Shown piece after piece: positions 1 through 40,008 of a stretch of DNA of 40,008 nucleotides. The stretch is taken from assembly GCA_021734345.1 (NCBI GenBank), contig JAIPJC010000016.1, positions 1-40,008 on the forward strand, read 5' to 3'. The notes under the pieces are model-generated. The model was not told the DNA's origin. It was given only the letters and a program-made list of their open reading frames with translations, and did no database searches. The position numbers were made by a program, and so were the translations under genes. The stretch is from Kiritimatiellales bacterium. Its GTDB lineage: Bacteria; Verrucomicrobiota; Kiritimatiellia; Kiritimatiellales; Pontiellaceae. Within the stretch, counting starts at the first letter, position 1; every line of letters begins with the position of its first letter.

Positions 1-32
1 GCTCGCACTGCTTGAACCCAAAGAACCGTAAT

Positions 33-980
33 ATGAAATGCAATCCACTCCCCTTGCTTGTCCTGCTGCTGGCCATGGGCCCCGCCCATGCCCAGGAGTT
101 GCGAACCTTCTCCAATGCCGGAGGAAAATCCCTCGAAGACCGCATCGTTAAATACAACTATGCCGAGCGCATCGTCACGCTGGAGAAGAATGGCAAGATC
201 CCGCTCGACACCTTCGGCAAGGCGGATCAGGAATATATTCTGCGGTGGAACATGGCGGAAGGATTCATGTCCACCCTGCGCTTCAAGACCGAAGTCCAGC
301 AGAACAGCTGGGCACGGATGAAGGCCGAAGAAACCATCACCCCCTACTGGATGGATGCCGTCCAGCTGCCCGGAAAGGAAACCCCCACCCACAACGTGGT
401 CATGATTGACGACTACGAGGAATACAACGTCGTCTATCTGGATGCCGAAGGCTATGCCATCACCCTCCGCAACCAGAACGAATTCCCGATCGAAAACATC
501 GTGGTGGAAAGCAAGGTCTACTATGAACAGGAGTACTACACCATCCCGGACGACATGTTCTCCAGCATGAAGAAGGAATACGCCGACACGGTCGTCAGCA
601 ACAAGGTGCGCTTCATCTCCGAAACCATTCCTTCCATCATCCCTCGCGAGGAAGTCGTGCTCCACTCCGAATGCGCCATCGTGGTCGACCAGCAAGTCGA
701 CCGCAATGCCCTCGTCAGCACCACCGAGAATGAAAACGGGGACACCATGGACGGCGAGGACAGCACGGACGGCTCGGAAAGCACCGCCGAAGTCACCGCC
801 ACGGTCGATGGATTCGGCGAGTGGAACGACCATGGCCGCCGCCGCAAAGGCTCGGTCACCGGCATCTGGGTCCGCATCGGCATCAAGGGACCCAACGGCG
901 AAATGCTCTGGCGCGAAACCACCGACCCCGCGTCCCTTTCCAAGAAAGTCTCGTGGGAACCCGCTCCGCCCGCCAAATAG
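33..980 (+). CDS. Exported protein with N-terminal SHD1-like domain
   Basis: Predicted secreted protein of about 315 residues. From the ATG at 33 it opens with Met-Lys and a hydrophobic stretch ending in an AHA|QE-type signal-peptidase site. An in-frame TTG at 12 would add seven residues in front and is less likely; neither start has a clear Shine-Dalgarno (SD), and upstream sequence is cut off by the window edge. Mature residues of roughly 1-50 (from ELRTFSNAGGKSLEDRI through PLDTFGKADQEYI) match the SHD1-like pattern common in PVC bacteria, a small beta domain. The rest looks like beta-rich extracellular sequence with an acidic Asp/Glu/Thr-rich stretch near residue 235-255. It is followed by a CorC-like gene and then by a second exported protein of similar plan. 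Molecular function is unknown. Confidence 0.7.
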   Translation: MKCNPLPLLVLLLAMGPAHAQELRTFSNAGGKSLEDRIVKYNYAERIVTLEKNGKIPLDTFGKADQEYILRWNMAEGFMSTLRFKTEVQQNSWARMKAEETITPYWMDAVQLPGKETPTHNVVMIDDYEEYNVVYLDAEGYAITLRNQNEFPIENIVVESKVYYEQEYYTIPDDMFSSMKKEYADTVVSNKVRFISETIPSIIPREEVVLHSECAIVVDQQVDRNALVSTTENENGDTMDGEDSTDGSESTAEVTATVDGFGEWNDHGRRRKGSVTGIWVRIGIKGPNGEMLWRETTDPASLSKKVSWEPAPPAK

Positions 981-1137
981 CCCCTTGCATGCCGCCCCGT
1001 CTGCAATGATCCCCCGCTATTTCCAGTCCGGTTTGTCTGGCAAAACACCGGCCCTTTCGCTTAATTCCTTTCCTGTCGGCAAGGCGTCCATGAACCGGCC
1101 GGCAAATTCAACCGGCCATGAAACACAGAAAACATAA

Positions 1138-2394
1138 ATGAGCGCAATCCAACCGCAGTATTTTCTCTATAGTCTCGCAACGCTTTTTCTGGCCTGCATT
1201 TTCTCATCGGTCTTCACCTCCCTGCGCTATACCGGCGACGCGGGGCTGCCTCGGTTGATCGAACGTGAGGGCCGCCATACGAAGCTTCTTGAGTTCTGGC
1301 GGCGGCGCTGGCTTCTGCTTTGCAAGACCACGCGCCTGTTCCTGACGCTCTCTTCCATCGCAACCTTCATCCTGTTCTATCTGGCGCTGAAGGACTGTGC
1401 TCCCTGGTTCATGGTCACCGCGCTGTTCTTCCTATCGCTCGTCTACATGCTCGTCGCGCGCGTGGTCCCGCATGTGCTCTCGGAAAGCTATGCCGACCGC
1501 ATCTCGCTGGCGGCCCTGCCAATCGTAGGAACCCTCACCCTGCTGATGTACGTCTTTGTCTGGCCGCTCCAGTTCATCGAGGACCACCTGCTCCACCACG
1601 CCATGTCGGCCTCGGACGACGAAGACCGCCCCTCGCCGGAGGACGAAATCAAGAGCCTGATCGATGAGGCCGACGGGGAGGACCTGGAGGAAGAGGAACG
1701 GGAGATCATCCGCAGCGTCTTCGAGTTCGGCGACACGGTGGCGCGCGAAATCATGACCCCGCGCATCGACATCAGTGGGCTCAAGGACACGCTGACGGTC
1801 GACGAGTGCGTCGGCGTGGTGAAGGAATCGCGCCATTCGCGCTTCCCGGTCTACCACGAGAACATCGACGACGTCGTCGGCATGGTCCACGTGAAGGATC
1901 TACTCAGGCTCTGCGCCGGGGATGAGGGCGGAACCCCCATCAGCCGGCTGGTGAAGAAGATCGACTTTGTACCCGAAACCATGCCGATCAACGACCTGAT
2001 GCAGTTGATGAAGCAGACGCGGGCGCAATTGGTGCTGGTGGTCGACGAATACGGCGGCACCGAGGGGCTGGTTACGATGGAAGACATCATCGAGGAACTC
2101 GTCGGAGAGATCGAAGACGAATACGACCTCAAGGAGCGGGAGCTGCACCGGCGGCCAGATGGTTCCATCATGGTGAAGGCCCGCATGCCGATCTACGAGA
2201 TCAACGAAGAGCTTAACGCCAAGCTGCCGGAAAACGACGAGTACGATTCGCTTGGCGGCTACATCTTCTCCGTGCTCGGCCGCATCCCCGCCGTCGGCGA
2301 AACCCTGGAGGCGCCGGGCTACACGCTGCGCATCCATTCCGCCACCCGCCGCCAAATCCAGGTGGTCCACATGGTACCGAACGACGCTCCATAA
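1138..2394 (+). CDS. CorC/HlyC-family (CNNM-like) CBS-domain membrane protein
   Basis: 418-residue inner-membrane protein of the hemolysin C/CorC family, related to the CNNM transporters linked to Mg2+/Co2+ handling. The first 150 residues hold about four hydrophobic segments (DUF21-type domain). A strongly acidic linker follows, then the typical sequence EFGDTVAREIMTPRIDI near residue 195-212 and a pair of CBS domains to about residue 320, including the VVDEYGGTEGLVTMEDI motif. The C-terminal 80 residues form the CorC_HlyC domain. The order and length are normal for the family. No good SD precedes the ATG at 1138. The substrate cannot be read from sequence; 'hemolysin' in the family name should not be taken literally. 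It sits between two exported proteins of unknown function. Confidence 0.9.
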   Translation: MSAIQPQYFLYSLATLFLACIFSSVFTSLRYTGDAGLPRLIEREGRHTKLLEFWRRRWLLLCKTTRLFLTLSSIATFILFYLALKDCAPWFMVTALFFLSLVYMLVARVVPHVLSESYADRISLAALPIVGTLTLLMYVFVWPLQFIEDHLLHHAMSASDDEDRPSPEDEIKSLIDEADGEDLEEEEREIIRSVFEFGDTVAREIMTPRIDISGLKDTLTVDECVGVVKESRHSRFPVYHENIDDVVGMVHVKDLLRLCAGDEGGTPISRLVKKIDFVPETMPINDLMQLMKQTRAQLVLVVDEYGGTEGLVTMEDIIEELVGEIEDEYDLKERELHRRPDGSIMVKARMPIYEINEELNAKLPENDEYDSLGGYIFSVLGRIPAVGETLEAPGYTLRIHSATRRQIQVVHMVPNDAP

Positions 2395-2469
2395 TTTTCT
2401 CGAATGCAACACCCCCTTTCGTACATGATTCGGCATCGTCCATCTGACGACCAACAGGAGCAGACCATT

Positions 2470-3366
2470 ATGAATGGAAATGGAACACGTTTTCTCCTCT
2501 ATACCTTGGCGGCGTGCGCCTTGGCATTCCACGAACCGGTGCGGGCCGATGACCTGAAGGACTACTACGAGCGGCAAAAGGCGGAAGTCGCGCCGTCCTT
2601 CAAAGCACCGGAACTTGGAAGCGAAATCACCATCGTCCTGCTGGCAGGCCAGAAGCGCACCGGCATCCTGATGAAGCTGACCGGCGACGAGGTCGGGATC
2701 ATGGCCGAGGCCGGCTCGCTGACCTACAAGCGCAACGCCCTGCACGAATCCACCCGCGCGCAACTCTTTGCCGAAGACTATGCCAACGCCATAGCCATCG
2801 AACGCACACGGGTATACAAGGATGAACTGTATGCGCAACAGGTGCAGAAAGAGCAGGGCGGCATGCACGAAGGCAGTATTTCGGTCACCTCCAAAGTGGA
2901 TAAGAAATTCGACAAGGCCGAAGAAAACGATGAAAAGGAAAACAAGCAGACCGGCGACACCATTACCACCACAACCACGACCAAAACGACCACGGAAACG
3001 CAACAACTGGCTGTGACCATCGCGAACAACACCACCCATTCGGACACCTACACGTTGGCCTGGTACTTTTTCGCCGAACCCTTGGAAGGCGGGAACGCAA
3101 CCGTTCACGACAGCGACTCCAAAACCATCACCGTGGAGGCGCGCAAACGGGTCCGGCACGACATCGTCTCCAAGCCATGCTCGGTCGTCGAAACGACGGT
3201 GCAGCGGGAACTCCCGAGCGTCAACCACACCCCGGATCCCAAGATCACCAAATCCGGACAGCAAAACGCAGGCTACGTCGTGCTGCTCAAATATGGCGAC
3301 ACCATCCTCGATGCGAAAGCCAGCTCCAGCACCTACCTTTCCAAGGAATGGCTAGACAAGCTTTGA
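2470..3366 (+). CDS. Exported protein of unknown function
   Basis: Predicted 298-residue secreted protein. I chose the ATG at 2470, not the in-frame ATG at 2404, because GGAG lies 9 nt upstream and the protein then starts directly with a signal peptide (cleavage after VRA, before DDLKDYY). Residues 50-100 form a small beta domain (ITIVLLAGQKRTGILMKL) that recalls the SHD1-like module of the protein at 33-980. A charged Lys/Glu-rich stretch follows, then a threonine-rich low-complexity run near residues 160-175. A C-terminal beta domain completes it. No catalytic motif is visible. The two exported proteins around the CorC-like gene may share an ancestral plan, but that is inference. Confidence 0.7.
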   Translation: MNGNGTRFLLYTLAACALAFHEPVRADDLKDYYERQKAEVAPSFKAPELGSEITIVLLAGQKRTGILMKLTGDEVGIMAEAGSLTYKRNALHESTRAQLFAEDYANAIAIERTRVYKDELYAQQVQKEQGGMHEGSISVTSKVDKKFDKAEENDEKENKQTGDTITTTTTTKTTTETQQLAVTIANNTTHSDTYTLAWYFFAEPLEGGNATVHDSDSKTITVEARKRVRHDIVSKPCSVVETTVQRELPSVNHTPDPKITKSGQQNAGYVVLLKYGDTILDAKASSSTYLSKEWLDKL

Positions 3367-3480
3367 GCAAAAGGCGGACCACCCCGTCCGAAAACACTCG
3401 ACGAACCGCCCGGACTCTGGACAATACGCCCCGATTTCCAAGGTTTGGATTTCGGGATCTATTTTTCAGGAGAACGCGAT

Positions 3481-4254
3481 ATGGACAACATCCGCAGCAA
3501 GAAAGCCTTCATCTGCGACATGGACGGCGTCATCTACCATGGCAATAAGCTATTGCCCGGCGTGACCGAATTCGTCGACTGGCTCAAGCGTGAAAACAAG
3601 CGGTTCCTCTTCCTCACCAACAGTAGCGAGCGTGCCCCGCGCGAGTTGCAGGAAAAACTCAAGCGCCTCGGCCTCGACGTCGACAAGGAGCATTTCTACA
3701 CCAGCGCACTCGCCACCGCCGCATTCGTCGCCAAGCAGGCCCCCGGCTGCAGCGCATACGTCATTGGGGAAACCGGCCTGATCAACGCCCTCTACGACGC
3801 CGGCATCAGCATGAACGACGTCAATCCCGACTACGTCATCGTCGGCGAATCGCGCAACTACACCTACGAAAACATCCTACGCGCCGTGAAATTCATTCAG
3901 CACGGCGCCAAGCTCATCGGCACCAACCCCGACCAGACCGGCCCGACTGAGCAAGGCATCGTCCCCGCCACCGGCGCGCTCATCTCCCCGATCGAAAAGG
4001 CCACCGGCCAAACCGCCTACTTTGTCGGCAAACCCAACCCGCTCATGATGCGCACCGCCCTCAAGAAGCTCGGTTGCCAGCGCGAAGACACCGTCATCGT
4101 CGGCGACCGCATGGACACCGACATCATCGCCGGGGTCGAATCCGAAATCGCCACCGTGCTCGTCCTTAGTGGTTGCACAACCCGCGACGAAGTCCACTCC
4201 TTCGCCTACCGCCCCGACCACATCCTCAACGGAGTGGGAGACATCCCCGGATGA
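3481..4254 (+). CDS. HAD-IIA family phosphatase (NagD-like)
   Basis: 257-residue cytoplasmic hydrolase of the haloacid dehalogenase superfamily, subfamily IIA (NagD, AraL, p-nitrophenylphosphatase type). Motif I is DMDGV at about residue 14, with the nucleophile as the first Asp. Motif II is the FLTNSS segment. The Lys motif and motif IV lie near the C-terminus (KPNPLMM, then GDRMDTD). The C2-type cap lies between them. The start is the ATG at 3481, preceded by AGGAG with 8-nt spacing; the reading frame is open further upstream but has no better start. Its stop overlaps the mutY start (ATGA at 4251-4254), so the two are probably translationally coupled. The substrate is likely a small phosphometabolite such as a nucleotide or sugar phosphate. 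Confidence 0.88.
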   Translation: MDNIRSKKAFICDMDGVIYHGNKLLPGVTEFVDWLKRENKRFLFLTNSSERAPRELQEKLKRLGLDVDKEHFYTSALATAAFVAKQAPGCSAYVIGETGLINALYDAGISMNDVNPDYVIVGESRNYTYENILRAVKFIQHGAKLIGTNPDQTGPTEQGIVPATGALISPIEKATGQTAYFVGKPNPLMMRTALKKLGCQREDTVIVGDRMDTDIIAGVESEIATVLVLSGCTTRDEVHSFAYRPDHILNGVGDIPG

Positions 4255-5306
4255 AAACGATCAAGCGCGCCGTCGCCACCAAGTTGCTTCCCTGGTTTTC
4301 CGCCAACAAACGATCCATGCCGTGGCGCAGCAACCGCACGCCCTACCGCGTCTGGATCTCAGAGCTGATGCTCCAGCAAACGCGCGTCGACCAGGCCACC
4401 CCGTACTTCAACCGCTTCATCAAGCGCTTCCCCTCGCTCAAGTCTCTCGCGGCCGCCTCGCAGGAAGACGTGTTGAAAATGTGGGAAGGGCTCGGCTACT
4501 ACTCCCGCGCCCGCAACCTCCACAAGGCCGCCCAGATCATCGCCAACGAACACGGAGGACGATTCCCCGGCACCGCCGAGGAAATCCAGAACCTTCCGGG
4601 CATTGGCAGCTACACCGCCGCCGCCATCGGATCGCTCGCCTTCAACCTCGATCTCGCCGTGCTCGACGGCAACGTTATCCGCGTGCTCTCGCGCCTCTTC
4701 GCCTGCACCTCCTCCAAAAAGGAGCTCCAACAGATGGCCGACGACCTGCTCGTCAAAGGCGATGCCGGCAACTTCAACGAAGCGATGATGGAGCTCGGCG
4801 CGACCGTCTGCCTGCCAAAAAATCCGCAGTGCTGCGAATGCCCGATGTCCGGCGTCTGCAAAGGTTTAAAGTCGGGAAATCCAACCGACTATCCTGTTAA
4901 GGCCCCGAAGAAAAAGATCCCGCACATCGTCGTCGGCGCTGCCGTCGTCACGAATGGAAAAGGCGAAGTGCTCATTGCCCAGCGCCGCAACGAAGACATG
5001 CTCGGAGGCCTGTGGGAATTCCCCGGCGGCAAGCAGGAACCCGGCGAAACCATCGAACAATGCATCGTCCGCGAATTGAAGGAAGAACTCGGCATCAACA
5101 TTGTAACGGGCGACTTCCTCGTCACCGTCAAACATGCCTACAGCCACTTCACGATGGAACTGCACACCTACTTTGCCAAAATCAAGTCCGGCCGCCCGCG
5201 CCCGATCCACTGCCAAAACTTCCAATGGCTTGGGATTCCCAAACTCCGAACCGTGCCCTACTCCAAGGCCGACCTCAAAATCATCGAAGCCCTCGAGAAG
5301 CGTTGA
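4251..5306 (+). CDS. mutY: A/G-specific adenine glycosylase MutY
   Basis: 351-residue base-excision repair enzyme that removes adenine mispaired with 8-oxoguanine. The HhH-GPD fold is clear: Glu38 in SELMLQQT, the helix-hairpin-helix LPGIGSYTAAA, and the catalytic Asp139 in VLDGNVIRV. A [4Fe-4S] loop follows with Cys spacing C-X6-C-X2-C-X5-C near residues 185-203. The C-terminal third is a Nudix fold that recognises 8-oxoG. Unusually for MutY, its Nudix box looks intact (G-X5-E-X7-RELKEELGI). The start overlaps the HAD gene by ATGA, which excludes the upstream TTG. The 3' end overlaps the convergent antiporter gene by 26 bp. Confidence 0.95.
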   Translation: MKTIKRAVATKLLPWFSANKRSMPWRSNRTPYRVWISELMLQQTRVDQATPYFNRFIKRFPSLKSLAAASQEDVLKMWEGLGYYSRARNLHKAAQIIANEHGGRFPGTAEEIQNLPGIGSYTAAAIGSLAFNLDLAVLDGNVIRVLSRLFACTSSKKELQQMADDLLVKGDAGNFNEAMMELGATVCLPKNPQCCECPMSGVCKGLKSGNPTDYPVKAPKKKIPHIVVGAAVVTNGKGEVLIAQRRNEDMLGGLWEFPGGKQEPGETIEQCIVRELKEELGINIVTGDFLVTVKHAYSHFTMELHTYFAKIKSGRPRPIHCQNFQWLGIPKLRTVPYSKADLKIIEALEKR

Positions 5307-6543
5307 TGGAGGGGTCGCCGAGGTCGGCTTTTTTGAGGTAGGCACGCATCCCCAACGTGTTGCCGATGAGCGTGAAAAGGCTCATGGCCAACGCTGCGCA
5401 CAGGAACAGGTGGCGGTAGGCATAATCCTTTGGGATCATCAGAATCAACGCCACCGACAACGCCCCTTTCAAGCCGCCGAGGTTGAGCACATGCTGCCAC
5501 GGCATCGGAATCCGGATCCTCAGCAGGCGGAATGCCGCACTAAATCCATAGACCACCACGCTGCGGGAAACCAGCAACGCCGCAATTACCACGGGAAAAA
5601 CCAGCCAGGGGATTTCGCCGTAGTGGGAACCGATCTCCACCCCCAGCATGAAGAACAGTACGGCATTGGCCAAGTCGCCGAAGAATTCCCAAAGATCCTG
5701 GTAGAATGCCATTTCGGACTGGGTGGGCATCTCGTTGATCCGGTACCGGCGCAAGGCCATCCGGAAGACGATCGTGGTCGCCATGACCGCGATCACTCCC
5801 GAAATCTGAAGCCAAGCCTGCGCCATGCAAAATGTCAGATAGACAATCAGCAATGGCAGCAACGACCCGACGAAATGGTCCTTCAAGGCCTGCCACCGGC
5901 GCATCAACCAGGCAACGAACCACCCTGTGGCAGCCCCCAGCAAAACCGCGGCGGCGATGGAAACCATGAAGGATAGGATCCCCTCTTCAAAAATAAGCGC
6001 CTTCCCCTTCAGTACCTTTCCACCCAGTAGCGTGAAGAGGATTATGGTGGTGCCGTCGTTCAACAGCGATTCGCTTTCAATCAGGGTTCGCAACTTTCCA
6101 GGGATGGGGAACTGCTGGAAGACGGCCCCCACCGCCACCGGATCGGTGGCCGACATGATGGCGGTGAAAAAGAGGATGTCAATCCATGGCAGATCCGTGG
6201 CCCAGTGCAACGGAACCGCCATAACCAGCATGCTGGCCAGAATACCGAGCGAGGCCAGCAGGGATGCCGGAACCGCCTCCGCCCGCGCCATGCCGAAATC
6301 AAGGGAACGCGACGCATCAAAAATCAGGACCGGCAGGAAAATGTACAGGATCACGTCGGGTTCGAGTTGCATCGCCGGGAGGATGGGCAAGAGCGTGTGC
6401 TGCAACAATCCGTAGCCAACTCCAAACAGGACAACCCAGCAAATATAGGGAAGCCTCGACGATTTGAAATGGTGCTCGATGGCGCATAGCCCGATCAAGA
6501 ACAGGCAGACAAAAACCAATCCATTCACCAGTCCCGATTCCAT
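5281..6543 (-). CDS. CPA1-family Na+/H+ antiporter (NhaP-like)
   Basis: About 420-residue integral membrane protein with roughly 12 hydrophobic segments, assigned to the monovalent cation:proton antiporter-1 family. Supporting motifs are FLPVLIFDASRSLD in the N-terminal half, ATDPVAV with the membrane Asp, SLLNDGT with the Asn-Asp pair typical of CPA1, and GGLKGALSVAL near the C-terminus. It probably exchanges Na+ (or K+) for H+ across the inner membrane. The frame is open for another 440 nt upstream, but that stretch lacks family features; the start MESGLVNG at 6543 has a loose GGGG-type SD and begins right at the first membrane helix. A start at 6579 or so (MECPLL) is possible. Its end overlaps mutY convergently. 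Confidence 0.88.
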   Translation of the reverse strand: MESGLVNGLVFVCLFLIGLCAIEHHFKSSRLPYICWVVLFGVGYGLLQHTLLPILPAMQLEPDVILYIFLPVLIFDASRSLDFGMARAEAVPASLLASLGILASMLVMAVPLHWATDLPWIDILFFTAIMSATDPVAVGAVFQQFPIPGKLRTLIESESLLNDGTTIILFTLLGGKVLKGKALIFEEGILSFMVSIAAAVLLGAATGWFVAWLMRRWQALKDHFVGSLLPLLIVYLTFCMAQAWLQISGVIAVMATTIVFRMALRRYRINEMPTQSEMAFYQDLWEFFGDLANAVLFFMLGVEIGSHYGEIPWLVFPVVIAALLVSRSVVVYGFSAAFRLLRIRIPMPWQHVLNLGGLKGALSVALILMIPKDYAYRHLFLCAALAMSLFTLIGNTLGMRAYLKKADLGDPSINASRGLR

Positions 6544-6700
6544 AGTTCCGGCCCCTTTCCCAAGGAGAGGGCATTCCATCCTTGGCATATTCGATGCGCC
6601 GCCGATGGTGGCAAAAATCCATCGCCGGGCGCAACGACAATATCGCGTGGCAACGAAACGGTCCGATATTCGTACAAGCTCAACAAAAAGGAGGTGATGT

Positions 6701-7156
6701 TTGTCTTTATTAAACACCCGTATATTGGGATTATCCCGTCCTGTCATGAAAAACAAATCCACACGCAAAAAAGGCATGACGCTGATCGAGGTTCTCATCG
6801 CGCTGGTCATTCTCAGCATTGGCGTTTCGTCGATGATGGTGGCGATGTCGCGCTGCCTTTCGGTGGTACGCACGGCGCGCAACCGGGAGGTGGCGCGCAG
6901 CCTGTTGCGCCGGGTGGACATTGAATATCCGATCGAACGGAAGAAGATGGAAGAGACCTCGGAGTCCGGCGACTTCGAGGACACCGAAGGCTATACCTGG
7001 ACGCGCGACATCCTGATGGTCGACGAAGAGGAGCGGCCGGGGTTGTTTTTGGTGACGACCCGCGTCCAGTGGTCGGAGCGCGGCCGCGATTCCTTCGAGG
7101 AAATCACCACCTACAAATATGCGCCCGAAGCCGAAAGCGTAACGAGCAAGTTGTGA
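6701..7156 (+). CDS. gspI: Type II secretion pseudopilin, GspI-like
   Basis: Pseudopilin with a textbook prepilin-peptidase site: a basic leader ending KKG, cut before MTLIEVLIALVIL, with Glu at +5 and a long hydrophobic helix. The small size and first place in an I-J-K-L-M series fit GspI, a minor pseudopilin at the tip of the T2SS pseudopilus. Start choice is open. A perfect SD (AAGGAGGTG at 6689-6696) sits 6 nt before TTG 6701, giving a 25-residue leader. The ATG at 6746 would give a normal 10-residue leader but has no SD. The next gene overlaps by GTGA at 7153-7156. The assignment to I rather than another minor pseudopilin rests mainly on gene order. Confidence 0.75.
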   Translation: MSLLNTRILGLSRPVMKNKSTRKKGMTLIEVLIALVILSIGVSSMMVAMSRCLSVVRTARNREVARSLLRRVDIEYPIERKKMEETSESGDFEDTEGYTWTRDILMVDEEERPGLFLVTTRVQWSERGRDSFEEITTYKYAPEAESVTSKL

Positions 7157-7935
7157 AAGCTGACACCGAAAATCTGAAACCCAGACCCAGCTCCGGCTTC
7201 ACGCTGCTGGAACTGATGGTGGCGATGGTGATCCTGACGATTGCCATGTCGATCGCGTTCCAGGCGTTCAGTGGGACCATCCACGCTTGGAAACGCGGGA
7301 CGGAGGTGGTGGACGGCATCAAGCATGGCGACTTTGCCATGAACCAGCTGGCCTCGGCGCTGGACTCGACGCTCTATTTCTTCAACCCGCGCAAGACCTA
7401 TGCCTTCACGATTGAACGGGGCAACGCCGGCAGCCTACCCGCGGATACGATCAGCTTTGTCACCGCCAGCAGCGCGTTCATGCCGGATGGATCGCCTTTC
7501 GCCAAAGGCCCGCACCGCCTGAAACTGTTCATCGACGACGAAGACGGCAGCCCCGCCCTGTTTGCCTCCGCCCTGCCCGCCATTGCCGAGGACGAGGACG
7601 AGGAGTCGGAATACGTCGAAGAACCCATGCTGGTTTCCCGCGCCGTCCAGGGGTTGGAAATCCTGATCTACGACGAGGAAACCGAAGACTGGACGGAGGA
7701 CTGGGAAAAGGAAAACGACGTGCCCGAGCGCATCTTGATCAAGATCTATGTGGCCTCGGAGGACGAAGACGAAGAGCCGATCGTATTCACCCGCGTGCTG
7801 GAAATCCCGGTTGCAAAATCGGTGGAAGCAAAACTCACGGGTCCATCAAAAGGCGCACAGACTGGCGGCGGAACAACACCCAGCGCAGGCGGCCCCACCA
7901 TCAACGTTGGCGGCGGAAACCTTCCCCAACAATAA
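7153..7935 (+). CDS. gspJ: Type II secretion pseudopilin, GspJ-like
   Basis: 260-residue prepilin-like protein starting at a GTG that overlaps the stop of the preceding gene by four bases. The cleavage site is SSG before FTLLELMVAMVILTIAM, with Glu at +5. The globular part is longer than major pseudopilins and strongly acidic around residues 140-160 and 175-215 (EDEDEESEYVEE, EDWTEDWEKE). The tail is Gly/Thr/Pro rich and probably disordered. In T2SS, GspJ forms a minor-pseudopilin tip complex with GspI and GspK. The order and coupling support that role here. Sequence alone cannot separate GspJ from other pseudopilins with certainty. Confidence 0.78.
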   Translation: MKADTENLKPRPSSGFTLLELMVAMVILTIAMSIAFQAFSGTIHAWKRGTEVVDGIKHGDFAMNQLASALDSTLYFFNPRKTYAFTIERGNAGSLPADTISFVTASSAFMPDGSPFAKGPHRLKLFIDDEDGSPALFASALPAIAEDEDEESEYVEEPMLVSRAVQGLEILIYDEETEDWTEDWEKENDVPERILIKIYVASEDEDEEPIVFTRVLEIPVAKSVEAKLTGPSKGAQTGGGTTPSAGGPTINVGGGNLPQQ

Positions 7936-7941
7936 CCCATC

Positions 7942-8961
7942 ATGAAACGGCACGCGAAAAACAGAATGAAAGCCAAGGAAGGCGCCGCCCTGCTGGTAGC
8001 GCTGTGGGTGCTGATCATCCTCTCGTTGATCGTGGGTTCGTTTGCCTTCGAGGTTCAGCTGGAGTCGATGCTCGTCTCCTACAAGCGCAAGAAGTTCCGC
8101 GCCGAAATGATGGCGCTGTCCGGCATCGAATACGCCCGCGCCATCCTCGACAAGCAAGCCCAGGCCAAGGAGCTCGAAATCGAGGACATGGAGGAGGATG
8201 AAAACGGCTTCATGCAGGCCGCGCTCTACATCAAGCGCGGACTCTCCACCAGCTCGACCATCGAACTGGGCGACGGATCGTTCACGGTCACGCTGGAATC
8301 GGCCGAGGCCGGCCGCAACGTGAATCTGCTCACGCGCGACGAATGGATCAACATCCTTGAGATGGCCAACGTACCCTCGACTGAATGGGATACCATGATC
8401 GACTGTCTGGAGGATTGGATCGACGAAGGCGACCTGCACGGACTGAACGGCGCCGAATCGGACGACCCGTTCTACAAGGAGCGCGGCTACCCGGTAAAGA
8501 ACGGCCCGCTCGACAGCGTCGAGGAGCTACTGCTGATCAAGGGCTGGGGGCCGGACATTCTCTACGGCAAGGATGCCGACGAAGACAGCGATGCGATCTT
8601 CGGCATTGCCAACCTGCTGACCGTCTGGGGCGATGGCAAGGTCAATCTCAACACCGCCAGCACCGATGTCCTGCTCAGCTACTCCGAATATGAAGATTGG
8701 GAGCTCGAAAGCGTACTCGAGGCACGCAATGGACTCGATGGCGAAGCCGGCACTCTCGATGACGGAATCAAGAATCTGGCCGATGTCGGGGCGGATCCCA
8801 ATAAATTTAAATTGCAAAGTGATTTTGTGAAGGTAACTTCTACGGGTGAGATGTTTGGCAACCAATACCAGATTGAATGCATCTTCCTGCTCAAGGAAAA
8901 GGATTCGGTGATCGTGTACTGGAAAGAGGGCCCACCCAAGAAAGATGCGAATGCGCGATAG
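7942..8961 (+). CDS. gspK: Type II secretion minor pseudopilin GspK
   Basis: 339-residue GspK-type protein. After a basic leader ending KAKEG comes AALLVALWVLIILSL, the GspK pattern that lacks the +5 glutamate found in other pseudopilins. The large periplasmic domain includes the segment with NVNLLTRDEW and a later NLNTASTDVLL, the helix-hairpin-helix-like 'N-(I/L)-N-T-A' motif seen in GspK. GspK caps the pseudopilus tip with I and J. It starts 6 nt after gspJ and its 3' end overlaps gspL by 17 bp, so the cluster reads as one transcription unit. Confidence 0.88.
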   Translation: MKRHAKNRMKAKEGAALLVALWVLIILSLIVGSFAFEVQLESMLVSYKRKKFRAEMMALSGIEYARAILDKQAQAKELEIEDMEEDENGFMQAALYIKRGLSTSSTIELGDGSFTVTLESAEAGRNVNLLTRDEWINILEMANVPSTEWDTMIDCLEDWIDEGDLHGLNGAESDDPFYKERGYPVKNGPLDSVEELLLIKGWGPDILYGKDADEDSDAIFGIANLLTVWGDGKVNLNTASTDVLLSYSEYEDWELESVLEARNGLDGEAGTLDDGIKNLADVGADPNKFKLQSDFVKVTSTGEMFGNQYQIECIFLLKEKDSVIVYWKEGPPKKDANAR

Positions 8962-10339
8962 ATTCATTACAGCAGTATGCCGGACCGCGACAGGCATCGA
9001 ATGGACCACCCTCAAGCTTAGCCGGAAGGAGGGGCCCGAACTGGTTAGGCAGGAATCCATGCCGATGCCCATCGCCGGCGACACCGTCGAGGAGGCGATG
9101 ACCTCCATCGAACTCCCTGAAACGATTGCCGACCAGCTCCATGGCGACATTGTCATTCCACTGCGTTCCGCCGAACTGCTGATGCGGGCCACGGATTTCC
9201 CCACCACCGTTGCCGCGGAAATCGCCGACATGGTTGGCTTCCAGATCGACAAGATATCCCCCTTCCCATCCGATCAGCTGGCGGTTTCCCACGAAATACT
9301 CCAGCAATCCGAAGGCTCTTCGCTTGTACTGATGGCCGCCGCACGGCGCAGTTGCATCGATGCTATCGGCGATGCCTTCGATGCCAAAGGGGTGCGGGTC
9401 CACAGCATCGACGCACGCGTGCTCGGCTGGCTGCAACTTTTGGCCGATGCGGGGCATCTGCCCGCAACCGACTGTGAAATTTTAATCATCGACGACGAGA
9501 TCGATTCCACCCTCGTGGTGGTTTGCAATGGATCCCCGTTGGCCTTCCGTACCCTGCAAACGCAACTTAGCGATCCAGCAGCCGCCGACGACCTCGCCTA
9601 CGAAATCGGCTATACCCTTACGGCCCTCGATACCGAACGCGAAATGCCTGCCCCGGCGGCCATCCAATTCTGGACGCGCACCACCCTGCCCAAAATCCTG
9701 TGCGAAACGCTCAGGGAAAAGAGCGGACTGACCTTCCACAACCACGACCTAGGCACGCTTCCCCCGCTCTCCGAGGGCATTGTGCGCCGCTCCCAAAAAA
9801 CCGGCAGCCATATCGAACTGATCCCGCGCGAATGGATCGATCACGAGATCCGCAAGCAACTGAACCGGAAAACCATCAAGGCCGCCTCGATCGTGGTGGG
9901 CGTCTGGCTGGCCGTGATGCTGGTCTTCTTTAGCGTGTATAAAACCCGCGACATACAGCTATCCAAGGTGCAGCGGCGGGCCGACGCCATTGCGCCGGCC
10001 GCTAAAACGGCACTTGAAAACCGGCAAAAACTCCGGGCGCTCAAGGCCTACACCGACCGGTCCAGCTCCGCACTGGAATGCCTGCGGGAAGTCACCCGCA
10101 TGCTGCCCGCCGGCGACATCGACTTCGTCTCATACAACTACAACAAGGAAAAAGGCATTTCGTTGCGCGGCTCCTCCAGCAACGACGACACCGTCTACGA
10201 CTTTTTCAAAACCCTGACCACCTCGAAGCTGTTCGAACACCTCAAGGACCAATCCGTCAACACCAAGACAACCAAAGGCGTGCGCCGCTCGGTCTACTCC
10301 GTCACCTTGGTCCTGCCGGTCGCGGAGGAAGGGCCATGA
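8945..10339 (+). CDS. gspL: GspL-like inner-membrane platform protein (PilM/PilN-like)
   Basis: 464-residue protein. The N-terminal ~300 residues fit the actin-like cytoplasmic fold of GspL/PilM. A single hydrophobic helix (ASIVVGVWLAVMLVFFSVY) lies near residues 317-335. The C-terminal ~120 residues form a periplasmic ferredoxin-like domain as in GspL or PilN. Thus PilM- and PilN-like parts are in one chain, as is normal for GspL. Its role is to link the secretion ATPase GspE to GspM and the pseudopilus. It starts inside the end of gspK, and its stop overlaps the gspM start as ATGA (10336-10339). Confidence 0.82.
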   Translation: MRMRDRFITAVCRTATGIEWTTLKLSRKEGPELVRQESMPMPIAGDTVEEAMTSIELPETIADQLHGDIVIPLRSAELLMRATDFPTTVAAEIADMVGFQIDKISPFPSDQLAVSHEILQQSEGSSLVLMAAARRSCIDAIGDAFDAKGVRVHSIDARVLGWLQLLADAGHLPATDCEILIIDDEIDSTLVVVCNGSPLAFRTLQTQLSDPAAADDLAYEIGYTLTALDTEREMPAPAAIQFWTRTTLPKILCETLREKSGLTFHNHDLGTLPPLSEGIVRRSQKTGSHIELIPREWIDHEIRKQLNRKTIKAASIVVGVWLAVMLVFFSVYKTRDIQLSKVQRRADAIAPAAKTALENRQKLRALKAYTDRSSSALECLREVTRMLPAGDIDFVSYNYNKEKGISLRGSSSNDDTVYDFFKTLTTSKLFEHLKDQSVNTKTTKGVRRSVYSVTLVLPVAEEGP

Positions 10340-10890
10340 AGATTACGCAACGGGAAATGACTCTGGGTGTCGTCACACTGGCCGCCTTGCTCGCCGGCCT
10401 GGCGTGGTACATCGTCGACAGCAAGGTCGACGACTGGAAATCCAAGGCCAACGAAATACAGAAGCTCGAACAGCAGATCAACCTCCACCAAAACGCCATC
10501 AAGATGCAGGAAAACTGGATGGACGAGCTCACCGCCCTGCAGAAGGATCTCCGCGCGTTCGATAACCTGCAGCACTCCGTGGCCCCGGAACTGATGAAGA
10601 CGATCAAGTCCATCTCCAGCAAGTACGGACTCGAGATCACCCGGACCCAGCCCTACAACGAAAAGCCGACCGGCGATTTGTACGAGATAGGCATCAACTG
10701 CACATGGGAAGGTTCGCTCGATGCCATGGTGCACTTCCTTACCGAACTCCAGCAACAGGGCGTACGCTATGATGTCCGCCAGCTCAACGTAACCCCCGTC
10801 GGAAAGGACTCCGGCAAGCTCAAAGGCAACATGGTGATCCACTGCGTCTATACCCGCAAGGCCGCCAGCCCCGCCAAGCCAGAGGAATAG
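10336..10890 (+). CDS. gspM: GspM/PilO-like inner-membrane protein
   Basis: 184-residue protein with a short cytoplasmic N-terminus, one membrane helix at about residues 9-28 (LGVVTLAALLAGLAWYIV), a coiled-coil-like stretch to about residue 75, and a C-terminal ferredoxin-like domain ending in a Lys/Pro-rich tail. This is the GspM/PilO plan. The start overlaps the gspL stop (ATGA) and has GGAGGAAGG just upstream. It should pair with GspL in the inner-membrane platform. GspC, D, E, F and the major pseudopilin GspG are not in this window. Confidence 0.8.
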   Translation: MKITQREMTLGVVTLAALLAGLAWYIVDSKVDDWKSKANEIQKLEQQINLHQNAIKMQENWMDELTALQKDLRAFDNLQHSVAPELMKTIKSISSKYGLEITRTQPYNEKPTGDLYEIGINCTWEGSLDAMVHFLTELQQQGVRYDVRQLNVTPVGKDSGKLKGNMVIHCVYTRKAASPAKPEE

Positions 10891-10895
10891 GCGCG

Positions 10896-11522
10896 ATGAT
10901 GCACCTTGAATCCATCACCACCGGTGCCTTCGAGGAAATCTGCCATATCGTCTGGGACGCCGGGAACAAAGCCATCGTCTTCGACCCCGGCTTTGATGCA
11001 AAGCTGATTGCCCAGACCTTGAAAAAACACGACCTCGAAGTGGCCGCCTATATCTGCACGCATGGCCACGCCGACCACATCAACGCCCTTGCCGACCTGC
11101 ACGCCCAACGTCCCGCACCGGTCGCCATGCACTCCAAAGACCTAGCGTGGGCGTTTGGATCCATGAACCGCATCGAGCCCTTCTACCCTGCTCCGAAACG
11201 TCCGTCCATCGCAACATTCCAGCTATTGGAAAGCTCCCGGGAATGGAGCTTTGCCGATATGCGCTTCCAATGCCTGGAAACGCCCGGCCATACGCCTGGC
11301 TCGTGCTGCCTGCTCTTTCCGGAAGCGGGAATCCTGATTGCGGGCGACACCCTGTTCAAGGGATCCTGCGGCCGCACCGACCTGCCCGGCGGCAGCGCGC
11401 GCCAGCTAAAGGAATCTCTCAACATGCTCAAGCAGCTGCCCGATGACGTCCGCGCCTATCCCGGCCACGGCCCCGACACTACCATCGGCATCGAACGCCG
11501 CACCAACTTCTACATGCGGTAG
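10896..11522 (+). CDS. MBL-fold metallo-hydrolase (glyoxalase II-like)
   Basis: 208-residue metallo-beta-lactamase-fold hydrolase. Zinc-site motifs are all present: THGHADH, the ETPGHTPGS His, AGDTLF with the bridging Asp, and the C-terminal YPGHGPDTT His. Size and motif spacing fit the short YcbL/glyoxalase II-like group, which cleaves thioesters such as S-lactoylglutathione analogues. It lies 5 nt after gspM, so it is probably cotranscribed with the secretion genes, with no obvious functional link. MMHLE could start at 10896 or 10899. A REP-like repeat begins 6 nt after the stop. Confidence 0.88.
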   Translation: MMHLESITTGAFEEICHIVWDAGNKAIVFDPGFDAKLIAQTLKKHDLEVAAYICTHGHADHINALADLHAQRPAPVAMHSKDLAWAFGSMNRIEPFYPAPKRPSIATFQLLESSREWSFADMRFQCLETPGHTPGSCCLLFPEAGILIAGDTLFKGSCGRTDLPGGSARQLKESLNMLKQLPDDVRAYPGHGPDTTIGIERRTNFYMR

Positions 11523-11527
11523 CCAAT

Positions 11528-11639
11528 GTAGACGGAGCTTCCAGCTCCGTTTGGGCTGAAGACAGGATCTATTCTGTCCGTTGCAATGGTGAAATCCAAA
11601 ACACAAGCCCACCCCAATGGAGCAGGATGCTCCATCTAC
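11528..11639. repeat. BIME-like element: inverted GTAG-hairpin pair (copy A)
   Basis: A 112-bp element between the convergent stops of the MBL gene and ftsZ. It begins GTAG and ends CTAC. The left unit is GTAG followed by a perfect 7-bp stem (ACGGAGC/GCTCCGT) with loop TTCCA. The right unit, read on the minus strand, is GTAG followed by an 8-bp stem (ATGGAGCA/TGCTCCAT) with loop TCC. A third hairpin (GACAG/CTGTC) lies between, at 11561-11578. The layout equals two inverted REP units, as in RAYT-mobilised REP elements. Confidence 0.75.
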
Positions 11640-11643
11640 GAAA

Positions 11644-12801
11644 TTAGCGAGGAAGCTTGATGTCGCGGCGGATGTAGGTGGGCACGTCGAGATCCTGGTT
11701 TTCATGGATGGTGGGATTCAGGTTGGCAAAGCGCCCCTTGCCGGTGGTTTCGAGCGGTAGCTGTCCCTGTTCCACGCTCAATCGGCGGTTGAAGGTAAAG
11801 CCCATCTGGCGGTTGGCATCGTCCACCAGCGGTTCCTTCCACTGCTCGGCTACCAGCACGATGGCCGACAAGCGGCCGGCAAAGGCCGGATCGATCGCCA
11901 CGCCAAAGTTGACCCAGGTGTCTGCTGGCAGTTTTTCCTGAAGCCGGTTCATTACCGTTTCGATCTCGCTGAGTTTCAGGTCGTGGCCGCCGGTCAGCCC
12001 AACAACCAGGCCCGCCGCCTTGGCCAATATTTTGCCGCTGTTAAGCAAGCGGTGCTGCACGAGGCCATCGGCCACGGCTGCGCCGCGGGTTTCACCAGCA
12101 GCATCGGCACTGGCGAAGTGGCAGAAGCCATCGCAGTTGCGCAACATCGTGCGGATGCATGAAAAATCCAAGCCGCAGAGACCGTTCTGCGAGAGCATGC
12201 GCCAGAGCGCGTTGATCCCATCCATCATGAGTTGCTGGCTGCGGGCAAATATCTGTTCAACCGGCAGGTCGGCATCGGCGCGGTCAACCATCGACTCGTT
12301 GGGGATGCGGATGATGGCATCGGCGTGGGTGCGGATCTTCTTCAACGCATCCTCCGCCTTGCGGATAATCGGTTTCCCTTCGAACACAAACGGCAGCGTG
12401 GCCATGCACAGCACCAGCGTACCGGCTTCGCGCGCAATACGGGTGATGACTGGAACCGCTCCCGATCCTGTTCCGCCACCGAGCCCGGCCACGATCACCA
12501 GCAGATCGACCTGGCGCAGCTGCTGGCGGATGTTCGATGAGTCCTTTTCGATCGACTGCCGCCCCAGCTCCACATCGCCGCCGGCGCTGAACCCGTTGGT
12601 GACCGCTCCGCCAACCTGGATGACCCGAACCCCCGTAGTGGCTTCGAGCACCTTGGTGTCGGTGTCGATCACGACGGCATCGAGTCCGGGATTGAGCGAG
12701 CACATGTGGGCGACGGCCTGGGTTCCACTGCTGCCGATACCCATCACCAGAATGCGCGGCGCAGCGATGATGCGCCCATGGGTGGTGGTTGCATCATTCA
12801 T
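11644..12801 (-). CDS. ftsZ: FtsZ, divergent tubulin-like division GTPase
   Basis: 385-residue FtsZ homologue. The tubulin signature GGGTGSG is intact, as is the C-terminal peptide DVPTYIRRDIKLPR that binds FtsA. Several normally fixed sites differ. The first glycine loop reads MGIGSSGTQAV in place of a GGGGGNAV-type loop. The T7 (synergy) loop reads GLCGLDFSCIRT, where Gly replaces the usual Asn and Cys replaces the second catalytic Asp. FtsZ normally polymerises at the septum and hydrolyses GTP across the subunit interface; this one may have weak GTPase activity. The ATG at 12801 has GGAGG 5 nt upstream and overlaps the ftsA stop; a GTG at 12807 is less likely. The C-terminal linker is short, about 45 residues. 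Confidence 0.88.
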   Translation of the reverse strand: MNDATTTHGRIIAAPRILVMGIGSSGTQAVAHMCSLNPGLDAVVIDTDTKVLEATTGVRVIQVGGAVTNGFSAGGDVELGRQSIEKDSSNIRQQLRQVDLLVIVAGLGGGTGSGAVPVITRIAREAGTLVLCMATLPFVFEGKPIIRKAEDALKKIRTHADAIIRIPNESMVDRADADLPVEQIFARSQQLMMDGINALWRMLSQNGLCGLDFSCIRTMLRNCDGFCHFASADAAGETRGAAVADGLVQHRLLNSGKILAKAAGLVVGLTGGHDLKLSEIETVMNRLQEKLPADTWVNFGVAIDPAFAGRLSAIVLVAEQWKEPLVDDANRQMGFTFNRRLSVEQGQLPLETTGKGRFANLNPTIHENQDLDVPTYIRRDIKLPR

Positions 12802-14017
12802 GCGCACCTCCCCAGAATAGCTTCAAAAGCTTCTTGCCCAGCGAGGGTTTTTCTTCCGTCTTGCGCAACGATGCGGCGTAGCGGATGCAGCCGATATGGG
12901 CGGCATAGCGCGGCGCATCCGTGGCCGAAGGCAGCCCCTGCACATCGAACGGCTTGCCGTGCGAACACGGCACGTTGAATACCTTCTGCCCCAGGTCGCG
13001 TACGCCGTTCAGGAATGCCCCGCCGCCGGTGAGCAGTACGCCGGCACTGACGGGAACGTTGGGGCAGCGCAGTTCGATATGATCCTTGACCAAGGTTAAA
13101 ATCTCTTCCATGCGGGCGTTGATGATCGTGTTGAGCGTGACCGCGCGCACCATCTTGCCCGGAAAACCCTGCTGGGCGGGAATGGAAATATTGTGGTCGC
13201 GCTCCATCAGGTTGGTGAGGGCGCTGCCTTCCTTGAGCTTCATGTATTCGGCCTGGGTCGACGGAATCTTCAAGCCCACGGCGATGTCGTTGGTTATGTG
13301 GTCGCCGCCGACCGCGATCGACCCGGCGGTTTGGATGAAGCCGTCGTGGTAGAGCACAAAGTCGGTGGTTCCACCTCCGAGGTCGATCACCAGCACTCCG
13401 GCGGTTTTCTGTTCTTCGTTCACCACCGCCAGCGCGGAGCAGAGCCCGCTGAATACGGCGTCGGAGCAATCGATGGGCGCGTCGTCGACGATCTTGCGGC
13501 AGTTGTCGACCGTGCTGCGCTTGCCGTGGATGGTCAGCATATCGACGCGCAGTTCCTCGCCGGTCATGCCGACGGGGCTGGTTACGTTGAGCGTGTCGTC
13601 GATCTGGAAATACTGCTGGAGGGTGTGCAGCTTGATGCGGTTTTCCGGCAAGGCCACCTTGCGGGCGATTTCGACGACCTCGGAAACATCCTCGTCGGTG
13701 ACTTCCGCCAGCTGGTTGTCTTCCGGATCGACCAGCTTGAGGAAACCGGTGCTGGCCTTGCTCTCGGCCTGGCCGCCGGAGGTGACCAGCAGGACGGAAT
13801 GGATGCTCTTGCGACGGTTTTCCTCGGCGGCCTTGAGCGCGGCACGCACGCAGGAGATGGCGTGGTCGCGGTTGATGATTTCGCCCTTGCGGATCCCGCG
13901 CGACTCGGCTTCGCCAATGCCGATCACGGAAACGACGCCGTCGGCGCGCAGCTCGCCCACCATCACACGGATGGTGCTCGTTCCGATTTCCAAAACTGCG
14001 GTTGCTTCAATGGACAT
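12794..14017 (-). CDS. ftsA: FtsA, actin-like cell-division protein
   Basis: 407-residue actin-family ATPase that tethers FtsZ to the inner membrane. N-terminal phosphate-1 region is VLEIGTSTIRVMVGEL, phosphate-2 is VLVIDLGGGTTDFVLY, and the adenosine motif is VLLTGGGAFLNGV. The FtsA-specific 1C/SHS2 domain lies at roughly residues 80-165. The last residues (LGKKLLKLFWGG) form an amphipathic membrane-targeting helix, so the protein appears complete. It lies between ftsQ (14-nt gap) and ftsZ (8-nt overlap with its start), the standard division-cluster order. Confidence 0.95.
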   Translation of the reverse strand: MSIEATAVLEIGTSTIRVMVGELRADGVVSVIGIGEAESRGIRKGEIINRDHAISCVRAALKAAEENRRKSIHSVLLVTSGGQAESKASTGFLKLVDPEDNQLAEVTDEDVSEVVEIARKVALPENRIKLHTLQQYFQIDDTLNVTSPVGMTGEELRVDMLTIHGKRSTVDNCRKIVDDAPIDCSDAVFSGLCSALAVVNEEQKTAGVLVIDLGGGTTDFVLYHDGFIQTAGSIAVGGDHITNDIAVGLKIPSTQAEYMKLKEGSALTNLMERDHNISIPAQQGFPGKMVRAVTLNTIINARMEEILTLVKDHIELRCPNVPVSAGVLLTGGGAFLNGVRDLGQKVFNVPCSHGKPFDVQGLPSATDAPRYAAHIGCIRYAASLRKTEEKPSLGKKLLKLFWGGAHE

Positions 14018-14031
14018 AGAAACCCTGTAAA

Positions 14032-14871
14032 CTAATAATAGCTCACCGGCACCTTGGCCGAATCGAGGGTGAGGTCGACTTCTTTCACGCGCTTGCCTTG
14101 CCCGTTGGCGATCTTGATGACCGTGGCCAGGTTCTGCAGTTTGGATTTGAGCGAGAAACGCGGCATCCGGACCCGGATGCCCTCCTTGAGGCGCATGTCG
14201 ATGAAGTCGGAATATTTAACATCGAGGCTTTCAATCTGGACGTAGGAGCGCAGATAGCCGGTGCTTTCACACAGGGCGATGATCTTGATGGCGGTTTCCA
14301 CATCCGGGTGCTCGACGGGCAATCCCAGCCGCAAGTCGGCATCCAGTCCTTTGATCAGCGGCAGGCCCGCGGCGCTTTGGCGCGGCGGCAGCACATAGCC
14401 ATAGCGGTCGACGACAAATGGAAAGCGCTGGGCCTGTGCGCCGGTAATGCGGGCGACCGGCATGCGCTCCTTGACCTTAACGATCAGCGTATGGGGCAAT
14501 TTGCGGGCGATAAAAACGGATTCCACTACTGGCACCTGCGCCAACGCCTGCTGGATATCCGCGAAATCGACATCGAACAGGTTCATCCCTTCCGAAAGCC
14601 CCGTATATTCGCGGATGCGTTCTTCGCTAAGCTGCCCGTCGCACGAGATCAGCAAATGCTGCACTTCGAAACTCGGATTGTTCGAAAACAGCTTGCGGTT
14701 GATCAACTCGAAGCCTTCCTTGAGACCGAATACAATCGCGCCGACCACCAGCAGCAGCAGGATAACCGTAACCGCCCGGCGCATCAGTGCCGACGAGTCT
14801 GCCCCTTTCCGCTTTTTGGTTCTGACATACAACGGTTTTGACCGTGTTTGCGTCTTTTTGCGTGTTCCCAT
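14032..14871 (-). CDS. ftsQ: FtsQ/DivIB-type cell-division protein
   Basis: 279-residue bitopic division protein. A basic cytoplasmic N-terminus (MGTRKKTQTRSK) precedes one membrane helix near residues 38-58 (VTVILLLLVVGAIVFGL). The POTRA domain follows at about 70-140, including the pattern ...LSEGMNLFDVDFADIQQALAQVP. The FtsQ beta domain ends at VPVSYY. FtsQ links FtsB/FtsL to the divisome. The frame is open to 14961, but the start at 14871 has AAAGG 8 nt upstream and sits about 20 nt below a good promoter. The upstream mur/ddl genes of a classical dcw cluster are absent; ridA is divergent. Confidence 0.88.
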   Translation of the reverse strand: MGTRKKTQTRSKPLYVRTKKRKGADSSALMRRAVTVILLLLVVGAIVFGLKEGFELINRKLFSNNPSFEVQHLLISCDGQLSEERIREYTGLSEGMNLFDVDFADIQQALAQVPVVESVFIARKLPHTLIVKVKERMPVARITGAQAQRFPFVVDRYGYVLPPRQSAAGLPLIKGLDADLRLGLPVEHPDVETAIKIIALCESTGYLRSYVQIESLDVKYSDFIDMRLKEGIRVRMPRFSLKSKLQNLATVIKIANGQGKRVKEVDLTLDSAKVPVSYY

Positions 14872-14898
14872 CCCAATACCTTTAAAATCAATGGGCGC

Positions 14899-14927
14899 AC
14901 TATAGATGAGCGGGTTCGAGGATTCAA
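14899..14927 (-). promoter_or_regulatory. Sigma70-like promoter for ftsQ-ftsA-ftsZ
   Basis: On the minus strand, TTGAAT (14922-14927) and TATAGT (14899-14904) are separated by exactly 17 nt. The predicted start of transcription lies near 14892, about 20 nt before the ftsQ ATG. No other good promoter is seen before ftsZ, so this probably drives all three genes. Confidence 0.65.
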
Positions 14928-14991
14928 CGTTCCGATGCCGATAAAGTTTCAACCGTCGCATTGCGGCTGAAATACAGGGATGCCGAAGAGC

Positions 14992-15021
14992 TTGAAAAAC
15001 CGGCGCAAGCGTGCCTAGCTA
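14992..15021 (+). promoter_or_regulatory. Possible promoter for ridA
   Basis: TTGAAA (14992-14997) and TAGCTA (15016-15021) with an 18-nt spacer, 44 nt before the ridA ATG. The -10 match is moderate. Confidence 0.4.
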
Positions 15022-15065
15022 TACCCATTGAACGCCATGATGGCGAAAACCCCAAAAGGACAACC

Positions 15066-15446
15066 ATGAAACATGTTTTGAATACCGAAAACGCTCCCAC
15101 CCCGATCGGGCCATACAACCAGGCTGTCAAAAGCGGGCATCTGCTCTATACGTCCGGCCAAATCCCCATCGACCCGGCCACCGGAACGTTGGTCGAAGGC
15201 GGCATCCGCGAACAGACCATCCAGGTATTGGAAAACCTCAAATGCGTGGTCGAAGCAGCCGGCAGCACCCTCGACGATGCCATTAAAACCACCGTCTTCC
15301 TGGCCAACATGGCCGACTTCCCCGTCGTAAACACCATCTACGCCGAATACTTTGGCGAGGTTAACGCCCCGGCGCGCTCGACCGTGCAAGTGTCCGCCCT
15401 GCCAAAAGGCGCCTTGGTTGAAATCGAACTCGTCGCAAAGGTCTAA
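15066..15446 (+). CDS. ridA: RidA family enamine/imine deaminase
   Basis: 126-residue small cytoplasmic protein of the RidA (YjgF/YER057c/UK114) family, which hydrolyses reactive enamine/imine intermediates such as 2-aminoacrylate from PLP enzymes. Seen: IGPYNQAVKSGHLLYTSGQIPIDP near the start, and the substrate-binding Arg in APARSTVQVSALPKGALVEIE at about residue 103. Length is normal. The ATG at 15066 has AAGGA about 6 nt upstream; the longer frame from 14961 has no support. A structured repeat follows 5 nt after the stop. Confidence 0.93.
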   Translation: MKHVLNTENAPTPIGPYNQAVKSGHLLYTSGQIPIDPATGTLVEGGIREQTIQVLENLKCVVEAAGSTLDDAIKTTVFLANMADFPVVNTIYAEYFGEVNAPARSTVQVSALPKGALVEIELVAKV

Positions 15447-15450
15447 CCCG

Positions 15451-15554
15451 GCTTCGCAGCGGGAGGGTTGCGCAAAATTATTTGATGCAAAATGTGGAAC
15501 GGGAACACCGAACCTCCCAAAGCCGAAGCTATATTTTGCATAAAATAATTTTGC
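15451..15554. repeat. Two interleaved inverted repeats (A-B-A'-B') between ridA and apbE
   Basis: Two inverted repeats interlock. Pair B is 22 bp: 15472-15493 is complementary to 15533-15554 with one mismatch, AT rich. Pair A is imperfect: 15451-15469 is complementary to 15511-15529, sharing GCTTCG and GGGAGG cores. Order along the DNA is A, B, A', B', so the two hairpins either exclude each other or form a pseudoknot. No U-run follows, so it is not a standard terminator. Confidence 0.75.
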
Positions 15555-15588
15555 CCCCATCCTCGACAAGGTGGAAGGAAGATAAACA

Positions 15589-16635
15589 ATGACTCGCAAA
15601 AAGATCATCCAAATTATTTTCGGTTTTGCATTGGTGGCGGCGTTCGGGATCCGCAGCCTGTATATCCGGCATCCGATTATTACAGGCTGGACGATGGGCA
15701 CGAGCTACAGTGTGACGGTCAAGGGATTCGTTTCACGTCATGCACTCACCGACCTTGCCAAGCAAATCGAGGCGGAGCTCGTGGAGGTCAACCGGCAAAT
15801 GTCGACATGGATTCCCGAGAGCGAGATCTCGCGCTTCAACAGCACGGAATCGACCGAAGCTTTCCCAACCTCGGAAGGCTTTGCATCCGTCGTCAAGGAA
15901 TCGCTGGAGTTGAGCCAAACGACCAGCGGAGCATTCGATCCCACCCTTCAACCATTGCTCAAGGTTTGGGGCTTTGGCAGCGAAGGCGAGGAACACAAGG
16001 TTCCAACCGATGCCGTAATCGCCCAAGCCAAGTCCATGATCGGCTGGCGGCACCTGACGAGCGACGGAACCTCCAGCATCCGGAAGGACATGCCCGCCCT
16101 CGCGCTCGACCTCGGGGCGATTGCGAAGGGCTATGGCGTGGATGCCATCGGCCAGCTGCTGGAACGGAATGGCTATGACAACTGGTTTGTCGAGATCGGC
16201 GGCGAGGTGGTCGTCCGCGGCACCAACCCCAAAGGCAACCCGTGGCGCATCGGCATCCAGTATCCGACCACCAACCCCATGGATGACCGGCTTCAAGGCG
16301 TCGTCAACCTTTCGGCGGGCGCGGTGGCGACTTCGGGCGACTACCGCAACTATATCGAACAGGACGGCGTGATCTATTCGCATATCCTCGATCCGCGCTC
16401 CGGTCGCGCCGTGCTTTCGGATGCCGCCAGCGTAACCGTAACCGCCCCGGATTGCACTTTGGCCGACGGCGTGGCCACGGCCCTTTTCGTGATGGGCCCG
16501 GACGAAGGGCTGGCCTGGGTGGAGCAGCGTCCAGAGATCGAGGCCATGTTCCTGGTGCGGGGTGAAAACGGCAAAATATTAGAGAAATTTAGTTCGGGAT
16601 TTCGAACCACCACAAGCTATATTCCGTCGAACTGA
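15589..16635 (+). CDS. apbE: ApbE, FAD:protein FMN transferase
   Basis: 348-residue flavin transferase that attaches FMN covalently to Thr/Ser of target proteins such as the Rnf and Nqr subunits. Family motifs run in order: MGTSYSV, MSTWIPESEISRFN, SGAFDPTL, DLGAIAKGYGVD, VEIGGEVVVRG, and the flavin/Mg2+ region ATSGDYRNY with YSHILDPRSGRAV. An N-terminal hydrophobic helix (residues 6-22) suggests export with membrane anchoring; no lipobox Cys is present. GAAGGAAG lies upstream of the ATG at 15589. No Rnf or Nqr genes are in the window, so the target is unknown. Confidence 0.94.
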   Translation: MTRKKIIQIIFGFALVAAFGIRSLYIRHPIITGWTMGTSYSVTVKGFVSRHALTDLAKQIEAELVEVNRQMSTWIPESEISRFNSTESTEAFPTSEGFASVVKESLELSQTTSGAFDPTLQPLLKVWGFGSEGEEHKVPTDAVIAQAKSMIGWRHLTSDGTSSIRKDMPALALDLGAIAKGYGVDAIGQLLERNGYDNWFVEIGGEVVVRGTNPKGNPWRIGIQYPTTNPMDDRLQGVVNLSAGAVATSGDYRNYIEQDGVIYSHILDPRSGRAVLSDAASVTVTAPDCTLADGVATALFVMGPDEGLAWVEQRPEIEAMFLVRGENGKILEKFSSGFRTTTSYIPSN

Positions 16636-16663
16636 ACCTCGAACAAAAAAGGAACCGACCGTC

Positions 16664-17404
16664 ATGCGCTACATCTATCTAGCTCTCTGCATTTCCTCTC
16701 TCGTGCTTTGCGGCTGCAATAAGGATGCAAAATCCATCGAAGAAAAAGAAGAGCGCAACCCGCTCGTGAAGACCGGCCAGTCATACATCGAAATCAAGGA
16801 TTGGGACAAGGCCGAGACGGCCTTCAAGCAAGCCATTGAAAACAACCCGACCATGGCGCGGCCCCACCTCGAGTTGGCCATGATCTACCAGCAATACAAG
16901 ATCAACTACATCTACGCCATCTACCACTACGACCGCTATCTCGAACTGCGACCCGATTCGGAAAAGACCACCTTCATCAACGAACAGAAAATGAAGGTTG
17001 CCCGGGCGCTGGCCAACACCCTCATCAACAACTCGCCGGAAGTCAAACAGGTGGTCGACGAGCTCAAGCGCCTCCAACAGGAGAACGCAACCCTGAAACG
17101 CCAGATCGCGAGCAAAGCAACCGCGGCAGCGCCAGTGCAGCAAAAACCGGCGGCAGAAACCGCGCCGTCGGCGCAGCAAAAGACCGTCACACAAACCGTA
17201 CCCAAGAGCGCAATCCCCTCAGGAACAGCGTCGGCCACCCATCGGATCTACACGGTAGCTGCGGGCGATACCCTTTCCAAGATCGCCGCCAAGTTCTACA
17301 ACGATTCCGCCAAGTGGGACGTCATCTACGAGGCCAACAAGGATCGCATGAAGAGCGCCAGCGACCTGCGCGTCGGCCAGACTCTCGTTGTTCCGAACAA
17401 TTAG
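16664..17404 (+). CDS. Lipoprotein with TPR and C-terminal LysM domain
   Basis: 246-residue predicted lipoprotein. The signal peptide ends in a lipobox-like LVLCGC, giving Cys18 as the lipidated residue. Residues about 35-100 hold TPR helices (YIEIKDWDKAETAFKQAIENNP, then AIYHYDRYLELRP). A short coiled coil (VVDELKRLQQENATLKRQI) and an Ala/Pro/Gln-rich linker come next. A LysM domain (IYTVAAGDTLSKIAAKFY ... VGQTLVVPN) closes the protein and should bind peptidoglycan. It probably sits in the envelope as a scaffold. It follows apbE by 28 nt and precedes the methyltransferase gene by 7 nt. Confidence 0.85.
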   Translation: MRYIYLALCISSLVLCGCNKDAKSIEEKEERNPLVKTGQSYIEIKDWDKAETAFKQAIENNPTMARPHLELAMIYQQYKINYIYAIYHYDRYLELRPDSEKTTFINEQKMKVARALANTLINNSPEVKQVVDELKRLQQENATLKRQIASKATAAAPVQQKPAAETAPSAQQKTVTQTVPKSAIPSGTASATHRIYTVAAGDTLSKIAAKFYNDSAKWDVIYEANKDRMKSASDLRVGQTLVVPNN

Positions 17405-17411
17405 GATCTCC

Positions 17412-17888
17412 ATGTCTGGAAAAGTCCAACGGTTGGCCATCGACACCAGTTGGGGAATCCTCCACATCGAACTAGTCGACGGCAAGGTGTCCGCATGCAC
17501 CCTGCCGATGCTGGCGGAACAACCGGAACAACCCTTTGCGGTCATGTCCAACGGACGGGATGCGGCATCCGTATTCGTCCGGGGAATTTTTGCAGGCACC
17601 GCTGGAAAAATGCCACCGCTTGGAAAACCTGCCGGCACGGAATTCCAGCAACAGGTCTGGCAGGCTATCGCCGCGATCCCGTTTGGGCAGACGCGCACCT
17701 ATAGCGAACTCGCCGCGGCCATTGGCCGCCCGCGCGCCGTTCGAGCCGTCGGCTCGGCCTGCGGCCGCAACCCTCTCCCTCTCTTCATCCCCTGCCACCG
17801 CGTCTTGGCGGCCAACGGAAAACCCGGAGGCTTCTCAGCCGGACTTCCATGGAAAAAGCTTCTGCTCCGGTGCGAGCGGAGTATCTAA
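17412..17888 (+). CDS. ogt: Methylated-DNA-[protein]-cysteine S-methyltransferase
   Basis: 158-residue suicide repair protein that removes O6-alkyl groups from guanine. The active-site motif IPCHRVLAANG is intact, with the acceptor Cys at about residue 128. The DNA-binding helix-turn-helix is FGQTRTYSELAAAIGRPRAVRAVGSACGRNP, including the Arg finger. GFSAGLPWKKLLL closes the domain. The N-terminal domain is short, as in Ogt-type proteins. I chose the ATG at 17412, with AGGA just upstream, not the TTG at 17388 that lies inside the preceding gene. Whether it is ogt or another MGMT paralogue is not resolvable. Confidence 0.9.
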   Translation: MSGKVQRLAIDTSWGILHIELVDGKVSACTLPMLAEQPEQPFAVMSNGRDAASVFVRGIFAGTAGKMPPLGKPAGTEFQQQVWQAIAAIPFGQTRTYSELAAAIGRPRAVRAVGSACGRNPLPLFIPCHRVLAANGKPGGFSAGLPWKKLLLRCERSI

Positions 17889-17929
17889 AAAGCAAGGCCA
17901 AACCAACCTCTACTTATGCCCATAAGGGC

Positions 17930-17958
17930 TTGCAACGGTTTGGGCGCTGGGCTAATTA
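17930..17958 (+). promoter_or_regulatory. Sigma70-like promoter for glgP
   Basis: TTGCAA (17930-17935) and TAATTA (17953-17958) with a 17-nt spacer, ending 42 nt before the glgP ATG. Confidence 0.55.
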
Positions 17959-17983
17959 GGTTGCAGTTTTGAATCACGCAACC
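17959..17983 (+). other. Hairpin in the glgP leader
   Basis: GGTTGC (17959-17964) and GCAACC (17978-17983) form a perfect 6-bp stem with a 13-nt loop directly after the predicted -10 box. It is followed by the palindrome CCCATGGG and a T-run. It overlaps the likely transcription start, so it could be an operator or an early RNA hairpin; function is unknown. Confidence 0.4.
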
Positions 17984-18000
17984 CATGGGATTTTTTAAAA

Positions 18001-20460
18001 ATGAAACATTTTAAAGATAATATTACATCCAGCGAACTCGCCGAACGCGCGCTCTTCCATCTCAAGTACAGCCGGGGGAAAGACCTTTCCGCCGCCACGC
18101 CGTTCGACAAGATGTCGTGCTTCTCCCACGCCGTGCGCGACATGGCCGTCGATGGCTTCATCGCCACCCAGAAACAGTACCTCGAACAGGACGTGCGCCG
18201 CGTCAACTATCTCTCGATGGAATACCTCATCGGCAAGATGCTCGAAAACAACATGTACGCCCTCGGCATTGTCGACAAAAGTTTCGAGGCGCTCAAGTCG
18301 CTCGGAATTTCGGTCGAGGAAGTCCTCAAGCACGATGTCGAAGCCGGTCTCGGAAACGGCGGCCTCGGGCGCCTGGCGGCGTGCTACCTCGACTCGCTCG
18401 CCACCAAGGAACTGCCGGCCTTCGGCTACGGCATCCGCTACGAACATGGCATCTTCAAGCAGGAGTTCGACCATGGCTGGCAGCGCGAACGCCCCGACGA
18501 GTGGCTGGCACTGGGCTACCCGTGGGAAATCATCCGCCCGGAATACACGCTGCCGGTCTGTGTCTATGGCCGCGTGAAGAAAAACTTCACCCCGGGCCGC
18601 GGCGCGTCGGATGTCTGGGAAGATTGGCAGATGTTCGAGGCGGTGCCCTACGATGTTCCGATTATTGGATACGGCGTCAACACCGTGAACATGCTGCGCC
18701 TGTGGAAATCGCAGCCCGCCGAAGGCTTCCGGCTCGATGTCTTCAACCAGGGCGACTATGTCCGCGCGGTTGAGGAAAAGAACTGGGCGGAAAACGTCAC
18801 CAAGGTGCTGTATCCGTCCGACTACACCTATGCCGGCAAGGAACTGCGCCTGATCCAGGAATATTTCCTGGCCTCCTGTTCCGTGCGCGACATCATCCGC
18901 CGCTACCGCAAAAACCATTCCGACTTCAAACGCTTCGCGGAAAAGAACGTGATTCAGCTCAACGACACCCACCCGACCCTCGCGGTGGTCGAGTTGATGC
19001 GCGTGCTGCACGACGAAGAGCGCATCCCGTGGGACAAGGCGTGGGATATCACCGTAAACACCTTCTGCTACACCAACCACACCCTGCTCGCCGAGGCCCT
19101 CGAAAAATGGACGGTCGACCTGATGCAGCGCGTGCTGCCGCGCCATACCCAGATCATATTCGAGATCAACCACCGCTTCCTCCAGCAGGTGGAACTCGAC
19201 TATCCCGGCGACGGCGAACTCATGCACAAGGTTTCGCTCATCGAGGAAGGAACGCACAAGCAGGTGCGCATGGCCAACCTTTGCGTCGTGGCCAGCAGCA
19301 AGGTCAACGGGGTTTCCGCGCTGCATTCCGAACTGCTGCGCAAGAATACCATGCCGGAATTCGACAAGATCTATCCGGGCAAGTTCTGCAACGTCACCAA
19401 CGGCATCACGCACCGCCGCTGGCTGCTCAAGGCCAACCCCGAGCTCTCCGCGCTCATCACCGACAAGATTGGCGATGATTGGAAGAAAGACCTCTCCCTT
19501 TTAGAAAAATTCCAGGCATTCGCACAGGACAAGAAGGTCCAGAAGCGGTTCATGGAAATCAAGAAGGAGAAGAAAAAGGCCCTCTGCAAAACCATCCGGG
19601 AAACGACCGGCGTGCTGGTCAGTCCCGATTCGATTTTCGATGTGCAGATCAAGCGCCTGCACATGTACAAGCGCCAGCTGCTCGATGCGATGCACATCAT
19701 CTATCTGTACCAGCAGATCAAGGCCAATCCGAAGATCAAGATGCAGCCGCGCACCTTCATTTTTGCGGCCAAGGCGGCCCCGGCCTACCTGACGGCCAAG
19801 TCGGTGATCAAGCTGATCAACTCGATGGCCGCAGTCATCAACAATGACGTCGACGTCGCCGGTCGCCTCAAGGTTGTCTTCCTGCCCGACTACAATGTGT
19901 CGCTGGCCGAAAAGATCATTCCCGCCGCCGATATTTCCGAACAGATCTCCACCGCCGGACTTGAAGCGTCGGGAACCGGAAATATGAAGCTTTCGCTAAA
20001 CGGCGCACTCACCGTCGGCACTTGGGATGGTGCCAACATCGAGATCGCCCAGCATGTCGGGGAAGAAAACATCTTCATCTTCGGCCATCGCACCGAGGAG
20101 CTGGCGGAACTCCGCCTCAAGGGCTACAACCCCTGGTCCTACGTGGAAAAATCCGCCGGACTCAAGGCGGTGATCGAAGCCATACGCGACAATGTGTTCG
20201 ATCCTTCGCAGCCCGATCTCTTCAAGGATCTCTACAAGGACATCACCGAACATGGCGACTACTATTTCTACCTCGCCGACTTCGAGCCCTACGTCCAATG
20301 CCAGGAGAAGGTCAGCAAGCTTTACGCGAAAGAGTCGGCTTGGGCGGAAATGGCGATTCTCAACGTCTCCCGCATGGGTTGGTTCTCGTCCGACCGCTCC
20401 ATCCAGGACTACTGCGATGAGATCTGGCACCTCGAACGCACGCCGATCGGAACCGACTAA
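18001..20460 (+). CDS. glgP: Glycogen/alpha-glucan phosphorylase
   Basis: 819-residue cytoplasmic GT35 phosphorylase that releases glucose 1-phosphate from alpha-1,4-glucans. N-terminal NYLSMEYLIGKML and GLGNGGLGRLAACYLDSLA are typical. The PLP site is EASGTGNMKLSLNGALTVGTWDGANIE, with the Schiff-base Lys at about residue 663. Length matches bacterial GlgP (about 815), so it is complete. No SD precedes the ATG at 18001, but the leader is AT rich. It is a single gene here; no other glycogen genes are nearby. It ends 15 nt before the convergent DUF2237 gene. Confidence 0.96.
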   Translation: MKHFKDNITSSELAERALFHLKYSRGKDLSAATPFDKMSCFSHAVRDMAVDGFIATQKQYLEQDVRRVNYLSMEYLIGKMLENNMYALGIVDKSFEALKSLGISVEEVLKHDVEAGLGNGGLGRLAACYLDSLATKELPAFGYGIRYEHGIFKQEFDHGWQRERPDEWLALGYPWEIIRPEYTLPVCVYGRVKKNFTPGRGASDVWEDWQMFEAVPYDVPIIGYGVNTVNMLRLWKSQPAEGFRLDVFNQGDYVRAVEEKNWAENVTKVLYPSDYTYAGKELRLIQEYFLASCSVRDIIRRYRKNHSDFKRFAEKNVIQLNDTHPTLAVVELMRVLHDEERIPWDKAWDITVNTFCYTNHTLLAEALEKWTVDLMQRVLPRHTQIIFEINHRFLQQVELDYPGDGELMHKVSLIEEGTHKQVRMANLCVVASSKVNGVSALHSELLRKNTMPEFDKIYPGKFCNVTNGITHRRWLLKANPELSALITDKIGDDWKKDLSLLEKFQAFAQDKKVQKRFMEIKKEKKKALCKTIRETTGVLVSPDSIFDVQIKRLHMYKRQLLDAMHIIYLYQQIKANPKIKMQPRTFIFAAKAAPAYLTAKSVIKLINSMAAVINNDVDVAGRLKVVFLPDYNVSLAEKIIPAADISEQISTAGLEASGTGNMKLSLNGALTVGTWDGANIEIAQHVGEENIFIFGHRTEELAELRLKGYNPWSYVEKSAGLKAVIEAIRDNVFDPSQPDLFKDLYKDITEHGDYYFYLADFEPYVQCQEKVSKLYAKESAWAEMAILNVSRMGWFSSDRSIQDYCDEIWHLERTPIGTD

Positions 20461-20475
20461 TGGAAAATGAACGAC

Positions 20476-20832
20476 CTAGACCGCATACGCCTTGATGCGG
20501 TCGAGGTCGATGAATTCCAGGACGGAGATGTGGCACGCCTCGAGTTTAAGGCGCGGCGCCATGCCTGCCTGATAGGCCTCGATCCAGCGACCGAGACATA
20601 GGCACCAGTAATCTCCGGGCTCCAAGCCCGGAAAACCGTGCTCCGGCACCGGCGTGGAAAGATCGTTCCCCTGTTCTTTCGAATACGCCAGGAATTCCGC
20701 CGTCATCTCGGCGCAGACCGTATGCATGCCGCGGTCGTCGCCGCAGGTATCGCACTTGCCCTTGCGGAAAAATCCGGTCAACGGATCCATGCTGCAAACC
20801 ATCAATTCACCGCCGAGTACATTCTTTGCCAT
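20476..20832 (-). CDS. DUF2237 family protein
   Basis: 118-residue protein of the DUF2237 family. It shows NVLGGELMVCSMDPLTGFFRKGKCDTC, then GMHTVCAEMTAEFLAYSKEQGNDLSTPVPEHGFPGLEPGDYWCLC, which is nearly the family signature. Conserved Cys and His residues suggest a metal or redox role, but none is proven for the family. The start is MAKNVLGG at 20832, with AGGAAA upstream. The frame stays open through the 7-bp repeat array at 20852-20900, but that extension translates a repeat and is not credible. It is probably cotranscribed with mqnE-mqnC upstream. Confidence 0.88.
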   Translation of the reverse strand: MAKNVLGGELMVCSMDPLTGFFRKGKCDTCGDDRGMHTVCAEMTAEFLAYSKEQGNDLSTPVPEHGFPGLEPGDYWCLCLGRWIEAYQAGMAPRLKLEACHISVLEFIDLDRIKAYAV

Positions 20833-20851
20833 GGGAGAGTTTCCTATTCTA

Positions 20852-20960
20852 TATTGCGTATTGCGTATTGCGTATTGCGTATTGCGTATTGCGTATTGCG
20901 TCAGATCGTACTGCCCCGCGCAACCTATCAAGCAATACGTAGTACGCAATACGCAGTATG
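20852..20960. repeat. Inverted arrays of 7-bp repeats (TATTGCG family)
   Basis: Seven perfect tandem copies of TATTGCG occupy 20852-20900. After a 32-nt spacer, four related 7-mers in inverted orientation (CAATACG, TAGTACG, CAATACG, CAGTATG) occupy 20933-20960. The two arms could fold into a long hairpin. The array begins 2 nt past the mqnE-mqnC stop and ends 19 nt before the DUF2237 ATG, so it fills that intergenic gap. The units are directly tandem with no spacers, so it is not CRISPR. Confidence 0.9.
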
Positions 20961-20962
20961 CA

Positions 20963-23164
20963 TCATGCTTCGACTTCGTCGTAGACCTTGATCAGATCGT
21001 ACTGCGTGGTGCGCTGGGCAGGCACCCATCCGGCTTCGCGGATCAGGTGGATCACCAAATCCTCGTCCACCTTGTAATCCACGCCGGTTGCACTCACCAC
21101 TTCTTCGGTCATCAACACGCCGCCATAGTCGTCCGCCCCAAACTGAAGCGCGAGCTGTGACACGTCCGGCCCTTCCGTCACCCAACCGGCCTGGAGATGC
21201 GGCACGTTGTCGAGAACGATGCGCGCCATGGCAACGAGCCGGAGATAGTCGACCCCGTTCTGCAGGCGGGGGCATTCGAGATCGGTCATGTCCGGAGAAA
21301 AACTCCACGGAATGAAGGCAGTGAATCCACCGGTACGATCCTGTAAATCACGAACCTTCATAAAATGCTCAATACGCTGTTCCGTGGTTTCCCCGAAGCC
21401 ATACACCATGGTCGCGGTCGTTTTCAGGCCGATGGAATGCGCATCTTCCATCAGATCCAGCCACGCCTTGGAGCGGGTCTTTTTCGGGCTGATCCGTTTG
21501 CGGATATCATCGTTCAGAATTTCAGCCCCGCCACCGGGGAGGGATTGTAGTCCCGCATCCTTGAGACGCTGCAGACACTCCTTGATCGAGATGTGCTCCA
21601 TCTTCGCCATGAATTCGATTTCAGTCGGCGAAAGGGAATGAATCCAGATATCCACATTATCGCGGATACCGGAAAGACACGCTTCATAGTAATCCAGCTT
21701 CAGATCCGGGTGCAGTCCACCCTGAATCAGGATCTGGGTCGCGCCCGCTTCCGCCGCGGCTTTTACCTGCTCGACGATTTCCTCGGGGCTCTTTACGTAG
21801 GCATTGTCTTTTTCCTGCTTGGTATAGAACGCGCAGAATTTGCAATCCACCACGCAAACGTTGGTGGTGTTCAGATTCTTGTCGAAAACATACGTGGCCC
21901 GGTCGCCGGGAACCGCCCTGCGGCGGCAGACATCGGCCACACGGCCGAGTTCCTGGAACGGGGCTTCGTCGTAGATGATCGCAGCGTCTTCGGCATTGAT
22001 CCGCTCGCCGGCTTCGACGCGGTCAAGAATCGCTTGCCAACGAAACTTGAGACCTGAAACTTGAGACTTGAAATTATCTACTCCGCCCTCTTCCAGTTTC
22101 CAGTTTCCGGTTTCCGGTTTCAAATCTTCATAAACGCTGTTGGTCAGGATCGGGGTATGCCCGAGGTTGGCAAGGAAGTCTTCCATTTCCTGCGCGGTAA
22201 AGAATTTCTGGCTCGTTGGTGCCCCGCCTTCCTTGGCGATGCGTTCGTCGAGGCTCGTTCCGCCGATATCGTCGACCCCGCTATGGGTCAGCACGCCGAG
22301 CAGTTTTCGATCCATGTAGTTCACCAGCATGCGCACATGCGGGAAGTTGTCGCAGTAGATGCGCGACAACGCGGCCACGCGCACCTGCCGGTCGCCGGAT
22401 GGGGTATATTTCACACCGAGCGCCTTGCCGTTCGCTTGGAACGGCAACGGGATGACCGCCTGGAAACCACCGGTGACATCCTGCAACGCCCGCAAGCGGG
22501 AAAGGTGGTCGATCAAATGTTCGTCCTTTTCGATGTGGCCGAAGAGCATCGTGGCATTGGTGGGAATGCCCAGCTCATGCGCAACCTGATGTACGTCGAG
22601 CCACTGCTGGGCAAGGATCTTGGTGGTCGCGATTTTCTTGCGGACGTCCGGATGGAAGATTTCCGCGCCGCCGCCGGAGATCGAACCGAAGCCTGCCGCT
22701 TTCAGGCGAATAAGCGTTTCGCGCACCGAAATCCCGGCGTTGCCCGCGATCCAATGGATTTCCACTGCGGTCATCCCCTGTAGCAATACGCCGGGGAGCA
22801 TCTCGCGCGAAAGGGCAAAGAGCTTTTCGTAGTAGTCCAGATCCAGCTCGGGAATCATGCCGCCGACGATGTGCAGATCGGTCAGGTTCCAGTTCTGCGC
22901 CTTCTCCAGGCTCTTGCGGGCATCGTCGATCGTCGTAACATAGGCATCGGCGGCGTTGTCGGGCCGCCAGAACGAGCAGAGCTTGCACTTCACCACGCAG
23001 AGGTTGGTGGGATTGAGGTTGTGGCTGTGCACATAATAGGTCTTGCTACCATGCCGCGCCCGGCGGATTTCGTCCGCCCGCGCCATTAATTCCGCAGTCG
23101 GCATGTTCTGGAGCATATCCAATGCTTCGGCGTCTGAAATACGGGGTTGTTTGTATTCACTCAT
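20963..23164 (-). CDS. Fused aminofutalosine synthase and cyclic dehypoxanthinylfutalosine synthase (MqnE-MqnC)
   Basis: 733-residue protein with two complete radical-SAM enzymes of the futalosine route to menaquinone. The N-terminal half (about 1-345) matches MqnE: [4Fe-4S] Cys in NLCVVKCKLCSF, then LHIVGGMIPELDLDYY, GGGAEIFHPDVRKKI and TNATMLFGHIE. The C-terminal half (about 380-733) matches MqnC: NVCVVDCKFCAF, QGGLHPDLKLDYYE, IHSLSPTEIEFM, GGGAEILNDDIRKRISPKK and TMVYGFGET. Each cluster is C-X3-C-X2-C. MqnE makes aminofutalosine; MqnC later cyclises dehypoxanthinylfutalosine. The linker at about residues 347-375 is encoded by inverted 7-bp repeats. MqnA, B and D are not in the window. Confidence 0.92.
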   Translation of the reverse strand: MSEYKQPRISDAEALDMLQNMPTAELMARADEIRRARHGSKTYYVHSHNLNPTNLCVVKCKLCSFWRPDNAADAYVTTIDDARKSLEKAQNWNLTDLHIVGGMIPELDLDYYEKLFALSREMLPGVLLQGMTAVEIHWIAGNAGISVRETLIRLKAAGFGSISGGGAEIFHPDVRKKIATTKILAQQWLDVHQVAHELGIPTNATMLFGHIEKDEHLIDHLSRLRALQDVTGGFQAVIPLPFQANGKALGVKYTPSGDRQVRVAALSRIYCDNFPHVRMLVNYMDRKLLGVLTHSGVDDIGGTSLDERIAKEGGAPTSQKFFTAQEMEDFLANLGHTPILTNSVYEDLKPETGNWKLEEGGVDNFKSQVSGLKFRWQAILDRVEAGERINAEDAAIIYDEAPFQELGRVADVCRRRAVPGDRATYVFDKNLNTTNVCVVDCKFCAFYTKQEKDNAYVKSPEEIVEQVKAAAEAGATQILIQGGLHPDLKLDYYEACLSGIRDNVDIWIHSLSPTEIEFMAKMEHISIKECLQRLKDAGLQSLPGGGAEILNDDIRKRISPKKTRSKAWLDLMEDAHSIGLKTTATMVYGFGETTEQRIEHFMKVRDLQDRTGGFTAFIPWSFSPDMTDLECPRLQNGVDYLRLVAMARIVLDNVPHLQAGWVTEGPDVSQLALQFGADDYGGVLMTEEVVSATGVDYKVDEDLVIHLIREAGWVPAQRTTQYDLIKVYDEVEA
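22042..22125. repeat. Inverted arrays of 7-bp repeats inside mqnE-mqnC
   Basis: Five tandem 7-mers of the GAAACTT type fill 22042-22076 (GAAACTT, GAGACCT, GAAACTT, GAGACTT, GAAATTA). Fourteen nt later, five 7-mers of the inverted type fill 22091-22125 (TTCCAGT twice, TTCCGGT twice, TTCAAAT). The arms are partly complementary. Total length is 84 nt, a multiple of three, so the coding frame is kept; it encodes the linker between the MqnE and MqnC domains. Confidence 0.88.
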
Positions 23165-23199
23165 GGAAATAGGGCCTCTCGATTAATGGCGAGGAATTT

Positions 23200-23229
23200 G
23201 GTATAGATTTACCTGAATTTCCACCTCAA
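23200..23229 (-). promoter_or_regulatory. Possible promoter for mqnE-mqnC
   Basis: On the minus strand TTGAGG (23224-23229) and TATACC (23200-23205) have an 18-nt spacer, about 35 nt before the ATG. The hexamers match only moderately. Confidence 0.35.
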
Positions 23230-23253
23230 AAGCCGACAACCTGAAAAGCTCCC

Positions 23254-23314
23254 GTAGGATGCAGCTCCAGCTGCGTCCTCCTGCCGCAGGGTCGGCACTG
23301 GAGCGCCAACCTAC
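23254..23314. repeat. BIME-like 61-bp element, copy B
   Basis: A 61-bp element starting GTAG and ending CTAC. Each end, read inward, is GTAG plus an 8-bp stem with a T-G mismatch at the third pair and a TCCA loop (left GATGCAGC/GCTGCGTC; right, on minus, GTTGGCGC/GTGCCGAC). It matches copy C at 58 of 61 positions. It lies 9 nt beyond the stop of the Fic-like fragment. Confidence 0.85.
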
Positions 23315-23323
23315 TCCACCGCA

Positions 23324-23653
23324 TTACTTTTTCGCCAGCAGTCGCTTTCCCTTTTCAGTCAGGAAATACTTCTGGGTCGGACTTCTCGGCGAGTCCGGCG
23401 CGGTCATCTCAATCAGACCGGCTTCCAAAGCAGGATGTAGATAGTTTTTCCTGAACGTGGGCCGGTGGCTCAAATTCAGCTTGCCCATCAGCTCAGCCGC
23501 CGATAACCGACTCAGCGCAACGGCCTGGACGAGCCGTTTTACTTGGTCGGTTACTTGGTCGCCTACTTGGTCGGTCAGAATCGTTTCCAAAATCACCTGC
23601 AGCATAAATTCGATAAACGGTGCGCAGTTGTTTTTGGCATTGCCTACGCCCAA
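23324..23653 (-). pseudogene. Fic-family-like C-terminal fragment
   Basis: An open frame of about 109 residues from a TTG. The sequence APFIEFMLQVILETI, then repeated DQVGDQVTDQVKRL, then LSAAELMGKLNLSHRPTFRKNYLHPALEAGLIEM resembles the C-terminal winged-helix end of Fic-domain proteins. It also occurs on some AlbA_2/COG2865 regulators. The catalytic Fic motif (HPFxxGNGR) is absent, and nothing upstream in frame supplies it, because the frame meets the end of the neighbouring gene. I read it as a truncated remnant. It could instead be a small DNA-binding protein that is still expressed. Confidence 0.5.
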
Positions 23654-25100
23654 AGGGGTACATATTCGGCAAACTTTTTTGATTTGTTGTTCGGGTCGGC
23701 AGCTTTGATCAATTTGGCGTCAATAGCTTCCTGAATAAGTACCGAAACCATCGAGCGCTGCTTCTCCGACATTTTCAATCTCTCCCGCAGAGATTTGTTC
23801 GTCATCGCGCTGTCGGAGTAATATTTCAATACAGCATGCTGGTAGCACGCTTCCAAACGTTCTTGGGCGGACATTCGCGCGAAAGTGCGAGGCGTAAACA
23901 ACGTGACTTTAAAGTGGTTCGGCCCCGCAGTGAACTCTATTGGTGGCAACCCATAAAGCTCCACCTGCAATCCCGCCTTGAGCAGTCCCGATCCGCGTTC
24001 TTCACAGATTTTATAGCGACGGAAAGTGCGGGCCAGTTGTTCATTCCTCGATTCTGGTTGCGTACCGATGAGCCGGTCCAGCCGTTTGGATGGCAACAAA
24101 CCACCAGGATTCGAGACTTCAATCCGGTCATCGAAAATTTCAATAAGTGGCCCAGCTCCGGAGATTGAAAAATCCTGGTGAATCAAAGCATTTGCAACGA
24201 TTTCGCGTAGGGCTATTTCAGGATAAACTGTTCGTTTTGTCCTCTGAGCATTTTCGATAACCTCGCTTTGAGGAAGCAGTGACATGATGTACACCATCAG
24301 CCCCTGGAAACTGATCGCATAACCCTTCGCTCCTTCCTTTTCTTGCTTGGTATTCGCTTTGTTTAACCCGTCATAGACTACCACGCGTACCGCTTTGCGA
24401 CTGAGTTCCGGGAAATCCGCAAGTTTTCGTGCCGCCGCGATGGCTCCGAGATTTGTCACATAGCCGCCCCCGGCCGGTTCGCGGATAATGAAACGCTCGC
24501 CCGCCATCCACTCCAGTGTTTCTTCCTCCGTAGTGGTGACCGGTCGTTCAAGCATCTTGAATATTGGTTCGATGCTAAGGAAGGTTGTAAACATCGAGTC
24601 TTCCACCAAGACAGATGAGTGCAGGTCTTCCCAACGCGGTGTCCGGCTGTTCAACATCAGCGTTCCCACTTCTTGCCTGGATGCTTTCCGCGTCGTACCA
24701 CTTGAACGGATAAACGCATCCTCCAAGCTCTTCCCTCGTAAATGGACCGGCTTTACCAAAGCCTCTGGCACATGTACGAAAAGCAACCGGGAGACTTGTG
24801 TTCCGCCACAGCGTGATCGAGCGCCACTGGCGGCTCGAGGCCAGATCGTCCGAGGTTGGCTAGATGGCTCACCGTCTTTTCAACCATTTCCTCATCCACA
24901 CTGGAGGGCGTACCGTCCGAATGCATCCCGAAAACCAAATAACCGCCACCCGGCTGATTGGCAAATGCCGACAAATGCTCGGTCAGTCGCTTCTTATCCG
25001 GCGATAACGCTGCCTTCCAGTCCAGCTCGTTCAATTCATGCTTCGGCGGCTCAAGGCTCGCCTGAAGCAACCCCAGTGCTTTTGAAATCCATTTCTTCAT
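23644..25100 (-). pseudogene. AlbA_2/COG2865 ATP-binding regulator, frameshifted
   Basis: Two adjacent frames together make one protein of about 480 residues. The first (25100 to about 24790) carries the AlbA_2 (Schlafen-like) start: HELNELDWKAALSPD, then LSAFANQPGGGYLVFGM. The second (about 24786 to 23644) continues LLFVHVPEALVKPVHLRGK and carries the HATPase_c_4/RecG-like region EIALREIVANALIHQDFS, with SNPGGLLPS and EERGSGLLKA. A C-terminal winged helix follows. The switch of frame falls at about 24785-24800, in a CCC run, and fits loss of one base. Family members are predicted transcription regulators or accessory defence proteins. A sequencing error is possible. Confidence 0.8.
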
Positions 25101-25560
25101 AGGTTCCGTTTTCTACTCAAATAAGAAGTTGTTGTAAATGCGTCACTTGCGTTATTTGTCCGCCATCTTCACAAATAACCCCGATTCTGCAACTAGCCCT
25201 CACTTCCTCTTCCCTAGGAGAGGATTGCCGCGAGCAATGTCCCAGCCAAACTTTGCAAACAACCCGATGACAGGCGACTCAACCAATTGATCTTCTGTAT
25301 GATGTGGGGCATATGCTCAACCGTTCCTGTAAATCCAATCCAGCGCCTTCTCCGGACGCAGGAGCAATTCCAGATCAGAAATCGGAAGCGAAGGGGCAAT
25401 CCGATCATAGAATTCTTTCCTTTATGCGACCGGAACGCTCCCGACGAAGGATCCAGTGTCACAGATCTGCATAAGATTCGAAAATTTCGCCGGAGGTTAA
25501 ATCCCTACCTGCAAGCCGTCAAACCAATACAGGCATGATCGGGAAAACAACTCCCCCGCG
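25101..25560. other. Intergenic stretch without recognised genes
   Basis: About 460 bp between the frameshifted AlbA_2 gene and copy C of the 61-bp repeat. Two overlapping frames of about 80 codons exist on opposite strands (25214-25462 minus; 25287-25538 plus). Neither resembles a known protein, and base composition looks lower in GC than the flanking core genes. I see no tRNA, terminator or repeat in it. It may be eroded accessory DNA. Confidence 0.5.
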
Positions 25561-25621
25561 GTAGGATGCAGTTCCAGCTGCGTCCCCCTGCCGCAGGGTC
25601 GGCACTGGAGTGCCAACCTAC
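25561..25621. repeat. BIME-like 61-bp element, copy C
   Basis: Same orientation and length as copy B, with three substitutions. Its last four bases (CTAC) overlap the end of the helicase gene, so the helicase stop codon (TAG on the minus strand) lies inside the repeat end. Confidence 0.85.
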
Positions 25622-26754
25622 TCCTCGGCAGCGAAGATCTGGCCTTCGCGGATGGTGGCGGCGACCAGCTGGATGCCGAGTTCGGTTTCGTAGCGGCGGG
25701 CGAGGCGGATTTCCTGCTCGGTCAACAGCGAGATGGCGTAGCCTTGCTCCCCTGCCCGGCCGGTGCGGCCGGTGCGGTGGAGGTAGTCTTTGCTGCTCGA
25801 CGGTGCGTCGTAGTTGAAGATGTGCGTGACGCCTTTGATGTCGAGTCCGCGCGCGGCGACGTCGGACGCGATGAGGATGTTCACTCTCCCGCTGCGAAAA
25901 TCGTTCATGGCCTTGGTTCGTTCCAGCTTCCCGTGCGTGGCGTGGATGTCGACGACGGGAATGGAGTAGTTCCCCATCTTGGCCTTCACCAGTTCGGCAT
26001 CCTTGTTGCGGTGGACAAATACGATGGCGCGCTCGGGTTCAATGGCGCGGATGAGCCGACGCAGCAGATCGGCCTTGCTGCGTTCCTCGCCGACAAAATA
26101 GAGATGCTGGATGTCGGCGTTGACCTGATTGGCTCCGGCGGATAGGCGCACGAGTTCCGGCGCGAGCTTCTGTGCTTCAGCCGAGCTGGCGGACTGCTCC
26201 GTGGCGGATACAAACACCAGTTGCGGACGATCAGGCAGCGTACGCAGAATATCACGGATGACGGCGAGGCTTTCGCCAAACAAGACCCGGTCGGCTTCGT
26301 CGATCACCACGGTTCCAACCTTTGGAACCTTCAGTTTTTTCATGCCGATGAGTTCAAGGATGCGCCCGGCGGAGCCGACGATGAGCTGCGGCTTTTTCTT
26401 CAGCTTGTCGAGCTGCCGCTGCGTGTTGGCACCGCCGATGAGCAGGAGCGACTTGATTGGAAGTCCTGAATTTTGCGCCAGCAGCAGCGCCTGCTGATGG
26501 ATCTGGGAGGCGAGCTCATGGGTCGGCGCGAGGATGATGGCCTGCGCATTGGGGACCGCCGGGTCGATTTTTCCGAAGATGGGAAGCAGGTAGGCCAGCG
26601 TCTTGCCGGTACCGGTCTCGGCGGACACATAGGCATCCTTCCCGGCGATCAACGCGGGCATGGCTTCGGTCTGGATCGGCATTGGCTCTTTGATGCCTTC
26701 CTTTTCCAAGGCCTGAACCAACGCGGCGGATATTCCGAGGTCTGTAAAATTCAT
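25618..26754 (-). CDS. DEAD-box RNA helicase
   Basis: 378-residue ATP-dependent RNA helicase. The Q motif is GIKEPMPIQTEAMPALIAG, motif I AETGTGKT, Ia APTHELA, Ib SAGRILEL, II DEAD in VVIDEADRVLFGE, III SAT, and the second RecA domain has SDVAARGLDIKGV and HRTGRTGRAG. All catalytic motifs are intact. No C-terminal RNA-binding extension is present, so this is a minimal core enzyme of the RhlE/CsdA type. It likely acts in ribosome assembly or mRNA turnover. The start is MNFTDLGIS at 26754; the longer frame lacks support. Confidence 0.93.
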   Translation of the reverse strand: MNFTDLGISAALVQALEKEGIKEPMPIQTEAMPALIAGKDAYVSAETGTGKTLAYLLPIFGKIDPAVPNAQAIILAPTHELASQIHQQALLLAQNSGLPIKSLLLIGGANTQRQLDKLKKKPQLIVGSAGRILELIGMKKLKVPKVGTVVIDEADRVLFGESLAVIRDILRTLPDRPQLVFVSATEQSASSAEAQKLAPELVRLSAGANQVNADIQHLYFVGEERSKADLLRRLIRAIEPERAIVFVHRNKDAELVKAKMGNYSIPVVDIHATHGKLERTKAMNDFRSGRVNILIASDVAARGLDIKGVTHIFNYDAPSSSKDYLHRTGRTGRAGEQGYAISLLTEQEIRLARRYETELGIQLVAATIREGQIFAAEE

Positions 26755-26835
26755 AACTGGCAGGTCTTTTTTTGACGGGATTAACAAGATCGACAGGGTA
26801 CCCCTCAAACAAATCCGGTCAATCCTGTTTAAACT

Positions 26836-27528
26836 TTAAGCGGAGGCGGCGAGCTTGGCGGATACGCCGACCTCGACTTCGGTGGCGGTCTTGGTGGTGA
26901 ATCTGAATTCGAGGTTCTTGGCCCCGAAGGCGCGGCTGATGGATTCGAGCGTGGTCTTGGCGGACTTCTGCACTTCGGACTGGATGTTGTTGATCAGCTC
27001 CAAGGCCTGCTTTTCGGCATGGCCCTTTGCGGCGTCGACCAGCCGGTTCTTGTCGTCTTCGGAAAAGCCATTGCTGAGGAATCCGTTGAGCAGATCGGGC
27101 AGCAGCCAGGGCAGGAGCTTGGAGCCTTGCTCGTCGTAGAAGCGGATGTCGCGGATGTGGACTTCGTAGTCGCACGGCGGCATGGTGATGGCGTAGGTGG
27201 CTTCGCCAGTCTCGGCGATCTTGAACTGCGGGCTTTGGAGGTTGTAGCGAAAATCAATGACGAACTCGAAGATCATCGCCATCTTCTTGCTGCTGAGCAC
27301 CCATCCGAGGTAGCGCGTACCGAACTCGCCCCATGTGTGGTCGGTTTCGGTTACGATCTCCTTGGTCATGACCTTGTAGACGGAAAGCTGGCCGATGGCA
27401 CGCAGCTGCTCGATGCTGGAAAAGACGCGGATTTCCTTGGCAGGCTTGTTGCGTTTCAGCTTGAGCCAAAACCACAGCACTCCGACGACAACCAGCGCAA
27501 CAACGATACCGATAAAGAATTCATTCAT
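26836..27528 (-). CDS. DUF4230 family membrane-anchored protein
   Basis: About 230 residues. One N-terminal membrane helix (FFIGIVVALVVVGVLWFWL) is followed by a basic stretch and a soluble domain. The sequence IRVFSSIEQLRAIGQLSVYKVMTKEIVTE resembles DUF4230, whose members have a stomatin/SPFH-like beta-then-helix arrangement. The C-terminal half is helical. The ATG at 27528 has GAGGTG 6-8 nt upstream; the frame opens further upstream without a better start. It lies between a helicase and an EEP hydrolase. Biochemical role is unknown. Confidence 0.72.
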   Translation of the reverse strand: MNEFFIGIVVALVVVGVLWFWLKLKRNKPAKEIRVFSSIEQLRAIGQLSVYKVMTKEIVTETDHTWGEFGTRYLGWVLSSKKMAMIFEFVIDFRYNLQSPQFKIAETGEATYAITMPPCDYEVHIRDIRFYDEQGSKLLPWLLPDLLNGFLSNGFSEDDKNRLVDAAKGHAEKQALELINNIQSEVQKSAKTTLESISRAFGAKNLEFRFTTKTATEVEVGVSAKLAASA

Positions 27529-27585
27529 ATCATTCACCTCATTCGGCGAGGATGCTAGCCAGTCGAGCATCCCAAGTACAGTGCA

Positions 27586-28323
27586 TTACGATTCGGTTTC
27601 CAGCACATCGAAGTCGATGACGAGCGGAAGGTGGTCGGAGAGATGGATGTCCGGCATCCAGAATTTATTCACCTTTATTTTCGGACTGTGCAGGATGAAG
27701 TCGAGGTGCTTCCTGGGATTCCGGCTGGGATACGAGGGCTGCATATGCAGATCGGCATTCCGCAGGCCGCTGGCGGACATCAGCAACTCGATTTCCGCTT
27801 CGCCCATGAAGGCGTTGAAGTCGCCCGCCACGATGTAGGGCCGGTTGGTTTCCCTGACGAGACGGTAGAGATGGAGGATCTGCTCCTGCCGCGCCTTGTA
27901 GCTAAGCGCAAGATGGACGAGGAAGAAGGTGACCTTTTCGAGTTCGAGTTCGATGACCAGTTTTTTCATGCCGCGCTCGAAGTAGTGGAACTTTTCGCCA
28001 TGGATGGTGTCCTTGGCAAGGAAGGCGTTGCCCTGGTTGTTGTAGAGCGGGATGCGCTGCCAGCGCGAGGTGGCGCCATACTTGGAACAATAGCTGTGGA
28101 AATGCCCCAGCTCCTCGGCCATCTTCTCGGTTTGGCTCTTCTTGCCGGCGCGGTAGGAGCCGTTGTCCACTTCGATCAATCCAATCACATCGGGATCGAG
28201 CGGCCGGATAAACTCGGTGATTTCATCCAGGCGATTGCGGGTCCGTCCAAGCATGCCGAGCAAAGGTAGTTTGCGCTGGTTTCCATGGGTGCCGTAGCAA
28301 ATGTTGTATAGTAGGAATCTCAT
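27586..28323 (-). CDS. Endonuclease/exonuclease/phosphatase (EEP) family hydrolase
   Basis: 245-residue metal-dependent phosphoesterase of the EEP fold (DNase I, AP-endonuclease and sphingomyelinase relatives). Motifs: LLYNICYG at the start, VIGLIEVD with the metal-binding Glu, VAGDFNAF with Asp and Asn, HLDFIL, and LSDHLPLVIDF with the catalytic Asp-His pair. No signal peptide, so probably cytoplasmic. The substrate (nucleic acid, nucleotide or phospholipid) cannot be set from sequence. Cardiolipin synthase lies divergently next door, which makes a lipid substrate worth considering. Confidence 0.86.
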   Translation of the reverse strand: MRFLLYNICYGTHGNQRKLPLLGMLGRTRNRLDEITEFIRPLDPDVIGLIEVDNGSYRAGKKSQTEKMAEELGHFHSYCSKYGATSRWQRIPLYNNQGNAFLAKDTIHGEKFHYFERGMKKLVIELELEKVTFFLVHLALSYKARQEQILHLYRLVRETNRPYIVAGDFNAFMGEAEIELLMSASGLRNADLHMQPSYPSRNPRKHLDFILHSPKIKVNKFWMPDIHLSDHLPLVIDFDVLETES

Positions 28324-28329
28324 GTCCCC

Positions 28330-28357
28330 AATCTAGTTTGTTTTGCCAAAATAACAA
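28330..28357 (-). promoter_or_regulatory. Possible promoter for the EEP hydrolase
   Basis: On the minus strand TTGTTA (28352-28357) and TAGATT (28330-28335) with a 16-nt spacer, very close to the ATG, so the leader would be short or absent. Confidence 0.3.
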
Positions 28358-28412
28358 TACTTCCATCGAATTTTCCCTATTATTCAACGCGCCGAGCTTG
28401 TAGCATGGATCC

Positions 28413-29897
28413 ATGCACCACGGCTATTTCGGCATCACATACTGGATTGCGCTGCACATCATGGCGTTCGTTGCGGTTTGCATGCATGCCTTGAAGCGGC
28501 GGCGCAACGCCAGCGCCACGATCCTCTGGATTTTCGTGGCATGGTCGTTCCCGTTTTTCGGTCCGCTGCTCTACCTCTCCTTCGGGACCGACCGCTTGCC
28601 CCGCAAGGGCTTGCAGGCCAAGGCCACCGAACAGCTCATGATGAAGCACCGCACGGCAGGCCAGCAAGTCGAAGATCCGTTCATCGCCTGGCACTTCGAC
28701 CACCGCACCGACACCACCGCCATCGCAAACGATTTGTGCCGGAAACTAAACCTGTCGATCGACAGCCTAAATTCCGAACATCCCTTGCTCGAAGGCAACG
28801 TGGTCGAGCCGCTCGTCTGCGGCGACCAGGCCTATCCCCTGATGTTGCAGGCCATCCGTTCCGCCACCCACCACGTCCACCTCCAAAGCTTCATCATCCG
28901 CCCCGACGAAACCGGACGCAAGTTCCTCGACGCGCTCAAGGCCAAGGCCGGCGAAGGCGTGCAAGTGCGCCTGATGTTCGACCGCTTTGGATCGACCCCC
29001 GCCAACCTCGGCGGAATGTTCCGCAAGTACCGCAATATTCCCAACCTTCAAATCCAGGGATGGACCCAGACCAACCCCTTCAGGCGCCAGTTCCAGCTCA
29101 ACCTGCACAACCACCGTAAGAACCTCGTGGTCGATGGAACAATCGCCTTCTTTGGCGGCGTGAACATCGGCAACGACAACATCACGGCGAAGGGGCGCGA
29201 AGCCATCCGCGACTACCACTTCAAAGTAGAGGGGCCGCTGGTGCACGAGCTGCAGTATTCCTTCCTGCGCGACTGGTTCTTCATGAACGAGGAACCGCTC
29301 GACGCACTCCTCTGCCCCGAACACTTTCCGCAATTGCAACCCGTCGGCCCCGCCATGGCGCGCGTCATCGACAGCGGCCCGTCCGCTCCGCCCGAGATGG
29401 TCGGCGAAGTGTTCTTCAACGCCATCGTCATGGCGCAAAGCCAGGTCCTGATCGTCACGCCCTACTTCGTCCCAACGGGCGACATCCTCAAGGCGTTGCG
29501 TTCCGCCGCGCGCCGCGGCGTCGACGTGCGCATCATCCTGCCCGAAAAGAACAACCACCGCTATGCCGGCCTGGCCTCCAAAGCGCTCTACGAAGAGCTA
29601 CTCGACGCAGGCGCGCGCATCTTCCACCGCAAGCCCCCCTTCATCCACGCCAAGGCCATGGTAGTGGACGGCACCGTCGCGCTCGTCGGCACCGCCAATC
29701 TCGACGTGTGCAGCCTGATACTCAACTATGAAACCACCGTGCTGATCGCGGACGAAACCGCCGTCAACAAGCTCAAGCTCATCATGCACGAAGACATGGA
29801 ACTCGGCACCGAGATCAACCTCAACGAATGGCTCCAGCGCCCCGCCTTCCAGAAACTAGCCGAAAACCTCTGCGCCCTCATGACGCCGGTGTTGTGA
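28413..29897 (+). CDS. cls: Cardiolipin synthase (phospholipase D family)
   Basis: 494-residue membrane enzyme that joins two phosphatidylglycerol molecules to cardiolipin and glycerol. Two N-terminal membrane helices (PLDc_N) span about residues 5-60. Two HKD motifs are intact: HRKNLVVDG at about residue 233 and HAKAMVVDG at about 412, each H-x-K-x4-D. IVTPYFVPTGDILKAL and the C-terminal RPAFQKLAENL are typical of bacterial Cls. No SD is evident before the ATG at 28413. It is transcribed away from the EEP hydrolase. Confidence 0.95.
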   Translation: MHHGYFGITYWIALHIMAFVAVCMHALKRRRNASATILWIFVAWSFPFFGPLLYLSFGTDRLPRKGLQAKATEQLMMKHRTAGQQVEDPFIAWHFDHRTDTTAIANDLCRKLNLSIDSLNSEHPLLEGNVVEPLVCGDQAYPLMLQAIRSATHHVHLQSFIIRPDETGRKFLDALKAKAGEGVQVRLMFDRFGSTPANLGGMFRKYRNIPNLQIQGWTQTNPFRRQFQLNLHNHRKNLVVDGTIAFFGGVNIGNDNITAKGREAIRDYHFKVEGPLVHELQYSFLRDWFFMNEEPLDALLCPEHFPQLQPVGPAMARVIDSGPSAPPEMVGEVFFNAIVMAQSQVLIVTPYFVPTGDILKALRSAARRGVDVRIILPEKNNHRYAGLASKALYEELLDAGARIFHRKPPFIHAKAMVVDGTVALVGTANLDVCSLILNYETTVLIADETAVNKLKLIMHEDMELGTEINLNEWLQRPAFQKLAENLCALMTPVL

Positions 29898-30038
29898 AAT
29901 CCGCATGCCCTCCTCCCAAACCGAATACATGATCAATATCATCGCATAGTGCTTAATATTAAATATTTATAATATCTGATCCTTGTAAGCTTCCGCGCAA
30001 AAACATACCATGTCTCTCAGAACACAGGAGGTCACGGT

Positions 30039-32543
30039 ATGAATGCAGCAACAGGCAATACCTATCGAACCCACATCCTCTTTCATATCGGCGTGGCCCT
30101 ATTGGCCAGCCAAGCCCTCGCATGGACACCCAAACCAGTGAAAGACGATCCTCTCGTCCGGATGCCTGGCACCCAGCCGGGCCAAGTCATCGGTCTGGAA
30201 TCCGACAAGCAATGCCTCAGCTGCCACGGAGGCTTCGAGATGGACCATTGGAGAGGCGCCCTGATGGCGCAAGCCGGACGCGATCCCATCTTCTGGGCTG
30301 GACTGACCGTGGCGGCCCAGGATGCAATCTGGGCACTGGGAACCCCGAACGCCGCCGACATCTGCATAAAATGCCATTTCCCGATGGGCTGGATCGATGG
30401 CCGATCCGATCCGGTGAATGCCTCGCTGATGCGCGGTGAAGATTTCGAGGGCGTCAGTTGCAAGATTTGCCACTACATGTATGACCCGTTCTTTGAGACA
30501 ACCTACAACGGAACCCGCGAAGGAAACGACTGGATCAACTATTGGGACGAAACCGGCACGCTTTCCCAAACCGAAGCCGTCAAAACCTACCGGGCGGACA
30601 CCAATGCGGCAGCCTTGATCAACCTGTTCAACGGGAACAAGTTCTACTCCAGCAACGTCCCGGCCAGCGCAAGCTATACGGAAAACGGCGGCGGGCATCT
30701 TTTCATGATCACCGACAACCTCGATACGATCAAGACGGATGCAAAACGCGGCCCCTTTGCCGATGCCGTCGGCAAGCACGAACAACTCTACAGCCGCTAC
30801 CACAAGAGCAAATACTTTTGCGGCGCCTGCCACGACATTTCCAACCCGGCGCTCGCCAATCTGGCCTATGCGGCAACCGCGCCGGGAGACGGAGCCACCA
30901 TCCTGCCGTCCGAATCGCAGCCGGCCTACAGCTATGCCCACGTCGAACGCACCTTCTCGGAATTCATGCTCTCCGGCTTCGGAGCCCAGGGCGGCATGGC
31001 TGGAACCGGCCCCTACGCCCCGGACAAATTCCACACCTCCCATGCCGGCAACAAGATCGCAACCTGCCAGGATTGCCACTTCCGCGACCTGCCGGATGGC
31101 AACAAGGCGGGCAATGCAGGTGTGACCCGGGCCAATGGATCCACGACCCATCCACTCAGCGGGGTGCCGCAGCACCGGATGATTGGCGGCAATCTTTGGG
31201 TGCCGTATCTGCTGGCCAGCATCGTCCCCACATCTCCCAATTATGATGCCGCCAACGAAGCCCTGCTCAAACAGGGACCGGCGGCGCTGACGCTCGATTT
31301 CACACAAGGCGAAGCGCTCGACCCATTCATGCTGCTGGAAACCGTATCGCTATCCGGCCAAATGCTGCAGGACTCGATTTCCATGACCAACGCCGGCTAC
31401 AACCTCGGCACCAGCGAATTCACGCTGCGGCTGCAAAACCACACCGCGCACAAACTTATTTCCGGCTACCCGGAAGGACGGCGCATGTTCCTCAACATCA
31501 AGGCCTACGCCAACAACGAGTTGATCTATGAAATCAATCCCTACGACTACGCCGTGGGAACACTGAAAGGACTTGAGGATTCTCAGAGCAGCCCCGAACT
31601 GGACGACGCCGAAGCGCATGTCGATGAACTGGTCTACGAAGTCCACCAAGCCAGCTCGCTTCTGCATGTGGACGAAACCTTCCACATGGCCTTGGCCACC
31701 CAGCGGTACAAAGACAACCGGATACTGCCGCGCGGATTCCGGATCGCGGATGCGGCCGCGCGCCTGTGCGAACCGGTTTGGCACGGCGTGTCCGACGCCA
31801 ACACCCACTCCGGCAGCAACTACTACACGCAAGCGGAATACGAAGGAGGCTACGACGAAGTCACCGTCGACCTCCCCGCAGGCACCGAACGAATTATCGC
31901 CGGCCTGTACTATCAGACCACCAGCCGCGAATTCATCGAGTTCCTGCGCGATGAAATCAACGGAACCGGAGGCACGCTCAACGGCACCGGCGCAGGCGGC
32001 GACCCGCCCTATATCGCCCAGACCAATAGCTTTTTTAGTGGTCTCGCCGCATGGGGCGACACGATCTGGCAACTTTGGGATCACAACAAGGATATCCCTG
32101 GCGCGGCTCCGGTTCTCATGACCAACACCCTTGTCCAACTCGACGTATCGGATACGGATGGCGACGGCATGCCCGCCTACTGGGAGGAACTCTACTTTGG
32201 CGGCGCCACCAACGCCCAGGCATCCCTCGACTCCGACGGGGACGGGATGGACAACCTCGGCGAATACATCGCCTACACCAACCCAACCGACAGCAACTCC
32301 GTCTTTGCATTCACCGCCGTGTTCAACCCGACGGGCGGTGTTACAGAAGTGGTTGCCGAATTCGATTCCCGGCGTTCACGCAACTATGCCTTGGAGGGAA
32401 CGACCAACCTGCTGCTCGCCGGCTCGTGGACCAACATGACCGGAAACGTTCCCGGCATGGACGGAGAAATGGATCTTGTTTCAACCAACGCCGCCGGAAC
32501 CGGCATGTACCGCGTCAAAGCCAAGCTGCCCGGCACGCCATAG
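30039..32543 (+). CDS. Exported five-heme cytochrome c with C-terminal TSP3-type module
   Basis: 834-residue secreted protein. A signal peptide ends in ALA|WTP near residue 29. Five CXXCH heme sites are seen: Cys59 (CLSCH), Cys109 (CIKCH), Cys141 (CKICH), Cys261 (CGACH) and Cys343 (CQDCH). Residues about 400-690 look beta-rich with no motif known to me. At about 704 a TSP3-like calcium-binding stretch begins (DTDGDGMPAYWEE, then DSDGDGMDNLGEY), followed by a beta-sandwich end (STN-type YALEGTTNLLLAGSWTN ... YRVK). A strong SD (AGGAGG, 7-nt spacing) precedes the ATG; TATAAT at 29968 could be a -10, with no good -35. It probably acts in periplasmic or extracellular electron transfer. No dedicated reductase lies beside it. 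Confidence 0.88.
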   Translation: MNAATGNTYRTHILFHIGVALLASQALAWTPKPVKDDPLVRMPGTQPGQVIGLESDKQCLSCHGGFEMDHWRGALMAQAGRDPIFWAGLTVAAQDAIWALGTPNAADICIKCHFPMGWIDGRSDPVNASLMRGEDFEGVSCKICHYMYDPFFETTYNGTREGNDWINYWDETGTLSQTEAVKTYRADTNAAALINLFNGNKFYSSNVPASASYTENGGGHLFMITDNLDTIKTDAKRGPFADAVGKHEQLYSRYHKSKYFCGACHDISNPALANLAYAATAPGDGATILPSESQPAYSYAHVERTFSEFMLSGFGAQGGMAGTGPYAPDKFHTSHAGNKIATCQDCHFRDLPDGNKAGNAGVTRANGSTTHPLSGVPQHRMIGGNLWVPYLLASIVPTSPNYDAANEALLKQGPAALTLDFTQGEALDPFMLLETVSLSGQMLQDSISMTNAGYNLGTSEFTLRLQNHTAHKLISGYPEGRRMFLNIKAYANNELIYEINPYDYAVGTLKGLEDSQSSPELDDAEAHVDELVYEVHQASSLLHVDETFHMALATQRYKDNRILPRGFRIADAAARLCEPVWHGVSDANTHSGSNYYTQAEYEGGYDEVTVDLPAGTERIIAGLYYQTTSREFIEFLRDEINGTGGTLNGTGAGGDPPYIAQTNSFFSGLAAWGDTIWQLWDHNKDIPGAAPVLMTNTLVQLDVSDTDGDGMPAYWEELYFGGATNAQASLDSDGDGMDNLGEYIAYTNPTDSNSVFAFTAVFNPTGGVTEVVAEFDSRRSRNYALEGTTNLLLAGSWTNMTGNVPGMDGEMDLVSTNAAGTGMYRVKAKLPGTP

Positions 32544-32579
32544 GCAATCATTCCGAATCCGGGAATGGGGATATACGGT

Positions 32580-32607
32580 TTGATTTTTACAAGGCCTCGG
32601 CTAGTAT
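32580..32607 (+). promoter_or_regulatory. Possible promoter for the TPR protein
   Basis: TTGATT (32580-32585) and TAGTAT (32602-32607) with a 16-nt spacer, placed correctly before an SD at 32620-32625 and the ATG at 32631. Confidence 0.5.
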
Positions 32608-32630
32608 GGCTCCGTTCACAAGGAGACGGC

Positions 32631-33950
32631 ATGGCCGAGGTAAAGCTTGAAGATGCGCCGCAAGGCGTCCGGACATTCTACGACAAGGGCATCTCGGCCA
32701 TGGCGCGCGCCAACTTGGACTATGCGATGGACATGTTCGAAGCCGTCCTGCACATCGAACCGCGCCTGCTGGATGTGCGACGTCTGCTGCGCACCGCCGC
32801 CATGCAGAAATACAAGACCCATCTGCCGGGCAGGCTGGCATCCGTCAAACGGGCCGGCAATCTTTTGAAACTCGCCATGGGCAGGAAGACCGATCCTTTC
32901 CAAACCTTGGAAACCGCCGAGAAGCTGATGCGCACCGATCCGTTCAACCTGCGGAATGTGAAGGCGCTGCGCGAAGCCGCCGTGGCGGCAGGGTTGCCTG
33001 AAGCGGCCATTCAAACCTTGGAAATCCTGCGCGACCACCGCCCCAACGACCTCGCCATACTCGAACCGCTAGCCAACCTCTACCGCGATGCGAAGCAGTC
33101 CCAAAACGAATACGACTGCCGCAACCGGATCGCCCGGCTCAAGCCCAACGATGCCGCCGCACTCAAAGAGCTCAAGGATTCCGCCGCACGCAATACCATG
33201 GAGAAAGCCGGATGGGGCAAGGCCGAAAGCTACCGCGATGTGGCCAAGCCCCAAGAGTCCGAAGCGAAAGGCGATATCGAAAGCTGCATGGAAAAGATCA
33301 GGCGAGAACCGGACAACCTCAATTATCGGCGCACCTTGGCCGACCTCCACCTGCACGCCAACCAGTTCGACAAAGCCATACAAACCTTGGAAGCCTGCCT
33401 GGAGAAAACCGGCGGGTCGGATCCTCAACTGGAACGTGCGCTGGCCGAAGCCCGTAACTTGAAGACCACCCACGAGATTGCGCAGGCCGAGGAGGCCGGC
33501 GATACGGCCTATGCCACCAAGCTCCGCAAAAAACGGGACGCCGTACGCATCGATGAGGCCGCCCGCCGGGTGCAGCGCTACCCGAACGATCTACAGCTTC
33601 GGTTCGAATATGGCCAGTTGCTGTTTGAAAGCGAGCGCTACACGGAAGCGATCCAGCAGTTCCAGCAGGCGCAGCGCAATCCGCAACGGCGGGTTCAAGC
33701 GTTGTTCCATATGGCCATGAGCTTCAAGCAGAAGGGGCAGTTCGACATTGCGCTTCAGCAACTCGAAACCGCCTGCGGCGAACTAGCGGTGATGGACTCC
33801 GGCAAGAAGGAAATGCTCTATGAACTGGCCGCGCTATGCGAAACCATGGGCGAAACGGATCGCGCGGTGCGCTTTTTCAAGGAAATCTATGCCGTCGATA
33901 TCGGCTACCGGGATGTGGCGGTTAAAGTTGAGCAAACGTACGGAAGCTAG
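32631..33950 (+). CDS. TPR-repeat protein of unknown function
   Basis: 439-residue, probably cytoplasmic protein (no signal peptide). Helical repeats of TPR type run through most of it: for example GLPEAAIQTLEILRDHRPNDLAILEPLANLYRDA, NQFDKAIQTLEACLEKTGG, ERYTEAIQQFQQAQRN and GQFDIALQQLETACGE. The ATG at 32631 has AAGGAG 5 nt upstream; the longer frame from 32565 would overlap the predicted promoter. Such proteins are scaffolds for complexes; no partner is evident. Its stop shares the palindrome CTAG with the convergent lipoprotein gene. Confidence 0.82.
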   Translation: MAEVKLEDAPQGVRTFYDKGISAMARANLDYAMDMFEAVLHIEPRLLDVRRLLRTAAMQKYKTHLPGRLASVKRAGNLLKLAMGRKTDPFQTLETAEKLMRTDPFNLRNVKALREAAVAAGLPEAAIQTLEILRDHRPNDLAILEPLANLYRDAKQSQNEYDCRNRIARLKPNDAAALKELKDSAARNTMEKAGWGKAESYRDVAKPQESEAKGDIESCMEKIRREPDNLNYRRTLADLHLHANQFDKAIQTLEACLEKTGGSDPQLERALAEARNLKTTHEIAQAEEAGDTAYATKLRKKRDAVRIDEAARRVQRYPNDLQLRFEYGQLLFESERYTEAIQQFQQAQRNPQRRVQALFHMAMSFKQKGQFDIALQQLETACGELAVMDSGKKEMLYELAALCETMGETDRAVRFFKEIYAVDIGYRDVAVKVEQTYGS

Positions 33951-34252
33951 AGCTTTTTCGCGCGTACGCTATACCACGGCAACCGATCCCCCGGCCTGCG
34001 CTGGTCGGAGATGGTGATGGACTTGCCGGTGCCGATGAATTGGTCAACCCCCTTGAGCGGCTTCCACGTGTTGTCTTTCTCGTTGAGGAAGTAGATCCGA
34101 TAGGCATAGCCCGTTTCGGACTTCCAACTCAGCGTAACGAGTCCGTCGCTGTTTTGCACCGTTATCACGCGGGGGCTGTATTCCGGCAGGATGGGCGTGG
34201 AAACACATCCAACCAAAACCAGCACCGCCGCAAGCAATAGGGATCTCATCAT
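33947..34252 (-). CDS. Small lipoprotein
   Basis: 101-residue predicted lipoprotein. The signal peptide MMRSLLLAAVLVLVGC holds a standard lipobox, with the Cys at residue 16. The rest is a short beta-sandwich-like domain: VTLSWKSETGYAYRIYFLNEKDNTWKPL ending in PWYSVRAKK. That pattern recalls the C-terminal beta domain of the five-heme cytochrome nearby. The start is ATG 34252 or 34249, both just after GGAAGG. It is the last gene of a run of five on this strand, 8 nt after the preceding one. Function unknown. Confidence 0.72.
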   Translation of the reverse strand: MMRSLLLAAVLVLVGCVSTPILPEYSPRVITVQNSDGLVTLSWKSETGYAYRIYFLNEKDNTWKPLKGVDQFIGTGKSITISDQRRPGDRLPWYSVRAKKL

Positions 34253-34260
34253 CCTTCCCC

Positions 34261-35112
34261 CTACAGGCTGCCTTCTCCAGCCGCGGCTTCAACCTTTGCC
34301 GGTTCGGCAACGGGTTTGGCGACGGTATCCTCCGGCGCATCGGCCGCACCCATCACCACGGCAGGCGGAATCGCATTGGTCAGCGGATTCCCGATATCCT
34401 CGCCAACCGGCGCGGGTTCTCCCATGACCGGGGCAGGTTCCTCAACAACTGGAACGGATTCTTCCATGACCGGCGCCGGCTCTGCCACGGCCGACGTGAC
34501 CGCAACCGGCTGGCGGATGGAAAACCAGTATTGCAAATCGGATGACCCTACCGGACTGCTCTGCTTGAAGTGTTCGCTCAACGGTTTGTTGTACCACGCC
34601 ACGTTCAACCCCTCGGGATTGATGGAATCCAAATCCTTGTTGTAACGCTTGGCAAACCACTGCCAGTCCTTGAACGGAAAATCGAAGTATTGGCCAACGA
34701 GGTGGATCAGCGGCCGCATCTCTGTGGTGGCGATTTTCGAGACGCTCGCGCACCACTCCACTGGAGGAACCAGTGTTTCAGGCACTTGCTCGTCGGCGGT
34801 CTCAATGATCAGCGCGGAATCGGGACCGGTCCGGAAAAAGTTTCCGGCGCGGTAATCTTCGGCGGTAATGTTCACCCACTGGGTGCCCGTCCAACCATGC
34901 AGGGAAACCACATCGTTGGCACCTACTTTGTAGCTGACGAGCAGGGAGGGATATTTGTTGGCGATATCCAGCCCAAGTTGGACCGTGGCATCATCGCGAG
35001 GAACCAGCACGAGCGTAACCTCCTGATCGCGCGAAGCGGAGGCACACATAACCGATCCCATGATCAACAACAGCGCTACACTCTTAATGGCATTTCCAAA
35101 TTTCATATTCAT
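34261..35112 (-). CDS. Exported protein with Pro/Glu-rich C-terminus, unknown function
   Basis: 283-residue secreted protein. The signal peptide ends near MCASAS|RDQE. Residues 30-215 form a compact domain (EVTLVLVPRDDATVQLGLDIANKYPSLLVSYK, SLHGWTGTQWVNITAEDYRAG, then WCASVSKIATTEMRPLIHLVGQYFDFPFKDWQWFAKRYN) that I do not recognise as a named family. The last 70 residues are low-complexity Pro/Glu/Val repeats (EPAPVMEE type), probably a flexible wall- or envelope-spanning tail. ATG 35112 or the second ATG at 35106 is possible; GAGGG lies upstream of both. It follows ferritin by 8 nt. Confidence 0.7.
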   Translation of the reverse strand: MNMKFGNAIKSVALLLIMGSVMCASASRDQEVTLVLVPRDDATVQLGLDIANKYPSLLVSYKVGANDVVSLHGWTGTQWVNITAEDYRAGNFFRTGPDSALIIETADEQVPETLVPPVEWCASVSKIATTEMRPLIHLVGQYFDFPFKDWQWFAKRYNKDLDSINPEGLNVAWYNKPLSEHFKQSSPVGSSDLQYWFSIRQPVAVTSAVAEPAPVMEESVPVVEEPAPVMGEPAPVGEDIGNPLTNAIPPAVVMGAADAPEDTVAKPVAEPAKVEAAAGEGSL

Positions 35113-35120
35113 TCCCTCGG

Positions 35121-35636
35121 TTATTTAACCGTTGCAGGCGCGACAGGCGCCTGGCGGGCGGCCAGCTGCCGGTCAATCATCATCAAGCCGCTCTTGTCGT
35201 TGCCGACCATGCGCAACGGAGCGAGGATATCGTTTACATTCGCTTCTTCTTCGACCTGTTCGGAGACATACCACTGGAGGAACGCCTGGGTGGCATAGTC
35301 GCGTTCATCGACCGCCAAGCCCATCAGCGTGTTGATCGACTTGGTGATGAATTGCTCGTGCGCCAGCGTATGCTCAAAGATTTCCACGGGCGATCCATAC
35401 TCCCGCGCCGGTTCCTTGATCGCCTTGAGATGGACCTGGCCGGACTGGTTGAGGAGGTAGTCGTACATCTTGGTGACATGCAGGATCTCTTCCTGGTACT
35501 GAATGCGCATCCATTGCGCGAATCCCGGAAGCCCGATCGTTTGGCAATAGGCCGACATGGCCAAATATAGATAGGCCGAATAGAACTCCTTGTTCACCTG
35601 TTCGTTTATAGCCGCTTCCATGTTTTTCGAAATCAT
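35121..35636 (-). CDS. ftnA: Bacterial non-heme ferritin
   Basis: 171-residue iron-storage protein. The four-helix ferritin fold is evident, with ferroxidase ligands in NKEFYSAYLYLAM (Glu and Tyr), YQEEILHVTKMY (Glu and His), LAHEQFITKSI (Glu) and YVSEQVEEEANV (Glu/Gln). No heme-binding Met as in bacterioferritin is obvious. It oxidises Fe2+ and stores it as ferrihydrite in the cytoplasm. AAGGAG lies 8 nt before the ATG at 35636. Gene neighbours are folD upstream and an exported protein downstream. Confidence 0.94.
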   Translation of the reverse strand: MISKNMEAAINEQVNKEFYSAYLYLAMSAYCQTIGLPGFAQWMRIQYQEEILHVTKMYDYLLNQSGQVHLKAIKEPAREYGSPVEIFEHTLAHEQFITKSINTLMGLAVDERDYATQAFLQWYVSEQVEEEANVNDILAPLRMVGNDKSGLMMIDRQLAARQAPVAPATVK

Positions 35637-35659
35637 GACCGTCTCCTTTTTTTCCTGCC

Positions 35660-36547
35660 CTATTCAATCCCGTGCGCGCGTTTGGCCGATTCCACCGTGT
35701 TGAAAAGCAGCATCGTGATCGTCATGGGGCCGACGCCTCCCGGCACCGGAGTGATCAGCGACGCCTTTTCCTTCACGGCTTCGAAGTCCACATCGCCCAC
35801 GAGTCGGTACCCATTTTTTCGCGTCGCATCCTCTATCCGATTCACGCCCACATCGATCACCACAACCCCGTCCTTGACCATGTCGGCGGTGATGGTATTC
35901 GGCCAGCCCGACGCGGCAATGATGATGTCGGCCTGGCGTGTAAAGTGTCCCAAATCCTTCGTGCGGGTATGGCACAGCGTCACCGTGGCGTTGGCACCCT
36001 CTTTCTTTTGCAGCAGCATGTTCGCCACCGGCTTGCCGACAATGTTGCTGCGGCCCACCACCACGACGTGCGCGCCACACGTTTCAACCCCGCTCCGGAG
36101 CAGCAGCTGCACCACGCCATGCGGCGTGCAGGGCAGGAAGGCCTCCTCGCCGATCATCATTTTCCCGACGTTCATCGGGTGGAAACCGTCGACATCCTTG
36201 TCCGGATCGATCGCCAGCAGCACGGTCGCTTCGTCGATATGCTTCGGCAGCGGCAGCTGGACGAGAATCCCGTTGATCTTGGGATCGTTGTTCATCCTTT
36301 CAACCAAGGCCAGCAACTCCGCCTGCGAGGTCTCGGCCGGAAGGCGGTTGTCGTCGGAGTAGATCCCGATGTCTTCGCAGGCGCGCTCCTTGGCCGTCAC
36401 GTACGATTGCGACGCCGGATCCGCACCGACCAGGATGACTCCAAGGCCCGGAACCACACCGGCCTGCTTGAGCGCGGCCACTTTTCCCTTCAACTCTTCG
36501 CGGATATCCGCGGCGATCTGCTTCCCATCGATAATCTTTGCCGACAT
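35660..36547 (-). CDS. folD: FolD, methylenetetrahydrofolate dehydrogenase/cyclohydrolase
   Basis: 295-residue bifunctional enzyme that interconverts 5,10-methylene-THF and 10-formyl-THF. Seen: [15 protein letters not shown] with the catalytic Lys, [14 protein letters not shown], the dinucleotide site [18 protein letters not shown], and the C-terminal [16 protein letters not shown]. All are intact and the length is normal. The frame is open upstream to 36889, but the family start MSAKIIDGK is at 36547, 17 nt after the DUF4870 stop. Confidence 0.96.
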
Positions 36548-36564
36548 CTTTTTCCCTTCTAGAT

Positions 36565-36969
36565 TTATTTTATGAACCGAATACAGGCTGGATAGCGGAA
36601 TGCCGTGCCCTCGCTGGCCTTGATGGCCGCAACGACAACGCAGACCAGTCCGAAAAGCACCAGCGGAAGAAACAGCAGGAAACCAATCCCGATTACGGCC
36701 AGAGCAATGCACACCACGGCGTAGATAAAGAGGCTGATCTGGAAATTCACCGATTCCTTGCCTTGGTCGTCGATAAATGCGCCATCCTCGCGCTTGATCA
36801 ACCACAGGACCAGTGGGCCCAAGAGGTTGGCGGCAGGCACGGGAACCACGATTCCGCAGAGTGCAATCAGGTGGCATCCCATGGCCCATTGGCGGTCGGA
36901 CTTGGACGGCCCGGCGGGCAATGGTTCAAACACGGCATCGTCGTTTTGATCAGGCGTATCGTTTTCCAT
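36565..36969 (-). CDS. DUF4870 membrane protein
   Basis: 134-residue protein of the DUF4870/Tic20-like group. After an acidic, probably disordered N-terminus ([15 protein letters not shown]) come [35 protein letters not shown], then the characteristic [16 protein letters not shown], then two further hydrophobic stretches. About three membrane helices in all. Function is unknown. AAGGAGA lies just before the ATG at 36969. It appears to head the folD-ferritin operon. Confidence 0.86.
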
Positions 36970-36995
36970 GGGAATCTCCTTCCGAATAAGCCCGA

Positions 36996-37023
36996 ACTAT
37001 ACCCCGATAGGCCCAGCCCGCAA
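36996..37023 (-). promoter_or_regulatory. Promoter for the DUF4870-folD-ferritin operon
   Basis: On the minus strand TTGCGG (37018-37023) and TATAGT (36996-37001) with a 16-nt spacer, ending 26 nt before the ATG. No second promoter is evident in the short gaps between the five genes. Confidence 0.5.
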
Positions 37024-37168
37024 ACCCGTTTTGTGTTTTTCGCCTCGGAAACATAAGGTCGAGTTGTCCAGATGGGCGCAAAGGAACGAAGCCGGGGTCC
37101 ATCTGCCCGGAATTCCCTTGTTTGGATTTAATTAATATAAATATGCAAACCGCGATGGCGCCGCATGG

Positions 37169-37214
37169 GAACTCCTTCCAGAGTGTTATGTAGGTATGGA
37201 AATGCAAGGAGTTC
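37169..37214 (+). promoter_or_regulatory. Hairpin that can sequester the ribosome-binding site of the esterase gene
   Basis: GAACTCCTT (37169-37177 or 37178) is perfectly complementary to AAGGAGTTC (37206-37214), which contains the SD for the ATG at 37217. A second short stem (TTCCA 37177-37181 with TGGAA 37197-37201) can stack on GAACTCC/GGAGTTC. In the RNA this would hide the SD. Confidence 0.45.
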
Positions 37215-37216
37215 GA

Positions 37217-40008
37217 ATGTGGTACAGCAGCATGAAAAAAGTAATCGTCGGAGCCAGTGGCCTTTATTTGGCCGGTATGTCCGTTGCAGGTGAAACCCTC
37301 AACGAATGGCGGTTCAAGCTCGACCCCCCGGGAGCAACCTTGGCCCAGGCCATCAACTCCGGAACGGATGGCGCCGTTTTCGCCAGCGGCGGCGCGGGAT
37401 TTCTGGCAACGGATGGCGCCGGCGGACTGTTGGATACCGGCAATGTGGTCGGATCCGGAGGCATGTGGACCGATGGTGCCTTGCTGGCAGCCGATGTGGC
37501 CAATGCCGCTACAGGGGTGCGATTCCTCCGGTATGATTTCCGCTATGACCTGTCCGATTACCGAAACGATAGCGGCACGGTGCTGGGCATGACCTTTATC
37601 GATGGATCGGGAACCAATGTCGCCGGAGTGGCACTTGCGTTGGACAAAGGCGCTTCCACCCCACCGCAAAACCTTGCCCTAACCGAAATCGCCACCGACC
37701 TGGCTTTCACGGGAACCGTATCGGTTATAGTCAAAGTGGATCTGGACTCCCAAACCATGGATGTCTGGTACGACTTGACCGGTGCCAACAACTTTAACGA
37801 GGCCAGTCCAAACACGGCCAACATCCCGATCACGCTTTCTTCCATCGACAAGCTGAAATTCCAGGCAACCGGCGATTTCCGTCCAACCGGATCAGACGAT
37901 TATGCAAACGTGGAGAATATCCGAACGGCATCGACATGGGCCAACATCGTGACGGCCCCGTCGTTGAACAAACTCGCTGTACACACGCTTTTCCACGACC
38001 ACATGGTCTTGCAGCGGGACATGAATACGCCCATTTGGGGGCGGGCCAATCCCGGTGCCGCGATCACGGTCAAACTGGACGGCGTCATGATCGGGACGGC
38101 CACCACCGATGGCGCTGGCAAATGGATGGCGCGGATCGACCCGCAAGCCCATGATGGCGGCGTGTCGCATACCCTGCTGGTTTCGACCTTCGACGAACCG
38201 GACCTCCAAATCAACGATGTCGTATTTGGGGATGTCTACCTGGCCTCCGGCCAATCCAACATGTACCGGTCAATGGCCAATGGCATCCTTGATTATAATG
38301 CAGAAGTCGCGGCGGCCAACTATCCGCTTATTCGATTGGTGGCCATGGAGTTGAATTCGACAACGGCTCCTTTGGACGAACCCGTGCTTCATGCCGGCTG
38401 GCAACTCTGCAGTTCGGCGACGGTGCCCGACTTCTCCGCCTCTGCGTATTTCTTTGCGAGGACATTGCATCTGAAAACAGGCGTCCCTGTTGGAATACTT
38501 TCCGCCGCCTGGGGTGGTCAAAAAATAGACCGGTTCCTGAGTCCCGAAGGAGTGGCGGCGGTGCCGGAACTTTCCGGGATGCGCTTGTATCAAGAGCAAG
38601 GGGGCATTGTGAATTTCTACGACATCTACAACGCGATGATCGCGCCGCTCATCCCCTACGGCATGCGCGGCGTCATCTGGTACCAAGGCGAATCCAACAG
38701 TTCCGAAGCCGACCTTTACCAGCACAAAATGCGCGCGCTCATCCGGGGATGGCGTCAAAATTGGGGGCAAGGCGGGTTCCCGTTCTACAGCGTCCAGCTC
38801 TCGACCTGGGAAACGGGCATCGACTGGCCGGGCTTGCGTGCGGCACAGCTCCGATCTTTGTCGGAAACCAACACCGGCATGGTGGTCTCGATTGACATCG
38901 GGGATGATGATCCCTCCAATATCCATCCCCATAACAAGCAGGATCTCGGCGCTCGACTGGCTCAATGGGCTCTGGCCAAAGACCTTCATTACGACATCGT
39001 CTATAGCGGGCCGCTCTTCCGTAGCGCGATGGTGGAAGGCTCCCAAATCCGTGTGCTCTTTGACCATGCCGAAGGCGGCCTAATGATCGGGAGCAAGGAT
39101 AACCTCAATCCCGTCGTGGAACTTTTGAGTGAACCGCTTGGAAACATTGAAATTGCCGGAGCAGATAAAATCTATGTGAGCGCCACGGCGACGATCGATG
39201 CGGATACCATAGTCGTTTCAAGCCCGTCGGTTCCCTCACCGGTTTACGTGCGCTACGACTACCTGAATGTGCCGGCGGGCTCGAACCAGCTCTACAATGC
39301 CGCCGGGTTTCCCGCCTCGCCCTTCTATACGGATGAAGCCTATCGTCTTGATGTGACGCTCGGCAGTGGCGACAACACCAAGCTCGTTCCGGGAGCCCAG
39401 CAGATCATAACGGCGGACACGGCTCCAAGCGGAAAGGTGTTCGACCGCTGGGTCGGAGCGGCTTCCGAAATCAGCGCCCTGAATTCGGCCACGGCTACCG
39501 TGACCATGCCCGACCATGCCTTGTACCTGCTGGCCACCTACCGGCCCACCGCGACCCCCGCCTACACCTTGACGGTGAACAGCGGCCATGGCAGCGGGAC
39601 CTCCCAAGCCGGCTCCATTCTAAACATCGAAGCCGGCACCCCGCCAACCGGACAGGAGTTTGACCAATGGACCGGCTCCACCCAGGATGTAGTTAATGTG
39701 TCGTCCTCCAGCACGACGCTGCGGATGCCGGCCGGCAACATAGCGGTAACGGCGACCTACCGGATGATCGACTCCGTGGGCGATGGCATTCCAGACACAT
39801 GGCGGGCCACTTACTTTTCCGGCGACGGAACCAGCACCAACGCCCAGTCCGCCATCGATGCCGACCCGGATGGCGACGGCCAAACCAACGGGGAAGAATA
39901 CCGGGCAGGAACCTCCCCGACCGATGCCGCATCCGTCCTCAAACTTGCGGACTTGCAAGTCGGCGACGACACCATCGATGTCAGCTTCCCAACCGCCGAC
40001 GGACGCCG
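37217..40008 (+). CDS. Secreted sialate O-acetylesterase-type hydrolase with repeat and TSP3 modules (partial)
   Basis: At least 930 residues; the frame has no stop and runs off the window. AAGGAG precedes the ATG at 37217; a second Met at 37232 is possible. A signal peptide ends near SVAG|ET. Residues about 25-235 form a LamG/concanavalin-like beta domain. The SASA esterase domain (about 255-620) has the nucleophile Ser347 in ASGQSNM, GVIWYQGESNS, and His570 in NIHPHNK. It probably removes acetyl esters from sialic acids or other glycans. Two InlB-B-like repeats follow (LDVTLGSGDNTKLVPG; LTVNSGHGSGTSQAG). A TSP3-like stretch (GDGIPDTWRATYF, DADPDGDGQTNGEEY) then begins a C-terminal beta domain. 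The missing end may hold a sorting signal. Confidence 0.88.
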   Translation, partial: MWYSSMKKVIVGASGLYLAGMSVAGETLNEWRFKLDPPGATLAQAINSGTDGAVFASGGAGFLATDGAGGLLDTGNVVGSGGMWTDGALLAADVANAATGVRFLRYDFRYDLSDYRNDSGTVLGMTFIDGSGTNVAGVALALDKGASTPPQNLALTEIATDLAFTGTVSVIVKVDLDSQTMDVWYDLTGANNFNEASPNTANIPITLSSIDKLKFQATGDFRPTGSDDYANVENIRTASTWANIVTAPSLNKLAVHTLFHDHMVLQRDMNTPIWGRANPGAAITVKLDGVMIGTATTDGAGKWMARIDPQAHDGGVSHTLLVSTFDEPDLQINDVVFGDVYLASGQSNMYRSMANGILDYNAEVAAANYPLIRLVAMELNSTTAPLDEPVLHAGWQLCSSATVPDFSASAYFFARTLHLKTGVPVGILSAAWGGQKIDRFLSPEGVAAVPELSGMRLYQEQGGIVNFYDIYNAMIAPLIPYGMRGVIWYQGESNSSEADLYQHKMRALIRGWRQNWGQGGFPFYSVQLSTWETGIDWPGLRAAQLRSLSETNTGMVVSIDIGDDDPSNIHPHNKQDLGARLAQWALAKDLHYDIVYSGPLFRSAMVEGSQIRVLFDHAEGGLMIGSKDNLNPVVELLSEPLGNIEIAGADKIYVSATATIDADTIVVSSPSVPSPVYVRYDYLNVPAGSNQLYNAAGFPASPFYTDEAYRLDVTLGSGDNTKLVPGAQQIITADTAPSGKVFDRWVGAASEISALNSATATVTMPDHALYLLATYRPTATPAYTLTVNSGHGSGTSQAGSILNIEAGTPPTGQEFDQWTGSTQDVVNVSSSSTTLRMPAGNIAVTATYRMIDSVGDGIPDTWRATYFSGDGTSTNAQSAIDADPDGDGQTNGEEYRAGTSPTDAASVLKLADLQVGDDTIDVSFPTADGR

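Follow-up and report, generated by a model that had tools for sequence, protein, structure and literature searches.

The 40,008-nucleotide stretch of DNA analysed here, termed the window, is the entire contig C15 of a draft genome of Pontiella type, within Kiritimatiellota. It contains two copies of a short repeat, family A, each made of two inverted units in which GTAG lies 5′ of a short imperfect palindrome, a layout present in 4/4 window arms (Table 1). The two copies are identical at 58 of 61 positions (95%). In the copy at 23254, the first arm reads GTAG-GATGCAGC-TCCA-GCTGCGTC and the inverted arm GTAG-GTTGGCGC-TCCA-GTGCCGAC; in the copy at 25561, the corresponding arms read GTAG-GATGCAGT-TCCA-GCTGCGTC and GTAG-GTTGGCAC-TCCA-GTGCCGAC. 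All four arms have T-G at the third stem pair. An earlier note, made from the sequence alone, had claimed paired inverted GTAG hairpins with 58/61 identity at 23254-23314 and 25561-25621, with a T-G mismatch at the same pair, a TCCA loop in each arm, and differing stems. All of these claims held, including the coordinates.

Two other features of the window were noted. The gene between the two copies has SLFN/AlbA_2, RecG-like HATPase_c_4, and Fic-like C-terminal parts and is broken over three open reading frames (ORFs), so it is either frameshifted or affected by assembly errors. TGCGTAT heptamers form an array next to the end of a radical-SAM gene, and an inverted counterpart lies 32-46 bp away.

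Table 1. Features of the window and of the locus encoding the presumed cognate transposase, RAYT A (window positions unless locus L023 is named).
Feature	Coordinates	Strand	Basis or remark
Family-B REPIN	11528-11639	.	Between metallo-beta-lactamase-fold gene and ftsZ
Family-B unit 1	11528-11550	+	GTAG-ACGGAGCT-TCC-AGCTCCGT
Family-B unit 2	11617-11639	-	GTAG-ATGGAGCA-TCC-TGCTCCAT
TGCGTAT heptamer array	20855-20962		Adjoins radical-SAM gene end
Radical-SAM gene	20963-23164		
Family-A REPIN copy 1	23254-23314	.	Sequence, repeats, covariation, inverted partner
Copy 1 REP units	23254-23277; 23291-23314	+; -	Inverted, spacer 13 nt
SLFN/AlbA_2 gene	23324-25102	-	ORFs, Pfam
Family-A REPIN copy 2	25561-25621	.	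Sequence, repeats, covariation, inverted partner
Copy 2 REP units	25561-25584; 25598-25621	+; -	Inverted
DEAD-box helicase ORF	25618-26808	-	ORF, Pfam; TAG stop 25620-25618 inside copy 2 GTAG
REPINs around RAYT A	L023: 1002-1063; 1788-1849		
RAYT A gene (225 aa)	L023: 1114-1791; G000:C14:29882-30556		

Family A is repeated far above chance in its own genome. The sequence GTAGNNTGNNNNTCCANNNNCG has 30 exact matches in the 3.25 Mb genome compared to 0 for the reversed control. With up to 1 mismatch there are 62 matches compared to 8 for the control, and many of the extras belong to a second family. The window copies are two among 13 BLAST matches in this genome, and de-duplication leaves a family-A total of 35 units in a draft assembly that is 85% complete. 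Of these units, 32 have an inverted partner, forming elements that are mostly 57-64 bp long, and many lie near gene ends. Over the 28 distinct units, 97.8% of stem cells are paired, and changes on both sides of a stem pair occupy 48 cells compared to 14.0 +/- 3.4 after shuffling, with 0/500 shuffles as high. These double changes occur in 6 of the 8 stem pairs, while the T-G pair is invariant. Stem covariation is thus strong, and the earlier claim that the fold itself is recognised, given its conserved structure and varied sequence, is supported to that extent; recognition is inferred. An Rfam search gave no match.

The genome contains 13 Y1_Tnp matches, one of which, termed RAYT A, sits between family-A REPINs on contig C14. 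Its stop codon is the TAG of the downstream REPIN's GTAG. RAYT A matches Y1_Tnp with an E-value of 4.6e-6 and, as its sole NCBIfam family, NF047646 (REP_Tyr_transpos) with an E-value of 7.7e-18. The latter match scores 64.8 bits against a curated cut-off of 80, which is a score threshold and not a biological trait. The HUH motif and the catalytic tyrosine align within a single Y1 domain. A PDB sequence search with RAYT A gave no match. An orthologue from G023, a genome of the same genus as the window genome, is 76% identical and has the same layout with flanking family-A hairpins. Its AlphaFold model (pLDDT 86) predicts a RAYT fold; the top Foldseek PDB match is 4er8, a RAYT with its REP hairpin (E 6.9e-7), followed by IS200/IS605 TnpA. 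The closest named relative of RAYT A comes from a metagenome-assembled genome labelled Pontiella desulfatans, and Pontiella is a member of Kiritimatiellota. Distant standalone relatives have other hairpins in the equivalent place, such as GTAG-AACGGTCC-TCC-GGGCCGTT, as would be expected if each RAYT co-evolves with its own REP.

GTAG REPs, their REPIN pairs, and the RAYT (TnpA_REP) transposases with which they form REPtrons have been described (PMC2817692, PMC3116915, PMC3733652, PMC8266576). The window elements are very likely REPINs, in which two GTAG-tagged REP hairpins form a non-autonomous pair. The enzyme that most likely spreads them in trans is RAYT A, as their cognate transposase. Repetition, inverted pairing, covariation, a RAYT flanked by the same REPINs, and conserved catalytic residues are all established here, while binding, cleavage, and mobilisation of REPs by RAYT A are inferred. 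By analogy with TnpA_REP, RAYT A would bind one strand of the folded REP hairpin; nicking by its HUH/Tyr centre would then be followed by joining to a single-stranded site elsewhere. Several points count against this explanation. REP copies usually number over 100 (PMC2817692), and about 35 units is modest, though many REP families hold 20-100 units (PMC3733652). The RAYT A score falls short of the curated NCBIfam cut-off. Sister genomes, among them G001, G002, and G016, contain a few family-A-like units, although the nearest RAYT in these genomes resembles RAYT A only distantly.

An alternative is that the repeats are MITEs of another transposon and adjoin RAYT A by chance. Short inverted-repeat elements are common in bacteria, and the genome has other Y1_Tnp genes. 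However, REPINs occur on both sides of RAYT A in two species, and its relatives carry their own different hairpins in the same place, so this alternative is most improbable. The REPIN reading also agrees with the earlier note, which had likened the elements to the REP/BIME repeats of RAYT (Y1) transposases and had named few or no further copies, no RAYT gene, and no covariation as grounds for refutation. All three came out in its favour: copies are many, RAYT A is flanked by the same elements, and the covariation far exceeds shuffled expectation. Its remark that it knew of no described REP family in this bacterial group needs correction. GTAG REPs have been published for the PVC group, in planctomycetes and the verrucomicrobium Opitutus terrae, and in-frame REPs in PVC genes are likewise on record, as are REP-supplied TAG stops, including in O. 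terrae (PMC3733652). No paper on GTAG REPs in Kiritimatiellota was found in the open-access literature searched.

A mapping of the repeats onto stop codons had also been proposed, and the link is real. Among family-A units, 14/35 have a GTAG that ends a frame of 100 codons or more, compared to 73/581 other GTAGs (12.6%; Fisher p 9e-5). That GTAG REPs supply TAG stops is a published property (PMC3733652); what is new is the behaviour of orthologues and the evidence from an empty site. Helicase orthologues without a REPIN stop at the equivalent codon, and REPIN-less orthologues of trpG, a radical-SAM gene, and accA stop at the identical codon, often a native G-TAG. Stop positions are thus unchanged at REPINs, and the possibility that a REPIN shortens the gene by bringing in a stop of its own was rejected. 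The empty trpG allele of genome G003 reads CTGTAG-CG-GTCAGTTCCGATA, while the occupied allele of the window genome reads CTGTAG-[46 nt]-GTCAGTTCCGATA. From this comparison it is inferred that insertion occurs immediately 3′ of GTAG without duplication. The inference rests on trpG only, the one site resolved at both junctions, where the empty allele carries 2 additional bases. Insertion 3′ of GTAG would explain why REPINs are so often found at a native G-TAG stop, the helicase gene next to copy 2 being one example, and would give a simple account of the known habit of REPs of supplying stops; GTAG as the target remains inferred.

The position of many units next to gene ends raises the question of whether the hairpins are instead non-mobile host elements, such as terminators or stabilisers of mRNA 3′ ends, kept for their function. 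Such roles have been assigned to REPs elsewhere (PMC3733652). Several features speak against this: GTAG and the T-G pair are invariant, the units pair in inverted orientation and also flank a transposase, trpG has an empty allele, and REPs lie in frame within coding regions in the sister families. In addition, sequence inspection found no run of T after the family-A copies in the window. The host-element explanation is therefore very unlikely, and mobile REPINs are preferred.

The window also contains a REPIN of a second family, B, whose unit GTAG-ACGGAGCT-TCC-AGCTCCGT has 47 matches with up to 3 mismatches compared to 0 for the control. Its plus-strand unit is identical to the REPs that flank a RAYT nested in priA on contig C120. 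There, a single 1043-codon frame encodes the PriA 3′-binding domain, a REPIN, the RAYT, another REPIN, and the PriA helicase, and the REPs are translated as VDGASSSV and, reversed, as NGAGSSVY.

RAYTs of this kind occur in 105/346 genomes of the class. A total of 78 long frames were retrieved, of which 58 have at least 100 host residues on both sides by our own count. The hosts within the class are PriA (17), a B12-radical-SAM protein (10, at two sites), XseA (9), Cca (9), a type IIG methylase (5), and further proteins including HypF, a Mur ligase, an MVD-like decarboxylase, UxaC, HsdR, and MmeI. Outside the class they include LeuRS, ValRS, CarB, IspG, and MgsA, with in-frame RAYTs in leuS, valS, carB, and ispG elsewhere in the phylum. 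In priA, xseA, cca, and a radical-SAM gene, nested RAYTs are found repeatedly at fixed positions, and the host domains are complete on either side. In XseA, residues 8-194 and 198-442 of the solved chain 8txr align on either side of a 236-residue insert, which matches TnpA_REP 4er8.

In relatives, PriA, XseA, and Cca are encoded by frames of the usual length without an insert, and some sites hold a REPIN only (L272, L273, L278, L283); together with the full alleles, these represent three allele states. RAYT clustering follows the host gene, with one clade for XseA, one for Cca, and two for PriA. The HypF copy falls inside the radical-SAM clade and its REP peptides are of the same kind, so a whole REPtron appears to have jumped between host genes. 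A single ancestral insertion for all nested RAYTs was rejected on the basis of the two PriA clades, the two radical-SAM sites, and the placement of HypF. Among aligned RAYTs, HUH is retained in 88/88 and the tyrosine in 86/88, and the nested RAYT part has a dN/dS of 0.05-0.16 where computable. Catalytic residues are thus conserved and selection is purifying; activity is inferred only.

It could be argued that nested RAYTs are assembly errors, misread frames, or decaying fusions. Most of the genomes are drafts, one nested RAYT (L233) lacks the tyrosine, and an earlier survey dropped long proteins as fusions or annotation errors (PMC6006769). However, identical in-frame junctions recur in many species, including the few-contig assemblies G021 and G030, and the complete host domains, low dN/dS, and retained HUH and tyrosine residues also speak against error or decay. 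This explanation is very hard to sustain, and long transposase “fusions” of the kind dropped in that survey can be real.

A bolder reading, toward which the evidence tilts without settling the matter, is that REPtrons of Kiritimatiellota and others in the phylum persist in frame in essential genes (priA, xseA, cca, leuS, valS, carB, ispG). The host enzyme and a catalytically intact transposase domain would form one polypeptide, with the domain in a tolerant loop spreading REPINs in trans. This would be an intein-like niche without splicing, in which deletion of the parasite risks death of the host. In the mechanism judged most likely overall, the RAYT is supplied by its own gene (A) or, as inferred for B, as a domain of a housekeeping protein, and acts in trans on folded single-stranded REP hairpins to insert REPINs at GTAG. 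Insertions would survive where they fall between genes or at a stop codon, or where a tolerant loop accepts them in frame, and a REPtron in frame in an essential gene would then be hard to delete. Anatomy, pairing, conservation, and allele states have been demonstrated, while catalysis, target choice, fused translation, and any advantage are inferred.

It is also possible that the nested transposase is released as a separate protein by splicing, cleavage, or an internal start, rather than remaining part of the host enzyme. Fixed sites in essential genes and empty alleles resemble inteins, and a GTG or TTG lies within 40 codons upstream in 56/73 nested RAYTs. Against release, an ATG is near in only 25/73, with no conserved internal ATG seen, and Pfam reported no intein Hint domain between the host domains of the nested proteins scanned; inteins were rejected on this last basis. 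The single-polypeptide reading is preferred.

Compared to known REPtrons, the present system shares the GTAG foot, short stem-loop, inverted pairs, a RAYT flanked by the same repeats, and the HUH/Tyr centre. It differs in its new Kiritimatiellota repeat families, in the evidence from an empty site that insertion takes place 3′ of a native GTAG, and in the entire RAYT gene that sister lineages carry in frame inside essential genes. Family A is thus a new representative of the known GTAG REP/RAYT type, and the whole RAYT genes nested in frame are the new part; no paper on these was found in the open-access PMC literature searched. Rickettsia palindromic elements also lie in frame in functional protein genes, but they are CGTC-type repeats without a transposase gene flanked by them (PMC3733652), whereas here the host gene encloses both the repeats and, between them, the transposase gene. 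Inteins with homing endonucleases place a selfish nuclease gene, in frame, at sites that are conserved in essential genes, and relatives carry empty alleles. Nested RAYTs share these traits, but no splicing domain was found in those scanned, they are flanked by REPINs, and they encode an HUH transposase and not a homing endonuclease. The single-domain Y1 HUH fold is shared with IS200/IS605 elements (IS608, ISDra2), as judged by fold match. IS200/IS605 elements have subterminal hairpins and insert 3′ of a short sequence, traits held in common with the present system, where the latter is inferred (see also PMC8266576). NCBIfam and the best fold match place the present transposases on the RAYT branch, and REPINs are non-autonomous pairs dispersed without the gene.

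How RAYTs and REPIN populations last in genomes with no obvious gain for the host has yet to be explained. Whole REPtrons lie in frame in essential enzymes, sister species hold empty, REPIN-only, or full alleles, and one REPtron seems to have jumped from one host gene to another. Together these findings provide a concrete, testable answer, namely shelter in genes that the cell cannot lose.

Several further observations concern in-frame RAYTs. In PriA and XseA, the nested RAYT part often has a dS roughly double that of the surrounding host gene; this is unexplained and may reflect codon bias, replacement, or exchange between copies. The bases that precede the hairpin vary with RAYT clade, being GTAG in PriA and XseA, GTAC or GTAT in radical-SAM and HypF, and TGTG in Cca (flanks of L185, L198, L221, and L229). 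On contig C50 of the window genome, a 470-codon frame (L015) runs from a ThiD-like kinase into a Y1_Tnp domain, placing an in-frame transposase at the 3′ end of a gene. A standalone RAYT gene of G016 (L061) contains REP-like hairpins of its own family in frame within its own coding sequence. Finally, in G020 (L216) two nested-type RAYTs lie adjacent in two radical-SAM-like frames, and the radical-SAM host has two alternative sites.
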